In this document: positions 1 through 64,000 of the stretch, piece after piece
How positions within the stretch are numbered: position 1 is the stretch's first letter
How the letters are laid out: every line of letters starts with the position of its first letter
Assembly: GCF_030068615.1 (NCBI RefSeq)
Contig: NZ_JASJOC010000003.1
Coordinates: 1-64,000 of the forward strand
Length of the DNA: 64,000 bases
Source of the DNA: Halostagnicola sp. A-GB9-2
Lineage (GTDB): Archaea; Halobacteriota; Halobacteria; Halobacteriales; Natrialbaceae
Direction: 5' to 3'
Translations under genes and position numbers: made by a program
Notes under the pieces: generated by a model
Seen by the model: the letters and a program-made list of their open reading frames with translations, nothing else
Told to the model about the DNA's origin: nothing
Database searches by the model: none

Positions 1-28
1 CCTCAACCAGTGGGAACTCTGGTTGAGG
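1..28. repeat. Perfect 10-bp inverted repeat with 8-nt loop
   Basis: The window opens with CCTCAACCAG, an 8-nt loop, and CTGGTTGAGG, a perfect hairpin about 100 bp before tRNA-Cys. In haloarchaea a tRNA-Cys gene commonly follows the 5S rRNA of an rRNA operon, so this may be a processing or terminator stem in the 5S-to-tRNA spacer. The rRNA itself would lie outside the window, so that context is inferred. Confidence 0.5.
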
Positions 29-129
29 TTTCGCTATTTCGTATTCGAGTACCGACAGCGTAGCCTTCACGTCGCATCGCCGTCGGGGACCGTAACCGTT
101 ATGCGCGCAACTCGTCTACCACTATCTGC

Positions 130-205
130 GCCAAGGTGGCAGAGTCCGGCCGAACGCAGCGGCCTGCAGAGCCGCCCACCGCCGGTTCAAATCCGGCCCT
201 TGGCT
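130..205 (+). tRNA. tRNA-Cys (anticodon GCA)
   Basis: The acceptor stem GCCAAGG pairs perfectly with CCTTGGC. The anticodon stem GCGGC/GCCGC encloses loop CTGCAGA, giving anticodon GCA, and the T arm contains GGTTCAAATCC. No intron is visible and CCA is not encoded. Position after an rRNA operon would be typical for haloarchaea but cannot be verified because the upstream sequence is missing. Confidence 0.95.
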
Positions 206-625
206 TTTCCAAAAACACTTCGTTGCGAGCGGAAGATCTGGATTACGGTGTCAAATCAGTGAGCGCCCACCGTCGGTTTAAATCGTCCTCCCCTTCGTCG
301 ACGTTCATCTGAGACTGTCGATCTAAGGAATACAGTGTGTTCCGGACGATAAATATGGTATTTCTCTATTCTTTCAGTATTGGATATACTTTCCCTACTC
401 CGAAATCAACAGTCGATTATCAACTAAATCACGATAGTTCCGTTATTGTAGTCCAGAGAGATGAACAGAGCTACGTTCACTTTTCCGCTGATTTCAGCGG
501 CTGGATCGTGTTCGGAAGACACGGAAACAACGAATCAAAAACATCGGGGAGGTCTGGCAAGGGGCCTAGTCTCCGTAAATTATTCGTGGCGGCTTCGCTC
601 CTCGAGTAACTACTCGGAGCAAAAG
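206..625. other. Intergenic region between two tRNA genes
   Basis: No reading frame here looks like a real gene. The only structure I see is a degenerate echo of the 3' half of tRNA-Cys at 261-284. The stretch around 330-440 is markedly richer in A+T than the surrounding chromosome. Confidence 0.5.
261..284 (+). repeat. Imperfect copy of the tRNA-Cys 3' half
   Basis: Starting at 261, GAGCGCCCACCGTCGG is followed by TTTAAATC, closely matching tRNA-Cys positions 169-194 with one missing base and two substitutions. Similarity stops before the acceptor stem. It may be a remnant of integration at the tRNA 3' end or a decayed duplicate tRNA. Chance resemblance cannot be excluded. Confidence 0.35.
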
Positions 626-699
<74 letters not shown>

Positions 700-780
700 T
701 GTGTCTTGTACTATCGGCGAGTAGTGGTTAAACGTTTCTTTCTCCGATGGTGAATTCGATGGAGAATTACCGGACGAATC

Positions 781-1515
781 TCATTCGAGGTATTGCTCTA
801 ACGCATTCGAGACGATCTCTCCGGGGGGCCTGCCCTCGAGAGACGCCTGTTGTCGAAGGTCGCGGTAGATTACCGGTGGGAGGCTGAGCTCGAGGTGTCC
901 CAATTGGACGTCGCACTGGGCGAGGGCGCGGTCGATAGGGGTGTCATCGTTGACGGCGCTCGCGACGCTTCTGACCTGTCGAACAGTGAGTTCGCCGTCG
1001 AGTGTGGCCCACGCCAAGAGGAGGCGAGATTCGCCGGAAACGCGTGCGATGTGTTTGGCCGCGGTTGGTGCGATCTGTCCGAGGGCGACCTGCCGACGTA
1101 CCGATCGGGGGAGATCGTGAACGCGAGCCCATTTTCGAATAAACGAAACGGTAGCGGTTTCGGGTTCGGCATCGTCCTCGCTCAAGGTCGTTTCGTCGAT
1201 TCCATCGCGTGCACGCTCCGCGGCGGCCTTGTACGATCCTTCGCCGCGGACGAGGGCCGCACATGCGGCCGCTCCGCGAAGCATATACAGGTGATCTCCC
1301 GTGGTGTTCCCGGCCGCGAACTGTCTGACAGTCTCGGCTGCGTCGGCGAGGCTCTCGGGGTCATCAGGGTCGAATTGGACAGCTTTGCGGGCGCGGTTTC
1401 CGGCAACCGATTCGTCACCACGGATGACTGGTGCCCCAACAGGTGATTTCCGATCTGTTGGCACTGATTGACCAGCTTCTTCCGATGGTTGATCGCCGCG
1501 CCGATTATCGCTCAT
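781..1515 (-). CDS. DUF7119-like haloarchaeal protein with ParB-like helical segment
   Basis: This 244-residue protein starts at MSDNRRGDQP; the longer open frame upstream is rejected because its extra 49 residues look like translated spacer. The middle and C-terminal parts are helical, and the segment around LGQIAPTAAKHIARVSG resembles the helix-turn-helix found in ParB/KorB-type proteins, which suggests nucleic-acid binding. From memory it matches the haloarchaeal DUF7119 family, whose function is unknown. The first 40 residues are charged and probably disordered. No partner gene is obvious apart from the 43-residue protein 52 bp upstream on the same strand. Confidence 0.75.
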   Translation of the reverse strand: MSDNRRGDQPSEEAGQSVPTDRKSPVGAPVIRGDESVAGNRARKAVQFDPDDPESLADAAETVRQFAAGNTTGDHLYMLRGAAACAALVRGEGSYKAAAERARDGIDETTLSEDDAEPETATVSFIRKWARVHDLPRSVRRQVALGQIAPTAAKHIARVSGESRLLLAWATLDGELTVRQVRSVASAVNDDTPIDRALAQCDVQLGHLELSLPPVIYRDLRQQASLEGRPPGEIVSNALEQYLE

Positions 1516-1567
1516 GACCACATAGTAGGGAGCAAGTCGCCAAAAAGCTCTTGTTCCGGTATACGTC

Positions 1568-1699
1568 TCACTCGTCGCGTTCCTCGGCGAGGTGTTCCCA
1601 GATTTCCGTACAGCCCGCACCGACCTCAACGTCGTCGAGGTGACTGTCGTCGCGTTCATCATCGTCTACCGGTTCAGTCGCACATTCTGTTTTAGTCAT
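1568..1699 (-). CDS. 43-residue acidic protein with CTEIWEHL motif
   Basis: Read on the minus strand, an ATG at 1699 opens a frame of 43 codons ending in TGA at 1568. The product begins MTKTECATEPVDDDERDD and ends GAGCTEIWEHLAEERDE. It has two cysteines, and about 40 percent of residues are Asp or Glu, matching the haloarchaeal proteome. A GAGG Shine-Dalgarno-like run lies about 8 nt before the start. I recall short haloarchaeal proteins ending in a similar Gly-Cys-Thr-Glu-Ile-Trp-Glu-His motif, but no function. It precedes the DUF7119-like gene on the same strand and might be co-transcribed with it. Confidence 0.65.
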   Translation of the reverse strand: MTKTECATEPVDDDERDDSHLDDVEVGAGCTEIWEHLAEERDE

Positions 1700-2120
1700 G
1701 TTGTCCCTCTGTCTGGTGTAATTCCGGTGCGACATCGGCCGAAACGTGCTGCCGTCTGCCGACTCGAGTTCGCGAAACGCGTATCATAACCATTCGTTTG
1801 TTCGACAAGCCCATAAGTTCGCCCTCGGGTGCAAGCGATACCCGTACTCGCTTATGGCGGAAAGGATAGCCGGTATCTCGGTTTCGTCCCACGGGGGAGA
1901 ATGCCGTCAGGTACTGCGATTTTGGTCAAGCACCTCGTCATCAATTGTTGTTTCCTGTCCGATCGATAGAGATCTAGGAACGGGTGTGGTTATTACGTTA
2001 TTACTCAGATATTTACTGTAACGGCGACGATCTGTTGTAGATTGCCGAGGGTTCACAACACGACTCGAGGCGTCGACCGAAGCCGCGGTGGCTAAGTGGA
2101 TTCGAAGTGATACTCGGGCT
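1700..2120. other. Intergenic region, divergent promoters
   Basis: It separates the divergent 43-residue gene and the DUF6360-like gene. Frames on either strand show no protein-like composition. An A+T-rich patch around 1992-2020 could carry promoter elements. A tRNA-like 5' half near 2082-2100 lacks a matching 3' half. Confidence 0.4.
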
Positions 2121-2408
2121 ATGACAAACCGCCTGATGTCCGTTACTGCGTACACGACGTTAGATTACGTCGATGCGGTCGCAACTGGATACGAGTTCGA
2201 AACGGAATCGGTTGCCGTGGTGGACGCGACGACGGATCGCACGGATCCGGCCGATGTTCTGTTGCAGGTCGAACTCGATAACCGAGCGGAAGAGCACTTC
2301 CCGGCGCACATGGTGGAGCTGCAGTTAGGTTCCGATCAGGCTCGAGCGCTGGCGGCCGATCTCGAGGAGCACGCCCAACGAGTCGAAGCGGAAGATACCG
2401 AGAGTTAG
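2121..2408 (+). CDS. DUF6360-like small conserved protein
   Basis: A 95-residue soluble acidic protein beginning MTNRLMSVTAYTTLDYVD. The order of segments (N-terminal MxVxAYTT strand, then DATTDRTDPADV, then a C-terminal helix with ARALAADLEEHA) matches my memory of the haloarchaeal DUF6360 family, whose role is unknown. The open frame continues 11 codons upstream without a plausible start. It is followed after about 90 bp by the acetyltransferase gene on the same strand. Confidence 0.7.
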   Translation: MTNRLMSVTAYTTLDYVDAVATGYEFETESVAVVDATTDRTDPADVLLQVELDNRAEEHFPAHMVELQLGSDQARALAADLEEHAQRVEAEDTES

Positions 2409-2500
2409 AATTTCGCCGACTCGAGTACGTCCGAACCCGGGAGCAGCCTCCCGATTTGCCCGACGGTTCGTTTTTATGGTTCGGTGTGATAGATTCGTCC

Positions 2501-2977
2501 ATGACGGTCCCTGTTCCAGAGGGGGGAGACAGCCTCTCGATTCGGCGGGCACAACGGGCCGACCTCCTTGCCGTTGTCCGGATCGAGAACGCGTCGTTTT
2601 CCCAACCGTGGCCCTACGATGCGTTCGAAACGTTTCTCGGCGAGCCGGGGTTTCTGGTCGCGATTGGCGAAAACCGGTCGATTGTCGGCTACGTCGTTTC
2701 CGATGTTACGCCGAACTACGGCCGCAATCTGGGTCACATCAAGGATATCGCCGTTCATCCCGACCATCGTGGCTCGGGAGTCGGTTCGGCGTTGCTCACC
2801 CGAGCGCTCTCCGTACTCGGTACGTACGATGCAAACTCGATCAAACTCGAGGTCCGACCATCTAACGGCGGTGCGAGACGCCTCTATCGGACCTTCGGAT
2901 TCGATCCACTTCGACGCGTACCGAACTATTACGAGAACGACGAGGATGCCATCGTCATGATTTGCGAACTCGAGTAG
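2501..2977 (+). CDS. rimI: GNAT-family N-acetyltransferase, RimI-like
   Basis: A 158-residue GNAT protein. The acetyl-CoA-binding motif HPDHRGSGVGSALL follows the strand HIKDIAV, and the C-terminal YRTFGF segment is typical of RimI-type enzymes that acetylate protein N-termini, including ribosomal protein S18 in bacteria. In archaea the homologue (Ard1/Nat type) acetylates many N-termini, so the exact substrate is uncertain. The start at MTVPVPEGG is chosen because the 15 upstream codons show no conservation-like pattern. The gene lies in a run of short plus-strand genes. Confidence 0.85.
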   Translation: MTVPVPEGGDSLSIRRAQRADLLAVVRIENASFSQPWPYDAFETFLGEPGFLVAIGENRSIVGYVVSDVTPNYGRNLGHIKDIAVHPDHRGSGVGSALLTRALSVLGTYDANSIKLEVRPSNGGARRLYRTFGFDPLRRVPNYYENDEDAIVMICELE

Positions 2978-3197
2978 TATCGGACAAATCCACCTTTCGA
3001 TGGGTAGTGGACCGTGGTTCCTGATCGAAGATGCCGCCGAATCTACAATCGTGGTTTTGCCACTCGCGGGTGGCGAGAACGTCACATTCCGAACGGTGGT
3101 TCCCCATCTCGTTCGATTGGATCGAGCGACTGAGTAGTTGAAGCGTGGCTGATTCGGAGACGAGGTGATTTTACCGTTGGCTACCGTACGCGCCGGT

Positions 3198-3662
3198 ATG
3201 GGATACGCCTGTCCAGTCTGTGGGACCGAGGAAGCCGATGGTGTCCACCTCGCGAATCATTTCGCAGTGACCGCCTCACTGGGTCGAGAGGATCATCTCG
3301 AGTGGCTCGAAACCTACGCACCCAATTGGAACGAACGGGGACCGGACGAGCTCGCCGAGATCGTTACCGAGCATGCATCCGAGGTTGAGACACCGGAGAT
3401 CAAACAGGGAACCGATCACGGACAGTCGCCGTCGCTCGAGGCAGAACTGGCCGCACAGTCCCGTCAGCCGGGTCGTGGATCGACGACACAGGAGCCGAGT
3501 CCGGAGGCTCAGGGGGCTCTTGAGGAGGCTCGGGAGCTGACTCGAAAACTGTACGAGTCGTCGGATGGGAGCGAGGGAACTTCGGATGACGATCCGTCCG
3601 CGGAGTCGTCGGATCGTGAGCTCTCGGAGACGGCCACGGAGTCGGACAACGAAACCCTGTAA
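3198..3662 (+). CDS. DUF5810 zinc-finger-like protein
   Basis: A 154-residue protein beginning MGYACPVCGTEEADGVHLA. The CPVC pair with a following His-x3-His-type arrangement (HLANHFA) suggests a small zinc finger at residues 5-25. The rest is a conserved helical segment to about residue 75, then a Ser/Glu/Asp-rich disordered tail. I recognise it as the haloarchaeal DUF5810 family, function unknown. It precedes the DUF5809 gene by 24 bp; these two families commonly sit side by side, which supports a shared role. Confidence 0.8.
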   Translation: MGYACPVCGTEEADGVHLANHFAVTASLGREDHLEWLETYAPNWNERGPDELAEIVTEHASEVETPEIKQGTDHGQSPSLEAELAAQSRQPGRGSTTQEPSPEAQGALEEARELTRKLYESSDGSEGTSDDDPSAESSDRELSETATESDNETL

Positions 3663-3686
3663 TCGCCCGGTCTCATCAGTCCTACT

Positions 3687-4097
3687 ATGCACACGACGGG
3701 TTCGTTTTCCCCCGATTCGGTTGCTGATGCGAGCGAACGTTACGAGAGCATCGGTCCTGCGGCACAGACCGTTGTCCGAGAGGTTGCCAAGGCGATGGAG
3801 TTTGACCGCGAGGAGTATCAGGAACGCGTCTCCAGTGAGGTCGTCGAGACGGCTCGAGACGCCCTCTTCGCCAGCATGCTTTCGGTCCGTGTCGGCACCC
3901 GGGAGGAGTATACGGCTTGGCTCGAGGAGTACGACGGTGAGGTGACGGAAACGGGCCATGAGTCTGTCGACCACGTTGTCTGGCACGCCGGCCCCGACGG
4001 CTCGGCGGTCGCCGCAACGTTTCAGGACGAGGAGGACGCGGCGGTTGCGACGCTCCGGCGACAGGCGTTCGGGCGATTGTATCGCGATCTCTTGTAA
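3687..4097 (+). CDS. DUF5809 family protein
   Basis: A 136-residue soluble protein starting MHTTGSFSPDSVADASERY. It is mainly helical with a C-terminal region WHAGPDGSAVAATF that looks like a small beta sheet, followed by a helix ending GRLYRDLL. It matches the haloarchaeal DUF5809 family, which usually lies next to DUF5810, as here with a 24-bp gap. No catalytic motif is visible, and I assign no function. The pair is probably co-transcribed. Confidence 0.8.
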   Translation: MHTTGSFSPDSVADASERYESIGPAAQTVVREVAKAMEFDREEYQERVSSEVVETARDALFASMLSVRVGTREEYTAWLEEYDGEVTETGHESVDHVVWHAGPDGSAVAATFQDEEDAAVATLRRQAFGRLYRDLL

Positions 4098-4179
4098 GCT
4101 CCCGGTTCGTCGCTACCGGACCGCTCGAGAAGCGTCCAAAGCGGCACCTATTACCGACTCCGGACCCCATTCGGGTCCG

Positions 4180-4782
4180 ATGACCGACGCAGACGAGTCA
4201 CGCGAACCGACTGTCCCGGACGAGTGGGACGTTATCGAGCGGGAGGCCGAGTACGAGACGGGCTGGTACGAGGGGGGATACGATCTGGTCGAACAGCCCG
4301 ACGGAACCGAGAAGCGCTATTACTGGGCGGAACTGCCGCCGGCGGTCGTCGTCGTCGCCAAGGTAACGGGAACCGCGGTCGGATCGACCGATTCGGCGGG
4401 CGACGGGGATCGGATTCTCTTCGTCGAGCAGTACCGCCCGGCGATTCGTGAGCACCACCTCGAGTTGCCCGCGGGGATTGTCGAAGACGGCGAGTCCTAC
4501 ACCGAAGCCGCGGCGCGAGAACTCGAGGAAGAAACCGGGTTCGAGCCCTCGACGACCGTACTTCTCCAGGAGTACGCCGTCGCGACGGGTGTGCTTGATC
4601 ACGACCGTGCCGTTGTCTATGCGGACGGACTCGTTCCGGGAGAAACCGAACTCGACTCCAACGAATTTCTCGAGGTGACGTCGCTTCCGGTCGAGGAGGC
4701 GTTCGAGCGGGCCCGCGAGCAACCCGCGAACGATTCGACGATCAGCGCGCTGTTGCTGGCCCGCGAAGACGGATTGCTTTGA
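4180..4782 (+). CDS. Nudix hydrolase, ADP-ribose pyrophosphatase type
   Basis: A 200-residue protein with a canonical Nudix box, G-x5-E-x7-REUxEExGU, spread over GIVEDGESYTEAAARE and LEEETGF. The preceding strand (FVEQYRPAIREHHLELPAG) is typical of ADP-sugar pyrophosphatases, which cleave ADP-ribose to AMP and ribose 5-phosphate. Start at MTDADESREP; an in-frame ATG 222 nt further upstream would run through the preceding gene. Cytosolic. The specific substrate is inferred from the LPAG context, not proven. Confidence 0.85.
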   Translation: MTDADESREPTVPDEWDVIEREAEYETGWYEGGYDLVEQPDGTEKRYYWAELPPAVVVVAKVTGTAVGSTDSAGDGDRILFVEQYRPAIREHHLELPAGIVEDGESYTEAAARELEEETGFEPSTTVLLQEYAVATGVLDHDRAVVYADGLVPGETELDSNEFLEVTSLPVEEAFERAREQPANDSTISALLLAREDGLL

Positions 4783-4864
4783 GGCGGTCGGTGGTGTTGC
4801 CGGCGATGTCGACATCGGGGGCGACCCGTGGTCTTATTCAGCCCGAGGTCTAACAACCGGGCAA

Positions 4865-5233
4865 ATGGACGGCGAAATCTCCACTGAAGCGGTCAAGGAA
4901 CTTCTCGAGAATAACGCTGACGTTCGGATCGTCGATATCCGCGACGAGCGAAGTTTCGAACACAGCCACATCCCCGGCAGCGAAAACGTTCCGTTCCACG
5001 AACTCTCGGGACGTATAGAGGAATTCGAGGAAGCGGAACGTATCGTCACCGTCTGCCCGCACGGGAAGGCGAGCGTGCAGGCCGCCAATCTTATCGGCTC
5101 GTACGAAGGAAGCGCCGATGCGACGGTCGAAAGTATGGAGGGCGGTCTCGAGGAGTACGGGCTAAAGTACGGCCTCGTTTCGGAGAAGGAGTCACCCAAC
5201 GAATCGACACAGAGCACCGAATCACCGTTCTGA
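4865..5233 (+). CDS. Rhodanese-like domain protein
   Basis: A single-domain rhodanese of 122 residues. The N-terminal VDIRDERSFEHSHIPGS and the catalytic loop VCPHGKAS, with Cys64 as the probable sulfur carrier, are characteristic. Such proteins hold a persulfide and pass sulfur in thiosulfate, tRNA-thiolation or molybdopterin chemistry; the target here is unknown. The last 20 residues are Ser/Thr/Glu-rich and likely disordered. It lies 82 bp behind the Nudix gene and ends a run of plus-strand genes. Confidence 0.85.
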   Translation: MDGEISTEAVKELLENNADVRIVDIRDERSFEHSHIPGSENVPFHELSGRIEEFEEAERIVTVCPHGKASVQAANLIGSYEGSADATVESMEGGLEEYGLKYGLVSEKESPNESTQSTESPF

Positions 5234-5396
5234 TTGAGGTCGTAATTCGGTACTTCCGATAGCAGTACTGCCAGTGTCGGTCGTTGTGCTGTTCGGGCCG
5301 GTCGCCGCGCTGTTCGGGTCGGTCTCTACGGAGAAAACGGGGGCGATAGTGAAGCGATACGGGCTGTCGTGGGTTCGGGAGTCGTCTCAGATCATC

Positions 5397-5690
5397 CTAT
5401 GCGACGTTGAAGCCGCGATCCCGAAGGAAATCCTCGATGCGACCGGAGTGATTCCCTTGTAGTTCAATCTGGCTGTCTTCGACTGTGCCGCCACAGGCGA
5501 ATTTTGACTTGAGATCCGACGACAGACTGTCGAGGTCGACGTCTTTGGGGTCGAATCCTTGGATGATCGTTACCTCCTTACCGTATCTGCGCTCGTCAAT
5601 GCGGATGGTGAGTTGCTGTTGACCTTTGGCGACGTCTTCACAGACGCAAAGCTCATCAGGCAGCCCGCACGTCGAGCAGACTTCCGACAT
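5397..5690 (-). CDS. SUI1/eIF1-type translation initiation factor
   Basis: A 97-residue protein of the YciH/SUI1 family. The N-terminus has four cysteines ([13 protein letters not shown]) that may bind zinc, and the SUI1 core follows with ITIIQGFDP-like and [14 protein letters not shown] segments. Archaeal eIF1 binds the small ribosomal subunit and controls start-codon selection. A TTTAATATG box A lies about 28 bp before the ATG (plus-strand 5714-5722), consistent with a leaderless transcript. Start MSEVCSTCG fits family length. Confidence 0.9.
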
Positions 5691-5771
5691 TACGTTCGCC
5701 CGTACGAAACCAGCATATTAAACACTATCGGGACCTTCCCTCCCTCGTGTGGTTCTTTTTCAGTGGTCGAT

Positions 5772-8045
5772 TCACGCATCGGTCGAATTGCCGATCACTG
5801 GGAGTCGTTCACGCGCCAGTTCGTCGACCAGTTCGATCGCTTCGTCAGTCCGTTCTCGGCTGATATCTCCGCTGTACTTGGCTAACTCATACGTTTTACC
5901 GACTTCGTCGATGCGCGGATCCAGTTCGTCAGTCTCCGAGAGCGTCGCGAGGTACTCGCGCACCGATTCGTTCTCTCGTCGCGGCCGATACGTTCGCTCG
6001 AGGAGAATCTCGAGTCGTCTGTAGGCGCGTTCGGCGTCCGCCGCCGGGGTATCTTGGGAGCCGTGCCAGTAGAGGTGAGCCGTCCGGCTCACGTGGGAGC
6101 CGACGCCGCTCCGGCGGATCCCTGCGACGAGTCCGACCACCAGGGAGAGCCCGATTACGGCGTCTTCGAACGATATCGACGGGAGTATGGATTCCTCGTC
6201 TTCGGATTCGGTATCCGTTCCACCGCTGTCGTCGGGATCGGGACCGCTCTCGTTTCCGTTCGATTCGTTTCGCTCTTCGGATTCGGTCCCGTCCTCCGAT
6301 CCGTTCTCGTCCGGATCTTCGGTTCCGTTCTCGTCGGGACCATCGCCGTCTGGATCCTCTTCTTCTTCCTCTTCGAGCGGGATATCTTCGCTCTGCTCGG
6401 TGTCGATACCGCTTTGTCCCTCGTCGCGTGCATCCTGCAGGACGTCGTCGTGGGCGTCCTGACGGTCGCCCGGCGGCGTCGGCTCGAATTCGACCCAGCC
6501 GTGACCGGGGAAGTAGACTTCGACCCAGGCGTGGGCGTCTAATCCTCGAACGACCCACTCGTCGTCATCGACCTGTTGTCCCTCTGCGTAGCCGGTGACG
6601 TACCGCGCGGGAACGTCCTCCGAGCGGAGCATCTGTGTCATCGCCGTCGCGAAGTAGACACAGTAGCCCTCGTCCATCTCGAGGAGGAAGTCCTCCGCGA
6701 CGTTGCCCGAGGGCTTTTCGACGTCGAGCGAGTAGTCCTTGGAGGACCGGAGGTGTGATTCGATCGCAACCGCCTTTTCGTAGGGGTTGTCGGCGTGTTC
6801 GACGATATCGGCCGTTTCATCCTCGAACTCGCTCGAGGTGTCTTCCGGCGTCTGGCGGTACTCGCTAGCTTGAATTTCGTCCGGGTAGTTCCGTCCGGCG
6901 GTTCGGAGTTCGTTCGGCTCCGGGTCGAGGACTGCGCTTTCGACGGTGTACTCGTCGCGCTCGAGCAGCGTTTCCACCGGGTGGATCTGCCCGTGGTCCG
7001 TGACTTCGGCGACCCCGATCCCACTCCCTTCGACCGAGAGCGGGTGGGCCGCCATCGGCATCGTCCCGATTTCGGTTTCGAGATCGATCTCCTGTTCGAC
7101 CGTCTCGTAGTCGCCCGGCGGTGACTCGAGGCTGCCGTCGTACTCGCTGGTCTCTCCGGTTCGGACCCACTCATCGCCGGTAAAGCGATCGTAGACGCCG
7201 GTGCGCCAGTAACTCGCCCGTTCGGATTCCGCCGTAAACCGCACTTCCGGTGAGAGATCGACTTGTCCCCCGATCCCCGAGTGGCCAGGCGAGGAGTCGA
7301 TCGTCCCCTCGAGGGTCTGTGGACCGTCGCTGTCGATGAAGACTGGTCCACCGTTGTCTCCGCCGGGGATAACCGTGACCGACAGCGAGAGGGCGATCAT
7401 CAGCGCGAATATGATTGCGAGGATATCCGCTTGCGCGATCGATCCGTCGCGGTGGGCGAGTTCGCCGAAGGCGACCGCCGTGATCGCACCCAAGGTCCCA
7501 AGCATGGTGACGGTAATTCCCGCGTTTCCGGTCAGAACCAGAAATAGCAGGGCAAACCCGCCGGGAACGACGCTCCAGACGTACCGCTCTCGCATCGCGA
7601 GATACCACGAGAGAAAGACGGGGCCCGGTGCAAACCCGAGCGCCCACGTTCCCGCTTCGACCATTCTGAGGATCGGGAGCCCAGTCGCGAGTGTGATCGC
7701 GTCCGAAAGGAGGGCGTCCCACGCCGAAATCGCGACGCCGAGTTCGACGCCCGCCGCGTTCAGGTAGTACGAAAACCCGACGGCCGCCGCCACCGTTGCC
7801 GCGAGTATCGCCGTTCGCGGTCGAATCGTATACGCGAGTACCGTCGCGGCGACCAGCATCGCGGCGACGACGGCAAACAGCGTTTCCGTACCACCGACGA
7901 CCGACGTGACGTCCTGGTGTAACACTCTGACGTACGATGCCGTCAGAATCCCGATGCCGCCGAGCGCGACGATTCGGAATGCCCGCGGTCCGACCGTCCC
8001 ATCCAGGTCGACCGACGTGACTCCTCGCTTCGATCGTGAGCTCAC
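5772..8045 (-). CDS. Membrane transglutaminase-like protein (TgpA/DUF3488 type)
   Basis: A 757-residue membrane protein. About six hydrophobic segments fill residues 22-225, then an extracytoplasmic part carries a transglutaminase-like core with Cys462 in GYCVYFATAM and His505 in DAHAWVEVYF; the acidic third position falls at FEPTP (Glu521), where many relatives have Asp. A long Glu/Asp/Asn-rich linker (about 550-620) precedes another membrane segment and a DUF4129-like cytosolic tail. It overlaps the DUF58 gene by 4 bp, and the MoxR-DUF58-transglutaminase order is a widespread envelope-related operon. Substrate unknown. Confidence 0.9.
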   Translation of the reverse strand: MSSRSKRGVTSVDLDGTVGPRAFRIVALGGIGILTASYVRVLHQDVTSVVGGTETLFAVVAAMLVAATVLAYTIRPRTAILAATVAAAVGFSYYLNAAGVELGVAISAWDALLSDAITLATGLPILRMVEAGTWALGFAPGPVFLSWYLAMRERYVWSVVPGGFALLFLVLTGNAGITVTMLGTLGAITAVAFGELAHRDGSIAQADILAIIFALMIALSLSVTVIPGGDNGGPVFIDSDGPQTLEGTIDSSPGHSGIGGQVDLSPEVRFTAESERASYWRTGVYDRFTGDEWVRTGETSEYDGSLESPPGDYETVEQEIDLETEIGTMPMAAHPLSVEGSGIGVAEVTDHGQIHPVETLLERDEYTVESAVLDPEPNELRTAGRNYPDEIQASEYRQTPEDTSSEFEDETADIVEHADNPYEKAVAIESHLRSSKDYSLDVEKPSGNVAEDFLLEMDEGYCVYFATAMTQMLRSEDVPARYVTGYAEGQQVDDDEWVVRGLDAHAWVEVYFPGHGWVEFEPTPPGDRQDAHDDVLQDARDEGQSGIDTEQSEDIPLEEEEEEDPDGDGPDENGTEDPDENGSEDGTESEERNESNGNESGPDPDDSGGTDTESEDEESILPSISFEDAVIGLSLVVGLVAGIRRSGVGSHVSRTAHLYWHGSQDTPAADAERAYRRLEILLERTYRPRRENESVREYLATLSETDELDPRIDEVGKTYELAKYSGDISRERTDEAIELVDELARERLPVIGNSTDA

Positions 8046-9115
8046 GGGGACACCTCCGATTGGGCGTCCGTCCCGAGAGATTCGGGAGAGTGGCGACCCC
8101 CTGCCGTATTCGTCCGTCCACTACCTGCTCTCCCGCGCAGTCGGTTGAAGGGGATCTCGTGGCCGTCGACAAGCACGACTGTCCCGTTCGCGTCGGATTG
8201 GACGAGGACGTCGGCGTCGGTTTTCGTTTGGTCGTCGAGTTCGCCGGCCTCGACGAGGGCCAACAGTCCCAAAACGTCGCGGTGGTGTTCCTCACCGGTC
8301 GACGGCGGCCGCGTTGCGTCGGGAAGCGTCACGCCGACCGAGACGTTTAGCTCGAGCAAGTAGGTCGTGACGCTGGCGACTGCGGCGGCCAACTCGTCTT
8401 CTCGGCCGGGGATACACTCCGCGGCGATCGAGGCCGAGCCACGATCCTCGTCGTCGACGAACTCCTTGACGACGAGTTCGCCGTCGGATCGTTTCGCGGC
8501 GGATTTCCAGTGGACGTCCCGCAGGGAGTCGCCCCGAACGTACTCTCGAAGGTGGTCGAACTCCTCGCGGCTGGCGACGCCGGCGGCGTCCGCGAGCATC
8601 TGCAGGTCGCTATTCGACCCTTCGCTGAGATCGTAGATGCGGGGAAAGACCAGTATCGATGTCGTCTGGTCGTCTTCGAACCGCCGTTTCATTAGTCCGA
8701 GCAGGTCCGTGATGGTAATCGAGATCGGTCCGACGTCGTGTTCGCCTCGAGCCTCGAGTCGAACGTCGTACCGAAAGCGATGCTCCGTGGAAATCGTCGT
8801 CTCCGCTCGGTTCGAGTCGTCGGTATCCGTGAGACCGCCTGTCTCGTCGACGGCGTCGTGAACGGTTGCTGAGACCGGGTTGTTCGGCTCGATACGGGTT
8901 TCGACCGTCCGCTGTTCGCCGATAAAGCCCGCGTTGATCGGCGTTCTGTTCACGACCGGTTTCTCGGCACGGTACGTCGTGACGACCGCCACGAGGCTCA
9001 CGATACACAGCGGAAAGATGATCGCACTTAGTGCGCGGGGACCGTACTGCCACGCCATGGCGAACGAAAACGCCAGAATGGCGACCACGCCGACGCCTCG
9101 ACGTGTCGGTCTCAT
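8042..9115 (-). CDS. DUF58 domain protein
   Basis: A 357-residue protein with two N-terminal membrane segments (about residues 9-47) and the DUF58 signature FDHLREYVRGDSLRDVHWKS at about 186-205, followed by ELVVKEF. DUF58 proteins resemble von Willebrand A folds and are found with MoxR ATPases, which are thought to remodel or load them. Its ATG overlaps the MoxR stop codon, and its own stop overlaps the transglutaminase start, so the three genes are translationally coupled. Confidence 0.9.
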   Translation of the reverse strand: MRPTRRGVGVVAILAFSFAMAWQYGPRALSAIIFPLCIVSLVAVVTTYRAEKPVVNRTPINAGFIGEQRTVETRIEPNNPVSATVHDAVDETGGLTDTDDSNRAETTISTEHRFRYDVRLEARGEHDVGPISITITDLLGLMKRRFEDDQTTSILVFPRIYDLSEGSNSDLQMLADAAGVASREEFDHLREYVRGDSLRDVHWKSAAKRSDGELVVKEFVDDEDRGSASIAAECIPGREDELAAAVASVTTYLLELNVSVGVTLPDATRPPSTGEEHHRDVLGLLALVEAGELDDQTKTDADVLVQSDANGTVVLVDGHEIPFNRLRGRAGSGRTNTAGGRHSPESLGTDAQSEVSP

Positions 9116-10089
9116 TCAACGGAGACGCTCTCGAGCGCGTCTTCGACGACGGACCGTCCGTCCCGCTCTCGATCGGTCGTTTTGATTCGATGGCTCATGA
9201 CGACCGGAGCGACGTGCTTGACGTCGTCCGGCACGACGTATCCCCGTCCCTGACTGACTGCGTGGGCCTGTGCCGCCTGGAGCAACGAAATCGTCCCACG
9301 GGGGCTGATGCCGATGTGTGCGTGTTCGCGCGTGTAGCCGGCCAGACGAGTCGCGTACTCGCGAACGGGCGCTTCGACGGTGGCGTTGGCGACCGTTTCA
9401 CGCGCCCGAACGATCGTCTCCAGATCCGTGACGGCCTCGAGCGAGTCGATCGGGTGCTGACCGACGGTTCGGCCGAGCATCTCCGATTCTTCGTCCGGGT
9501 CGGGGTATCCCAGGTGGAGCTTTTTCATGAACCGGTCGACTTCGGCGAAGGGCAGGTCGTAGGTTCGATTGGGCTCGACGGCGTTCTGGGTCGCGATGAC
9601 GGTAAACGGGTTCGGCAGCTGTCGCGTCGTCCCGTCGACGGTGACTTGCCCCTCTTCCATCGCTTCGAGTAACGAGGACTGCGTTTTCGGCGGCGCGCGG
9701 TTGATCTCGTCCCCGAGGACGATGTTAGCGAAAACGGGTCCGGGCCGAAACTCGAACTCTCGAGTCTTCTGATTGAATACGTTTACGCCCGTGACGTCCG
9801 TCGGAAGCAAGTCGGGTGTGAACTGTACTCGGCTGAATTCGCAATCGACAGAGGTTGCAATCGAGCGGGCGAGCATTGTCTTGCCGACGCCGGGAACGTC
9901 GTCGAGGAGGACGTGGCCGCGGCCGAGTATCGCCGTGACGACGTGACTGATGGCCTCGTCGTGGCCGACGATCACTCGGCTGATGTTGTCGTGGATTTCT
10001 TCGGAGAGCGTGCTAACGGTATCGACCGGGAGGGGGTTCGGTGACGAGTGGTCGCTAGCTGGTCTGGCTGTCGTGTTTGTGTTAGTCAT
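9112..10089 (-). CDS. MoxR-family AAA+ ATPase
   Basis: A 325-residue AAA+ ATPase of the MoxR type. Walker A DVPGVGKT is at 64-71, Walker B with GDEIN at 126-130, sensor 1 IATQN near 165-169, and the conserved DRFMKK follows. MoxR proteins act as chaperone-like ATPases for the maturation of partner proteins. It is the first gene of the overlapping operon with DUF58 and the transglutaminase. A short Asn/Thr/Ser-rich stretch precedes the domain; the start is near the expected family length. Confidence 0.93.
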   Translation of the reverse strand: MTNTNTTARPASDHSSPNPLPVDTVSTLSEEIHDNISRVIVGHDEAISHVVTAILGRGHVLLDDVPGVGKTMLARSIATSVDCEFSRVQFTPDLLPTDVTGVNVFNQKTREFEFRPGPVFANIVLGDEINRAPPKTQSSLLEAMEEGQVTVDGTTRQLPNPFTVIATQNAVEPNRTYDLPFAEVDRFMKKLHLGYPDPDEESEMLGRTVGQHPIDSLEAVTDLETIVRARETVANATVEAPVREYATRLAGYTREHAHIGISPRGTISLLQAAQAHAVSQGRGYVVPDDVKHVAPVVMSHRIKTTDRERDGRSVVEDALESVSVE

Positions 10090-10371
10090 GGATAACTGGG
10101 TGCGGTGACCGAATACGAGGACCTATTTCGATCGGCTATTTGTGGGGTATCTATCGTTCACCAATATATGTTTTGTGACAATCAGGTTAGATCCGGCGGA
10201 CATTGTTCAAGGCCTGTGGACGTTGTCTTCGCGGTAAGATTCGAATCCACGTCGATCTTGATATAACTGATCCTCGGAGAACCACGGAGCTGTCAATTAC
10301 TCGTGTCGACACCGGATGCGTTGCTCTTCGGTGGGTGAGTACTTGAAAAACGATACCCCTTCTTCGGGCGC
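10090..10371. other. Intergenic region upstream of the MoxR operon
   Basis: It holds the promoter side of the MoxR operon and the 3' side of the cold-shock gene. An A+T-rich patch with ATATATG at about 10163-10169 may be promoter-related. I see no gene or repeat. Confidence 0.35.
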
Positions 10372-10566
10372 TTACAGGCGCTCGACGTTCGTCGCGCGCG
10401 GGCCCTTATCTGCTTGCTCGATATCGAACTCGACTTCCTGACCCTCCTCTAGGTCAGGGCCGCCGACGTCTTCCATGTGGAAGAATACGTCTTCGTCCGC
10501 GTCCTCGCTTTCGATAAAGCCGTAACCGCCTGTGTCGTTGAAGAATTCGACCGTGCCTTTCGCCAT
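10372..10566 (-). CDS. cspA: Cold-shock domain protein
   Basis: A 64-residue single OB-fold cold-shock protein starting MAKGTVEFFNDTGGYGFI, which carries the RNP1-like GYGFI; RNP2-like DVFFHMEDV follows. Such proteins bind single-stranded nucleic acids and act as RNA chaperones. The acidic surface is normal for haloarchaea. A TTTATG box A (plus-strand 10594-10599) lies about 30 bp before the ATG, favouring this start over an in-frame ATG six codons upstream. Confidence 0.95.
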   Translation of the reverse strand: MAKGTVEFFNDTGGYGFIESEDADEDVFFHMEDVGGPDLEEGQEVEFDIEQADKGPRATNVERL

Positions 10567-10665
10567 TGCAGACGTAAAGAGCAACGACTATAGCATAAAT
10601 GTTCGGGATCAACCAGCAGTATTTTCCGGAATGTGTCCCCAAACCGGCGTCGTCTCGTGGTTTCG

Positions 10666-10953
10666 CTACCAATCCTTACAGGTCGGGCAAACGAGTCCAT
10701 CTCCTTCGCGCCAGGCTCGAGCGACCGTCTCTGTACAGCTGTCGCAGGTGTACGTCCCCCAGACGTACGTCGAGGTGGCCGGATCGATGTCGGCGTTCGC
10801 GTCGGTTCGCTCCGCCGCGTTAGCGTCGGGTTCGGACACGGCTTCCGAGTTGCCGGAGTCCGATCGGTCCTCGCTGCTATCCGCTTGCCCTTCGCTGGCA
10901 CCCGCGTCGTCTTCTGAATCCTGAAACGCCGAAAGTGTCGCGTCCTCTGTCAC
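10666..10953 (-). CDS. DUF7573-like zinc-ribbon protein
   Basis: A protein of 95 residues if it begins at the GTG giving VTEDATLSAFQDSEDD. The middle is a disordered Asp/Ser/Ala-rich linker, and the C-terminus is a zinc ribbon: CDSC, 17 residues, then CPTCKDW at the very end. This arrangement matches the haloarchaeal DUF7573 family as I recall it. Function unknown; the ribbon suggests nucleic-acid or protein contacts. A longer frame extends upstream from an ATG, but those residues look non-coding. Confidence 0.65.
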   Translation of the reverse strand: MTEDATLSAFQDSEDDAGASEGQADSSEDRSDSGNSEAVSEPDANAAERTDANADIDPATSTYVWGTYTCDSCTETVARAWREGDGLVCPTCKDW

Positions 10954-11122
10954 GGTTGGAGATACGGAGTGCCGGGGCTTAACGGCTCCGACGAGGATCG
11001 ACGGGTTGGGAGATAGCTCGCGGCGGATAGGTAGATCACTGGCGGGGCAGGTGATTTCCCCTCGAATGAGTACCGCGTCACGGATCGGCACGGCCAAGTA
11101 TCATCGGTGACAACTCCCACGT

Positions 11123-11317
11123 ATGGACACCGCCGTACCACTGAACGTCATCGTGGACAACATCACGGAGATGAACGAACTCTTCACCGATGTCGCGCTC
11201 GGTGATGGGGTCGCGCCGTTGCTCGTCGCGATGGGCACGCTCATAATTATCGCCAGCCTGGGGATTTTCGGCGCGCTGACCCTCGGTGCCGTCGGCAATC
11301 TTTTCACCGCAAATTAG
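11123..11317 (+). CDS. 64-residue single-span membrane protein
   Basis: A short protein with a hydrophobic stretch from about residue 30 to 60 (VAPLLVAMGTLIIIASLGIF then a Gly/Ala-rich segment) and an amphipathic N-terminus. It reads as a one- or two-span membrane protein of unknown role. Composition and codon use look like a real haloarchaeal gene rather than a shadow frame. It faces the F420 oxidoreductase gene in convergent orientation. I do not recognise a family. Confidence 0.6.
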   Translation: MDTAVPLNVIVDNITEMNELFTDVALGDGVAPLLVAMGTLIIIASLGIFGALTLGAVGNLFTAN

Positions 11318-11346
11318 CGCCGTTGGCCGGTTTGTGCTGTTTTCCG

Positions 11347-12405
11347 TTACGCTCCGTCCGCTCGCCTGAGCGCTTCGCTCGCCCGTCCTACCGCGTCCTC
11401 GAGATCCGGCCCGAGCGGCGAGCCGACGACGATCCCGTCGACGTGTTCGAGGGCCGCCTCGAACCGTTCGGCGACCGTGTCGGTCGTTCCCGCGATGCAG
11501 AAAACGTCGACCATCTCGGGCGTCACGCGATCGAAGGCCTCGGGCAGGTCTCCGCGCTCTAAGGCCTCGCTAACCTCTCTCGCCGCTTCCTGATCGATAT
11601 CGTGGCGCTCGAGTACCGGGTCTGCCGCGCCGCCGACGATAAATGCGACGGGCGGACGAGCCGCTTCTCGTGCCGCCTTCTCGTCGCCGGCGACGCTCAC
11701 GCTGGCGAACGCGAGCGATTCGAACGCGCCGTGTTCGTCGGGACGGTCTTCGAGTCCCTGCTCGAGTTGATCGCTCGCCCACTCGAGGTCGGCCGGGTGG
11801 GCGGCGTTGATCAGGACGCCGTCGGCGTGTTTCGCGCTCATTCGGAGCATGTGGGGCCCCTGGGCCCCGACGTAGACGGGGATCCGTTCCGATGGCGGCT
11901 CGAGGTTGAGCGAGGCGTCTCTGGCGGTGAAGGTCCCCTCGTGGGTGACCGTTTCGCCCGCCCAGAGCTCCCGAGCGATGTCAAAGGTCTCGAGGACGCG
12001 CCGGAGCGGGCGGTCGCGATCGATCCCCAAATTCGCGAGCGAGGAGCGGTCGCCGGCACCGACGCCGAAAGCCGCGCGGCCGTCGCTGACCTCGTCGATA
12101 GTCGCCACCTGGGACGCGAGCCTGACGGGGTGGGTTTCGTAGGGGTTGACGACCCCAGGTCCGATCCGGATCTCGTCTGTCTCGTCGGCGATCTTCGAGC
12201 AGGCGACGAACGGATCGCGGTTGAAGTAGTGACTGCTCGTGAACGCGACGCCGAACCCTTCGTCTTCGGCTTGTGCCGCCAGGGAGGCGATCCGTTCGGG
12301 CGGGTGTTCGGGTGTGAGTTCGATCCCCCAAGTCGGGCCGTCGCTTCCGTTTTCGTCGCTCGAGGAGCCGTTTTGGGTTCGGTCGTTCTGGCTGTGATCA
12401 CTCAT
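11347..12405 (-). CDS. Luciferase-like F420-dependent oxidoreductase, Mer-like
   Basis: A 352-residue TIM-barrel oxidoreductase of the luciferase-like family, closest in character to archaeal 5,10-methylenetetrahydromethanopterin reductase. Typical features are the N-terminal GIELTPEHP, the bulge region FTSSHYFNRD, GVVNPYETHPV, and the C-terminal VVGSPLGPD. Haloarchaea are not methanogens, so the pterin substrate is inferred and other F420-linked substrates are possible. Start MSDHSQNDRT overlaps the cofE stop by 4 bp, which ties it to F420 supply. Confidence 0.8.
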   Translation of the reverse strand: MSDHSQNDRTQNGSSSDENGSDGPTWGIELTPEHPPERIASLAAQAEDEGFGVAFTSSHYFNRDPFVACSKIADETDEIRIGPGVVNPYETHPVRLASQVATIDEVSDGRAAFGVGAGDRSSLANLGIDRDRPLRRVLETFDIARELWAGETVTHEGTFTARDASLNLEPPSERIPVYVGAQGPHMLRMSAKHADGVLINAAHPADLEWASDQLEQGLEDRPDEHGAFESLAFASVSVAGDEKAAREAARPPVAFIVGGAADPVLERHDIDQEAAREVSEALERGDLPEAFDRVTPEMVDVFCIAGTTDTVAERFEAALEHVDGIVVGSPLGPDLEDAVGRASEALRRADGA

Positions 12406-13172
12406 CCGTCGAACCTCCATCCGCGAAGCGCCTGACGGATCAGATCGTCCTCGACGGATCGGAACAGTTCGTCGCTTCCCGCGTGGTCGCCGAAGTCCCA
12501 GTTTCGGACGACCACGGCGGGGGTTCCGCCGTTGCCTTCGCCGGTCACCAGGTTCGCCGCCGCGGCGAGTTCGTCGACGACCGACTGGACGGTGACGCCG
12601 AGTTCGTGGCCGTCGCGGTCCTCCTCGCCGCGCCAGTCTCGGCTCGCGGGCATGCCTGCCCACCCGAGCGCGACCCCGCGCTGACCGTGTCGGAACGGCC
12701 GTCCGCAGGTGTCGGTGACGATAACGGCGACGTCCTCGATGCCCCGGTCCTCGAGCCCGGAACGAATGCGTTCGGCGCTTTCGGCCGGCCGCTTGGGCAG
12801 AAGCAAAACGTCGTTATCCGGCACGTTCGAGCGGTCGATCCCCGCGTTCACACAGATGTGCCCGAACCGGGTTTCGGTCAGGAGAAACGGCGCGTCGATC
12901 AGTAATTCGGTGCTCTCCTCGAGCACCACCTGTGCGAACCGCGGATCCTTCTGCTCGCCGGTAATCCCCTCGAGTCGGTCGGCTATCTCGGTTGCGCGAC
13001 CGCTGACGGGGAACTCTTCGAGGTCGACGGCTCGGTCCTCCGTCTTCGAGACGATCGTGCTCGCGACGGTGAGCACGTCGCCGGCCTCGAGGGCGGCCCG
13101 ATCAGCGACGAGTTCGGCGATGTCGTCGCCGGGACGGATTTCGGGCAGATCCGTCACTGCGTGTAGGTCCAT
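12402..13172 (-). CDS. cofE: Coenzyme F420-0:L-glutamate ligase
   Basis: A 256-residue CofE homologue that adds the L-glutamates to F420-0, using GTP, to finish the cofactor. The start MDLHAVTDLPEIRPGDDI matches the family N-terminus; an ATG 21 nt upstream is also possible. Conserved segments include SKTEDRAVDLEE, CVNAGIDRSNV and VIVTDTCGRPFRHGQ. The stop codon overlaps the start of the Mer-like gene, so cofactor synthesis and an F420-dependent enzyme are translated together. Confidence 0.92.
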   Translation of the reverse strand: MDLHAVTDLPEIRPGDDIAELVADRAALEAGDVLTVASTIVSKTEDRAVDLEEFPVSGRATEIADRLEGITGEQKDPRFAQVVLEESTELLIDAPFLLTETRFGHICVNAGIDRSNVPDNDVLLLPKRPAESAERIRSGLEDRGIEDVAVIVTDTCGRPFRHGQRGVALGWAGMPASRDWRGEEDRDGHELGVTVQSVVDELAAAANLVTGEGNGGTPAVVVRNWDFGDHAGSDELFRSVEDDLIRQALRGWRFDG

Positions 13173-13291
13173 ATTGGTGAGAGGGTGAGCCACGGCAAAA
13201 ACGCACCGTCATCGGAGAATGGCGTCGGTATCGAACTCGTCGCTGCGGTAGTCCCGAAACGCCTTCCCTCGAGGCCGGCCTTCGATCACCT

Positions 13292-14674
13292 ATGGCCGAC
13301 TCGAGAGCTGGGAGCGATGAGGGTGAGGAGAGCGAGACGAGTCACGTCGTTACCGCGTTCCTTCGAAACCGGGGCGAGGTGCTTCTGTTACGACGTAGCG
13401 ATGCCGTCGGAACCTACACGGGGCAGTGGGGCGGCGTCTCGGGCTTCGCCGAAGGCGATCCCGACGAGCAGGTTCGCGTCGAAATCGCCGAAGAAACGGG
13501 CCTCGAGGACGAGGTCTCGCTGGTCCGTGCAGGGCGCGAACTGCGGGTGACCGACGAGGAACTCGTGCGTGAGTGGGTCGTCCACCCGTACCTGTTCGAC
13601 TGCGAGTCGAGGGCGGTCGAACTGAGCGAGGAACACGAGGAGTTCGAGTGGGTCTCGCCGCCGGTCGCGCTCGCCCTCGAGAACGGAACGGAAACGATTC
13701 CGTCGGAGATCGCTGGCATCGATGGACGGGGGACGGTCCCGAAGCTCTGGGAAGCCTACGAGCGCGTCGCGCCTTCGGTTCGGTCGGTCGCCGCCGACGA
13801 CGAGCACGGCGCTGCCTTCCTCTCGATTCGCGCCCTCGAGGTGCTTCGGGACCGTGCGGGCTTGTTAATCGGCGAGCGCGACGATGTCGGTGTCGACCCC
13901 GACGAAGAACGGGACGAACTCGCGGAACTCGCTCGGCGTCTGCTCGAGAGCCGCCCCTCGATGGCCGTCCTGCGAAACCGGGTGAACAGAGCGATGGCGG
14001 GTGCCACGACGGAGGTTGAATCTGACGAGCCGGTCGCGGACGATTCGAAAGCCGACGCTGTCGCAATCCTCGAGTCGACGATAGCCGGCATCGATCGCGC
14101 GGTCGAAGCCGACCGCGGAGCTGCCGAGACCGCCGCCGAACTGATCGAAGGCGATACGGTGTTGACCCTCTCGCGCTCGGGGACGGTCCTCGAGGCGCTC
14201 GAGAGCAGCTCACCCTCGCGCGTTTTCGTCGCTGAATCAGGGCCAGCCCGCGAGGGCGTCGCCGTCGCCGAAACGCTCGCGAACGAGGTACCGGTGACGC
14301 TCCATACCGACGCTGCGGCCGCATCGGTGCTCGCACGCGAGGAGGTCGACCGCGTCCTCGTCGGTGCCGATACGATCCTTCCCGAGGGCTCCGTGGTCAA
14401 CAAGACCGGCACGCGCTCGATCGCGCTCGCGGCCGCTCGAGAAGGCGTTCCCGTCTCGGTCGTCGCCGCGACGGACAAGGTCTCGACTCGTTCGGAGGTC
14501 AACATCGAGTCCGGCTCGAGGGACGCCGTCTATGGCGGCGACGCGTCGATCGACGTGCTGAATCCGACTTTCGACGTGACGCCGGCCGACTGCGCGAGCG
14601 AGTACGTCTCCGAACGCGGGGTTCTCGAGCGAGTCGACGTCGAGTCGGTCGTTGCGGAGCTCCGGGCGTTGTGA
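13292..14674 (+). CDS. Fusion of a Nudix domain with an eIF2B/R15P-isomerase-like domain
   Basis: A 460-residue two-domain protein. Residues about 18-150 form a Nudix domain with a divergent box ending VEIAEETGL; residues about 155-455 resemble the eIF2B-alpha / ribose-1,5-bisphosphate isomerase / MtnA superfamily, with GADTILPEGSVVNKTGT near 357. In the active sugar isomerases a catalytic Cys precedes this; here the equivalent segment reads LSRSGT (near 292), so the Cys seems absent. Divergent from cofE with about 120 bp between. It may be a regulatory or nucleotide-sugar protein; the function is unknown. Confidence 0.8.
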   Translation: MADSRAGSDEGEESETSHVVTAFLRNRGEVLLLRRSDAVGTYTGQWGGVSGFAEGDPDEQVRVEIAEETGLEDEVSLVRAGRELRVTDEELVREWVVHPYLFDCESRAVELSEEHEEFEWVSPPVALALENGTETIPSEIAGIDGRGTVPKLWEAYERVAPSVRSVAADDEHGAAFLSIRALEVLRDRAGLLIGERDDVGVDPDEERDELAELARRLLESRPSMAVLRNRVNRAMAGATTEVESDEPVADDSKADAVAILESTIAGIDRAVEADRGAAETAAELIEGDTVLTLSRSGTVLEALESSSPSRVFVAESGPAREGVAVAETLANEVPVTLHTDAAAASVLAREEVDRVLVGADTILPEGSVVNKTGTRSIALAAAREGVPVSVVAATDKVSTRSEVNIESGSRDAVYGGDASIDVLNPTFDVTPADCASEYVSERGVLERVDVESVVAELRAL

Positions 14675-15024
14675 CGGCCGATAATCGGTGCCACACTGCT
14701 GTTCGATCATCGGTTTCTCGAGGCTAATCCCCGCTCCGATCCTTTGCCCCCGGTCTCCAGAAGCGCTCCTCGTCAACAAAGTCGGTCTCGTCGGGATCGT
14801 ATTCCGGCGTTTCGTCGGCTCGCCATAATCGAATCCTTCTCCACGCTCGCTGAGACGAAGCGGCCCATCGGACGGGAACGATTCCGTACCGCTGTCAGCT
14901 CCGCAGATCCCGGTTCAACGTTGTGGGTCATTGCCATCGACCCACCCTCTCTCAGACGAACTCTCTCGTTCGAGGGTGGTTCAACCTGTCAGTGAATAGA
15001 GGCAGTATCGAAACACTTTTCAAT
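14675..15024. other. Intergenic region before the iron-box promoter
   Basis: It holds a probable broken small minus-strand gene (14724-14937) and the promoter region of the binding-protein gene. Other frames show no protein-like features. Confidence 0.4.
14724..14937 (-). pseudogene. Probable frameshifted small acidic gene
   Basis: A minus-strand frame ending in TAG at 14724 encodes RADETPEYDPDETDFVD followed by EERFWRPGAKDRSGD, a typical haloarchaeal acidic protein sequence. It has no ATG, GTG or TTG before its upstream stop at 14895-14897. A different frame begins with MAMTHNVEPGSAELTAV at 14937 and meets the acidic frame near KDSIM. A single-base insertion or deletion around 14825-14840 would join them into about 70 residues, so I read it as a recently broken gene or a sequencing error. 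Confidence 0.4.
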
Positions 15025-15042
15025 TTTTAGGCAAGCCTAAAA
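15025..15042 (+). promoter_or_regulatory. DtxR/Idr-type iron box
   Basis: The 18-bp sequence TTTTAGGCAAGCCTAAAA is two perfect 8-bp inverted arms around a central AA. It matches the TTAGG-n4-CCTAA style of DtxR-family metal regulators (SirR/Idr proteins in haloarchaea). It ends one base before the ATG of a siderophore-type binding protein, so a bound repressor would block transcription. The regulator is not in this window; the assignment rests on the palindrome and the target. Confidence 0.8.
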
Positions 15043-15043
15043 T

Positions 15044-16153
15044 ATGATGGCCAACGACAATCACTGGACGAGACGGACCGTCCTCCGATCGAGCGTGGCA
15101 GTTGCCGGATTGGGCGTCGCCGCAGGCTGTATAACCGGTGACGATAGCAACGGCGATACCGACGGTAGCGAAAGCTATTCCGTGACGATGGAGCCCGTCG
15201 GCACCGTCGAGTTCGACTCGGTGCCCGAGACGTGGATGGGAAATAACGGAAGTTGGGCTGACATGGGGATAGCCCTCGGCCAGGATCCGCCCGAAGGCGT
15301 CTGGCTCACCGAGCGGTTTCATACCCAGTATTACGACGAAATTCCCGGGGTGAGCGTCGACAAAAGCGATATGATAGCTCTCTCAGAGTCCGGGGCCGAT
15401 AGGGAAGTGTTCTTCGAACACGATGTCGATGTGCACGTGATAGACCCGAACTTCCTCATGAACCGATACGAAGGGTGGGACGAAGATGACATCGAGGAAG
15501 TCGAACAGGCTATCGCTCCGTTCTTCGGTAACAGTATTTTCTCAAGGGATTACACGTGGCACGAGGACTACGAGTACCTTTCGCTGTACGAGGCTTTCGA
15601 GAAACTCGCAGAAGTGTTTCAGGAACAGGAGCGCTACGAAGCGTTCGCCGACCTTCACGACGAGTTCCAGGCGACGATCGACGACGTCGTTCCCGCGGAC
15701 GAGTCCCCCGAAGTCGCAATCTTGTGGCCGGCCGATGGCGATTCGTACTACCCCTACACCATCGATAAGGGAACGAGTTTCAAACAGTGGCACGATCTGG
15801 GCGTTCGCGACGCGTTGGGAGAAGGAGGGTTAGAAGACTTCCACGACTCGCGGGGCCAGATCGACTACGAGAACCTGCTCGAGATCGATCCCGACGTCCT
15901 CCTGATCCGCGGGCGCGAAGAGCAGACTGCCGAAGAGTTTCAGGACGAAATCGTGGCGGACATGGAAACCCACAACGTTGCGAGCAGCCTTACCGCCGTT
16001 CAGAACGGCGACGTGTACCGCGGCGGTGGACTCTATCAGGGTCCGATCACGAACCTCGTGTTGACCGAGCGTGCGGCCCAACAACTCTACGACGTCGACG
16101 AGGAGTTGTTCGACCGCCAGCGAGTGAGCGATATCGTAAACGGGGAGTTCTGA
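15044..16153 (+). CDS. Iron-siderophore ABC transporter substrate-binding lipoprotein
   Basis: A 369-residue exported lipoprotein. Twin arginines (TRRTVLRSS) and a lipobox ending AAGC (Cys29) indicate Tat export and lipid anchoring on the outer membrane face. The mature part resembles the FepB/TroA-type two-lobe binding proteins: DVLLIRGREE and YRGGGLYQGP are typical late segments. The iron box directly before the start points to ferric-siderophore uptake. Permease and ATPase genes are absent here and must be elsewhere. The next gene 32 bp on is a broken siderophore gene chimera. Confidence 0.88.
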   Translation: MMANDNHWTRRTVLRSSVAVAGLGVAAGCITGDDSNGDTDGSESYSVTMEPVGTVEFDSVPETWMGNNGSWADMGIALGQDPPEGVWLTERFHTQYYDEIPGVSVDKSDMIALSESGADREVFFEHDVDVHVIDPNFLMNRYEGWDEDDIEEVEQAIAPFFGNSIFSRDYTWHEDYEYLSLYEAFEKLAEVFQEQERYEAFADLHDEFQATIDDVVPADESPEVAILWPADGDSYYPYTIDKGTSFKQWHDLGVRDALGEGGLEDFHDSRGQIDYENLLEIDPDVLLIRGREEQTAEEFQDEIVADMETHNVASSLTAVQNGDVYRGGGLYQGPITNLVLTERAAQQLYDVDEELFDRQRVSDIVNGEF

Positions 16154-16185
16154 GATGAACCGATACCTCCCAAGCGTATCTCACT

Positions 16186-16334
16186 ATGGATGATTCTCGA
16201 CCCAGCGATCGAAACCCGTCTCGGGACACGTACGACGTCGCCGTCGTCGGCGGCGGCGCGTCCGGACTCGCAGCCGCGGTGTTCGCTGCACGGTACGGAC
16301 TCGAGACGCTCGTCTTCGACCGCGGCGGCTCGTC
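16186..16334 (+). pseudogene. N-terminal fragment of an NAD(P)/FAD oxidoreductase
   Basis: The frame begins MDDSRPSDRNPSRDTYDVA and continues with the dinucleotide-binding motif VVGGGASGLAAAV, then LETLVFDRG, as in thioredoxin-reductase-like flavoproteins. After about residue 50 the frame loses all protein character, and from about 16335 the DNA instead encodes IucA/IucC sequence in another frame. Only about 50 residues of an enzyme that should exceed 280 remain, so it is a truncated remnant joined by deletion. Confidence 0.75.
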
Positions 16335-17468
16335 TCGAAGGGGCTCGACCCTGACGCCTATTACTTCCTTCCGGTCCACGACTGGCAGTGGGAGAACAGC
16401 ATCGTCCCGCTGTTTCCCGACCACATCGCGGCCGACGACATCGTGCCCCTCGGCGAGGGGCCGGACGAATACCTCCCGCAGCAGTCGGTGCGAACGTTCG
16501 TCAACATCGACGACAAGGAGAAACACCACGTGAAGGTCCCGATGCGGATACTCAACACGCTCGTCTGGCGCGGCCTCCCCGGCGACCGAACGGAACTCGC
16601 GCCGACGGTCACCGAATATCTCCGGAGCGTCTACGAGGAGGACGACTTCCTTCGGGACCAAGGACTGATCCTTCCGGGCGAGATCGCGGGCATCAACTAC
16701 GACCACGCGGATTTCGCAGACATCGACGGCTCGCCGTACCAGTACCACGAATTGCTGGGTGCGGTGTGGCGCGAATCCATCTACACGTTCCTCGAGGACG
16801 ACGAGCGGGCGATCACGCTCTCGTCGCTGATGCACGTCGACGGCGAGGGCGAACCCTATCTCTCGCGACTGGTCGATCGGTCGGCGCTCACTCTCGACGA
16901 GTGGCTCGACGAGTTCTTCGGCACCGTTTTGCCGCCGCTCCTGCACGTTCTCTACCGCTACGGCACCGTCTTCTCGCCACATGGCCAGAACACTATCCTC
17001 GTCGTCGAGGACGGCGTTCCCTCTCGACTGGCGGTCAAGGACTTCGCCGACGACGTAAACGTGAGCGACCAACCCCTTCCCGAGCTGGAGTCGCTCCCCG
17101 ACGAGTTGCACGACGTCCTCCGGAAGGAACCGCCGGAGGGGCTCTGTCAGTTCATCTTCTGCGGGCTGTTCGTCTGCGTTCTTCGATACGTCGCGGACGT
17201 TCTCGAAGAGAACGAAGAGTATCCCGAGGAACAGTTCTGGACCCACGCTCGAGACGCAATTTTGGGCTACCAGGCACGGTTCCCCGAGCTCGAGGAACGG
17301 TTCGAGTTGTTCGATCTCTTCCAGCCGGAATTTACGAAACTCACGCTCAATCGGAACCGGATCTTCGACTACGGCTACGACGACGCACCCGGTCGACCCC
17401 ACGCTTCCGAACACGGAACGGTGACGAACGCACTCTACGAAGTTACGGACTGGGATCGGACGAACTGA
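16335..17468 (+). pseudogene. C-terminal part of an IucA/IucC siderophore synthetase
   Basis: From about 16335 the frame encodes SKGLDPDAYYFLPVHDWQWE and then SVRTFVNIDD, KVPMRILNTL, LHVLYRYGTVFSPHGQNT and VKDFADDV, the diagnostic motifs of NIS synthetases that condense polyamines or hydroxylamines with citrate. About 378 residues remain of a usual length near 600; the N-terminal part with the first nucleotide-binding segment is missing. The first in-frame start is a GTG at 16443, inside the domain. It is out of frame with the flavoprotein fragment, so siderophore synthesis from this locus is probably lost. Confidence 0.82.
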
Positions 17469-17782
17469 GGCGACCGAGTTCGGCTGATACTGTCGGCCGT
17501 AAGTCGCTCGACGTTCGGATCGGTCCGGCCGTCTCCGCAGCGTGACACGACTCGGCGCTCGTCGAACGCACGGAAAGCGACAGACCGAAACCTTCCGGGC
17601 CCGAACGTTCGGGCGGCGGCCGTGACGAAGAGTTACCCCCTCCGAGCCCCTTGTGACGAGGAATTTTCCCGAGCCGCCGTCGTTTCCGAACTCGAGAGTC
17701 GTTCCTGCGTGTAACTCGTGTCACTCCCGAGTCGCCCTCGATCGCAGAAACCTTGAACACGGAGCCGTCTGTAGCTCTGGCC
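17469..17782. other. Intergenic region
   Basis: It lies between the siderophore remnant and the hydroxyacid dehydrogenase. I see no convincing gene or repeat. Its right end should hold the dehydrogenase promoter. Confidence 0.35.
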
Positions 17783-18712
17783 ATGCAATTCGATCTCGAC
17801 CGACTCGGCGTCCACGAATCGGTCAGTGCCGTTTTTCCCGCCCGCGTACTCGTCGAGCATCTCGAGGACCTTCCGCTCGAGGTCGCGACCATCGGTGACG
17901 ACGAAATCGCCGACTACGATGCCGTCGTCACGCTCGAGTACCACGACGCCATGCTCGAGTGCGAGTGGATCCACTCGATTCAGGCCGGCGTGGATCGCTT
18001 TCCGTTCGAGATGCTCGAGGCCGAGGGCGTGATCTTGACCAACAGCACTGGAATTCACGGTCGGTCCGTCGGCGAAACGGTCGCGGGATACCTGCTCGCG
18101 TTCGCCCGTCGGATTCACGACTACGCCGCGAACAAACGGGATCGCCGCTGGGACCGTCCGGAGTGGGACGAAGCCTTCACGCTTTCGGGAACCAGCGCCT
18201 GCGTCGTCGGAACCGGAACCCTCGGAACCGGAGTCGCCGACGTGCTGGGATCGCTCGGAGTCCGCGTGACCGGCGTTCGCCGATCGGCGGAGCCGCTCCC
18301 AGCGTTCGACGATATGTACGCGACCGACGACCTGCTCGAGGCGATTTCCGAGACGAATTTCGTGATCGTGACCGTTCCGCTGACCGACGAAACGCACCAT
18401 CTTTTCAGCACCGACGCGTTCGTCGCCATGCGCGAGGACGCCTACCTCGTCAACGTCGCCCGCGGCGCGGTCGTCGACGAACCCGCGCTGGTCGACGCCC
18501 TCGAGGCCGACGAAATCGCGGGCGCGGCGCTGGACGTGTTCGAAACCGAGCCACTGCCCGAGGAGTCACCGCTCTGGGAACTGGATGACGTTATCGTTTC
18601 GCCACACTGTGCGGCGTTCACTCGGGACTACGTCCTCGACGTCGGAGAAATCGTCCGCGAAAACGTCGACCGACTGGACGGCGGCGAGGCGTTCTCCAAC
18701 CGAGTGGTGTAG
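17783..18712 (+). CDS. D-2-hydroxyacid dehydrogenase family protein
   Basis: A 309-residue NAD(P)-dependent dehydrogenase. The nucleotide-binding motif GTGTLGTG, the catalytic Arg in NVARGAVVDE, Glu in DVFETEPLP and His in SPHCAAF are all present, so it should be active. The family reduces 2-oxoacids to D-2-hydroxyacids, or acts on phosphoglycerate-like substrates; specificity cannot be read from the sequence. The start MQFDLDRLGV is taken because an earlier in-frame ATG ten codons upstream adds unlikely residues. Confidence 0.88.
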   Translation: MQFDLDRLGVHESVSAVFPARVLVEHLEDLPLEVATIGDDEIADYDAVVTLEYHDAMLECEWIHSIQAGVDRFPFEMLEAEGVILTNSTGIHGRSVGETVAGYLLAFARRIHDYAANKRDRRWDRPEWDEAFTLSGTSACVVGTGTLGTGVADVLGSLGVRVTGVRRSAEPLPAFDDMYATDDLLEAISETNFVIVTVPLTDETHHLFSTDAFVAMREDAYLVNVARGAVVDEPALVDALEADEIAGAALDVFETEPLPEESPLWELDDVIVSPHCAAFTRDYVLDVGEIVRENVDRLDGGEAFSNRVV

Positions 18713-18798
18713 CGACTCGAGAGATCGCCCCTGTCTCGCGAACGTGTGCTCGCTCGGTTCGCTTCGTTCGAGGGTGTACTGTCCGCGAGCCTGCTTTG

Positions 18799-18834
18799 TC
18801 GAGACCGTGCTACCGCTCGAGACCGTGCTACCGA
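18799..18834. repeat. Tandem duplication of an 18-mer
   Basis: TCGAGACCGTGCTACCG occurs twice in immediate succession, each unit being 18 nt with a different last base. The second unit overlaps the stop codon of the deacetylase gene at 18828-18830. It probably reflects a recent slippage duplication that may have changed the protein end. Confidence 0.6.
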
Positions 18835-20069
18835 TCGAGTCGTCGATAGGCCGCGGCCCCCGCGGCTCCGACCGCCGCGAGGATGCCGGTTCCCGCCAGA
18901 ATTGAGGTTCGGTTGTCTTGAACGGCCGAGGTGGCGCGCTCGCCGGCGGTTGCGGATTCGTTCGACGGCGAGTCGTCCGATGCCGAATCGTCAGCTTCCG
19001 TCCCGTCGCCGCCCGTTTCGCTTCCCCCCTCGCTCTCGTCGGCGGATTCGTTCTTGCCCCCCGCTCCGCTCCCGTTCGCCCGTCCGTGACCGAGATCGGT
19101 CAACGCTTCCCGAAGCGTTACAATTTCGAGGTCCCGCGCCTTCGCCTCCTGGATCGCAAAGCGGACGCGTTCGGGCGTCGTCTCGTCGAACTGGCTGTGG
19201 CCGACGACGATGCCGAGGTACTCTCCCGCGACGACTTCGTCGTAGAACTCCTCGATTTCTTCTCGGCCCTGGACGTTCCCGTCGATGCTCGTCCGACCCA
19301 GTTCGTGCGGATCGAGCCCGTTGACCGGATTCAGACCATCACCGCCCCGGTTTGCGAACCCGGCGTAGTGTTCCTGCACGAGTTCGTCGACGAGCCCTTC
19401 GCTCCGACCGAACGGCGAGACGAAGTGGTCGATCTCGAACCCCATCTCCTCGAGTTCTTCCTTCGAGCCGACCACCTCTTCATGGACAATCTCGTCGGAA
19501 AAGCGTGCGAACGAGTTTTCGGGCTCGAACGAGTCGCCGACCGGTTCCTCGAGGTCGATGTACGTGCCCGTGTCGTCGCTCCCCCCGCCGGCGATGACGT
19601 TTTCGACCGTCCGATCGCCGTCGCTGATGACGATTTCGGCGTCCTCGCGGTTCTCGAGGAAGTCCCCATTGAGATAGACCTTCTCGTCGCCGGGTTCGGC
19701 CGCTTCCCTGAGATAGAGGTTCCCGACGGCGCCGTGGCTCGCGGTGTGGGACATGATTTCCCAGCCTTCGGCTTCCATCTCGCGGAGGTGCTCCGGGAGG
19801 AGTCCCCAGCCGGTATCGACGTAGTCGGTCACCGCCGCACAGCAGGCGGGGACGCCCTCGTCCTGATGGACGGGAAACGTATCGGTCCAGTCCTCGCGCC
19901 AGCTATCGTCGTAGATGAAGACCACGCGGCCGTTGTGGTCGTCTTCGGTATCCTCTCCCTCGGCGACAGCGGAGCCGACGATCGACCCGATCTCGAGGCT
20001 TGCCCCGGCGAGCGCGAGCGATCCGACCGACCCGATCCGACAGAAGCCTCGACGACTGACGCCCGTCAT
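18828..20069 (-). CDS. Tat-exported polysaccharide deacetylase with C-terminal anchor
   Basis: A 413-residue exported protein. The start MTGVSRRGFCRIG gives a Tat signal; the upstream extension of 32 residues is rejected. The catalytic domain has the metal-binding Asp pair in YDDSW (54-55) and His108/His112 in SHTASH, as in carbohydrate esterase family 4, which removes acetyl groups from polysaccharides. A Ser/Glu/Asp-rich linker leads to a C-terminal membrane segment (about 390-407) ending YRRLDR, a surface anchor. The stop overlaps a tandem 18-mer. Confidence 0.88.
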   Translation of the reverse strand: MTGVSRRGFCRIGSVGSLALAGASLEIGSIVGSAVAEGEDTEDDHNGRVVFIYDDSWREDWTDTFPVHQDEGVPACCAAVTDYVDTGWGLLPEHLREMEAEGWEIMSHTASHGAVGNLYLREAAEPGDEKVYLNGDFLENREDAEIVISDGDRTVENVIAGGGSDDTGTYIDLEEPVGDSFEPENSFARFSDEIVHEEVVGSKEELEEMGFEIDHFVSPFGRSEGLVDELVQEHYAGFANRGGDGLNPVNGLDPHELGRTSIDGNVQGREEIEEFYDEVVAGEYLGIVVGHSQFDETTPERVRFAIQEAKARDLEIVTLREALTDLGHGRANGSGAGGKNESADESEGGSETGGDGTEADDSASDDSPSNESATAGERATSAVQDNRTSILAGTGILAAVGAAGAAAYRRLDR

Positions 20070-20808
20070 CGGTGCTCCCCTTGAGCGAACCCACTCCCAC
20101 ACGTAATCGTGCCACGGTCCACACTCGAGGAATCGCCGGTCCCATTTCTGGCCGACGTTCGGCACCGTTCTGTGATCGTTCGCCGGTCTCCCCAGTCGCT
20201 GTGTTCGCTTCGATAGCTCCCCCTAACCGTCATACGAGAGACACTCCTTTTCGATACTATTACTATTCAATAGTTAATTCGGCGGCTGTGGCTCTATCCG
20301 ATCGGTAAAACCCTTTCAGGCTCTGGAGGGCCGGACTCGAGCGACCTTCGACAATTCTCACAGCCCACGGCTCGATGGCCGGGCGCACGGCTCGAGTACG
20401 ACGAGAGCCGTGCAACCCTGCGGAAGAGCAAGCTCTTCCGAGCAGTGAGGCCGCTGGTCCCTCGAGCAGTCGGCGTGCTCACAAATCAAAGGTTTGTGGC
20501 ATCACGAAACGGCGACGCCGTTTCGAACGACTTCGTACCGACGACCTCGCGAACGCGATGCGTTCGCTCAACGGGGGAGGGCAGGCCCATACTTGGCACT
20601 CACCGCGAGCGTCGTGAGCCGGAACGTCTTCCGGTGCTTTTCATCAACGCTAAGCGGAATCGAAGATTCCGCGAGGTCGTCGGGCGGCGCTGGCGTCCGG
20701 CTGCAAGCGATACCGAAGGAATCGCCCGGTCCGAGAGAGCGCTTTGTGCTCCCTCGAGATTTTGCCGCGGGCGCGGCGCAGCCGCGCCCGCAGAGCAAAC
20801 CTTTGGTT
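20070..20808. other. Large intergenic region with hairpin array
   Basis: The first 230 bp hold the promoter of the deacetylase, with an A+T-rich patch near 20255-20278. From 20385 onward the DNA is a series of perfect short palindromes. None of the frames across it resembles a protein. Confidence 0.6.
20385..20791. repeat. Array of at least seven perfect hairpins
   Basis: Perfect inverted repeats with very short loops follow one another: 20385-20413 (9-bp arms), 20421-20440 (9 bp, loop AA), 20505-20525 (10 bp, loop A), 20549-20567 (8 bp, loop GAT), 20619-20634 (6 bp), 20654-20672 (8 bp, loop GAA) and 20767-20791 (11 bp, loop GCA). Weaker ones lie at 20480-20498 and 20599-20618. The arms differ in sequence from one another, so it is not a simple repeat. 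It may be a multi-hairpin RNA, a cluster of palindromic elements, or a structured 3' end of engB, which stops at 20809. Confidence 0.8.
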
Positions 20809-21426
20809 CTAGAAAAACTTGAACAGGTCGTCTCGCTCCTGCTCGTGGAGGTGCGTTCGGACGGCCTCGAGCATCGGATCGAGCTGTTCGCGCTTGGCGC
20901 TGATCGGCGCGATCGTGTCCTGCCACTGTTTCCACGGTGGGTAGAGACCGAGCCGGTCGGCGAGTTCGTTAAGACGCTCGTCGCGGTCGTCGACCTTGTC
21001 CATCTTGTTGACGGCGACGACGGTCGGCACCCCCAGATCCTGCAGGAAGTGATACATTTCGACGTCGTAGGGGATCGAATCCGGCCCAGTGTGGCGGTCG
21101 ATAATGTCGACGACGCTCTTCCCGTCGACGACCAGTATCGCGACGAGGATGTTGTCGGCGTACTCCTCGAGATAGTGCACGATATCGGTCTTGATCTGCT
21201 CGCGGTGGTCTTCTTCGACGCCGCTCATGAATCCGAATCCGGGGAGATCCGTCAGGACGAAACTCTCGGCCGTCCAGTCGTAGTGATTCGGCGAGCGGGT
21301 GACACCGGGTTTGCCGCCGGTATCGAAGGAGTGGCCGGTCAACTCCCGCATGAGCGTGGACTTCCCGACGTTAGAGCGCCCGACGAGTGCGACTTCGCCG
21401 TCGCAGTTCGGACGGTTTTCGAACAT
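20809..21426 (-). CDS. engB: GTP-binding protein EngB
   Basis: A 205-residue TRAFAC-class GTPase. G1 GRSNVGKS is at 16-23, then G3 DLPGFGF, G4 NKMD and G5 SAK, all intact. EngB/YihA helps large ribosomal subunit assembly in bacteria; the archaeal homologue is assumed to do the same. The start [16 protein letters not shown] fits the family, and a longer frame upstream runs into the 79-bp palindrome. The stop lies immediately beside the hairpin array. Confidence 0.9.
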
Positions 21427-21499
21427 ACCTGACGTACGAGGGCGGCGAGTAATAAGGGCCGCGACGGCGGTTCGACCGAACGGGCAACTACCGGTTTTC

Positions 21500-21578
21500 A
21501 TACTGCCGGCTGTAAGTCGTTCAAGATTTTCGTCGCCCGGTGGTGCGAAAATCTTCACATAGTTACAGCCGGCAGTAT
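21500..21578. repeat. 79-bp palindromic element, copy 1
   Basis: Terminal arms of 16 bp, ATACTGCCGGCTGTAA and its exact complement, flank an inner perfect 10-bp pair (AAGATTTTCG at 21523-21532 and 21546-21555). The whole would fold into one long hairpin. A diverged copy is at 28738-28815. The element sits between engB and the first DUF389 gene. The structure resembles a MITE or REP-like palindrome, but no transposase is nearby. Confidence 0.85.
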
Positions 21579-21658
21579 CAGTGACCGACCGACTCTTCGT
21601 CTCCCCGTCTGTCATTTTCGAACACTGGAATTATCACACCGGGGGACGAGATACGGGT

Positions 21659-22951
21659 GTGCGGCTCGTACAGTTGACGGTTCCGACAGGCCAACGACAA
21701 ACTATCCTCGAGACGCTCGATGATCAGGGGATCGATTACGTCGTCAACGAGGAGACGAGCGACCGCGATTACACGGCGGTCGTCTACTTTCCGCTCCCCT
21801 CGGCGGCGGTCGAACCGGTTCTCGATTCGTTACAGGATCAGGGGTTCGACGACGAAGCCTATACGGTCGTCGTTGACGCGGAGACGGTCATCTCTCGCCG
21901 GTTCGAGTCCTTACGAGAGAAGTACGAAAACGGGGACGTCGAATCGGATCGGATCTCGAGACAGGAGCTTCAGGCCGAAGCGGAGTCGCTGACGCCCACG
22001 TTCGGCGTTTACGCGACGATGACGATCGTGAGTGCAGTCGTGGCGACGGCGGGATTGTTACTCGACTCTCCCGCCGTCGTCGTCGGATCGATGGTGATCG
22101 CACCGTTGATCGGACCGGCGCTCGGTGCCGGTGTTGGCTCCGTTCTCGACGAGGAGGACCTCTTCCTCAAGAGTATCAAGTATCAACTCGTCGGCGTGCT
22201 TCTGGCTATCGGGGCGGCCGCGGTGTTTGCCTGGACGGTTCGTGTGACGAACATCGTCCCGCCGGGGCTCGACATCTCTGCTGTCGACGAAATTTCCGAG
22301 CGGCTCGCGCCGGACCTGCTTTCGCTGGCGGTTGCTCTCGGTGCCGGTGTCGCCGGGATCGTCTCGATCTCGACGGGTATCTCGGTCGCGCTCGTCGGCG
22401 TGATGATCGCCGCGGCGTTGATCCCGCCGGCCGCGGCGGCGGGGATCGCCATCGCGTGGGGCCAGCCGTCAGCTGCGATCGGATCAACGGTGCTCGTGTT
22501 CGTCAACGTCCTCTCGGTTAACCTCGCAGGACTGGTGACGCTCTGGTACGCCGGTTATCGTCCGGAGAACCTGTTCGAACTCGGCCCGACACAACAGCGG
22601 GTCAGGCGTCGAGTGGCGGGGTTGGTCATCATCGTCCTCCTGTTCGGCGTCTTCCTCGGCGGGATCACGTACGCCTCCTACTCCGCCGGGACTTTCGAGG
22701 AGAACACTCGAGAAGAAGTCGAACTCCTCCTCGATCAGGAGGAGTACGAAGCCTACCAGATGCTCGAACTCGAGGTGGTGATGGACGACAACTACCCGTT
22801 CTTGAGCCCTGAACGAGTGATCGTAACGATCGGCGGTCCGCCGGGTGAGACGGCTCCGGAGTTAGTGGACGAACTCCACGAACGGATCAATCAGCACGTG
22901 GACGAACCCGTCGGTGTCGAAATCCGATACGTCGAAGTCGCCGAGCGTTGA
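21659..22951 (+). CDS. DUF389 (TIGR00341) membrane protein, copy 1
   Basis: A 430-residue membrane protein starting at GTG with VRLVQLTVPTGQRQ; the 26 residues possible upstream run into the palindromic element and are unlikely. An N-terminal cytosolic ACT-like domain (about 1-110) precedes about six or seven membrane segments containing VVGSMVIAPLIGPAL and VGVMIAAALIPPAAA, then a soluble C-terminal domain. The family is uncharacterised. The next gene is a paralogue, and the pair is probably one operon. Confidence 0.85.
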   Translation: MRLVQLTVPTGQRQTILETLDDQGIDYVVNEETSDRDYTAVVYFPLPSAAVEPVLDSLQDQGFDDEAYTVVVDAETVISRRFESLREKYENGDVESDRISRQELQAEAESLTPTFGVYATMTIVSAVVATAGLLLDSPAVVVGSMVIAPLIGPALGAGVGSVLDEEDLFLKSIKYQLVGVLLAIGAAAVFAWTVRVTNIVPPGLDISAVDEISERLAPDLLSLAVALGAGVAGIVSISTGISVALVGVMIAAALIPPAAAAGIAIAWGQPSAAIGSTVLVFVNVLSVNLAGLVTLWYAGYRPENLFELGPTQQRVRRRVAGLVIIVLLFGVFLGGITYASYSAGTFEENTREEVELLLDQEEYEAYQMLELEVVMDDNYPFLSPERVIVTIGGPPGETAPELVDELHERINQHVDEPVGVEIRYVEVAER

Positions 22952-23075
22952 GTTTGCTCTCGGACGATGTAAACAGCGGCTCGGGAGTGTCCAATATTCT
23001 GTTTCCCGACTGAACGACCGAATATCGGCGTACACAGGCCGTCCTCTTTTTGTTCCACGCGCCGGGGTGTTTTGC

Positions 23076-24359
23076 GTGCGCCTCGTTCACGTCACCGTTC
23101 CGGAAGAACGCCGAGACGCCGCCCGAGCGGCGCTCAAGGACGAGCAGTTCACGTTCACCGTCGTTCCGATCGTCGACGACGACCTCGTCATGTTCGAAAT
23201 TCCGGTGCCGAGCAACGCGGTCGGCGACGTGCTCGACGTGCTCGAGGCGGTCGAGGTCGATGTTACGGACTACACCGTGGTCGCCAGCGGCGAAACGGCG
23301 ATGACCGAAACGTCGGAGACGCTCGAGAGAGAGTACGCCGGGGACTACAAGCCGATGACGGCCGTCGAGCTCCGGACGAAGGCTCGCGACCTGAGCAGGG
23401 ACACCGCATCGTACGCGGCATTGATGATCTTGAGCGCGCTGATCGCGACGGCGGGATTGCTGATCAGTTCGCCCGCGATCGTCGTCGGATCGATGGTGAT
23501 CGCACCGATTATCGGCCCGGCGCTGACCGCGAGCGTCGGAACCGTGACCGGCGATCGAAAGATGATCGCGGATAGCTTCTGGATGCAACTGTACGGACTC
23601 GGGCTCGCGATCATCGCCGCGGCGGCGCTGGCGGCGGGATTTCGATTCGGCGGGTTCGTTCCGACGACGATCGACCTCCCGGCGCTCGATCTGTTCGGCG
23701 TCCGACTTGCGCCGAACATGCTGTCGCTGGTCGTCGCCGTCGCGGCGGGAACGTCGGCGGGCATCGGCCTGACCACGAAAGGGCCGACTTCGATCATCGG
23801 CGTGATGATCGCCGCGGCGTTGATTCCGACGGCCGCCGCGACGGGAATCTCGATCGCCTGGATCGAGCCCGAACTCGCCATCGGGACGGCGGTCCTGTTG
23901 CTCGCCACGTTGGTCGTAATCAACCTCGCCGTCTTCGCCGTGTTACTCCTCCTGGGATACGCTTCGAGAGGACGCACTTCGCCGGGCGGCGAACTCGATC
24001 GATCCCTGATCGCGACTAGCGTGCTCGCGATCATCGTCATCGCACTCACGCTCTCGGTCGGGTTCGCGACTGTCCAGCAGGTCGGCGTCGATCGAGAGGT
24101 CGCCACGTCGGTCGAAGAGACGCTCGAGGATCCGGGCTACGAGGACCTCACTGCAGTGTCAGTTCAGACCCAATACGCCGATATGTCGCCCTACACCGGT
24201 CCGCGGAGCGTGACGGTCGAGGTGAGCGAGGAGGGTGATGCGGACACCGCGGCGTTCGCCGCCGATGTCGCCGAAACGATCGAAGAACGGACCGGCGAGG
24301 CCATCGACGTTCGCGTCGAACCGGTCGAGTACGAATCTGCGTCTGCGGGAGAACAGTGA
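23076..24359 (+). CDS. DUF389 (TIGR00341) membrane protein, copy 2
   Basis: A 427-residue paralogue of the preceding gene, starting at GTG with VRLVHVTVPEERRDA. It keeps the same plan: N-terminal ACT-like domain, VVGSMVIAPIIGPAL and IIGVMIAAALIPTAA in the membrane part, and a C-terminal soluble domain ending in an acidic tail. The N-terminal domains differ much more than the membrane core, which suggests different ligands or partners. It follows the first copy by about 124 bp. Confidence 0.85.
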   Translation: MRLVHVTVPEERRDAARAALKDEQFTFTVVPIVDDDLVMFEIPVPSNAVGDVLDVLEAVEVDVTDYTVVASGETAMTETSETLEREYAGDYKPMTAVELRTKARDLSRDTASYAALMILSALIATAGLLISSPAIVVGSMVIAPIIGPALTASVGTVTGDRKMIADSFWMQLYGLGLAIIAAAALAAGFRFGGFVPTTIDLPALDLFGVRLAPNMLSLVVAVAAGTSAGIGLTTKGPTSIIGVMIAAALIPTAAATGISIAWIEPELAIGTAVLLLATLVVINLAVFAVLLLLGYASRGRTSPGGELDRSLIATSVLAIIVIALTLSVGFATVQQVGVDREVATSVEETLEDPGYEDLTAVSVQTQYADMSPYTGPRSVTVEVSEEGDADTAAFAADVAETIEERTGEAIDVRVEPVEYESASAGEQ

Positions 24360-24398
24360 TTGGTCGCGGAAACGCGGGCTGATCGGTTCGAAACGTCC

Positions 24399-25409
24399 TC
24401 AGCCGTCGAACGGCAACTCCGGCTCGTAATCGATCGCCTCGATCGCGGCCTCGATGACCGTCTCGACGTTCTCACCGGTTTCGACGCTCATGTGGTAGTC
24501 GGCCTCGACGTCCCGCGACAGGTCCGACTTGTTCCCGATCGTCAGCACCGGAACCTCGTCGAACTGATCCTCGATGGCTTCGCGCAACTCGAGTTGGGAC
24601 TCGAGTGGGTAGCCACACTCGCCGCTTGGATCGAGGAAGACGAGGACGCAGTCCCCGAGGTGCTCAAGGGCGCTGACGGCCTGTGATTCGATCTCGTTTC
24701 GCTCCTGTGGAGGACGATCAAGAAGCCCCGGCGTGTCGACGATCTGGTAGCGGATGTGGTCTCGTTCGAAGTGTCCGAGTCCGATCCCAGTCGTCGTGAA
24801 GGGATACGAGTCCGTCTCGCCGCGGGCGTTGGTGATGTCGTTGACGAACGAGGATTTGCCCACGTTCGGGTAGCCAGCGACGACGATTGTCGGTTCGTCG
24901 GCGTTGATCTCGGGAAGATCCCGAAGCGCGTTTCGCGCGTCGTTGATCAGCCGGAGGTGTTCGTCGACCTGTTCGACGATGTCGGCGAGTCGGGCGAACG
25001 CCTGTTGGCGGTGCTTGCGAGCGGTGTCGATGTCAGTCTTTCTGAGTCGGGACTGGTATTCCTCGTGAATCTCTCGGGTCTTTCGGCCAGCCCATCCGAC
25101 CTGCGAGAGGCTCTGACGAAGGGCGTCGACGCCGTTCGTCGGTCCGGCGTCTCCGTCCGAGTGAGAGATGGAAACGTCGAGGATCGCGTCGGCGAGTTCG
25201 TAGTAAAACGGGTTGACATCGTACTCGAAATCCGGCCACGCGGTCACGACGTTTTCCAGATTGTCGGACATAATGTTCGCCGCCGTCTGGAGCATCGACT
25301 GCTGGGCCTCGAGGCCGCTTTTGGCGTTGCCCGAGCGGGCCGCCCGGGAGAACGCCTTGTCGATCAGCTCTTCCGACGTTGGCGTGGTCGGAAGGTCTTC
25401 GAAAATCAT
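24399..25409 (-). CDS. NOG1-family GTPase
   Basis: A 336-residue GTPase. A helical N-terminal domain of about 165 residues precedes G1 GYPNVGKS (179-186), the PFTTTGIGLGHF switch, G3 DTPG and G4 NKSD. This matches the NOG1 family, which in eukaryotes acts in 60S ribosomal subunit assembly. The start is MIFEDLPTTP; an ATG three codons earlier is possible. It is convergent with the second DUF389 gene. Confidence 0.9.
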   Translation of the reverse strand: MIFEDLPTTPTSEELIDKAFSRAARSGNAKSGLEAQQSMLQTAANIMSDNLENVVTAWPDFEYDVNPFYYELADAILDVSISHSDGDAGPTNGVDALRQSLSQVGWAGRKTREIHEEYQSRLRKTDIDTARKHRQQAFARLADIVEQVDEHLRLINDARNALRDLPEINADEPTIVVAGYPNVGKSSFVNDITNARGETDSYPFTTTGIGLGHFERDHIRYQIVDTPGLLDRPPQERNEIESQAVSALEHLGDCVLVFLDPSGECGYPLESQLELREAIEDQFDEVPVLTIGNKSDLSRDVEADYHMSVETGENVETVIEAAIEAIDYEPELPFDG

Positions 25410-25540
25410 AGTCTCCAATAGAGCCTCGACACTAAAAGGGCGTTCGTTGTTCGTTCGTCGCCTTGGCGTTCACTTTCCTGGGTACCGAAACCTCGAGAAT
25501 CCGGCCGCGTCCTTATTTTCTTCCGGAGCGTACGTTCCCT

Positions 25541-25900
25541 ATGACTAACTGGCGTGCCGTCATCATCGGATTCGGACTCACGATCGTCGTCTCGATCGTC
25601 GGACTCGCGATCCCCGGAATCGGGCAACTCGCCGCCGGCCTCATCGGCGGGTTCGTCGCCGGCTTCATCGCGGGCGGCGGCCTCCTCCGCGGTGGCTGGC
25701 ACGGCCTGCTCGCAGGGGCGCTCGGCGGCATACTCGCCGGCCTGTTCGTTGGGATCATCGTAGCGCTCACCGGACTCACGTTGGGCCCGATCGGCGGCTT
25801 GCTCGGCGTCGGCGTCTTCGTCTTCGCGGCCTTGCTCGCGATGATCATGGCTCTCGAGAGCGCGCTGGCTGGTGCACTCGGTGGACTGCTCAACGCCTGA
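25541..25900 (+). CDS. DUF5518 membrane protein
   Basis: A 119-residue, very hydrophobic, Gly/Ala/Leu-rich protein with about four membrane segments and glycine-zipper-like repeats such as GGFVAGFIAGGG. It matches the haloarchaeal DUF5518 family as I recall it, function unknown. The start MTNWRAVIIGFG is preceded by an A+T-poor spacer with no clear ribosome site. A run of six T residues follows the stop. Confidence 0.75.
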   Translation: MTNWRAVIIGFGLTIVVSIVGLAIPGIGQLAAGLIGGFVAGFIAGGGLLRGGWHGLLAGALGGILAGLFVGIIVALTGLTLGPIGGLLGVGVFVFAALLAMIMALESALAGALGGLLNA

Positions 25901-25904
25901 ATCG

Positions 25905-25910
25905 TTTTTT
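25905..25910 (+). terminator. T-run terminator after the DUF5518 gene
   Basis: Six T residues lie 5 bp after the stop codon at 25900, between two convergent genes. Archaeal intrinsic termination relies on such T tracts without requiring a hairpin. Confidence 0.4.
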
Positions 25911-25926
25911 GCTCATCCGTCGGATT

Positions 25927-26274
25927 TCAGCCCTCGGCCATCTCTCGACAGCTCTCAACACACTTTGGAAGGATCTCTGCACAGGCTTGGCAGTGATCGT
26001 GATCATGCTGTTCGCACTCTTCGGCGCACGCTTCACAGACATCGGCACAGATCGACGCCAGATCGCGGTGATAGCCCGAATTGCGAGCCATAAACCGCGC
26101 GTGAAGCGTCGTCAGATCCGCCACGTCTCGGCAGAGTCGGATACAGCGTGCCATCTCCTCTCCCTCGCCCGCACAGGCGTCCGCACACCATTCACAGACC
26201 TGGGCGGCTTCGAGGCAGTTGTCGATACACTCCTGCATATGCTCGTCCGCATGCTCGAGTTGCTCGAGTGCCAT
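25927..26274 (-). CDS. Cysteine-rich four-helix copper-storage-like protein (Csp/DUF326)
   Basis: A 115-residue soluble protein with 15 cysteines, mostly spaced CxxC or CxxxC along predicted helices (positions 16, 20, 27, 30, 34, 44, 48, 76, 80, 83, 87, 95, 98, 105, 109). This is the pattern of four-helix copper-storage proteins, which line a helical bundle with thiols to hold many Cu(I) ions. A HDHDH segment near 90-94 could add ligands. No signal peptide, so cytosolic. Divergent from a membrane protein gene 168 bp away. Confidence 0.85.
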   Translation of the reverse strand: MALEQLEHADEHMQECIDNCLEAAQVCEWCADACAGEGEEMARCIRLCRDVADLTTLHARFMARNSGYHRDLASICADVCEACAEECEQHDHDHCQACAEILPKCVESCREMAEG

Positions 26275-26414
26275 CGTGCACACTCGACGCGGGGATTGGG
26301 TATCAAGCTGGCACGGGCGAATGCAAGTCGTGACGAACACACGTGTGACTGAAAAATACGATCTACCGAACAATAAATAAACTCTGAATGTGTGTGACAC
26401 TATTTAACAATGTG

Positions 26415-26420
26415 TTTATA
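26415..26420 (+). promoter_or_regulatory. Box A of the 26443 membrane-protein gene
   Basis: TTTATA is centred about 25 bp before the ATG at 26443. In haloarchaea that spacing places the transcript start at or near the ATG, so the mRNA is probably leaderless. This supports the start MVVTDHLRTS. Confidence 0.55.
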
Positions 26421-26442
26421 TTGCCGTCAACATTCATTGATA

Positions 26443-27027
26443 ATGGTCGTTACTGATCATTTACGAACGTCGATCGTCGTGGGCGCGTTAGCAGGCGCAG
26501 CGGCGTGGATACTGGGTTATCTCGTTACCTACGCTGGTGTGATCGGCGACATTCGGGCGGACGAGCAAGCCGAATTACTCGAGTTAGCGGCCGAAGAGTC
26601 CATCGAGTTCGAAATGGTCGGCCTGTTGTTCTACAACGCACACAACGTCGCCGCCGAGGTGCCACAGTACAGCGTCTTCCAAGCGCTCGAACGGAGTCAC
26701 AACTTCGTCCTCGCGGATGGTGGAAGCTCCCTCTTCCTGTATCTCGTCCCGGTGCTCGTCTTGCTCCTCGCCGGCGGAGCGGTCGCGTCGTACACCGTTT
26801 CGGATCTCGAGGTGTCGACCGACGCCGCACTCGCCGGAGGGATGGTCGTCCTCGGCTATTTTCCGCTCGTCGTCATCGGACTGTTCGTTTTCAGTATCGA
26901 CCTGGGAGACGGTGCGATGCGTCCCGAACCGCTCTTTGCGACTGCGCTCGCCGGACTGGCGTATCCGCTCGTATTTGGATCGATCGGTGGTGTACTCGCA
27001 GGTTTTGCTTCGAGCAGATCCGAGTAA
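26443..27027 (+). CDS. Haloarchaeal membrane protein with four or five spans
   Basis: A 194-residue membrane protein. Hydrophobic segments lie near residues 9-30, 95-112, 125-150 and 165-190; between the first and second is an extracytoplasmic stretch of about 60 residues rich in Glu. I do not recognise a characterised family. It is divergent from the copper-storage-like gene. The leaderless-type promoter fixes the start. Whether it is a transporter is unknown. Confidence 0.7.
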   Translation: MVVTDHLRTSIVVGALAGAAAWILGYLVTYAGVIGDIRADEQAELLELAAEESIEFEMVGLLFYNAHNVAAEVPQYSVFQALERSHNFVLADGGSSLFLYLVPVLVLLLAGGAVASYTVSDLEVSTDAALAGGMVVLGYFPLVVIGLFVFSIDLGDGAMRPEPLFATALAGLAYPLVFGSIGGVLAGFASSRSE

Positions 27028-27713
27028 AACCCGTTCTGGACGCCGGTCGGAGCGGTACTGTCGGAAAGCAGTGGGAGAGTTCGTGAGACTGGTCAGCTGA
27101 ACGGGCTCAAAAGCCCAGCGATAGGACTCACACCGTTTTGTAAGCAGTGATCGTGTACTGTATCGATCGGCTCGTGAGTTGGGCGGCGCGTCTCGATGTA
27201 CTCTCTTCGTTCTTGAACGGAATCGTACCCAACCCGGTGAGATCACTCCGTCCAGTAACTAGCTCGGCTGGCAGGGCGTTCGAATTCGAATTTCAGAAAC
27301 TGTCGCCGGTTAGACTACCCTCTCGACATCTCTCGGTTTCGCCGCCTCGAGGGTCGGAGTCTTACGCGGAACGGACTTGATGTCAGACTCAAACTCGCCG
27401 ATCGAGATTCACTAACCAGTACAGCATCACCGACTGTGATCGCGGAGGGTTCCGTATTCACAAACTCGAGACGAGTGTGATTCACTAATCTCGTCCGCGG
27501 GGCTTAGGCCCGAAACGTGCTGGCACAAAAACATGAGTATCCTTCCATTCCAGAAACTAATATAATGATTATTCTAACTGTTGTTGAACTCACAACTGGA
27601 GGACTATTGTACTGTATGTGAACTTTGAACAATATCTCCGTTTAATACTATAATCTCACAATGAATTTCTCGTCTTCGAAGTTGGCAGATCGCCACCGAA
27701 GACAAGTGATCAA
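27028..27713. other. 686-bp intergenic region
   Basis: No frame looks like a gene. The right part (27530-27710) is strongly A+T-rich relative to the window and may be a promoter or a remnant of foreign DNA. I found no repeat shared with the rest of the window. Confidence 0.4.
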
Positions 27714-28262
27714 ATGTCACGAATAAAACAATCCCAGGTACTTGCACTGCTGTTTGCTATCCTTATGATTACGTCGGCTGCGTTCGCCGGCGTCGGTTCG
27801 ATCGTAGGGGCAAGCAATCAGGCCGACGATGGCGACGAGGTTGACGAGATCAACGCGATCGTCGAAGACATCAACGAGGAACTCGAGAACGTCGACGACG
27901 TCGAAACGATCGACGAGATCGAAGATGGTACCGCTGACGACGTCCAAGACGACATCTTCACGCAGGTCGTCGCCGAAATCAACACCCAGTCACAGGAACT
28001 CCTCGGCGAAGATATCGCCGACGATGTCGATACGCCCGAAGAAGCGCGTGAAGAAGCTAAAGACATCGAGGATGAGTACGGCGCTGCCGCTCAAGAAGCG
28101 GTTGACGCACTGAACGACGCCGCAGACAGTGTCGAGGAAATCCAGGAACTCGTTGACCAAGTCGACGACGACAGCGACGAAACTGATGACGACGCTGACG
28201 AAGATGACAGCGACGAGGCCGACGAGGACCCTGACGAGACCGATGAATCCGTAGAGTGCTGA
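27714..28262 (+). CDS. Sec-exported acidic protein, paralogue A
   Basis: A 182-residue secreted protein. A Sec-type signal peptide ends AFA (residues 23-25). The mature protein is very acidic, with helix-forming segments such as DDIFTQVVAEINTQSQELLG and TPEEAREEAKDIEDEYG, then an Asp/Glu-only tail of about 30 residues. The final residue is the only cysteine (DESVEC). The central part is nearly identical to the protein at 28980. Family not recognised. Confidence 0.75.
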   Translation: MSRIKQSQVLALLFAILMITSAAFAGVGSIVGASNQADDGDEVDEINAIVEDINEELENVDDVETIDEIEDGTADDVQDDIFTQVVAEINTQSQELLGEDIADDVDTPEEAREEAKDIEDEYGAAAQEAVDALNDAADSVEEIQELVDQVDDDSDETDDDADEDDSDEADEDPDETDESVEC

Positions 28263-28737
28263 GCCCGACAGCACGAATCGCTCCTTCCAATCAGAATGGA
28301 TTTTTTATACCTATCCGTCTCCGGTAATTGGATGCGATAGTTCCCATACGAAGTAACGTCCCAGTCGAAGTGACGAAAAACGCTATTCGGTTTCTCGAGG
28401 TCTGCAATGAACCCTGCCGCCGTTTCGATCTTGATTCCGTAGCGGGAGTGCGTCTCGAGTGCCCCCTGCGACGTGTGACGTGTCGAGAGACCTGTCTGCC
28501 GTTCACGTCTTTCTCTCGGACCCACTCCCCGAAGACCCGTCGTTCGCGGACTCATTGCTCGGCCAGTGTTTCCATCCTCCTGCTTCGGCTGTCGCGGTAC
28601 TTGCTCTTGACTCCGGCGTGGGCAGAGCCCGATCAAGTGGTGAGTAACGCATCGAATAGTCGACCCAGCAGGCCCGTCTGCGAGAATCGTTCGTCGGCGT
28701 CGGTGCCGGACGACCACGGCACTCGATATCTCGAGGT
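28263..28737. other. Intergenic region between two acidic paralogues
   Basis: It holds a T run at 28301-28306 that may end the upstream gene, and no convincing reading frame. The palindromic element copy 2 follows directly. Confidence 0.4.
28301..28306 (+). terminator. T-run terminator after paralogue A
   Basis: Six T residues lie 39 bp after the stop codon at 28262. This is a plausible archaeal T-tract terminator, weaker than one directly behind a stop. Confidence 0.35.
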
Positions 28738-28815
28738 ATACTGTCGGCTGTACGTCGTTCAAAATTCTCGTCGCTCGGGGGTGCGAGAATCTTCACATAG
28801 TTACAGCTGACGTAT
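28738..28815. repeat. 78-bp palindromic element, copy 2
   Basis: It aligns along its length with the element at 21500-21578: both share GTCGTTCAA, the inner AATTCTCG/CGAGAATC-type pair, and CTTCACATAGTTACAG. Here the outer arms are imperfect (ATACTGTCGGCTGTA and TTACAGCTGACGTAT), so this copy has decayed. It lies between the two acidic paralogue genes. Confidence 0.8.
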
Positions 28816-28979
28816 ATCCATCCGGTACCGCACCTGTCGCCTGTCCGCTCAATGCGCTTTCCCGCTCGCTTTCTCGGTTCAAACTGCGACCGCTCGAGCG
28901 GCGTCCGAACCGTTTCGGATATTCATGGCATATAATGTCTCTATAGTAAATACCGGTAAAGGCATGCTGATAGTTGTCG
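28816..28979. promoter_or_regulatory. Upstream region of paralogue B
   Basis: It holds TAGTAAATA at 28944-28952, a possible box A about 30 bp before the ATG at 28980. The rest shows nothing distinctive. Confidence 0.3.
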
Positions 28980-29618
28980 ATGAACAATAGTTATATTTCA
29001 CGTCGAACATTCGTCAAACTATCCGGCCCGGTTGCCGTGATCGGACTGAGTGGATGTGTCGACGATACCAGCCAAGATGATGAAGAGGAGGACGAACCAG
29101 CCGAAGACGATGACGACGCCGATACCGGAGCGCCCGAAGCGGATCCGATCGACGACTCGGTTAACGGTGTCGACGAGACGGTCGAGGAGGTCAACAACGG
29201 TCCACTCGCCGATACGAACGAGAACGTCGAGGCCATCAACGCTGAACTCGAGAACGTCGACGATATCGAGGGAGTCGACGAAGTAGCGGCCGAAACCGCT
29301 GACGATGCCCAAGACGAAGCGGACCGACTTGCGGACGAAGTCGATAGACTCCAAGATGACATCTTCGCCCAGGTCGTCGCCGAAATCAACGCCCAGTCGG
29401 AGGAACTCCTCGGTCAGGACATCGCCGCAGAGGTTAGTACTCCCGACGAGGCTCGGGAAGAAGCCGAAGAGATCGACGACGAGTTCGGCGACGCGGCCGA
29501 GGAAGCGGTCGACGCGCTGAACGACGCTGCGGACAACGTCGAGGAAAATCAAGCGTTCCTGAACGGTGCCGCTGATGCGCTGGCGGATATCGACGAGGAC
29601 GAAGAAGATGACCAGTAA
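28980..29618 (+). CDS. Tat-exported acidic lipoprotein, paralogue B
   Basis: A 212-residue protein starting MNNSYISRRTFVKLSG, a Tat motif, followed by a lipobox LSGC with Cys26 as the lipid site. An Asp/Glu-rich tether leads to helical segments that match paralogue A almost residue for residue (DDIFAQVVAEINAQSEELLG, EEAVDALNDAAD). B carries an extra 60-residue helical segment in the middle. The two probably arose by duplication and then acquired different export signals. Function unknown. Confidence 0.75.
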   Translation: MNNSYISRRTFVKLSGPVAVIGLSGCVDDTSQDDEEEDEPAEDDDDADTGAPEADPIDDSVNGVDETVEEVNNGPLADTNENVEAINAELENVDDIEGVDEVAAETADDAQDEADRLADEVDRLQDDIFAQVVAEINAQSEELLGQDIAAEVSTPDEAREEAEEIDDEFGDAAEEAVDALNDAADNVEENQAFLNGAADALADIDEDEEDDQ

Positions 29619-29714
29619 CGATACTTGCGTCGAGTGATAGCGGAAACGAACGACGGCTCGCACTCGAGCAGTCCGCGCCTCCGCGCCCGTTGGTCCGTCA
29701 CTGATCGCCCGCTT

Positions 29715-30245
29715 TCAGTCCCTCTCCTCGGGTTTCTCTCCGGGGATGTGGTCTTTGTGGACGATTCCCCGTTTCGCATCGTCCTCCGCGACCGCTTCAC
29801 AACGGGAGATCAACGTCCGAACCCGCTCGATGTTTCCCGAGAATTCAAACTCATCGCTCTCGTGTTCAGCTCTCGCCGTACAGTACTGTAGATACAGTTT
29901 CGCCCGCCAGTCGGAATCGAGCGGCCACCACACGGCCGCCGGTTCGTTACCCATCTGGCTCTCCCACGTCTCGACTAGCTCGTGCATGAACGCCGCGAAA
30001 TCCGCTTCCGTTTGCTGGATCTGTAACTCGTCGTTCAGCACTCGAGAAAGGAACGTCGACTGTTCGATCGCAGTTGCAGTCGCAGTTTCGTTCTCGAGGA
30101 GCGCTCGCAGTGCGTTCAGGTCGTCTCGAGAGATCGCTACGGCACACGCGACGCTATAGGTCTCCGTAGGAAAATGCTCATATTCCGGAATGGGGAGCTG
30201 CGCCGTCGTCTCGGCCGCGCCCCGGTTGTCTCCAAACAATCCCAT
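29715..30245 (-). CDS. Conserved hypothetical acidic protein
   Basis: A 176-residue soluble protein beginning MGLFGDNRGAAETTAQ. It is mostly helical, with tryptophans at about 94, 106, 107 and 113 in the stretch ETWESQMGN through AVWWPLDSDWRAKLY. No signal peptide, membrane segment or known motif. I do not recognise a family. It is convergent with paralogue B, about 96 bp apart. Confidence 0.65.
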   Translation of the reverse strand: MGLFGDNRGAAETTAQLPIPEYEHFPTETYSVACAVAISRDDLNALRALLENETATATAIEQSTFLSRVLNDELQIQQTEADFAAFMHELVETWESQMGNEPAAVWWPLDSDWRAKLYLQYCTARAEHESDEFEFSGNIERVRTLISRCEAVAEDDAKRGIVHKDHIPGEKPEERD

Positions 30246-30471
30246 AACAGTTCCTCTGAGCCATCTGGGATGAGTTTTGTGGTGATTCCTATAACATAAC
30301 GGTACAAAAACACTGAATTTATTACAGTCATGATACAGGATACTATTGGTCGTCGATCATCTTTGGACCGATCAGAGATGGAGCTGATCCGTTGTCGCCG
30401 AATCAGAGGGCATTTGCGGGATCAGATCGCTTCGATCGCACTTCGAACCTGCGCTCTGCAGGTGTTCGCCC

Positions 30472-30756
30472 CTATCGCCGCGCCTCGAGTTCCTCCTCGA
30501 GTTCCTCGAGGCTCATATCCTTCATCGAGAGCAACACCAGCAGGTGATAGACGATATCGGCGGCTTCGTATGCAATCTCGTCGTGGTCGTCGTCTTTGGC
30601 GGCCAGAATCAGTTCCGTCGACTCCTCGCCGAGTTTCTCCAGGACGGCGTTTTCCCCCTTCTCGTGTGTGAACAGCGAGGCGGTGTAGGAATCTTCGGGT
30701 AGCGTTTCCTTGCGGTCTTCGATAACGGCGAACAACTCCTCGAGTGTCTCGTCCAT
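30472..30756 (-). CDS. hisE: Phosphoribosyl-ATP pyrophosphohydrolase
   Basis: A 94-residue HisE enzyme, which converts phosphoribosyl-ATP to phosphoribosyl-AMP in the second step of histidine biosynthesis. The nucleotide-binding GEESTELILAAKDDD and EAADIVYHLLVLLS segments are typical of the MazG-like fold, with acidic residues for Mg2+. Here it is a stand-alone gene, directly following the DUF151 gene with no gap. The other his genes are not in the window. Confidence 0.93.
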   Translation of the reverse strand: MDETLEELFAVIEDRKETLPEDSYTASLFTHEKGENAVLEKLGEESTELILAAKDDDHDEIAYEAADIVYHLLVLLSMKDMSLEELEEELEARR

Positions 30757-31224
30757 TTATAATTCACCGGGAACGTCACGGATGTCTTCAAGTTCGGCGA
30801 ACTTCTCGCTGTCGTCTCGGCCGTCCTCGAAGACGGCCTCCGTAACCTCGATGGGGACGTTGGTTCGGGCCGCCAAAGCGAGCGAATCGCTCGGACGGGC
30901 GTCGATTACGGTCTCTCCGCGGGGCGTATCGACGTGGATGTCCGCGATGTAGGTTCCACCCTGCCCGTCCGCACGTTCTTCGATTTCGTTGACGACGACT
31001 CGGTCGACCCGTCCGCCGAGTTCCTCCATCACGTCGAGCAGGAGGTCGTGGGTCAATGGCCGACCGATATCTTCGGCCTCGAGGCCTCGAGCGATGCTCG
31101 TCGCCTCGTTGAACCCGATGAATATCGGGACGATATCGTCCTCGCCGTCGATGGAGAGAATCAGGACCGGAACCGGTCCCTGTTGGGTTCCCGCAACGCG
31201 GACCGCGTCGATGGACGCATTCAT
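30757..31224 (-). CDS. Bifunctional nuclease family (DUF151)
   Basis: A 155-residue protein of the DUF151 family, related to plant and bacterial bifunctional nucleases. Characteristic segments are LPIFIG-like VPIFIGFNEATSIA, RPLTHDLLLDVM, and DARPSDSLALAAR. Start MNASIDAVRV, rejecting 15 upstream codons. The stop codon abuts the hisE start, suggesting one transcript, but no functional link with histidine synthesis is known to me. Nuclease activity is inferred from the family. Confidence 0.88.
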   Translation of the reverse strand: MNASIDAVRVAGTQQGPVPVLILSIDGEDDIVPIFIGFNEATSIARGLEAEDIGRPLTHDLLLDVMEELGGRVDRVVVNEIEERADGQGGTYIADIHVDTPRGETVIDARPSDSLALAARTNVPIEVTEAVFEDGRDDSEKFAELEDIRDVPGEL

Positions 31225-31326
31225 AGTTCGACTCATGAAGGCGAAGGGGAAAAGTCTGTACGCCTGCAATGGAGTTTCCCGTTGGAGTCGAACCGGATAC
31301 GACCGCCGTCTCGCCGCCCACCCGCC

Positions 31327-31941
31327 TCACTCGAGCGTCGGCACATCTGCGCCATCGTTCTCGAAGAACGCCAACTCGTGAACGCGACCGTCGGGCGTCA
31401 ACTCGGGATGAAAGGAGGTGCCGACGACCGGCCCGTCGCGCACCGCGACCGGGTTTTCGTCCCACGACGCCAGCACCTCGGCATTGCCGACGTCGTCGAT
31501 GACCGGGGCGCGGATGAACACCGCGGGAAACGGCTCGTCGTCGGCGAGCCCCGTCACCTCGAGTGGCGCTTCGAAGCTGTCTTTTTGCCGTCCGAAGGCG
31601 TTTCGCTCGACGGTCACGTCGATGAGATCCAGCGTCTCCACGCGCTCGTCGCCCGCATCGCTCGAGGCGACGATCAGTCCGGCACAGGTCGCGAACAGCG
31701 GCTTTCCGGCCTCGACGTGCCCGCGAATCTCGTCGGCGATTCCCTCCGAGTGGACGAGCCTCGAGATGGTCGTGGACTCGCCGCCAGGCATCGCGAGCAG
31801 GTCGCAGTCGGGGACGATTCCCGACTCGCGGATTTCACGAACTTCGACCGACTCGCCCTTGGCGTCGCCCGCCCGTTTGATCGCGTCTGCGTGTTCGGAG
31901 ACGTCGCCCTGAACGGCGATGACGCCTGCAACCACTGACAT
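31327..31941 (-). CDS. pdxT: Pyridoxal 5'-phosphate synthase glutaminase subunit
   Basis: A 204-residue class I glutamine amidotransferase. It has GGES near 54, the nucleophile Cys in ATCAGLIVAS, and the His-Glu pair in SFHPEL, so the triad is intact. PdxT frees ammonia from glutamine for PdxS, which builds pyridoxal phosphate. pdxS is not in this window. It lies 102 bp upstream of DUF151 on the same strand. Confidence 0.93.
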   Translation of the reverse strand: MSVVAGVIAVQGDVSEHADAIKRAGDAKGESVEVREIRESGIVPDCDLLAMPGGESTTISRLVHSEGIADEIRGHVEAGKPLFATCAGLIVASSDAGDERVETLDLIDVTVERNAFGRQKDSFEAPLEVTGLADDEPFPAVFIRAPVIDDVGNAEVLASWDENPVAVRDGPVVGTSFHPELTPDGRVHELAFFENDGADVPTLE

Positions 31942-32088
31942 GGCCGACTTAGGTGAACCGCCGACAAAAATCCCGCGTCACGCACCGTGGCTGGTTCGAG
32001 TTGTCCGATACTCCGCGGTACGTGAACTGAACCGTCGGAACGCGTCGCTGTCTCTCGGTTGAGATCGAAGACGAAAACGAGTGCAGCG

Positions 32089-32250
32089 TTATGAGACGAA
32101 CGCGAGCAGCTGGATGAGCACGCCCAGCATGACACCGGTCGCGATGACGGTTTTGGGGTCGATGCGAATCGCGTTCGAGTCTTCGGCGTCGAAGTACCGG
32201 ACAAGTCCGGCACTGGACATCAGTCCGCCTGTGTTCTGTCCTTTATCCAT
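32089..32250 (-). CDS. secG: Preprotein translocase subunit Sec61-beta
   Basis: A 53-residue tail-anchored protein beginning [20 protein letters not shown]. The segments [14 protein letters not shown] and [11 protein letters not shown] are highly conserved in archaeal Sec61-beta, and one membrane span ([14 protein letters not shown]) ends the protein. It is the small subunit of the SecYEG-type translocon. An AGATTTAG box A lies about 27 bp before the ATG (plus-strand 32273-32280), suggesting a leaderless message. Confidence 0.95.
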
Positions 32251-32389
32251 ACGTCTACATTGGTCCGCCAGGCACTAAATCTTTCGACCGGCCAGACGCG
32301 TTCGTACTCGAGCGGCGTCGGCGATCACGGCAAAGCCACACTGGTGGGAAACTCTTATGCGCGCCGCGCGGGAAGAGCCAATGAACGGT

Positions 32390-32659
32390 ATGACTGTCAC
32401 ACTTAAAGACTTCCACGCAGACTGGTGTGGCCCATGCAAGACTCAGGACCCGATCCTCGACGATCTCGAGGAAGACTGGGAGGGCCGATTCGAAGTCGAG
32501 AAAGTAAACGTCGACGAACAGCAAGACGTCGCAAACGAGTATCAGGTACGTTCGCTCCCGACACTCGTCATTGAAAACGAAGACGAAATCGTCGAGCGGT
32601 TCGTCGGTGTTACACAGCGCGAGGATATCGAGGACGCCCTCGAGTCCGCCGGCGCGTAA
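32390..32659 (+). CDS. Thioredoxin-like protein
   Basis: An 89-residue thioredoxin-fold protein starting MTVTLKDFHADWCGPCK. The CGPC active site (Cys13 and Cys16) and the cis-Pro in RSLPTLVIEN are intact. It reduces disulfides in the cytoplasm. Thioredoxins are usually about 105 residues, so this is a short form. Divergent from Sec61-beta with about 140 bp between. Confidence 0.92.
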   Translation: MTVTLKDFHADWCGPCKTQDPILDDLEEDWEGRFEVEKVNVDEQQDVANEYQVRSLPTLVIENEDEIVERFVGVTQREDIEDALESAGA

Positions 32660-32963
32660 CGAAGCCCAACTCGCCGTTTTCACGAACTCTCTGCCCGATG
32701 AGCTCCCGGTATCTGCTTTCACTCGAGTGTCGTTTCCCGTCCCCGCTCGCGGTAGACGAGAGCGATCGAGACACGCTGATCCCGTACACAGGCGCCTTCT
32801 GGGATGTACTATTTCCCCGACATCGATCAGCGAAAAGGCACTCCGTCGGAGTAATCCGAAGTATCGCTCCGATTTGCTGTACTATTATCTCAGGAATAGA
32901 AGCATGAACCTGCCGGCATTTTCGCCGCGACGCTACCGTAACACGCTGGGGCTGTCGAGACGG
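32660..32963. other. Intergenic region
   Basis: It separates the thioredoxin gene from the convergent F420 oxidoreductase gene. I see no gene or repeat. Frames here lack typical haloarchaeal protein composition. Confidence 0.35.
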
Positions 32964-33629
32964 TTACTTAAATTTGACGCCGACGTCGTGTAACTCCTCG
33001 TTGTGGCGGGCGATGTTGATAACCAGCGGCGTGATGCTTTCGACTTCAGCCGCGTTTGCGAGCGGCCCGGCGTCGAGAACGCGGAGTCCATCGATTTCGC
33101 TCGCCAGCGACGTAACCGTCTGCTTGGCGTTCCCCTCGCCAACGACAAGCGTATCGAGATCGAGGTCGTGATCGAGATTCGAGAGTTCGCCCGCCGCGAG
33201 GTTGTGGAACGCGCCGACGACCGGGGTTTCGTCGGGTGCCCGACTCGCGACGAGTTCGGTGACGCTCCCGGCCGACGGCGGATGGTAGTGCATTCCGTCC
33301 TCGTCGCCTTTCATCCCGACCGCCGGGGTGACGAGGATCGTGTCCTTGTCGAGTTTTGACGCGACGGTCTCGACGGTGTCACCGGCGTAGTACGGCGGCA
33401 CCGACAGGATGACGACGTCCGCTCGATCGGTCGCCATTTCGTTCGTGAATCCCTTTATCGAGGCCTCCACGTCACGACCCTCGAGGAGTTTCTCGTACTC
33501 TTCGACCGAGTCTCGAGCCTTTTCCGGGTCTCGAGAGCCGATCAGGATCTCGTGATCGGTGTCGTGTGCAAAACGCAAGGCAAGCCCTTCGCCGATATCG
33601 CCAGTTCCGCCGAGTAGCGCGATTCGCAT
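32964..33629 (-). CDS. npdG: F420H2:NADP oxidoreductase (NpdG-like)
   Basis: A 221-residue oxidoreductase. It opens with MRIALLGGTGDIGEGLALR, the dinucleotide-binding motif, and keeps IGSRDPEKA and the late GPLANAAEVESITP. Fno/NpdG enzymes move hydride between F420H2 and NADP+. With CofE and the Mer-like gene it is the third F420-linked gene in the window. The start drops seven upstream codons. Confidence 0.88.
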   Translation of the reverse strand: MRIALLGGTGDIGEGLALRFAHDTDHEILIGSRDPEKARDSVEEYEKLLEGRDVEASIKGFTNEMATDRADVVILSVPPYYAGDTVETVASKLDKDTILVTPAVGMKGDEDGMHYHPPSAGSVTELVASRAPDETPVVGAFHNLAAGELSNLDHDLDLDTLVVGEGNAKQTVTSLASEIDGLRVLDAGPLANAAEVESITPLVINIARHNEELHDVGVKFK

Positions 33630-33759
33630 ACCTGCCTCTCGGGGAGGCACTCGAATAAAAGGGTGGGAGGTCGGCCGAACTCGCCGGAATCACGGTCGGA
33701 CCGGCGTTCGAATTCGGTGACCCGACGCATATTTTGGGACGACGGAAAGACTTGTTCGT

Positions 33760-34161
33760 ATGGTACTCTCCGTGTCGGCCCGCACTCGCCGCGTTTTCCT
33801 CGTCGGCTGTTTGGCCTACTTCGGTCTCCAGAGCGTCGCCAATCTGCTGAACCATGGCTCGAGCGTGTGGCTCTGGGCCGGCGGGTACGCCATCGCGTCC
33901 TTTTCGCTCTTCGGGCCGCTCGCGTGGTTCGTTCGCGATCGCATTCCGGCCGAACGACGCGAAGCGCTCAAATATCCGGTATCTGGTGCTATCTTCCTGT
34001 GTTTCGTCCTCGTTTTCGGAGTCGAACTCGCGCTCGGTGGAGTCCTCTTTTTCTTCGATGCGGTCATAGTCGGCGGTCTCGTCGGACTTGTGATCGTACT
34101 TCTCGCCGAGAAGACGGTCGTCCCAGCACGGTTCCGGGCGAACGAAAGCGGAGGATTGTAG
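33760..34161 (+). CDS. Four-span membrane protein of unknown function
   Basis: A 133-residue protein with hydrophobic segments at about 11-28, 34-55, 72-92 and 97-117, and a basic N-terminus. It could be a small transporter subunit or an accessory membrane protein; no motif identifies it. The start MVLSVSARTR is the first in-frame ATG. No neighbour indicates a role. Confidence 0.65.
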   Translation: MVLSVSARTRRVFLVGCLAYFGLQSVANLLNHGSSVWLWAGGYAIASFSLFGPLAWFVRDRIPAERREALKYPVSGAIFLCFVLVFGVELALGGVLFFFDAVIVGGLVGLVIVLLAEKTVVPARFRANESGGL

Positions 34162-34318
34162 ATCACACCCGGGGGTCGACGGGGCTGGGAAGGGGACTCT
34201 ACAGATCTTCTTTCGACTCGGCGAGAGAGCCACTCTCGCATTCACTGTCGAACCGCGGAGCATCGAAAACACCACTCTCATACGCTCGCGCTCGAGTCAC
34301 TCAGGTAGTCTCTCCCCT

Positions 34319-35491
34319 ATGAACTGGCAGTATCGGTATACGGTTCTCGTCCTGTGCATGCTGGCGTTTTTCGTCACCTACTTCGCGCGGCTCGCGATCA
34401 GCCCCGTCGTCCCGTTGATCACCGAGGACTTCGGAATTACGAACACGTTGATCGGGTTCGCGCTGACTGGAATGTGGCTCGCGTACGGTCTCGCGCAGTT
34501 TCCAAGCGGCGTCCTCGCCGATCGGTACGGCGAAAAGCCGATCGTTCTCGTCGCCGTCGGCGGAACGACGGTGATGAGCCTCGCGCTCGCGCTGTCGCCG
34601 CTGTACGGTGCGTTCGTCGCGGCCGCGGTCGTCCTCGGCGGCGTCGCGGGGCTTCACTACGCGGTCGCGACGACGCTGCTCTCTCGGACGTTCGACGATA
34701 TCGGGACCGCCGTCGGATTTCATTCGATCGGGGGGCCACTCGCGGGCCTGGTCGCGCCGGTCGCGGCGGCCTGGGTCGGCGTCCGATACGGATGGCGTCC
34801 CGCCGTCGCGCTGACCGCGATCGTCGGGATCCCGATCTTCGTGTTGTTCGTCTGGCGGATCCGTCCGACCGAACCGCGACGACCGGACGAACCGTTGCGG
34901 GATAGCCTCGAGTTACGCTCGCTGCTCGAGCTGGTCTCGCGGCCGACGATCGCGTTTCCCCTCCTCATCGCGATGGCCGGAACGTACGTCGTTCAGGGAC
35001 TGTTGTCGTTTTTCCCCGCGTTCCTCGTCGCGTTTCACGGCTACACGCCGACGGCGGCCGGCGTCGCCTTTTCCGTCTTTTTCGTCATCCGGGCGTGCGG
35101 CCAGATCGTCCTCGGTCGTGTTTCGGATGTCTACGGACGGGACGTCGCGATCGGGAGTTCGATGCTCGCCGGAGCGGTCGGAATACCGCTGGTCGTACTC
35201 GGCTCGGGACTGCTTCCGATGGCCGTCGGCGTCGCCCTGGCAGGCGTCGGCTCGAGTTTCTTCGCGGCGATCGATCCACGGTTCATGGACGCGCTTCCAG
35301 CCGAAGAGCGCGGAACCGGGTTCGGTCTCGTCCGAACGGTATACACCGTCCTCGGTGCGAGCGGATCGTTCGGCGTCGGCCTCACCGCCGACCTGTTCGG
35401 CTGGGGCGTCGCGTTCTGGACCCTGGCGGCCCTGTTTTTCGTCTCCTTTCTTGCCCTCGCGGCGAACCGAGTCTTCGGACTCGGTTACTAG
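34319..35491 (+). CDS. Major facilitator superfamily transporter
   Basis: A 390-residue protein with about 12 membrane segments in two halves. It has the MFS loop 2-3 motif in the form GVLADRYGEKP after the second span, and a related GRVSDVYGRD in the second half. The substrate cannot be inferred; neighbours are unrelated. It begins MNWQYRYTVLVL and ends FGLGY. Confidence 0.88.
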   Translation: MNWQYRYTVLVLCMLAFFVTYFARLAISPVVPLITEDFGITNTLIGFALTGMWLAYGLAQFPSGVLADRYGEKPIVLVAVGGTTVMSLALALSPLYGAFVAAAVVLGGVAGLHYAVATTLLSRTFDDIGTAVGFHSIGGPLAGLVAPVAAAWVGVRYGWRPAVALTAIVGIPIFVLFVWRIRPTEPRRPDEPLRDSLELRSLLELVSRPTIAFPLLIAMAGTYVVQGLLSFFPAFLVAFHGYTPTAAGVAFSVFFVIRACGQIVLGRVSDVYGRDVAIGSSMLAGAVGIPLVVLGSGLLPMAVGVALAGVGSSFFAAIDPRFMDALPAEERGTGFGLVRTVYTVLGASGSFGVGLTADLFGWGVAFWTLAALFFVSFLALAANRVFGLGY

Positions 35492-35538
35492 CTCCCGGTT
35501 GATCCGATCGTCGAGCGTCTCCCTGTCCCCGCCGCTGC

Positions 35539-36951
35539 TCAGGCGATCACTTCGACCATCGTTTCGTCTGCGTCGTCCGCGCCGACGACACGAACCGGAA
35601 ACTGCTCGTCCTGGCTGGTCGGATACGTCTCGAACGCGAGCGTGGCGGTGCCGGTATCGCCGCCCGAAACGGTGACCGCCTGGGTGTCGACCCGCTCCGG
35701 ATCGTGGCCGACGATAAACTCGAGTTCGTCCGAGGCGGTCGACTCGCCGGCGTTCTCGAGTTCGATAATCGCCTCGAGCACCCCGCCCGCCTCGACGGGC
35801 GAGTTCGTCTCGAGGATCCGCACCTCGAGCGTTCCGTCGTCAGCACCATCGTCCTCGACTCGATTGACGATCCACGCTCCGTCTAGTTCTCGAGTGGTGC
35901 CATCCGCACAGACGATCCAGGGACTGACCCGGCAGGTGTGACAAAGTGCGCTCCCAGTGGTCGGAAGCGTTGCCGTATCGAGCGTCCCGGAGAGGTCGGT
36001 CACGTCGATGATGGAATCGGCCTGGGTCAGCCACCAGACGACGCGATCGAGGGATCGATCCGACCCCGACAGAGACACTTCGAGTTCGAACTCAAGGTCG
36101 TCGTCCGGCGCGAACTCGAGGATTTCCTCGGCGGGTTGTCGACGTTCGATCGACGGCGATCCCTTGCCGCCGCTCGAGACGTCGATCTCCCAGTACGCAG
36201 CGTAGGTTTCGTTCCCGCCGCCGAACCCGCTCTCTCCGCGTCGAGCCACCGACGCAGCGACCTCGTGCGTTCCCGTGGAATCGAACGTGTGCATGTGGAA
36301 ATACCGCCCGACTTCGGCGAAGTACGCGCCCGTCCACGGCCCCATCCAGGCTCCGGTGGACTCGCCGTCGATCCACCAGTTCACCTCGTGGCTTTCGTCC
36401 GGATCGACGGGCTCGACCTCGAACAGCACCGTTGTTCCCGGCTGGACAGTGAGTTCGCTATTCGGCATCGCGCTCGAGAGCTCCGACGCCGCGTGCACCG
36501 CCACGGTTCGTTCGGCTCCGACCCCGTTGATTTCGATTCGAACCGGGAATTCGTCGTCGCTCCGGACTGGATACGTGTCGAACCCCTGATTGACCGATTC
36601 GGTCTCGCCGGCCTCGATCGTCATCGTTCGCCGTCCCAGCCGCTCTTCGGCGTGGCCGACGACGAAATCCACGTCGGCTCGAACGTCCGACGAGCCGACG
36701 TTCTCGATCTCGGCGGTCACCCGGAGATGCTCGCCCGCGTTCACCGGCGCGCTCGTCTCGACGATATCGATATCGAGGCTCGAGGTGTCGGTCTGCCGGT
36801 TCGTGGCATCGGTCTCGAGCGCGGCCGTTGTGTCGCGTCCGTTCCGCCCGCCGACTCCCGATCCGTCTCCGACGGCCGTCCCGGTCAGGACGATGCTTCC
36901 GGTCGTTACCCCCTGTAGCACCCGCCGCCGCGTGAGTTCCCGTTTCTTCAT
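35539..36951 (-). CDS. Tat-exported protein with two CARDB-like repeats
   Basis: A 470-residue secreted protein. A Tat signal (TRRRVLQGVTTGSIVL) starts it; the 33-residue upstream extension is rejected. Two CARDB-like adhesion domains, around residues 60-150 and 385-470, share the pattern ILETNSPVEAGG / VETSAPVNAGE with VGHxxE. Between them are two Trp-rich beta regions (EVNWWIDGESTGAWMG and DRVVWWLTQADS) and a CHTC motif near 335 with another Cys 8 residues on. It may bind a surface ligand; no enzyme motif is seen. Confidence 0.7.
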   Translation of the reverse strand: MKKRELTRRRVLQGVTTGSIVLTGTAVGDGSGVGGRNGRDTTAALETDATNRQTDTSSLDIDIVETSAPVNAGEHLRVTAEIENVGSSDVRADVDFVVGHAEERLGRRTMTIEAGETESVNQGFDTYPVRSDDEFPVRIEINGVGAERTVAVHAASELSSAMPNSELTVQPGTTVLFEVEPVDPDESHEVNWWIDGESTGAWMGPWTGAYFAEVGRYFHMHTFDSTGTHEVAASVARRGESGFGGGNETYAAYWEIDVSSGGKGSPSIERRQPAEEILEFAPDDDLEFELEVSLSGSDRSLDRVVWWLTQADSIIDVTDLSGTLDTATLPTTGSALCHTCRVSPWIVCADGTTRELDGAWIVNRVEDDGADDGTLEVRILETNSPVEAGGVLEAIIELENAGESTASDELEFIVGHDPERVDTQAVTVSGGDTGTATLAFETYPTSQDEQFPVRVVGADDADETMVEVIA

Positions 36952-37094
36952 GACGCACGCTTGCTCCACTCCCGAACGTAAAAGGAGGCTGACCGTTCCG
37001 CGATCAAACGCGTCGTTTCGATCCGATGGCCGAGATCGGTCGCGATTCAAACCGGTTTTTCTCCCTCTTGGCGGGTCACGTTCCGCACGGATTC

Positions 37095-37355
37095 TTACGG
37101 CGCATCATCCTCCTCGGGATTCATCGCGGCTCCGAACCCGCCGCCGTCGTAGGCGTCTCGATTCCGTAGCTCCCGTACCCGTTGCTCGAGTCGGTTCTCG
37201 AGCGCTCGGTGGTGCTCCTGGTCGATGTCCGGGTCGTCCGCGAGTTCCTCGAGATCCCGGTTGGCGCGCTCGAGAAGGTCGACCGCGGCTTCGGTCTCGA
37301 GGTCCGTCGCTCGCTCGAGGGCGGATTCGATGTCGGCGAGGGTCCTATCCGTCAT
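37095..37355 (-). CDS. Small helical acidic protein
   Basis: An 86-residue protein starting MTDRTLADIESALERA. Most of it is a predicted coiled coil rich in Leu, Glu and Arg (to about residue 66), followed by a Gly-rich and acidic tail ending NPEEDDAP. It is a typical uncharacterised haloarchaeal small protein. Its DNA is packed with CTCGAG hexamers. Function unknown. Confidence 0.7.
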   Translation of the reverse strand: MTDRTLADIESALERATDLETEAAVDLLERANRDLEELADDPDIDQEHHRALENRLEQRVRELRNRDAYDGGGFGAAMNPEEDDAP

Positions 37356-37484
37356 GGATGGGGTCTCGACGCGAAGCCGTTTCAACGTTTGCGCGTATTT
37401 TCAGTCTCCGTGCAATGAACGAGGGATACCCGGTCCAACGGACGAGGACTAGATACAACACGACAGCCTGCGTTCGTTTCGCCA

Positions 37485-38309
37485 ATGGCCGAACCCGCCG
37501 TCATCGCCCACCGAGGATTCGCCGGTGTCGCCCCGGAGAACACCGTCGCCGCGGCGCGAAACGCCGCCGAGCACAACGACGCGTCGATGCTCGAGATCGA
37601 CGTCCAGCCCGCGGCCTGCGGAACCCCGGTAGTGATCCACGACGAACGGCTCGAGGGGACCCGCGACGGACGGCCGCTCACCGATGCCGAGGGGCTCGTC
37701 TGGGAGACTGACCTCGAGACGATCCGCGACGCGAGGGTCCTCGGAACCGACGAAACGGTTCCGACGCTCGAGGCGTTTCTCGAGGCGGTCCCGAACGCGA
37801 TGGCCGTCAACGTCGAATTGAAAAATCCCGGGACGGAGTCGCTTCGATTCGGCGAGTCCCTTCCGGAGAGCGACCGTGAGGAGCGAAAGGCGGTCTGGAA
37901 GCCGTTCGTCGAACGGGTCGTCGCTGACTGTGACTCCTTCGCCGGCGAGATCCTCTTTTCGTCCTTTTGCGAGGGCGCGATTGCGGCCGTCCGCGATATC
38001 GGACCGACCTACGCCGCCGCCCCGCTGGTCTGGGACGACCTTGAGGCCGGCCTCGAGATCGCTCGCCGGTACGACTGCGAGGCGATCCACCCGCCGCGAA
38101 ACGCGATCGCGGGAACGGCGCTTTCGGGAACAGAGTACGCCGGGTTCTCGGACGCCGGGGCGGAAACCGATCTCCTCGAGGTCGCCCGCGAGGAAGGTCG
38201 AGCGGTAAACGTCTGGACCGTCGAGACGTGGACTCAGTTCGACCAACTCGCCGAGGTGGGTGTCGACGGGATAATCGCGGACTACCCCGGCCTCGCCGTC
38301 AGGAAGTAA
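37485..38309 (+). CDS. Glycerophosphodiester phosphodiesterase, cytosolic
   Basis: A 274-residue GDPD-family enzyme without a signal peptide. HRGFAGVAPENT, EIDVQ, VIHDE and NVELK supply the metal and catalytic residues. It cleaves glycerophosphodiesters to glycerol phosphate and an alcohol. A second GDPD with a Tat signal is at 59367-60341, which suggests one intracellular and one exported enzyme. Start MAEPAVIAHRG. Confidence 0.9.
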   Translation: MAEPAVIAHRGFAGVAPENTVAAARNAAEHNDASMLEIDVQPAACGTPVVIHDERLEGTRDGRPLTDAEGLVWETDLETIRDARVLGTDETVPTLEAFLEAVPNAMAVNVELKNPGTESLRFGESLPESDREERKAVWKPFVERVVADCDSFAGEILFSSFCEGAIAAVRDIGPTYAAAPLVWDDLEAGLEIARRYDCEAIHPPRNAIAGTALSGTEYAGFSDAGAETDLLEVAREEGRAVNVWTVETWTQFDQLAEVGVDGIIADYPGLAVRK

Positions 38310-38325
38310 CCGCCTATCGAACCGG

Positions 38326-39906
38326 CTACAGTGAATCGTCGTCTCGAGAAGAGAGATCCTCCGTCGCCGGCCCCTCGAGCACCGTCCCGTCGGGGGCGAA
38401 CCGCGAGCCGTGACACGGACAGTCCCAGCTACACTCGGCGTCGTTCCAGTCGACGACGCAGTAGGTGTGGGGACAGACCGCGGAGACGGCGTGGAGGTCG
38501 CCGTCGCCGTCTCGAGCGGCCGCGATCGGTTTCGGGCCGTCGCGGATGACTCGACCCTCGCCCCGCGAGATGGACTCGAGGTTCGGCGAGAACAGCGTCC
38601 GGAGCCAGTCGGTTGCGAACTGGCTCGCGGCGTCAGCGTTTTCGGTGATCGCGTCCGCCGCGGAGCTCTTCGGCGTGAACCGGAGCGGGTCGAACAGGTC
38701 GGATTCGGGCGGGCGCTCGCCGTCGATCAGCGCGGCGAGCAGTCGCCCTGCGGCGACGCCGTTCGTCATTCCCCAGCCGCGAAAGCCGGTCGCAACATAG
38801 ACGTTCTCGCTGGCGAAACCAGCCCGCCCGACGAACGGCACCCGGTCCGCAGTCACGTAATCTTGAGTCGACCAGCGGTAGTCGATCGACTCCACGCGGA
38901 ACCGCTCGCGCGCCCAGCGCTCGAGCCGCCGGTACCGATCTGCGGTCGGGCCGCCCTGCCCGGTTTTGTGGTTCTCTCCGCCGACGAGGACCAGCGGTTC
39001 CTCGCCGTTCCTCCGATAGGTCCGCACCGAGCGGTACGGATCGCCGGGTCGGTAGTACATCCCCGACGGCGGCTCGCCGCGGATTCGAATGCCCAGCACG
39101 TAGGACCGTTTCGGGTGCATTCTGGTGAAGTAGCCCGCCCGATCGAGGATCGGATAGCCCGTCGCGAGGACGACGCTCGAGGCGGTGACGGTGGCTCCCC
39201 GCTCTGTCCGAAGGCGACACGGACTGCCCGGTTCGACGTCGGTTACTCGAGTGTATTCGTAGACGCCCGTGTCGTCGTTGTTTCCCACTCCCTCGTCGGG
39301 AGTATTCCCGCTACCATGCAATTCCTCGGCCAGTCCGAGGAGGTACCGCCGGGGGTGAAACCACGCCTGGTCGTCGAACCGGAGCGCCGCCGAAGCTCGT
39401 TCGAACGGTGGCACGGACCGAACTTCGGTCGCCTCGAGTCCCGCCATCGTCGCCGCGTCGGCCTCCCGTTCGATTTCGTCCGGGTCGTCGCCGTAGAGAT
39501 ACGACGGCTGTCGTTCGAACCCGCAATCGATGTCGAGTTCGTCGACCCTCCATTCAACCTCGTCGATCGCCTGCTCGTTTACCGACGCGTACCGTCTCGC
39601 GGCACCGCGGCCGAACTCGCGGCGAAGGTGATCGTATATCAGCCCGTGCTGGCTCGTCAGCTTTGCCGTCGATTTCCCGGTGATGCCCGCCGCGACGCGA
39701 TCGCGCTCGAGGACGGCGACCGACTTCCCGCGATCCCGCAAGTCGATCGCCGTCGAGAGTCCCGCGATTCCCGCGCCGACGACGGCGACGTCGACCGAGC
39801 GGTTCGACTCGAGCGGGCCGTAACTGGCCTCGAGCGTACTCGCGAGCCAGGGAGAGGTCGGCTCCCCGGGGAGGTCGTCGCTGGGTCGAGTGAATTCGCC
39901 TGCCAT
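38326..39906 (-). CDS. FAD-dependent oxidoreductase fused to a Rieske domain
   Basis: A 526-residue protein. The N-terminal DAO-type FAD domain has VVGAGIAGLSTAID and ends around residue 425; VYVATGFRGWGMTNG is its C-terminal FAD motif. The C-terminal 100 residues are a Rieske [2Fe-2S] domain with CPHTYC and CPCHGSRF. Such fusions pass electrons between a flavin and an iron-sulfur cluster; the substrate is unknown, and the family is often annotated as a gamma-glutamylputrescine or glycine oxidase relative. Cytosolic. Confidence 0.88.
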   Translation of the reverse strand: MAGEFTRPSDDLPGEPTSPWLASTLEASYGPLESNRSVDVAVVGAGIAGLSTAIDLRDRGKSVAVLERDRVAAGITGKSTAKLTSQHGLIYDHLRREFGRGAARRYASVNEQAIDEVEWRVDELDIDCGFERQPSYLYGDDPDEIEREADAATMAGLEATEVRSVPPFERASAALRFDDQAWFHPRRYLLGLAEELHGSGNTPDEGVGNNDDTGVYEYTRVTDVEPGSPCRLRTERGATVTASSVVLATGYPILDRAGYFTRMHPKRSYVLGIRIRGEPPSGMYYRPGDPYRSVRTYRRNGEEPLVLVGGENHKTGQGGPTADRYRRLERWARERFRVESIDYRWSTQDYVTADRVPFVGRAGFASENVYVATGFRGWGMTNGVAAGRLLAALIDGERPPESDLFDPLRFTPKSSAADAITENADAASQFATDWLRTLFSPNLESISRGEGRVIRDGPKPIAAARDGDGDLHAVSAVCPHTYCVVDWNDAECSWDCPCHGSRFAPDGTVLEGPATEDLSSRDDDSL

Positions 39907-40061
39907 CTGGTGGCCAGTACGACTGCCGGCGGCAAAAAACGAGCGGGGCGTGGGCTTTCTGCGAAGTGGAAAAATCTCCCTCTTTGGGCAAAATCACTGC
40001 ACTCTCGACGACTGATTCACTAGTCTCGACACGTCCGACAACTCGTACGCCAGCAGTACCG

Positions 40062-40988
40062 TTAGCTGTCGGGTTCGTGCTGGTATTCGGGCGGAGCATC
40101 GTCGGCCTCGAGCCCGTGATACCCACCGTACACGCTGCCCATTACGCTCTCGTGGTCGTCCTCTTGAATCCACTCGGTGGTGACTTTGAAGTCGCCGTCG
40201 TCTGTGTCGTCGGTTTGGCACACTAACTCCCCGTTGCACGCGTTACGGGAGTCCGTCGCGTTGTAGGCGATTGCCGCGTCGCCGTCGAACTCCTCGACGA
40301 CATCGACGGTGGTCGTCGTGTCGTGGCCCTTCGATTCTAAGTGAGTGACCCACGTATCCAGTGCCGTCTCGATCCCTCGGACGACGCTTCGTTCGTCGTA
40401 CGCGTCTGCGATGCGGAGCTGGACGCTCGTGTCCCGGTCGATCGATCGCTCCTGTTCGGAAGCCATGATCGACTGCGGTTCGTCGTTGTGGTCGAGCCCC
40501 AGCGTGTGTCCGAGTTCGTGTTTCGTCGTCTCTCGAAGCGTGGTGTTCGTGTATCCTGCCTCGACGCGGATTTCGGCCGTCTCGGGTGCCTGCTCGGTGA
40601 CGTAGTCCGCACAACCGATGTGGAACGAATCGAACGCCTCACCGCAGCGCTCGAGGTCGCTGACGAACTCGATGTGCTTGTCCGGGTCCGGATCGGACTG
40701 GTTGAGCTCGTACGAAATCGGATACCCGGCGTATTGCTCGCTGTTGTTTTCCCAGTACTCCAGTGAGTCCTCGACGACGTGGCGTTTGTCCATCTCGACG
40801 GCCGAGTCATCGTACGCGACGGTCAGCGTCTCCGTGCCGTAGGGATTCGCGTCGGGGGCATCCGAGTTCGCGTTCGGATCGTCGCTCTCGTTCGTGATCC
40901 CCTCGAGGCCGCCGTTAATACCGATCCCGGCACAACCAGCCATCACGACGAGCCCAACGACGACGAAGATCCTGAGCGCGGTTCGCAT
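40062..40988 (-). CDS. Matrixin-like metalloprotease lipoprotein
   Basis: A 308-residue exported protein. The lipobox VMAGC puts the lipid on Cys19. The zinc site HELGHTLGLDH (about 157-167) is the extended metzincin consensus, with a downstream IMASE as the likely Met-turn. Matrixins cleave extracellular proteins. An Asn/Asp-rich tether (about 24-48) separates the anchor from the domain, and the C-terminal part, about 110 residues, is unassigned. Confidence 0.83.
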   Translation of the reverse strand: MRTALRIFVVVGLVVMAGCAGIGINGGLEGITNESDDPNANSDAPDANPYGTETLTVAYDDSAVEMDKRHVVEDSLEYWENNSEQYAGYPISYELNQSDPDPDKHIEFVSDLERCGEAFDSFHIGCADYVTEQAPETAEIRVEAGYTNTTLRETTKHELGHTLGLDHNDEPQSIMASEQERSIDRDTSVQLRIADAYDERSVVRGIETALDTWVTHLESKGHDTTTTVDVVEEFDGDAAIAYNATDSRNACNGELVCQTDDTDDGDFKVTTEWIQEDDHESVMGSVYGGYHGLEADDAPPEYQHEPDS

Positions 40989-41079
40989 TTGTTGATAGAG
41001 GTATCGCGAATGCTTTATGTATTGTGTCGCGTTCTGTCAGTCGTTTCTACATTCGACGGGACGACGCGAAAAACGGTTG

Positions 41080-41979
41080 TTAGGATTCGTCTTCGCCTTC
41101 GAGTACGTCCGGCAACTCGTTAATCGACTCGAGGACGATCGACGCACCTTCTTCGTCGTACTTCCACCGCCCGTCTTCTCCCGTCAGCCCGCCGGTCAGC
41201 ACGCCGATTCCGTGGTAGGTGCGATCCGGATCGCTCTCGCTTGCGTTGACGGCCGTCCGCACGTCGTCGAGTGTGTCGCCGACGAAGACCACGGTTTCGG
41301 CATCGAACTGGGCCGCGAGCGTAGTCAGGGCTCGAGGGTGTGGCTTTCCTTCCTCCCAATCATCCATTGTGAACCGGTCGTCGGTACCGATCTCGAGCCC
41401 GACGCGCTCGAGAGCGATTTCGGCTTCGGCTTCCGGACGTCCGGTCACCACGCCAACGTCGTAGTCTGCCGTCAGAGCGTCCCGCGTTTCGTCCTCGAGC
41501 AGCATCGGCTCGTCGTGGATGAACCCGCGTGTTTCGATATCGGGGTCGCCGCCCTCGAGGCCTCGGTAGAGCTCTTCGCCGAGATAGAGCTGCTGGAACA
41601 CGTCCCGAAGCCGCTCGCGATCCCATCGACCTTTCACGCGCCGGGTGGCGTTCGCGCCGATTTTCTCCCGGACGACCTCGGTTGCGGCCTCGAGGCCGCC
41701 GCCGTTGGCCGCGATTTCGTCCGTGAACTCGTCGATCGAGTCGCGGTACCCCTCCTCGGTCGAAAGCACGTACAGCGCCGCGGCGTCGGTGAGCTCCCAG
41801 TCATTGTTGAACCCGCCGGCGTCCTTGAACTGCTGGATGTCTTCATTGCGAATGCTCCGGTCGTAGACGCGCTCGACGGACTCGACGATCGCTCGACGGT
41901 AGGAGTTTTCGACGTCCACGAGCACGCCGTCGATGTCGAGGACGACAGCGTCGGCGTCGATGGTGGCGGCTGCGTTCAT
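41080..41979 (-). CDS. HAD-superfamily phosphatase (TIGR01548-like)
   Basis: A 299-residue HAD phosphatase. Motif I DIDGVLVD, motif [11 protein letters not shown], motif III Lys in EEGKPHP and motif IV VGDTLDD are present. I recall it as the TIGR01548 group, sometimes proposed to act in archaeal histidine biosynthesis as an imidazoleglycerol-phosphate-related phosphatase, though this is unproven here. The start [10 protein letters not shown] excludes about 100 upstream codons. Confidence 0.85.
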
Positions 41980-42100
41980 ACGCTGTCGAACGGACCCGAG
42001 GTGATAAAGCACGCCGAATTCGGTCGGCTGAAACTCGCGTCTGTGAACGGTCTGACTCGAACCAGCAAACGGAAGTCTCCGTCCCCGAAATGAACGCGTG

Positions 42101-43537
42101 ATGAGTAGGCGAGCGGGAACCGTCGTCGATGCGATCGCCAGGGGGCTCGAGCGGCTCGGGGTCATTTCCACCGAGCGGTTCCGTCCGACGATGGAGCTCG
42201 CGTTGCCCCGGATCGGTACCGGCTTTGCGATCATGTCCAAGCAGACGGCCGACCTCGCGATGGTCGGTATCGCCGTCGGCACGACGGGGACCGCGGGCCT
42301 CGCGTTCGCGTTAGCCTACTGGGAGGTCGTGACCATGTTGGGACTGGGCCTCGCGGGCGGCACCGTCACCCTCGTCTCGCAGAATTACGGCGGCGAGCAG
42401 ACCGAACGCGCGTCGATCGTGGTCAAACAGAGCGTTCTGGTGGCAATCGCGTTCGCGATACCGCTTATGGCCGCGTTTTTTCTCTTCGCGGAGCCGTTGA
42501 TCGGCCTCCTCGCTAACGATTCGGAATCGATTCACCACGGGAGCGTCTACCTCGCATTCGTCGCCCCGGCAATTCTTTTCGAATTGCTCAACTTGATCGC
42601 CAGCCGAACGTACACGGGGATCGGCGACACGTTCACGGAAATGATGGCCCGCGGCGGCGGCGCGGTGCTCAACGTAATTCTCAGCGCGCTCCTTATCTTC
42701 GGCTTCGATATGGGCGTCGCCGGCGCGGCCATCGGAACCACCCTCTCGACCGGGTTCGTCACCGTCGTCCTCGCGTGGGGGATGGTCGGGCGGAACTACG
42801 GCGCGCTGGGGATGGAACCCAGTCCCGTTCCGATCACCCGCACGGGACCCCTTCTGGACGTCGGGATCATCCGTCAACTGATGGAGATCTCGACGCCGGA
42901 AATCGGTCGTCGACTCGCACAGGGGATCGTCGTCTTCCCGCTGTTGTGGATCACGGCGGTGTTCGGCCCGGTCATCGTCACCGCCTTCGAGGTCGGCAGA
43001 CGCGTCCGAAGCCTGATCAACAGCATCAACTGGGGGATGTCCCTGGCCTCGAGTTCGCTCGTCGGCCAGCACCTCGGGGCAAACGAGGAGGACGAAGCCG
43101 AGGCCTACGGCGGCGCGATCATCCGGCTCTCGCTGGTGATCTACGTCACCGCAGCTGTGATCGTGGTGGTGTTTGCCGAACCGATCGCCAGTATCTTCGT
43201 CTCGAGTCCCGACGAAGTCACACAAGCCGCGATATTCGTTGCCATCGGCGCGATCAGCGCAGTCGGGTTCGGCATCGACGGCGCGGCGGCCGGTGCCTTG
43301 CTCGGTGCCGGCGCGACTCGCTGGCCGTTCGTCTCCTCGTTGATCGGTCGGTACGTCTTTGCCCTTCCCGCGGCTGCGCTGGGGCTGGCGACGCCGCTCG
43401 GCATCGCCGCGCTCTACCTCGCGTTCTTGCTCGAGACGTTCGTTCCGGGCGGGATCAACTACTGGCTCTTCCGGACGGGCCACTGGAAGGCCGTGAGTCG
43501 GCGGTATCGTCCCGGCTCGGCAACCGATACCGACTGA
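42101..43537 (+). CDS. MATE-family efflux transporter
   Basis: A 478-residue membrane protein with about 12 spans and the MATE gene-family plan of two six-span halves. The N-terminal region has about 25 cytosolic residues, and [18 protein letters not shown] in the first half is characteristic. These are Na+ or H+ antiporters exporting organic cations and drugs; the substrate is unknown. A GTG three nt upstream is possible, but the ATG is chosen. Divergent from the HAD gene. Confidence 0.88.
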
Positions 43538-43591
43538 TCGGTTCCCGACGCCAACTCGGAATCGACGCGCAAACGTTAGTCTGAGCGCGGC

Positions 43592-44170
43592 TTAGAACCC
43601 GAGCGCCAGCGCGAGTTGGGCCGCAAGGAGCAACAAGCCGACGGCATAGAGCACGTCGAGGAAGAACCACGATAGCAGGTTCGCGACGTAGATCACGATC
43701 ACGAACGGGATTCCGAGAAGGACGATCGGTGAGCGCCGCCACTCCGAGAGCGATCGGTTCCACAGCGTCTTCGCGTCGCCGGTGCTGGGAAACGCCTGGA
43801 CGCCGACGCTGAACCCGAGCCAGCCGAGTACGAGCGCGACGACGATGGTTTCGGTCGTCGTGAGGCTCAGATCGAGACTGGCCCCGACCTCCGGGATGCC
43901 ACTCGAGAGCACGACCGCGGCGAACCCGACGAACAGACAGAACGCCATCGCCGTGTTGAGCAGAAACGGTGCGACGCTGATGACGAACGACTGCCGGTAG
44001 CGGTCGGGTTCGCCGTGTTGGACGTACCCCGCAGGCGTCCCGAGTCGGAAGTACGCGACGTCGACGACGGGAACGCCCATCAGGTCGCAGGCTTTCTTGT
44101 GTGCGAACTCGTGAACGACGACCCCGGGAGCGGTGAGGAGACTGAAGAAAAAGCCGATAAACGCGAGCAT
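43592..44170 (-). CDS. M50/DUF3267-like membrane metalloprotease
   Basis: A 192-residue membrane protein with HEFAHKKACD (HExxH) in the first segment and FPSTGDAKTLW, equivalent to the NPDG-type metal-binding motif of site-2 proteases. About five membrane segments. Such enzymes cut peptide bonds within membranes; no substrate is visible. The second motif is less canonical, so the activity is inferred. It is convergent with the MATE gene. Confidence 0.8.
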   Translation of the reverse strand: MLAFIGFFFSLLTAPGVVVHEFAHKKACDLMGVPVVDVAYFRLGTPAGYVQHGEPDRYRQSFVISVAPFLLNTAMAFCLFVGFAAVVLSSGIPEVGASLDLSLTTTETIVVALVLGWLGFSVGVQAFPSTGDAKTLWNRSLSEWRRSPIVLLGIPFVIVIYVANLLSWFFLDVLYAVGLLLLAAQLALALGF

Positions 44171-44235
44171 ATGCCAGAACGGCAGTACGGAATCCTAAGT
44201 GTTCTGGGTCGGTGTCTGTCGCCGATATCACACGT

Positions 44236-44628
44236 TCACTCGGCGACGAACAGCGTGTCACCCGGAATCGTGTTTCGCTCGACCGGAATGGCTGGCTGGT
44301 CGCCGCCGAGGGTCGTAAAGACGAACGGCGCGTCGACCGCTCGAGCGACCTCGAGCGTCGGTCGATGCAACTCGGGCGGCAGGTTTTGGGCGAACAGGAC
44401 GTCCGCACCATCATACACCGCGAGGTCAGGGTCGACGATGTCGTCGCGGACGAACGTCACGTTAGCTGGTACGTCGCGCTCGTGGATGTCGGTTCCAGTG
44501 ACGGAAACCCCCGATTTCGCCAGTACACTCGCCAGATCGGTTCGTCGGCCAATTCCCACCTCGACCACGCAATCCGCACTCGAGAGGTAATCTCGGATTG
44601 CCTCGAGAGTCCGACGAGAGTGTGCCAT
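44236..44628 (-). CDS. UPF0146 family protein
   Basis: A 130-residue Rossmann-like protein with the nucleotide-binding-type VEVGIGRRTDLASVL and VTGTDIHE, as in SAM-dependent methyltransferases but shorter. UPF0146 proteins are archaeal and uncharacterised. It begins MAHSRRTLEAI. Divergent from the archaemetzincin gene with 39 bp between the start codons. Confidence 0.82.
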   Translation of the reverse strand: MAHSRRTLEAIRDYLSSADCVVEVGIGRRTDLASVLAKSGVSVTGTDIHERDVPANVTFVRDDIVDPDLAVYDGADVLFAQNLPPELHRPTLEVARAVDAPFVFTTLGGDQPAIPVERNTIPGDTLFVAE

Positions 44629-44667
44629 GGCGGGACGTTTATGGCACCTGCGGACATAGTCGTTTTC

Positions 44668-45189
44668 ATGCTCGTCGATATCGTTCCGGTTGGATCCGTT
44701 TCCGCGGAGGTCAAGCGGGCGGCCTCCTCAGCGTTGCGTTCGGTCTATGACTGTGAGGTTACGGTCAACGATTCGCAGTCGATTCCAAGCGGTGCGTACG
44801 ATGACGGACGGAACCAATACTCTGCGGAGTCGTTCATCCAGCTCGCGGAACGAACCGGCCGAGGCGATAAGAACATCGCGATCACTCCCCACGACCTTTT
44901 CTATCGACGCCGAAACTACGTCTTCGGACTCGCCTACCTCGATGGTAGCGGTAGCGTCGTCTCGACCTACCGGCTCCAGACGTCGTCGGACGGCGGCTTC
45001 TCGAACAAGAGCGCCGCCGACATCTTCGAGGACCGTGTTCGAAAGGAGATCGTCCACGAAATCGGCCACACGTACGGCCTCGAACACTGCGACAACAACC
45101 GTTGCGTGATGAACTTCTCGCCGACGGTTCGTGAGGTCGATATCAAAGAGGAGAACCTCTGTGGAAGCTGCCAGCGGTTGGTCAAGTAA
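44668..45189 (+). CDS. amzA: Archaemetzincin
   Basis: A 173-residue metalloprotease of the archaemetzincin family, with HEIGHTYGLEHC followed by DNNRCVM and a final CGSC, matching HExxHxxGx3Cx4CxM plus a second zinc site. The start MLVDIVPVGSV is used; an ATG 27 nt upstream is possible. Cytosolic protease of unknown target. The message is short and the gene is divergent from UPF0146. Confidence 0.92.
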   Translation: MLVDIVPVGSVSAEVKRAASSALRSVYDCEVTVNDSQSIPSGAYDDGRNQYSAESFIQLAERTGRGDKNIAITPHDLFYRRRNYVFGLAYLDGSGSVVSTYRLQTSSDGGFSNKSAADIFEDRVRKEIVHEIGHTYGLEHCDNNRCVMNFSPTVREVDIKEENLCGSCQRLVK

Positions 45190-45294
45190 AGTATCTCGAG
45201 GACACGCCTCAAGGCACTCTCGCTGTAGATCCGCGACATCGCGATTCGGTCCCGAACACTTCGTTTTTCTTTCTTGCCGTTCTTTCTTGAACCG

Positions 45295-45984
45295 ATGCCC
45301 GCCACAGCCCCCTTCGAAACGCTCACCGCCGAGTACGACGCCTGGTTCGAGACGAACCGAGACGCGTACCGAGCGGAACTGGCCGCACTCGAGCAGGTGC
45401 TCTCCGAAGACACGCCCCACGTAACCAGCGAAACCGATCCCGCCGACCCGACCACCCTCGAGGTCGGTGTCGGAACCGGCCGTTTTGCCGACCCGCTCGA
45501 GATTCCGGTCGGAATCGACCCGGCGAGGAACCCGCTTCTCGAGGCCCGAGATCGCGGCGTCGATCCGGTTCGAGGCGTCGCCGAACGGCTCCCTCTGTGC
45601 GACGACGCGTTCGATCGGATCCTCTTTGTCACCGTCTGGTGTTTCCTCGACGATATCGAGGATACGCTTGGAGAGACCCGTCGCGTGCTCGCGGCCGACG
45701 GGGAACTCGTGATCGCGTTTCTCGACCGCTCGAGCCCGCTAGGGCAGGTTTACCAGGAGAACAAGGATGAGGGCCCGTTCTACGCTGACGCGCAGTTCGT
45801 CACCGGAGAGGAAGTCTGCGGTGCGCTCGAGAACGCGGAATTCGTCGTTCGAGAACGGGTTCAGACGGTGTTCGACGAGTCTGTGGAGGAACCCACCGAG
45901 ACCGAATTGCACGGCGAAACCGAACGCGTCCGCGACGGCCACGGCGACGGACTGTTCGGCGTCGTTCGAGCCACGCTTGAGTAG
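45295..45984 (+). CDS. Class I SAM-dependent methyltransferase
   Basis: A 229-residue methyltransferase. Motif I is LEVGVGTGRF near 65, followed by PLCDDAFDRILFVTVWCFLDD, the typical motif II and post-II region of the UbiE/Methyltransf_11 type. The substrate is unknown. Start MPATAPFETL drops seven upstream codons. It follows the archaemetzincin gene by about 105 bp. Confidence 0.83.
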   Translation: MPATAPFETLTAEYDAWFETNRDAYRAELAALEQVLSEDTPHVTSETDPADPTTLEVGVGTGRFADPLEIPVGIDPARNPLLEARDRGVDPVRGVAERLPLCDDAFDRILFVTVWCFLDDIEDTLGETRRVLAADGELVIAFLDRSSPLGQVYQENKDEGPFYADAQFVTGEEVCGALENAEFVVRERVQTVFDESVEEPTETELHGETERVRDGHGDGLFGVVRATLE

Positions 45985-46179
45985 CCTCGGCCGACTCGAA
46001 AGCCGTCTTCCCTCCGCTGGAGAGACAAAGACCACAGTCGGAGGGAACAAGGATTTAGGCTCGAGCGTCCTACGAACGCTCGACACTACTGTCGTGATAC
46101 CTGCCAGTCTCTCGCAGAGCGGGAGGGTCGACGCGGCCGTGAGTAGCGACTGTCTCGGGGTCGACCCCGGTGAGCGTCG

Positions 46180-46992
46180 ATGACCGGCGACGAGCGGGAG
46201 ATCGAAATCGAGGTCGAAGCCGAGGGCGACCGCTCGGACGACGGCTCGCTAGACGACGAAATTTCGACCGAGACTGAATCCGACTCCAGCCGGTGGAGCA
46301 CCGATCCGAACCCGCTCGAGGATCCCGAGGCGGCGGACGGGGGCGACCTCGGGGACGAACTCGGCCGCATCGACGTCATGTCGACGCCGGAGGGCTACGT
46401 CGAGGGTCGCGTAACAGACCTCGAGACGGTCGACGAGACGACGGTCCGTCTCGAGGTCGCGCTTCCCCACGGTCGAACGACCTCGTTCGCGCTCGAGAAG
46501 CCGATTCCGTGGTCCGAGGAGTTTCTCTTGGCCCGGATCGTCGAAGACGTCGGCTACGACGCCGCCTCCGTAAGCCACCTTGTCGGCGAATCCGTGTTCG
46601 TCACGCGGGCGGATCTCGAGGACGACGACACGACCGGCTGGGACGGGCTCTGGACGAGCTCCGCTCGCGTGGCGGGCCGGACAGTGAACTCGTTGCTCGA
46701 GTCCTCCTTGGGCGGTCGTTTCGAGAAGACCGAAACCGGGCCAACGTGGCGTCTCGTCGATCCGCGGGAACGTCCCGACCCCGTCGAGGAGGGCGATTCC
46801 GACGCCGTGACCGTCTCGATCGCGCTCGCGTTCATTCTCGTCGGCGTCGTCGCTGCTGCGGCTGGTGCAGTGTTTGGCGTGACAGGAAGTGTCGTCGTCT
46901 CGAGTGCTGCGATCGCGTACGCGATTCCAGGCCTCCTCCTCGCGCTAGTCGGTTTTCTCGTCGCGTATTCGGTAGCCGATCCTCGAGACTAG
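46180..46992 (+). CDS. Hypothetical protein with C-terminal membrane hairpin
   Basis: A 270-residue protein. The first 60 residues are acidic and probably disordered, the middle is a soluble region with a conserved EGRVTDLETVDETTV-like strand set, and the last 60 residues form two membrane segments (about 209-230 and 240-265). I do not recognise a family. It seems cytosolic with a membrane anchor at its end. Confidence 0.6.
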   Translation: MTGDEREIEIEVEAEGDRSDDGSLDDEISTETESDSSRWSTDPNPLEDPEAADGGDLGDELGRIDVMSTPEGYVEGRVTDLETVDETTVRLEVALPHGRTTSFALEKPIPWSEEFLLARIVEDVGYDAASVSHLVGESVFVTRADLEDDDTTGWDGLWTSSARVAGRTVNSLLESSLGGRFEKTETGPTWRLVDPRERPDPVEEGDSDAVTVSIALAFILVGVVAAAAGAVFGVTGSVVVSSAAIAYAIPGLLLALVGFLVAYSVADPRD

Positions 46993-47006
46993 CTGCTGCC
47001 GCGGGC

Positions 47007-47333
47007 TCACTCGAGCCGACTGAACACAGCGACGCCAGCGACCGTCAGCAGTCCGAGGATACCCAGGAGACGAACGACTCCGGAGAAGGTGAGCAACTGC
47101 GCCGCGACGAGTGAGACGAACGCGCCGGAATAACGGATGATTACGGACGAGTCGATCGCGAGACAGACCGCTCCAGCGATCGTCAGACCGATTCCGAGTG
47201 CGAGCACCATCGTCGATAGCCCGGCGGAGTCTGCAAGTATAGTCGCGACGAGCGTGAGGGTAATTCCGAGGACCGCAACCAGTCTTCCGTTGACCGAGTC
47301 GGCAACTGAAAGCGGGAAACTAAACTCACCCAT
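47007..47333 (-). CDS. Four-span membrane protein
   Basis: A 108-residue, hydrophobic protein starting MGEFSFPLSV with about four membrane segments. A longer frame would add 18 polar residues (MARAVDDWNIHSIVDKFL). The shorter start is preferred because the CTATAG-containing sequence about 20 bp upstream could be promoter DNA. No family recognised. Confidence 0.5.
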   Translation of the reverse strand: MGEFSFPLSVADSVNGRLVAVLGITLTLVATILADSAGLSTMVLALGIGLTIAGAVCLAIDSSVIIRYSGAFVSLVAAQLLTFSGVVRLLGILGLLTVAGVAVFSRLE

Positions 47334-47407
47334 CAAAAACTTGTCCACTATAGAATGAATATTCCAGTCGTCGACAGCTCGAGCCAAAACAAGTCGACCG
47401 CCGCCGA

Positions 47408-49222
47408 TCAGACCGAGTAGTAGTACTCGCCTTCGCGTTTCTGCTCGCGATCTAACTGCGAGTCGGGTTTGTTGATACGCGGCCGCGACGTCCGTTCGTC
47501 GCGGCGGAACGTGATGTCGAGGTTCTCGAGGAAGTCGTTCATGCCTTGGCGCATCGGCTGTGGGGTCCCGGCGCGGCCCTCGATGGCGGGTTCGCCGTCG
47601 AAGACCATCAGGCGATCCGCGAGCAGGTCGATCACGTAGGTGTCGTGGTCGATCACGAGCACGGTCGCGTCCTGCATCTCGGCGTGGCGGCGGATCGCGC
47701 TTGTCGCCTGGACCCGCTGTTCGACGTCGAGGTGTGCGGATGGCTCGTCGAGCAGGTACAGATCCGCGGAGTCGGAGAGACAGGCCGCGATGGCGACCCG
47801 CTGGCGTTCACCGCCCGAGAGATCCGAGAGGTTCTGTTCCATGATGCGCTCGAGTTGCAGGGGCTGGGCGATTTCAGTGTTCCAGTACGAGGAGCCGAAC
47901 TGGTCGGTGATCGACGAGAGGAACACGTCGACGCGCATGTGCTGGTCGATGGTGACGTACTGGGGTTTGTAGGAGATGTCCAGATCCAGGTCAGCATCCC
48001 CGGTCGTCGGCTCGAGATCGCCGGTCAGCAACTGGGCGAACGTCGACTTACCGATCCCGTTCGGGCCGACGATGCCGAGCACTTCACCTTCCATGATCTT
48101 GCCGCCTTCGACCGTGAGTTCGAACTCGCCGTCGCCGTAGGACTTCGTCATGTCCGGATACTCGACGAGCGGGTCGCGGTGGGTCGCGTTCCGCGGCGCG
48201 TGTTCTTCGAACTCGATCTGGTCGGGACGGATCCGCATGTTTTCGTTCTCGAGGTAGCCCGAGAGGTACTCGTTGATCCCGTTTCGGACGGATTTTGGCG
48301 TCGTGATGACACCGTAGGCCCCGGGCTCACCGTAGGCGACGTGGAGGGTGTCACAGAGCAGATCCAAAATCGCGAGGTCGTGTTCGACGACCAGTACGGA
48401 TTTGCCCTCCTCCTCGGCGAGTTCGCGGGTGAGTCGTGCAGCGGTAACTCGCTGACCGATATCGAGGTACGGCGTGACTTCGTCGAGGAAGTAGAAATCG
48501 GTGTCTCGAGCGAGCGTGGCCGCGATGGCGACCCGCTGGAGTTCGCCGCCCGAGAGGTCCTCGATCGCCTGATCCATGACCGGGCCGATCGAGAGTCGTT
48601 CGACGAGGTAGTCAAGCGCACCCCGTTCGTCGGTGCGCTCGAGCAACTCTCGCGTGTTGCCGTCGAACTGCTCGGGGATCTGGTCGACGTATTGGGGTTT
48701 TTGCGAGACGGTTACGTTGCCGTCGCGGACGTCCGCGATGTAGTCCTGCAGTTCGGTGCCGCGGTAGGCGTCGAGAACCTCCTCCCAACCTGGGGACTCG
48801 TTGTACCGACCCAGGTTCGGTTCGAGTTCGCCCGCGAGGATGCGGACGGCGGTCGTTTTCCCGATCCCGTTCGGACCGAGGATACCGGTGACCTGTCCCT
48901 CCTGAGGGGCGGGAAGCCCGTACAGCGAGAAGGCGTTTTCCCCGTAGCGGTGGATCGGATCGTCCTCGAGTTCCTGTGGGAGATTAATGATCTCGATGGC
49001 GTCGAAGGGACACTTCTCGACGCAGATACCACAGGTTTCGCCGAGACAGATCTCTTCGGAGATACGGACCTGTTCGGGCTGACCCTGATCGGGTTCCTCG
49101 CCGCGAAGGGTGATACATTCCTTGCCCGTCCGGTTCGGCGGACAGTAGTTCTTGCACTCGTAGTTACACCGATCCGGCTGACATCGGTCCAGGTCTACGA
49201 CGGCGATGCTATCGTCTGCCAT
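47408..49222 (-). CDS. Ribosome-recycling ATPase RLI (ABCE1)
   Basis: A 604-residue protein. Two [4Fe-4S] clusters are held by Cys at 14, 19, 23, 27 and 59, 64, 67, 71, followed by two ABC ATPase domains: Walker A GPNGIGKTT (from 116) and GPNGIGKST, signatures LSGGELQRVAIA and LSGGERQRVAIA. ABCE1 splits ribosomes after termination and is essential in archaea. It begins MADDSIAVVDLDRCQ. Gene order with an EMC6-like gene 2 bp upstream suggests an operon. Confidence 0.96.
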   Translation of the reverse strand: MADDSIAVVDLDRCQPDRCNYECKNYCPPNRTGKECITLRGEEPDQGQPEQVRISEEICLGETCGICVEKCPFDAIEIINLPQELEDDPIHRYGENAFSLYGLPAPQEGQVTGILGPNGIGKTTAVRILAGELEPNLGRYNESPGWEEVLDAYRGTELQDYIADVRDGNVTVSQKPQYVDQIPEQFDGNTRELLERTDERGALDYLVERLSIGPVMDQAIEDLSGGELQRVAIAATLARDTDFYFLDEVTPYLDIGQRVTAARLTRELAEEEGKSVLVVEHDLAILDLLCDTLHVAYGEPGAYGVITTPKSVRNGINEYLSGYLENENMRIRPDQIEFEEHAPRNATHRDPLVEYPDMTKSYGDGEFELTVEGGKIMEGEVLGIVGPNGIGKSTFAQLLTGDLEPTTGDADLDLDISYKPQYVTIDQHMRVDVFLSSITDQFGSSYWNTEIAQPLQLERIMEQNLSDLSGGERQRVAIAACLSDSADLYLLDEPSAHLDVEQRVQATSAIRRHAEMQDATVLVIDHDTYVIDLLADRLMVFDGEPAIEGRAGTPQPMRQGMNDFLENLDITFRRDERTSRPRINKPDSQLDREQKREGEYYYSV

Positions 49223-49224
49223 CG

Positions 49225-49542
49225 TTAGATCGTGACCTCCGTCGTGAGCAGGATACCCCACGTCACGAACCACAACGCGAAGGTCATGAACCCGATGAAC
49301 AGGTAGTGTTTGAACCCGAACTCGTCCTCGTTGTAGATGCCAGACACCTGTATAAGCGGGAACTGGATAATGATCGCTCCGAGGACGACCAACAGCGCCT
49401 CTTGATTTTCTGCCCCGCCTTCTCCCGTCCCGTAGAGGTAGAGACAGGCGAACGCGGCTGCGACCCCGAGCAAGGCCGACAGCGCCGTCACGCTGATCGA
49501 GCGGATGTGCTCGTATCGGTCGCTAATCGATTCCGTCGACAT
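49225..49542 (-). CDS. EMC6-like membrane protein
   Basis: A 105-residue protein with three membrane segments (about residues 20-40, 48-68 and 80-98), matching the EMC6-like proteins of haloarchaea. EMC6 in eukaryotes is a core subunit of the membrane-protein insertase complex. The start MSTESISDRYE excludes about 85 upstream codons. It is separated from RLI by only 2 bp, so the two are likely co-transcribed. Confidence 0.8.
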   Translation of the reverse strand: MSTESISDRYEHIRSISVTALSALLGVAAAFACLYLYGTGEGGAENQEALLVVLGAIIIQFPLIQVSGIYNEDEFGFKHYLFIGFMTFALWFVTWGILLTTEVTI

Positions 49543-49924
49543 GAGACGCACTCTGTCGCCGTCGGTGAAAAGCCGTTCGCATTGGCGGGAATGCGGGCAA
49601 TCTGGTTTGTGAGCATTCGGTTCGACGGTTGCAAACTGGGTACGGTCCATGGCTCGCTCTCGTTCCGGGGCTATCCATCGCTTTTTGATGCGCCAATTTG
49701 TCGACGATCGGCCGGCGACGATGGGGCGGTCGATCCTTCGGTCGACGACTTCCTCCCCGTACCTGCATCTCACGCTCAACCCTGACTGACCAGTCAATTA
49801 GGTCTGTGTTGGGCGTATGAGGGCCTGAAAGCAAAATTTTCGCGGCATCCATCTCGTATACTTACTCTCTGGTTCCGGGAGCAAGGCTCAACTTTTAAGC
49901 CTCTGGGTGCTTTCAAATCGTAGT
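49543..49924. other. Intergenic region
   Basis: It lies between the divergent EMC6-like and helix-turn-helix genes. No gene or repeat is convincing. Its right end holds the box A of the helix-turn-helix gene. Confidence 0.35.
49892..49898 (+). promoter_or_regulatory. Box A of the helix-turn-helix gene
   Basis: CTTTTAA is centred about 29 bp before the ATG at 49925, as expected for a leaderless or nearly leaderless transcript. Confidence 0.5.
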
Positions 49925-50221
49925 ATGGAAGAGACCGACGGAGAGGAAATCGAAGATCTGCCGCCGAGTGCCAAACTCGTTTTCAAGGTGCTCGAGTACG
50001 ATGGTCCGCTGACCCAGAAACAGATCGTTCAGGAGTCGATGCTCTCTGCCCGGACGGTCCGCTACGCGCTCGAGCGCCTCGAGGGGATCGGCATCGTCGA
50101 CGAGGACATCTACTTCGCCGACGCCCGCCAGAGTCTCTACCGACTCGAGGAACCGGTCGCGGCCGACGGTAACGGCGTCGAGGAAGCCGCACCCGAAAAA
50201 GACGCCTGCTGTGCCGAATAA
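49925..50221 (+). CDS. Winged helix-turn-helix transcription regulator
   Basis: A 98-residue protein starting MEETDGEEIEDLPPSAKLVF. A winged helix lies at about 13-75, with the recognition helix SARTVRYALERLEGIGIV, as in MarR/TrmB-type regulators. The C-terminus ends DACCAE, where two adjacent cysteines could sense metal or redox state. No target is visible. The leaderless promoter sets the start. Confidence 0.85.
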   Translation: MEETDGEEIEDLPPSAKLVFKVLEYDGPLTQKQIVQESMLSARTVRYALERLEGIGIVDEDIYFADARQSLYRLEEPVAADGNGVEEAAPEKDACCAE

Positions 50222-50252
50222 TCCGGTTTCACATAACCGCGAGAACGGCAGG

Positions 50253-50261
50253 ATTATTTTA
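50253..50261 (+). promoter_or_regulatory. Box A of the 50282 membrane-protein gene
   Basis: TTATTTTAT is centred about 25 bp before the ATG at 50282 and suggests a leaderless message. Confidence 0.5.
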
Positions 50262-50281
50262 TCGTGGTAACGTTCTCGAGT

Positions 50282-50692
50282 ATGGACAAGGAGCGGCTTC
50301 CACAGTGGGGTTGGCTGTTGATCGGGTTGTTCGGAATGGCGATTCTCTCGAATTTCTTCAACATTCTCGTCCTCGAGCGGATCGGACTTCCGCCGGAGTA
50401 CTTCGTCGTGACGCTGATCGCCGCGATGTCGGTCGTCGTCATCTACATCAGCGTCTGGTACGACGACGACCGTGCACACTACTGGGAGAGTTCGAAAGCG
50501 AGCATCTTCGGCGACGTGTTTTTCATTCTGCTGGGTGCGATCGTTTCGTCTGGGTTCGTCATCGCGTTCACGCTCGACGCCGGATTGGGGCAACTCGTTC
50601 GCGAGTTGTTCGGGATGATCGCGGGATTCGTGACGGCCTGGGGGCTGTTCTACTGGCGAAACACCGACCTGTATCAGGTCGGAAGCGACTAA
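50282..50692 (+). CDS. Membrane protein of unknown function
   Basis: A 136-residue protein with about four hydrophobic segments (residues 10-28, 38-58, 75-95, 108-125). It follows the helix-turn-helix gene by 60 bp but has its own box A. No diagnostic motif. The hydrophilic loop YDDDRAHYWESSKAS is unusual in holding several acidic and aromatic residues. Confidence 0.65.
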   Translation: MDKERLPQWGWLLIGLFGMAILSNFFNILVLERIGLPPEYFVVTLIAAMSVVVIYISVWYDDDRAHYWESSKASIFGDVFFILLGAIVSSGFVIAFTLDAGLGQLVRELFGMIAGFVTAWGLFYWRNTDLYQVGSD

Positions 50693-50717
50693 GCTCGCTG
50701 GCAAAACCGATTTCTTG

Positions 50718-51599
50718 CTACCGTTCGGTTCGCTCGCCGATTCCGGGCATCGGTGGAACAGTGCGTTTGTGCTCGGACGCCTCGTGCATCGACAGGACTT
50801 CTTCGGCGGTCGCTCGCTCGATACCCATCTCGTCGACGGCAGTCTCGAGTAACTGTCCCTGATCGACGACGCGCTCCAGCAGCGGGTCGATGACGGCGTA
50901 GGGAGCGCCAAGTTCGTCCGCATCCGTTTGTCCGACGTAGAACCCGGCCGTCGGCTCTTTGTCGATGATCTCGTCCGGAACGTCGAGGTAACTCGCGAGC
51001 GCGCGGACCTCCGTTTTGTAGAGGTCGCCGACCGGATAACAGTCGGCAGCGCCGTCACCGTACTTGGTAAAGTAACCAAGCAACGACTCCGAGCGGTTCG
51101 CCGTTCCGAGAACGATTCGTGACTGGCGATTCGCCGCGTAGTACAGCGATACCATCCGCATCCGCGCGGCGACGTTCCCGAGTGCGTGATTGCGCTGGTT
51201 CGGCCGGGACATCGACTCTTGATCCGGCTCGAGAGCGGGCGAGACCGTCTCATCGAAGGAACCAATCAACGACCGGAGGTGGATCTCTCGAAACTCGATC
51301 TCGAGTTCCTCGGCGGCCGCTCGAGCGTCGGTCATGTCCGCTTGCTCAGTCTTGTGATACGGTAATCCGAGCGCGAGCACCCGTTCGCTTCCGACCGCGT
51401 CGGCCGCGAGTGTCGCGGTCAGGGTGGAGTCGACGCCGCCGCTCATCGCGACGACGACGCCGTCAGCACCCGCTTCGTCGACGAGTGATTCGATGTAAGA
51501 TGTCGTGCGCTGGTGGACGGTCCGCAGGCTGTCCCGATCGGTCAGGAACGGGCTCCCATCGGATGCGTGGCTCTGTTTGTCAGTGTTCACGCTTTTCAC
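50718..51599 (-). CDS. nadE: NAD+ synthetase, ammonia-dependent
   Basis: A 293-residue NAD synthetase. The PP-loop SGGVDST (53-59) binds ATP, and LGTANRSE and KYGDGAAD are conserved nicotinic-acid-dinucleotide site segments. It converts deamido-NAD, ATP and ammonia to NAD+. No glutaminase domain, so it depends on ammonia. N-terminal 20 residues are polar and variable. Divergent from htpX by about 200 bp. Confidence 0.93.
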   Translation of the reverse strand: MKSVNTDKQSHASDGSPFLTDRDSLRTVHQRTTSYIESLVDEAGADGVVVAMSGGVDSTLTATLAADAVGSERVLALGLPYHKTEQADMTDARAAAEELEIEFREIHLRSLIGSFDETVSPALEPDQESMSRPNQRNHALGNVAARMRMVSLYYAANRQSRIVLGTANRSESLLGYFTKYGDGAADCYPVGDLYKTEVRALASYLDVPDEIIDKEPTAGFYVGQTDADELGAPYAVIDPLLERVVDQGQLLETAVDEMGIERATAEEVLSMHEASEHKRTVPPMPGIGERTER

Positions 51600-51800
51600 C
51601 GCTACGGCGCAGAGAGTAGCTAGTCATTGTCTGAATTATTCGATAATCTACTCGTATTTAGGAGTACACCTTAAACAACTAGTAGCCGGAAAGTGCGTAC
51701 CGTTACCAGCCGTGACCGTTCGACCCCGTCACATCTATTCGTAGACAAGTTTATTTCCCGGACGGTTCCAGTAGCTGGTACGACCTCGATCCAGTTCGCC

Positions 51801-52856
51801 ATGTCTCTCCAGTTCGCCCCCAAAACCGGTCTCGAGCCCGACCGCGAGTTACGTCTGCGGATGCTCTGTGCGCTCTGTTTGATCGTCTTGCTCCCATTCG
51901 CGTTCGTCTACACGTTCGTCTTTCTCGCGAACACGGTCGGAATCGCTTTGCTCGAGTGGGCGAACGAGCGCCCATACCACGGCGAGTTCTACGTCGACCC
52001 GATCTTGCTGACGGTCGTCGTTCTCGGCGGGCTCGTCGTCCAGTACCGCTACGGGCCGAGAGCGGTCCTCGAGTCGGTCGGCGCGAGCCGCGTCGACGCC
52101 GAGGCGTATCCGACGCTTCACGCGACGGTGACCCGACTCGCGGCCCAGGCCGATGTCCCGAAACCGGACGTCGCGGTCATCAACAGCGACGTTCCCAACG
52201 CCTTCGCGGTCGCCGGCGGCGGAACGGAGTGCATCGTCGTGACGACCGGGCTCCTCGAGCTTCTTTCGGAGGAGGAACTCGAGGCGACCGTGGCCCACGA
52301 ACTCGCACACCTCTCGAACCGAGACGCGAATCTGATGACGACGGCCTGGCTCCTGCCGACGATTACCTACTTCCTCGCGATCGCGGCCTTTTACGTGCTG
52401 TACGGCCTCTTTCGACTGCTCGGATCCGGCGGTGGCACATCCGGCGGAAACCGCGACGGTCGCGGGATCGCCGTCGCCATCGTCGTCATCGTCGTCAGCG
52501 CGGTCGTGACGCTCGCGGTGTCGGCGATGTTCTGGTTCGCGAGCGTCCTCCTCTATCGCGTCCTCTCGAGACAGCGCGAGTTCGCCGCCGACAGGGCCGC
52601 CGCGACCATCACCGGCTCCCCGGCGGCCCTCGCGAGTGCGCTCGAGAAGGTCGACGGGACGATGCCGGAACTCCCGGACGAGGACCTCAGATCCCTCGAC
52701 GGCGGGGCCGAAGCGCTCTACCTCGCGCCGCTCGAGTCCCGAGCCTTCGGCTCGAAGGAGCTGATTAGCACCGACATCTTCCCGGATACGCACCCGAAGA
52801 CGAGTGACCGAATCGAGCACCTTCGCGACATAGAGCGCGAGGGGGTGACCGGATGA
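51801..52856 (+). CDS. htpX: HtpX-like M48 membrane metalloprotease
   Basis: A 351-residue protein with two N-terminal membrane segments, the zinc motif VAHELAHL (about 163-170), two further spans (about 190-245) and a late Glu in REFAADRAA as the third ligand. HtpX degrades misfolded membrane proteins. The start MSLQFAPKTGL is preferred over a longer frame. Its stop overlaps the next gene by 4 bp, which joins it to a propeller lipoprotein. Confidence 0.9.
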   Translation: MSLQFAPKTGLEPDRELRLRMLCALCLIVLLPFAFVYTFVFLANTVGIALLEWANERPYHGEFYVDPILLTVVVLGGLVVQYRYGPRAVLESVGASRVDAEAYPTLHATVTRLAAQADVPKPDVAVINSDVPNAFAVAGGGTECIVVTTGLLELLSEEELEATVAHELAHLSNRDANLMTTAWLLPTITYFLAIAAFYVLYGLFRLLGSGGGTSGGNRDGRGIAVAIVVIVVSAVVTLAVSAMFWFASVLLYRVLSRQREFAADRAAATITGSPAALASALEKVDGTMPELPDEDLRSLDGGAEALYLAPLESRAFGSKELISTDIFPDTHPKTSDRIEHLRDIEREGVTG

Positions 52857-54160
52857 GCGACGACCGGGCGACTCGATCCCGGAGGCAGGTATTGGGGGCG
52901 ATCGCGGCGGGAACCTCGGCCGTCGTCGCCGGCTGCGGCTATCAGCCGGGCGGCGGCGACCTCGACTGGCAGGAGTCGACGGGACACAACGTCGGCTTTG
53001 GCTCCTCGAGCAACGAACGCTGGCGTTCGGACGGGACCCACCTCTTCCGGATCCGCAATCGGAGCGGTCGCGAGCCGGCTTCGGGCGGATTCGAGGATGT
53101 CGACGGTGCTTACGTTACGGCCTACGACTCGAGCGGTTCGACAGTCTGGAGCGGCGACGCGGGAAGCGAGTACACCGGCGTGCCGAGCATCGCGAACGGG
53201 CGGGTCTTCTTCTCGCTCGAGGACGAAACCGTGGCGGCGCTCGAGCGGTCCCCCTCCGACGACGATTCCGGGGGAAACAGCACCGACGACGCCGAAACCG
53301 CGTGGACGACCGACTGGGACGGTCCCTCGCTCGCCCTCTCTGCTTCGGACGACCTCGTCGTCGGCGTTCACGAAGGCGGGGCGGTCGGATTCGATTCGGA
53401 TAGCGGCGAGGAACGGTTTGTACTCGATCTCGAGGCGGAACCGTTCGACGAAATCGACTCCGTAGCGGTTGGTGGCGAGATTGTGTGGGTCGTCGCCGTC
53501 GATACCGACAGCTCCGATGGCAACGACGGCGATCCCGACGACAACGCCAATACTGACACTAACAACGACAACGACGACGCCGATAACGAGGACACCAACA
53601 ACGACGGCACCGAAACCTCCGTCCTCCTCGGCTACGATTCCGCGGGCGGGGTGGTCGTCGACCGCTCGCTTCCGTCGACACCCTCCTGGCTCGAGGCGGC
53701 AGGATCCGTCGCGTTAGTTGGGGTCGAAACGTCGGACGACGAGGACGAACTGTGGCTGATCGACGACTCGGGTGACCGCCGCGAGCGATTGGCGCTCGAG
53801 CGTGCATCAAGCGAGCCGATCGTTGTCGGCGAGACCGCCTCCTTCGACGCCGGTGGAACGATCTCGGCGATCGATACGTCGACCGGCGAGCGCTCCTGGA
53901 CGACGGAGGCCTACACCACCCGTGGCGATGTCGCCGCCGACAGCGACCGACTCTACGTGCAGGGAACGACCGAAGGGATGGATCGTTGCGGACTGATCGC
54001 CCTCGACCACGACGGCGAGGAGGCCTGGACAGCGTCCCTGCCGACCGAGGTCGGTTGCTCGGGCGAGCTGTTCGTGCTTGAAGATCGATTGGTCGTCGTT
54101 GACGACGGGGAGCTGTACGGCTTCCGAAAAACGTCCGGGAGACGCTTCACGCTTTTGTGA
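52853..54160 (+). CDS. PQQ-type beta-propeller lipoprotein
   Basis: A 435-residue exported lipoprotein. A Tat-like motif SRRQVLG and a lipobox VVAGC (Cys28) precede a repetitive beta-propeller with Trp-Ser/Thr-containing blades (for example TVWSGDAGSEYTG, RSWTTEAY, EAWTASLP). An Asp/Asn-rich insert lies around 222-260. The start overlaps the htpX stop, so both are translated together; the propeller could present substrates, like BamB, but this is an inference. Confidence 0.82.
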   Translation: MSDDRATRSRRQVLGAIAAGTSAVVAGCGYQPGGGDLDWQESTGHNVGFGSSSNERWRSDGTHLFRIRNRSGREPASGGFEDVDGAYVTAYDSSGSTVWSGDAGSEYTGVPSIANGRVFFSLEDETVAALERSPSDDDSGGNSTDDAETAWTTDWDGPSLALSASDDLVVGVHEGGAVGFDSDSGEERFVLDLEAEPFDEIDSVAVGGEIVWVVAVDTDSSDGNDGDPDDNANTDTNNDNDDADNEDTNNDGTETSVLLGYDSAGGVVVDRSLPSTPSWLEAAGSVALVGVETSDDEDELWLIDDSGDRRERLALERASSEPIVVGETASFDAGGTISAIDTSTGERSWTTEAYTTRGDVAADSDRLYVQGTTEGMDRCGLIALDHDGEEAWTASLPTEVGCSGELFVLEDRLVVVDDGELYGFRKTSGRRFTLL

Positions 54161-54303
54161 AATGCTCGCTCGCCCACTCGGCTCGCGGTACAGGCTCGTT
54201 TTTTCGCGATCCGATGCACTCTGTACTCGTCCGCTCGAGGATGGCACGATCGGTGTCGCCCTCACATGATTGCGCCGTGGCTGTGGTAGACGTGTTGCTA
54301 ATC

Positions 54304-54311
54304 TTTTATTA
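54304..54311 (+). promoter_or_regulatory. Box A of the CPBP-like gene
   Basis: TTTTATTA is centred 27 bp before the ATG at 54334, so the message is probably leaderless from that ATG. An earlier ATG at 54313 would sit inside the promoter. Confidence 0.6.
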
Positions 54312-54333
54312 GATGGCGGCCATATTCACTTCC

Positions 54334-55083
54334 ATGGCCCGCCTTCTCTCCACGAAGACGCTACAGACGAGAGTCGGAGTTGCTATTGCAACGGTGAGAG
54401 ATGTCCGGTTCGAACCGGACGCTGATACCCTCGTCGCAATTCTCTCATTGTTCGCACTTTGGGGTATTTACTATTTTCAGTCGGTAAGCGATTCGGTTGA
54501 GTCGCTTCTCCTGTTCTTGCTGGTCGGAAACTTCGCTCTCACTATTGTGTTTCCCATTTACTACGCGTGTTATGTGCGAGACGAGCCGCTCTCGGAGCTC
54601 GGTATTACGACTCATGGGTGGCGGCGAGCTGTCGTTGCATCAACTATTGCTGCGCTGGTACTCCTTCCCGGCCTTATCTTTGTGAACGAACCTGCCGCCG
54701 TTTTAGTCCCCCATATCGTCACGGTCGGGCTGATGATCTGGGAACCGTTTTTCGTCCACGGATGGCTTCAGATTCGGTTCGAGCAGGCGTTCGGTGCTGG
54801 CCTCGGTATCGTACTCGCTGGCGCCGCCTTCGCATTGTTTCACGTGGGAACGACGACACTGGCCGGATTACTTGTCCTCTTGTTTTTCGGGACTATTCAT
54901 GCGGCACTCTTTCGTGCGTTCGACCGGAACCTCCTCGTTCTCTGGCCGATCCTGTGGGCTATCGGAAGTTCACAGGGGACACTCGACAGTATCGTATTCG
55001 GCTGGGAAGAAGCAACAGCCTACTTCGGTATTCTCCTCGTCACCGCGGTCATCCTCTCTCTCACTCGGAAACGGTTCAATTGA
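54334..55083 (+). CDS. CPBP-like intramembrane protease homologue
   Basis: A 249-residue membrane protein with about seven or eight spans. WEPFFVHGWLQIRFE, FALFHVGT and the later HAALFRA resemble the three motifs of the CPBP (Abi) family, though the usual EExxxR is incomplete (only one Glu). It may be a CAAX-protease-like enzyme or an inactive relative. The start is set by the box A; codon use is more A+T-rich than its neighbours, which may point to transfer. Confidence 0.6.
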   Translation: MARLLSTKTLQTRVGVAIATVRDVRFEPDADTLVAILSLFALWGIYYFQSVSDSVESLLLFLLVGNFALTIVFPIYYACYVRDEPLSELGITTHGWRRAVVASTIAALVLLPGLIFVNEPAAVLVPHIVTVGLMIWEPFFVHGWLQIRFEQAFGAGLGIVLAGAAFALFHVGTTTLAGLLVLLFFGTIHAALFRAFDRNLLVLWPILWAIGSSQGTLDSIVFGWEEATAYFGILLVTAVILSLTRKRFN

Positions 55084-55153
55084 CCTGTCGAACCCTCGGC
55101 CTCACGGGTCGCTTATCCCCGCTAAAAAGGCCGCTCGCTCGCGGTGCAATCGC

Positions 55154-57067
55154 TTACGAGGGCACGACGGTAATCGGCTCCGTCCGATCGATTGCCTGCT
55201 CGAGTTCGTCGGCGATCGCACTCCCTCGAGAGACCTGAATTTCGCCGCCGCGGCTCACCGTCGCCGTAAACAGGTACTCGCCGTTTGCCTGCAGTTCGAC
55301 GGTTTCGCTCTGGTGACCGTCGACGGGGATGACGATGTGTCTCGAGGTGATCTCGGGTTGGACGATCTGGCCGGCCTGCTGGCCGCCGCTGTTTCCACCG
55401 CCCGCATTCCCGCCGCTTGCGGAACCGCCGCCGGCGTGTTGGGTGCCACCGCTCGCACCGCCCGCCCCGGAGTGGGGGTTTTCGTCGTGGGTGCGAACGT
55501 CGATGTCGATGCCGAGTCGGTTCTCGACGTCGTTGATCCGGCCGCCGCCTTTCCCGATCACGCTCGAGATGTCGTCGTCGGTGACGTAGACGACCGCACG
55601 ATCCTGGCTCTTGAGCTGGACGTCGACGTAGCCGTGGGCGATCGATCGAATCTCCCGTTCGATCTCCTGTTTGGCGATGCGGTCGACGCCGGATTCCGAA
55701 CCCGGTCCGCCGTCCTCGTCGCCGTCGAGCGGAACGGTGACGACCTGGCGGTTGAAGGTGTAGATTTCGTACTCGGGAACGCCGGTTTCGAACTCCTTGA
55801 CCTGAATAACCGGTCGGGCGAGGTCCTCCTCGGTGAGTCCCGCGGGGACCTTGACCTCCGTCTGGACGTCGTAGACCTTCGCGACCTCCCCGGCTTCGAT
55901 GTAGACCACGGTGTCGACGACCTGCGGAATCATTCCGAGTTCGACCCGACCGATGAGCCGCTGGAGGGCGTCGATCGGCCGCGTGGCGTGGACGACGCCG
56001 AGCATCCCGACGCCCGCGAGTCGCATGTCTGCGAAGACTTCGAAGTCGTTGGTTTTGCGGACCTCGTCGTAGATGGTGTAGTCGGGCCGAACCATCAACA
56101 GGGCGTCAGCAGTTTTCTCCATCTCGCCGCCGAGTTCCGTATACTGGGTGATCTCGGGCCCGACCTGCAGGTCTCGGGGCTTTTCCATCGTCTTCACCGA
56201 GTAGTCGTTGTCCGAGATGTACCGGGCGACCGCCTGGGCGAACGTGGACTTGCCAGCCCCGGGCGCGCCGGAGATGAGGACGCCGCGCTGGTGCTCGAGC
56301 AGGCGATCTTTCAACTCGTCGGCGTGCTCGTAGTCCTCGATGTCGGTCTGGGCGATCGGGCGAACCGCGGTGATCTCGATCCCGTCCGCGAAGGGCGGTC
56401 GGGCGATAGCGATCCGGAAGTCACGGAACTGGACGATCTGCATCCCGGACTCCTTCAGTTCGATGAAGCCGTCGCTCGACTCCTTGGCTCCATCGACGAC
56501 CTCGCGAGCGTACTCGTCCATCGTCTCCTCATCGAGCGGTTCGTCGGCGATCTCCTCGTAGCGCATCTCGCCGAGCGCGCCGCGTTTGGCCATCGGTACG
56601 GTGTCCGTCTTGAGGTGGACGCTCATCGTCTCCTCGTCGAAGTAGTCCTCGACGGTGAGGGTACCGACCTCGCGAACCTTCGGGGAGAGGTACTCGACCT
56701 CGAGGCCTTTCGCCTGGGCGACTTCGGCTTGCACAATATCGCTCGTGAGGAAGGTCGCCTCGAGATCCTCGGCCAGATCCCGGATCAGGGCGTCGATTTC
56801 GCCTTCGGAGGCGTGGCCCCGCTCGATGGCGTTCGGGCGCTCGCCGACGTACTCCACGTCGATGACGCCGTCGTCGGCGAGGTCGGCGAGCCGTTTGAGC
56901 TCCGAGAGGCCGTCCCAGCCGCTATCGTAGCCGTCGTTTGCCTGCGCCTCGAGTTCCGCGACGACGGCTTCGGGTACCGAAATCGTCGCTCCCTCGAACT
57001 GCCCGTCTTCGATCGTCTTCGAGACGCGGCCGTCGATGACCACGCTCGTGTCCGGCACGACGTTCAT
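55154..57067 (-). CDS. PIN-domain ATPase with KH domain
   Basis: A 637-residue archaeal protein. An N-terminal PIN nuclease domain (Asp6 and Asp12 in VPDTSVVIDG, then LTSDIVQAEVA), a central ATPase with Walker A GAPGAGKS (about 264), and a C-terminal KH domain (VIGKGGGRINDVE). A Gly/Ser-rich linker lies near 540-575. It is a PINc/VapC-family ATPase often linked to RNA metabolism. The function is unproven. Divergent from the HAD gene. Confidence 0.9.
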   Translation of the reverse strand: MNVVPDTSVVIDGRVSKTIEDGQFEGATISVPEAVVAELEAQANDGYDSGWDGLSELKRLADLADDGVIDVEYVGERPNAIERGHASEGEIDALIRDLAEDLEATFLTSDIVQAEVAQAKGLEVEYLSPKVREVGTLTVEDYFDEETMSVHLKTDTVPMAKRGALGEMRYEEIADEPLDEETMDEYAREVVDGAKESSDGFIELKESGMQIVQFRDFRIAIARPPFADGIEITAVRPIAQTDIEDYEHADELKDRLLEHQRGVLISGAPGAGKSTFAQAVARYISDNDYSVKTMEKPRDLQVGPEITQYTELGGEMEKTADALLMVRPDYTIYDEVRKTNDFEVFADMRLAGVGMLGVVHATRPIDALQRLIGRVELGMIPQVVDTVVYIEAGEVAKVYDVQTEVKVPAGLTEEDLARPVIQVKEFETGVPEYEIYTFNRQVVTVPLDGDEDGGPGSESGVDRIAKQEIEREIRSIAHGYVDVQLKSQDRAVVYVTDDDISSVIGKGGGRINDVENRLGIDIDVRTHDENPHSGAGGASGGTQHAGGGSASGGNAGGGNSGGQQAGQIVQPEITSRHIVIPVDGHQSETVELQANGEYLFTATVSRGGEIQVSRGSAIADELEQAIDRTEPITVVPS

Positions 57068-57264
57068 GTATCAACATAGGGTTGCCGACGCCAATAAGGG
57101 TGTTCAACGAGCGGGATGGGTTCTGGTGGGCTCGAGCGCTGTTTTGGGGTCGTTTCTACCGCTGGTCGTTGGAGGCGGTCCGATGGAGAGTCGTCGAACG
57201 CTTCGACCGAACCAGGACCGTCAATGGATATTATACGAATCCGACAGAAAGTGTTATCCACGAC

Positions 57265-57867
57265 ATGAAAGCGATCTATTTCGACGTAGACGGAACGCTC
57301 TTGCACTTCACTCGAGCCTACGACGACCTGCTTGCCGACGCGTTCCGAACGGTCGAGGGCGAGGTTCGAGACGAGTGGCTCGAGACCTACAACGAGAGGT
57401 TCTACGATGTATTCTCCGCGTGCGAGCCCAACCCGTCCCGAAACGCGTTCGCGACCGTCAGCGAGAACCCCGAGGAACTTCTCGAGGAACTCCGCGAGCG
57501 CGAAGTCGAGGCTTGCCAACCGCCCGAACGCGTCCACGCCCACCTCGAGGCGCTGAGCGAGGAGTTCAAACTGGGCGTGCTGACGAACGGGGTTCGCTCC
57601 TGGCAACTGCGCAAGCTCGAGGCGTACGATCTCGACGCGCACTTCGACGCGATCGTCTCGTCCTACGACGCCGGTGTGCACAAACCCGACCCGGAGCCGT
57701 TCGCGCTCGCCGAGCGACGCCTCCCGGCCGACGAGTACGCGATGGTCGGGGACTCCGACGACGATATAGAGGGGGCGGCGCAGGTCGGCTGGGCGACCCA
57801 CCGATACGAGGAAGACGGGTTCGGGAAGCTTCCCGAGGTTTTCTGCTGGAGCTCGGACCTCGAGTAG
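57265..57867 (+). CDS. HAD-family hydrolase
   Basis: A 200-residue HAD phosphatase. Motifs FDVDGTL, LTNG, KPDPEPF and MVGDSDDD are intact. A helical cap is inserted after motif I, as in subfamily I. A TTATA element about 32 bp upstream fits a nearly leaderless message from MKAIYFDVDG. Substrate unknown. Confidence 0.88.
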   Translation: MKAIYFDVDGTLLHFTRAYDDLLADAFRTVEGEVRDEWLETYNERFYDVFSACEPNPSRNAFATVSENPEELLEELREREVEACQPPERVHAHLEALSEEFKLGVLTNGVRSWQLRKLEAYDLDAHFDAIVSSYDAGVHKPDPEPFALAERRLPADEYAMVGDSDDDIEGAAQVGWATHRYEEDGFGKLPEVFCWSSDLE

Positions 57868-57908
57868 AGCTAACGAATACGAGTGGAGCTACCGCCCTCG
57901 AGACCTCC

Positions 57909-58919
57909 TCAGCGCTGAGAGTCCCGCAAGATCAGCGCTCCGATCGCCAGGGTCCGTTTCGCGACCGTCGCGATCCGAAGTACGTACGCGGTTAACATGA
58001 GGAACGGCACCAGCGTGAACGTAAACGCGATGCCGACGGCCCAGAGGACGTTCTCCGCGCCGAGGGTCGTTCCGGGGAGCGTCGAGGCGTCGACGAAGGT
58101 CAGCATCATCCCCGAGACGAGCAACGCCGGAATCGCCGCGTAGAGAATCATCCTCGAGAGGTCGATGAGTTCCCACTGGAAATACAGCGTCTTAATGTGC
58201 TCTCTGGCGGGGGCGAACATGATCAGCGAGGTTCGGAGTTCGTCGAACGCGTCGAAGTGTTCGTCCTCGAGGACGTCCTCGTAGTCGTCTTCGATCCGCT
58301 CGATCTGGAAGATCTTCCAGGCGTAGTTGTAGTCCATCGACGCGTAGACGACGTCGAAGGTGCCGAACTGGGCGCCGTCGAGTTTCTCCTGAACGGTTTC
58401 GGAGTTGCCGATGATGCTGTCGACCAGTTCGTCGACTTCGTCCTGAAGCTCCGGATCGTTCGTCGATTGCACGCGCTCTCGGACGTCTTCGGCGCGAGTC
58501 TGGGTGGCACCGACGATGTCCCGAAGGAACGTCGACGGATCCGCGGGCGCGGGTTTCCCGACGAGTTCCTTGACGTAATCCCGAAAGTCCATCGTCTCGC
58601 TCATTCGGGTTCGTTGTTCGCCCAGCGGGCCGTTCTCCTGGGAGACGATCAACTGGCTGATGGTGACGACGAGGGTGACGCCGGTGATGAGCGCGCTGAC
58701 CATCGAGGAAAACAGCGACTCGATGACGCCGCGGTCCTCGAGCAGATCCGAGAGCGTCGGGTCGGCGAGGGCGCCGAGCATGAACAGCACGAAAAAGGTG
58801 GTAGAGAGGACGGCGGTGACGAGCAGTCGATTCGCGCCGACGAGCAGCCAGAGCTTGAGCCGGCTTTCGTCGGCCCGCTCGCGCATCGTATCCTGTGTAC
58901 TGACCTGATCGTCGCTCAT
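57909..58919 (-). CDS. Membrane protein with central coiled domain
   Basis: A 336-residue protein. Two membrane segments (about 25-50 and 66-88) precede a long soluble helical region (about 105-230) with DYVKELVGKPAP and acidic segments, and two or three spans end it (about 240-260 and 275-320). It is a haloarchaeal membrane protein without a recognised function. The gene is overlapped by the DUF4177-like gene upstream (4 bp), so both may act together. Confidence 0.72.
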   Translation of the reverse strand: MSDDQVSTQDTMRERADESRLKLWLLVGANRLLVTAVLSTTFFVLFMLGALADPTLSDLLEDRGVIESLFSSMVSALITGVTLVVTISQLIVSQENGPLGEQRTRMSETMDFRDYVKELVGKPAPADPSTFLRDIVGATQTRAEDVRERVQSTNDPELQDEVDELVDSIIGNSETVQEKLDGAQFGTFDVVYASMDYNYAWKIFQIERIEDDYEDVLEDEHFDAFDELRTSLIMFAPAREHIKTLYFQWELIDLSRMILYAAIPALLVSGMMLTFVDASTLPGTTLGAENVLWAVGIAFTFTLVPFLMLTAYVLRIATVAKRTLAIGALILRDSQR

Positions 58920-59146
58920 TGACTCTCTCCCGCGAGTCGGTTTCCGTTATCGTTACCGCGAACGGGACGCTTGAACACGAGGAACTTCGTTCCGCCGCCG
59001 CTGTAGTCGATCGTGTCGACGAACTCCCACCCCTCGCTCCCGTACTCGTTCAACAGGTCTTCCGGATCATCGGCCTCTTCTCTGGTGGCCCCTCGAGGCG
59101 GTCGGGCCGTCTCGTATTCCCATATCGTCTCCGCATTCGATGTCAT
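58916..59146 (-). CDS. DUF4177-like small protein
   Basis: A 76-residue protein beginning MTSNAETIWEYETAR. The WEYETA opening, LNEYGSEGWEFVDTIDY and FLVFKRP close are typical of DUF4177. Its stop codon overlaps the start of the membrane protein gene. It may be an accessory or regulatory partner; function is unknown. Confidence 0.8.
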   Translation of the reverse strand: MTSNAETIWEYETARPPRGATREEADDPEDLLNEYGSEGWEFVDTIDYSGGGTKFLVFKRPVRGNDNGNRLAGESQ

Positions 59147-59366
59147 GGGCACTCTATCACGAAATCACGGAAAACGATTGGCCCTGTATGTGTCGTCTGC
59201 GACGGCACCGACTGGCCGTCCGTCACGTCAACGAATCAGCGGACCCATTTCAACTCACGAGTCGTCATTCCGATACTGTCATCTCTATACGCTACTTAAT
59301 TTGTCCCTCTGTATATTTATCAAAAATATAAAATATCAACCGGACGGCAACCAGAATTCAACTGTC

Positions 59367-60341
59367 ATGCGAGACACGACAAGTATGCTGAACCGACGGC
59401 AATTCGTAATCGGAACTGGCGCGGCGGTAACGGGCGGCGCTGTCACATCATCGACCGGTATCGCGGCAGCGGAAGACAGTGAGTGCTGGGATCGGAGCGG
59501 TGCTGACGGCGCGGATCCGAACGCTCGCGACGACCGTGCGACGGTCATCGCCCACCGAGGGTTCGCCGGTGCGTATCCCGAAAACACCGTCGGGGCGTTC
59601 GAACTCGCGACTCAAGGTGGAACCGACGATGCCGCCAATCGGCGACGGGCTGATTGGGTCGAACTCGACGTCTATCCGACGCTCGAGGGCGATATCGCTG
59701 TGTTTCACGACACCGAATTGGACGACCTGACCGATATCGAGGGCGCGGTCTACGAGACGCCCGCGGAAACGGTGTTCGAGGCGGAGGTCCTCGAGAGCGG
59801 GCAGACAGTCCCGTCACTGGACGAAGCCATGGACGCCATTCCGGCCGAAACGGGGGTCAATATCGACCTAAAGGAGGGGTCTCCGGACGTCCAGTTCGGT
59901 CGAGTCGAGGACCCGGCGACCGAACGGGAGGAGTGGGAATGGCTCGAGACGGTCGTCGAGATCGCGACCGACTACGAGAACGAACTCCTGTTCTCGACGT
60001 TCTGGGAGGGCGCTCTCGCAACTCTGACGGAGATCGCTCCCGACGTTCCGGTCGCTTACCTCCTCTCGGCCTCAATCGAGGAGGGGATCGCAGTAACCGA
60101 CGAGTACGACGTTGATGCGATCAATCCGCCGCTTGACATGATCTGTAGAACTCCGTTCTTCGACGACGGCGCGTACGAATCGATCGATCTCATCGCCGAA
60201 GCGCACGACCGGGATCTGCCGGTCAACGTGTGGACGATCAACACGTGGTACGAGGCAGAACGGCTTCTCGAGGCGGGCGTCGACGGACTCATCCTCGACT
60301 ACTCCGAGATCGTCCGCTGGGGCGCGCTCGAGCGGTACTGA
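59367..60341 (+). CDS. Tat-exported glycerophosphodiester phosphodiesterase
   Basis: A 324-residue exported GDPD. The Tat signal NRRQFVIGTGAAVTGG precedes a domain with IAHRGFAGAYPENT (about 60-73), ELDVY, FHDTELD and NIDLKE. It differs from the cytosolic GDPD at 37485 by its signal peptide. Both keep the HRGF motif and metal ligands. It probably hydrolyses glycerophosphodiesters outside the cell. A+T-rich DNA before the start is promoter-like. Confidence 0.88.
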   Translation: MRDTTSMLNRRQFVIGTGAAVTGGAVTSSTGIAAAEDSECWDRSGADGADPNARDDRATVIAHRGFAGAYPENTVGAFELATQGGTDDAANRRRADWVELDVYPTLEGDIAVFHDTELDDLTDIEGAVYETPAETVFEAEVLESGQTVPSLDEAMDAIPAETGVNIDLKEGSPDVQFGRVEDPATEREEWEWLETVVEIATDYENELLFSTFWEGALATLTEIAPDVPVAYLLSASIEEGIAVTDEYDVDAINPPLDMICRTPFFDDGAYESIDLIAEAHDRDLPVNVWTINTWYEAERLLEAGVDGLILDYSEIVRWGALERY

Positions 60342-60464
60342 CGGATCATCGGAGTCGCGCCACCGACGGATGACGGTGCCGTTCACGAGTTCTCGACGTG
60401 GTTTCGCCCCGATCGCTCGTCCGCTTCCGGTGGAACAAACACGTTCGAGGCCGAACCGCTCGGT

Positions 60465-61688
60465 ATGACTGTCGTCGATCTCACGCGAAAACTGGCCTCC
60501 ATCCCGAGCCACGAGGACGAGACTGCGGCGGGTGATTTTCTCGAGGAGTGGCTTCGAGCCGAAACTGACGCGGCGGTGACCCGAGACGAGGCGGGGAACG
60601 TCATCGCACGAAAGCGCCGGAGAGGTGTCGGACTGGACGAACGATTTTCGAGCAGTGCGGTCGACGGTACCGATAGCCTCGAGCCCGAATCGCTCGCGTT
60701 CGTCGGCCACCACGATGTCGTCCCTCCGGACGAGTCCCAGGTCGCAGACGGCGAGTACGTCGTCGAGGAACGCGACGGCAGAATCTACGGCCGCGGAGCC
60801 GCGGACATGAAAGGAGCCGTGGCCGCCGCGGCGATCGCGTTCCGGGACTGTGACCTCGGGTCGGCCTCGGGCGGCTATTTCGACTCGAGTACCGACTCTG
60901 ATTCGAGCAGTGACTCCAACTCGAGCGCCCACGCTGACGCCGACGCTCGCCCCGGCGAACTCGTCTTTGCGAGTTTCGTCGGCGAGGAGGTCGGCGGGAC
61001 GGGCGCTCGCCACGCGATCGAAAACGGCTTCGCCCCCGATTACGCCGTCGTCGGCGAAGGGTCGACGAACTACTCCGGGCCGGACGTGACAGATGTCGCC
61101 GTCGCCCACAAGGGCCGGCGCGCGAGTACGATCACCGCCCGCGGAGCCGCCGCACACGCGAGTGAACCCGAGGCGGGAGAGAACGCAATATACCGCGCCG
61201 CGGATGCCGTCGATGCGATTCGGGACCTCGAGGTCCCAACCCTCGAGGTCGCAGGGGACCAACTCGCCGGGAGCTTGGTCGTCACCGAAATCGACGGCGG
61301 GTCGGCGTGGAACGTCGTCCCCGAGGTGTGTACGATCACGATCGACGAGCGCACGGTTCCGGGCGAACGGGCGGCCCTCGAGACCGTCGCGGACCGCGAG
61401 GGCGTCGAGTGGACGATCGACCAGGATCTCCCGCCGATGCAATGTGGTGATCACGCATTCGCCGAGGTCGTCCTCGAAGCCGCGGACCGGTCCCAATCAG
61501 GCGTTCCGGAACTCGTGACGAAACCCCATGCGACGGATGCGGGCTGGCTCTCCCAGGCCGGCACGGAGTGTGTGATCTGTGGCCCCTCCGAACCCGGCGA
61601 GGCACACACGAAGACCGAAAGCGTCTCGATTTCGGTCCTCGAGCGCTGTCTCGAGACCTACCGACGAACTGCGGAACAGTTGATCTGA
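60465..61688 (+). CDS. M20 family metallopeptidase
   Basis: A 407-residue M20 peptidase/deacylase. The metal motifs GHHDVVPP, GRGAADMKG and GEEVGGTGA are present, along with a dimerisation domain in the middle. A Ser/Asp-rich insert at about 139-163, rich in SSTDSDSSSDSNSS, lies between the third and fourth active-site strands. Relatives include succinyl-diaminopimelate desuccinylase and ArgE; the true substrate is unknown. Start MTVVDLTRKL. Confidence 0.88.
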   Translation: MTVVDLTRKLASIPSHEDETAAGDFLEEWLRAETDAAVTRDEAGNVIARKRRRGVGLDERFSSSAVDGTDSLEPESLAFVGHHDVVPPDESQVADGEYVVEERDGRIYGRGAADMKGAVAAAAIAFRDCDLGSASGGYFDSSTDSDSSSDSNSSAHADADARPGELVFASFVGEEVGGTGARHAIENGFAPDYAVVGEGSTNYSGPDVTDVAVAHKGRRASTITARGAAAHASEPEAGENAIYRAADAVDAIRDLEVPTLEVAGDQLAGSLVVTEIDGGSAWNVVPEVCTITIDERTVPGERAALETVADREGVEWTIDQDLPPMQCGDHAFAEVVLEAADRSQSGVPELVTKPHATDAGWLSQAGTECVICGPSEPGEAHTKTESVSISVLERCLETYRRTAEQLI

Positions 61689-61784
61689 GTCCGGATTCGA
61701 ACGCGCCCCACAAGAGTTCGGTCTTCGGGTCTGGCGACGCTGCCAGCGGTGGACTTACGAGCCTCCGGACTGTCAGTTCGGTTA

Positions 61785-62195
61785 ATGGATTCCGGAGGCA
61801 ACGACCTCGAGCGGACCCGCCGCCGCGAGCGCGCGGATCGGGGCGAGTTACCGACACAGGGTGGCTCCGAACCGACTGAAACGCCCGATTCGGGGACCGA
61901 TCGGCCGAAAACCAAGGGAATGACGAACGGCGGTTCCGACACGGACGATGTCACGGAGACCGACGCAGACGAATCCGGCGACTCCTCGAGTTCTCGAGGC
62001 TGGAGCTGGCGGATCGCGATGGCGTTGCGTAACGGAGCCTTCGTCTTGCTCCCGGTCGGCTTCATCGGTCTCACGGTCACCGATACGTGGCTCACCCCCG
62101 AGGAGTCGCCGTACTCGCTGGTCTTCGCCGGCGGGATCATCTGTGCCATCGCCTCGATTTATCTGGCGATCTACCAGCACGAGATCGACGACTGA
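61785..62195 (+). CDS. Small membrane protein with charged N-terminus
   Basis: A 136-residue protein. The first 75 residues are hydrophilic and probably disordered, then two membrane segments (about 79-98 and 110-130) with the short loop TDTWLTPEESP. A shorter start at MTNGGSDTDD is possible. No recognised family. It lies between the M20 and M32 peptidase genes on the same strand. Confidence 0.65.
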   Translation: MDSGGNDLERTRRRERADRGELPTQGGSEPTETPDSGTDRPKTKGMTNGGSDTDDVTETDADESGDSSSSRGWSWRIAMALRNGAFVLLPVGFIGLTVTDTWLTPEESPYSLVFAGGIICAIASIYLAIYQHEIDD

Positions 62196-62269
62196 GAACG
62201 AAACGCTATCCCACTTTTTGCTCTCCGGAACCCGGACGTTGATGGGTCCGGCTCGAGTACCCCATTCTA

Positions 62270-63799
62270 ATGGCAACGGATCAGACACAGACGACTGACG
62301 CGGCCGAGGCCTACGGCCGCCTCGAGGAACGCGTCGAGCGGATTTCGAACGTCGGCAACGCCGCGGGCATCTTGCGCTGGGATCAGGAAGTCATCATGCC
62401 CGAAGCGGGGACGCCGGCGCGGGCGAAACAGCTCTCAACGCTGTCCTCGCTCAGCCACGAACTGCTGACCGCCGAGGAGACGGGACAGCTTCTCGAGGAG
62501 TTAGAAGCCGTGAGCGACGAACTCTCCGGGGATCAGCGGGCGGTCGTCCGCGAGGTTCGCCGGACGCACGACCGCGCGATGAGCGTCCCACAGGAGCTCG
62601 TCGAAGAAATCTCGGAGACGACTTCCAACGCGCACCCAACGTGGACCCAGGCCCGCGAGGAAGACGACTTCGAGCAGTTCGCGCCGACTCTGGAGACACT
62701 CGTCGAACTCAAACGTGAGTACGCCGAACACATCGATCCCGACGCGGACCCATACGCGGTTCTGTTCGCGGAGTACGAACCGTACCTCGACCTCGAGACC
62801 GCAGAGGAGATCCTCGAGCGATTGCGGGACGAACTCGTGCCGTTGATCGAGGCGATCGACGACAGCGATGCTGCCCTCGCGACCGCCGCCTTCTCCGGGC
62901 AGTTCGACGACGACGATCAAGAGGCGCTGGCCCGTGACGTCCTCGACGCGCTGGGCTACGACTGGAGCCGCGGTCGACTCGACACCGCGCCGCATCCGTT
63001 CTCCTCGGGGACCCAGTTCGACGCCCGGGTTACGACCCGCTTCGACGAGGAGGACCTGCTTGGCTCGATCACGTCGGTCATCCACGAGTTCGGCCACGCC
63101 AACTACACCATCGGCCTGCCCGACGAGGAGTACGGCACGCCGCTTGGCGAATCGCGGGACCTCTCGGTCCACGAATCCCAATCCCGTCTCTGGGAGAACC
63201 ACGTCGGGCGCTCCCGGCCGTTCTGGGAGCACTTCCTCCCGACGGCTCGAGAGCGGTTCCCCGAACTCGAGGAGGTGTCCCCGCGGGAGGCCTACGAGGC
63301 CGCGAATCAGGTGTACGACGACAACCTGATTCGGGTCGAAGCCGACGAGTTGACCTACCACCTCCACATCGTGATCCGCTTCGAGATCGAGCGCGCGCTC
63401 ATCTCGGGCGACCTCGAGGTCGAAGACGTTCCCGAGGTCTGGAACGACAAGTACGAGGAGTACCTCGGCGTGCGACCCGAAACCGACGCCGAGGGCTGTC
63501 TGCAGGACATCCACTGGAGCCACGGCTCGTTCGGCTACTTCCCGACCTACTCGCTTGGCTCGGTCCTGGCCGCACAGCTGTACGCGGCCGCGGAGGACGA
63601 GCTGGGAGATCTCGACGACCGCACTCGAGACGGCGAGTTCGACGACCTGAACGGCTGGCTCCGCGAGAACGTCCATGCCCACGGCAAACGCTATACGACG
63701 CCCGACCTGATCGAGGAAGCGACGGGCGAGTCGTTCACGGCCGACTACTTCCTCGAGTACGTCGATTCGAAGTACGGCGCGCTGTACGATCTCGAGTAA
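62270..63799 (+). CDS. Carboxypeptidase M32
   Basis: A 509-residue M32 metallocarboxypeptidase. The zinc motif HEFGH lies near 272-276 with a second Glu ligand in the following helices, and DPDADPYAVLFAEYEP and VDDNLIRVEADELTYHLH-type segments are typical of the family. It removes C-terminal residues from peptides in the cytosol. Length and start MATDQTQTTD fit. Confidence 0.94.
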   Translation: MATDQTQTTDAAEAYGRLEERVERISNVGNAAGILRWDQEVIMPEAGTPARAKQLSTLSSLSHELLTAEETGQLLEELEAVSDELSGDQRAVVREVRRTHDRAMSVPQELVEEISETTSNAHPTWTQAREEDDFEQFAPTLETLVELKREYAEHIDPDADPYAVLFAEYEPYLDLETAEEILERLRDELVPLIEAIDDSDAALATAAFSGQFDDDDQEALARDVLDALGYDWSRGRLDTAPHPFSSGTQFDARVTTRFDEEDLLGSITSVIHEFGHANYTIGLPDEEYGTPLGESRDLSVHESQSRLWENHVGRSRPFWEHFLPTARERFPELEEVSPREAYEAANQVYDDNLIRVEADELTYHLHIVIRFEIERALISGDLEVEDVPEVWNDKYEEYLGVRPETDAEGCLQDIHWSHGSFGYFPTYSLGSVLAAQLYAAAEDELGDLDDRTRDGEFDDLNGWLRENVHAHGKRYTTPDLIEEATGESFTADYFLEYVDSKYGALYDLE

Positions 63800-63897
63800 C
63801 CTGTCTTCGTTGAGTTAGGTAGACTCCACCGAGCTCATCCGTTTTTGCTGAATTTGTCGGGAAAAGGTACAACTCGTTTCCCCTCGAGAGCGTACCC

Positions 63898-64000
63898 ATG
63901 ACGCCTGATCGACACGCTCAGGAGCCGACCGCGGACACCAAGGAATCGTCCACGGAAATCGACGGATCGGCCGCCAGACTCGAGGGACAGACGGTGATCG
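63898..64000 (+). CDS. Partial CDS, N-terminus only
   Basis: A frame begins ATG at 63898 and runs to the window end without a stop. The 34 residues seen (MTPDRHAQEPTADTKESSTE, then acidic residues to RLEGQTVI) resemble a disordered haloarchaeal N-terminus leading into a domain. The family cannot be told. Confidence 0.5.
   Translation, partial: MTPDRHAQEPTADTKESSTEIDGSAARLEGQTVI

Follow-up and report, generated by a model that had tools for sequence, protein, structure and literature searches.

A hairpin cluster behind engB in Halostagnicola as an expanded copy of a dispersed gene-end repeat family of the haloarchaea

The prevailing view assigns transcription termination in archaea chiefly to simple T stretches and to the nuclease aCPSF1/FttA. 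Experiments in H. volcanii have demonstrated termination at T stretches and, with lower efficiency, at hairpins; the median 3' UTR is 97 nt, and the terminators are short motifs without mutual homology (PMC7237163). Other described systems consist of palindromes, such as the REP and BIME sequences and their RAYT transposases (PMC3733652, PMC2817692), which are dispersed and extragenic, form mosaic composites and carry modules both ways, and the PATEs and small mobile repeats of Haloquadratum, which are short, free of transposase and equipped with palindromes, the small repeats being found within the palindromes of other elements (PMC3119063). Several hairpins just behind stop codons also characterize two bacterial sets, namely the hairpin-cluster terminators (PMC8355165) and the inverted repeats at E. 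coli gene ends that are capable of forming cruciforms (PMC6060812).

The cluster of hairpins behind engB in a contig of Halostagnicola sp. A-GB9-2 (NZ_JASJOC010000003.1, positions 1 to 64,000, referred to here as the window) is, by comparison with its relatives, one expanded copy of a dispersed haloarchaeal repeat family that has traits in common with each of these systems. It resembles the terminators of H. volcanii in having a T tract just downstream of the transcription unit (T3 in the window copy) and in having hairpins, which can terminate transcription in that species, although its copies are homologous and covarying, with multiple hairpins and fixed linkers, and start 0-5 nt after the gene. 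As in REP and BIME, there are many dispersed extragenic palindromes, mosaic composites and modules in both directions, but the units are larger (a core of ~110 bp with other linkers, rather than 20-40 bp with a GTAG or CGTC tag), the arms vary by copy, the placement is in the sense orientation at gene 3' ends, and no linked RAYT-type Y1 transposase was found in the element's own genome. The likeness to the Haloquadratum repeats extends to all the traits named above, including insertion within palindromes; PATEs derive from the ends of IS605, whereas comparison with the Y1 loci of the own genome revealed no IS605 link, and the distinction is a tentative one. The two bacterial sets were collected by property, and do not form a homologous family with conserved linkers. 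Dispersed, palindromic, terminator-like elements at gene ends are a kind already known, while the class-wide conservation, the exchangeable hairpins and the covariation on two strands appear to be new within the searched literature, in which a search limited to open-access papers found no description of the element.

A repeat search of 20366-20805 recovered eight perfect inverted repeats (+ strand coordinates), at 20385-20413 (arms of 9 bp, loop of 11), 20421-20440 (9 bp, loop AA), 20480-20498 (6 bp, loop of 7), 20505-20525 (10 bp, loop A), 20549-20567 (8 bp, loop GAT), 20619-20634 (6 bp, loop of 4), 20654-20672 (8 bp, loop GAA), and 20767-20791 (11 bp, loop GCA). The first-pass annotation had described at least seven such repeats at 20385-20791, with arms of 6-11 bp that differ from one another and loops mostly of one to four bases; the number and the diversity of the arms hold true, the short loops apply to six of the eight (not to those at 20385-20413 and 20480-20498), and the cluster is real, but belongs to a slightly longer element, from approximately 20378 to 20805. 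When only arms of 7 bp or more and loops no longer than 5 are counted, five hairpins remain, and no other 440-bp tile of the window contains as many. The possibility, raised at the outset, that shuffled sequence might give as many palindromes is contradicted by 1,000 dinucleotide shuffles of 20366-20805 (mean 0.32, maximum 3), and folding of both strands against shuffles, also suggested there, gave RNA folding energy z scores of -8.9 (+ strand) and -6.75 (- strand).

The general layout can be read from 30 members of the family, in whose engB 3' flanks the plain form begins a few nt after the engB stop and runs, in its 5' part, as ACGAANTTTTGC-KCTGC-(hairpin A)-TCGGCAAAANTTCGAT-S-AAAAGCACTCCTCCYTCC-(hairpin B)-TCRGTCGTCGGCC-(hairpin C), continuing after hairpin C with ...-CCTTCCCCG-GGTTGCACG...CCCGGCC. 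In the conserved core of ~110 bp, the pairing P1 encloses hairpin A, and is followed by the linker AAAAGCACTCCTCC, hairpin B, the linker GTCGTCGG and hairpin C; both linkers are nearly invariant. The 5' arm of P1 carries a TTTT tract and the 3' arm an AAAA tract; this T4 is nearly invariant and kept on both strands, while the adjoining pairs vary freely among GC, CG, AU and UA. The linkers CTCCTCCYTC and TCRGTCGTCGG of the 48-copy alignment, both invariant, would pair in a three-base rhythm of a C-G pair followed by two C/T mismatches, repeated. Extra hairpins after GGCAAAA and after CCTTCCCCG are found in several relatives and in the window copy, which has both insertions, with one module in opposite orientations in the two blocks.

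In the window, engB (20809-21426, - strand; an ORF with a 50S ribosome-binding GTPase domain, 21426 being taken as the likely start) ends in the stop codon TAG at 20809-20811, and the whole composite element, as aligned with the engB 3' flanks of relatives, occupies 20378-20805 on the same strand, which is that of all the parts given below. The covariance model matches 20699-20805 (36.6 bits, E 2e-7), and its alignment places the 5' arm of P1, CAAAGGTTTGC, at 20795-20805, beginning 3 nt past the stop, with a T3 tract instead of the T4 of most copies. Hairpin A, with 11-bp arms and a loop of 3, follows at 20767-20791 (repeat list and model alignment), and the 3' arm of P1, GGCAAAATC, at 20758-20766, as judged from relatives that lack the insert. 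Directly after this arm stands the first inserted module block (20646-20757, including the hairpin 20654-20672), which is missing from base elements such as L086, L098 and L104, and is found in L091 and L093. The sequence then gives the start of the conserved linker, AAAAGCAC, at 20634-20641, although the CTCCTCC that is invariant in other copies has been lost here, and the repeat list and the order in relatives put a hairpin at the place of hairpin B (20619-20634), before a remnant of hairpin C, CTCACGACGCTCGCGGTGAG, at 20599-20618, identified from the sequence and relatives. The second inserted block (20414-20571) holds the hairpins 20549-20567, 20505-20525, 20480-20498 and 20421-20440, and repeats the CCGACGACCTCGCGG motif of the first block in reverse orientation. 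A terminal hairpin (arms 20385-20393 and 20405-20413) and the 3' end GGCC complete the copy at 20378-20413, the same terminal end being present in L085, L096, L099, and L101-L104. An initial BLAST picture of two head-to-head elements in the window was abandoned, given that the relatives' engB flanks reveal a single composite with an inverted module. Two early suggestions, a structured 3' region of engB and a cluster of palindromic insertions, both prove apt: a gene-end element lies on the engB strand 3 nt past the stop, with extra palindromic modules at two fixed places and in both orientations.

When the hairpin region was used as a BLAST query, 36 of 61 related genomes (the majority from the same family) gave matches, and the own genome gave 40, although many of these were partial and weak. 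Orthologues of engB are present in 119 of 121 family genomes. The element is missing behind engB in some genomes, and an identical engB flank occurs in Halostagnicola sp. A56 (L145) as well as in G004 (L082), which belongs to the same genus as the window. Among the matches listed, a linker scan of named genomes found Natrialbaceae only; with two mismatches, the linker was also found in other haloarchaeal families, against a nearly empty reversed control, and the same layout was read directly there. A covariance model built from 48 copies finds the element in 70 of 97 genomes of the haloarchaeal class, and, with 39 candidates scored per genome, the copy counts are lower bounds, the highest in one genome being at least 39, in G166; the own genome has 15 copies at a looser threshold. 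The same model gave no hit in ~100 phylum genomes that lie outside this order. In the species-rich haloarchaeal genus g33 the element is absent or rare, while other genera have tens of copies. An Rfam 15 covariance-model search matched the element to no family, in the window or at other loci, and a known RNA family was rejected as a candidate, the only sub-threshold match being riboswitch-like and outside the element; a phage origin was rejected in the absence of matches in the phage collection.

In G166, which belongs to another family, the start of 24 of 30 copies falls between -1 and 5 nt after the stop codon of an ORF of at least 60 codons, compared with 3.4% of random positions and 0-2 of 30 shifted positions, and 49 of the 66 copies in named Natrialbaceae lie just after a stop (48 within 5 nt, one at 11), with the same genes carrying copies in several genera. 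The orientation is that of the gene's own strand. Copies also lie directly behind the signal-recognition-particle (SRP) RNA gene and a tRNA-Ser gene, so the landmark is the gene end rather than the stop codon, and a tie to the translation stop is ruled out. Only some genes have a copy; convergent neighbors can each carry one, and no enrichment between convergent genes was seen with a crude gene finder. In L249 (L249:370-555), a duplicated 3' end of tRNA-Lys lies ~100 nt downstream of the intact gene, with the look of an integration site, and the gene-end element stands directly behind it. From the placement, together with the pairing described below, we infer that the element would terminate transcription at gene ends in both directions and that its hairpins are interchangeable, which is the most likely reading and one to which we would give an even chance.

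A comparison of G130 with G137, of one genus, illustrates how the copies change: engB is 92-98% alike and the downstream flank mostly 88-97%, but hairpins A and B are entirely different and P1 differs with compensation, between nearly identical linkers. Whole hairpins, or the entire 5' half, thus appear to have been exchanged, recombination with another copy being the simplest route. It could be argued that the element is a selfish palindrome of the REP/BIME or MITE type, which targets gene 3' ends with no function for the host and needs its hairpins for mobilization as single-stranded or cruciform DNA. Tens of dispersed copies, presence or absence at the engB and SRP loci, modules in both orientations and a lack of sense-strand G-U bias would all suit this reading, as would a version of ~160 bp with two copies in Natrinema versiforme that are 99.3% identical over 152 bp between unrelated flanks, and with similar copies in other genera and on plasmids. 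This version has roughly inverted ends, but no target duplication was resolved; in an empty-site comparison, the flanks of the mobile copy were found in the genus, with an intergenic spacer too variable to fix the boundaries. No element copy lies next to either of the two Y1_Tnp genes of the own genome, and these loci were rejected as carriers of the repeat. Long retention, seen in the conserved linkers and in the same genes of several genera, and the sense placement within 5 nt of gene ends also argue against a purely selfish element, which we consider rather unlikely. In L136, on the reverse strand ~280 nt downstream of a linker match, there is a short tandem array of GCGGTTCGGAACGAGC units.

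The pairing itself is strongly supported. Changes on both sides affect 18 of the 23 pairs in a 48-sequence alignment (212 double-change cells) and all 23 in 115 model hits (585 double-change cells, against 188 in shuffles), although the second alignment is fitted to the model and therefore biased in its favor. Covariation (Y with R) is also seen at the base of hairpin B. The relatives could have shown no conservation of arms or compensatory changes, an outcome that the first-pass annotation had envisaged, but the arms vary with compensation. As for the composition of the pairs, there are 34 G-U versus 42 A-C among 585 hairpins and 64 versus 58 overall in the model alignment. One-sided G-U changes are rare, unlike in typical RNA families, where they are not rare. 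As G-U is no commoner than A-C, the palindromes look as though they are kept on both DNA strands, and not just in one RNA. The loops, mostly of three bases, include the mutual complements TTC and GAA at about equal frequencies, which, together with the rarity of G-U, suggests either that pairing is preserved on both strands or that whole hairpins are replaced.

These counts bear directly on a second alternative, in which a structured 3' UTR, or an RNA derived from the 3' end, would serve to protect or process the transcript, through the stability of the 3' end or the recognition of the linkers by an RNase or a protein. It would account for the sense orientation behind genes, the invariant unpaired linkers, the covariation and the good fold, and within P1 alone G-U exceeds A-C in the model alignment (25 versus 11), which is a hint of selection on the sense RNA. 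In the hairpins, by contrast, G-U is as rare as A-C and the TTC and GAA loops are balanced, which makes this alternative unlikely and leaves the multi-stem RNA proposed in the first reading of the locus not established. A double-stranded DNA element, that is, a cruciform or an array of protein-binding palindromes acting as a topological or chromatin boundary, would fit the two-strand symmetry, the mostly three-base loops and the gene-end placement, with one copy behind gyrB, but is very improbable, given that freely varying arms make ordinary sequence-specific binding unlikely and that the orientation is fixed relative to the gene.

Under the two-way terminator reading, sense transcripts would meet a first U tract within ~10 nt of the gene end, and antisense or convergent transcripts would meet hairpins C and B and then the U4 tracts GTGCTTTT and GTTTTGCC. 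The hairpins would be exchangeable parts, swapped between copies by recombination, and two permissive points accept further hairpin modules, the engB copy being an example. The proposal would also explain why the palindromes remain perfect and G-U is not favored, since both strands must fold. It draws its support from the position, the T4 on both strands and the fit of the hairpin cluster, from the homologous copies behind engB across the family, from the strong covariation with G-U no commoner than A-C, from the demonstrated termination at T stretches and hairpins in H. volcanii, and from convergent neighbors that can each carry a copy. Against it stand the T tract of only 3-6 residues, the G-U excess in P1, the partial coverage of genes, the lack of convergent enrichment, and the median 3' UTR of H. 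volcanii, which exceeds the distance to the first T tract of the element. Caution is also advisable because a copy in Natrinema thermotolerans (L254:2501-2702) separates gyrB from gyrA, so that complete termination there would come at a cost if gyrA had no promoter of its own, and because termination does not explain the long invariant linkers.

A homologous, strongly covarying element at gene ends, shared between haloarchaeal families and present in tens of copies per genome, would enlarge the archaeal repertoire by a module that is open to deletion and testing, and would illustrate how terminators can pass from one gene to another, while its hundreds of copies offer a natural data set in which selection on RNA can be set against selection on DNA palindromes. 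A broader and tentative proposal is that of a class-wide archaeal gene-end module, with palindromes maintained on both strands, which would colonize the 3' ends of transcription units (mRNA, SRP RNA and tRNA) by a dedicated mechanism, exchange whole hairpins and serve the host as a two-way transcription boundary.

Separate from the hairpin element, a 33-bp inverted repeat (85% complementary, with a 13-nt loop) that starts with ATACTGCCGGCTGTAA lies at 21500-21578 of the window, between the likely start of engB and the next gene, and similar ATACTGCCGG-GTAA pieces are found at other loci, such as behind the SRP RNA gene in L330.
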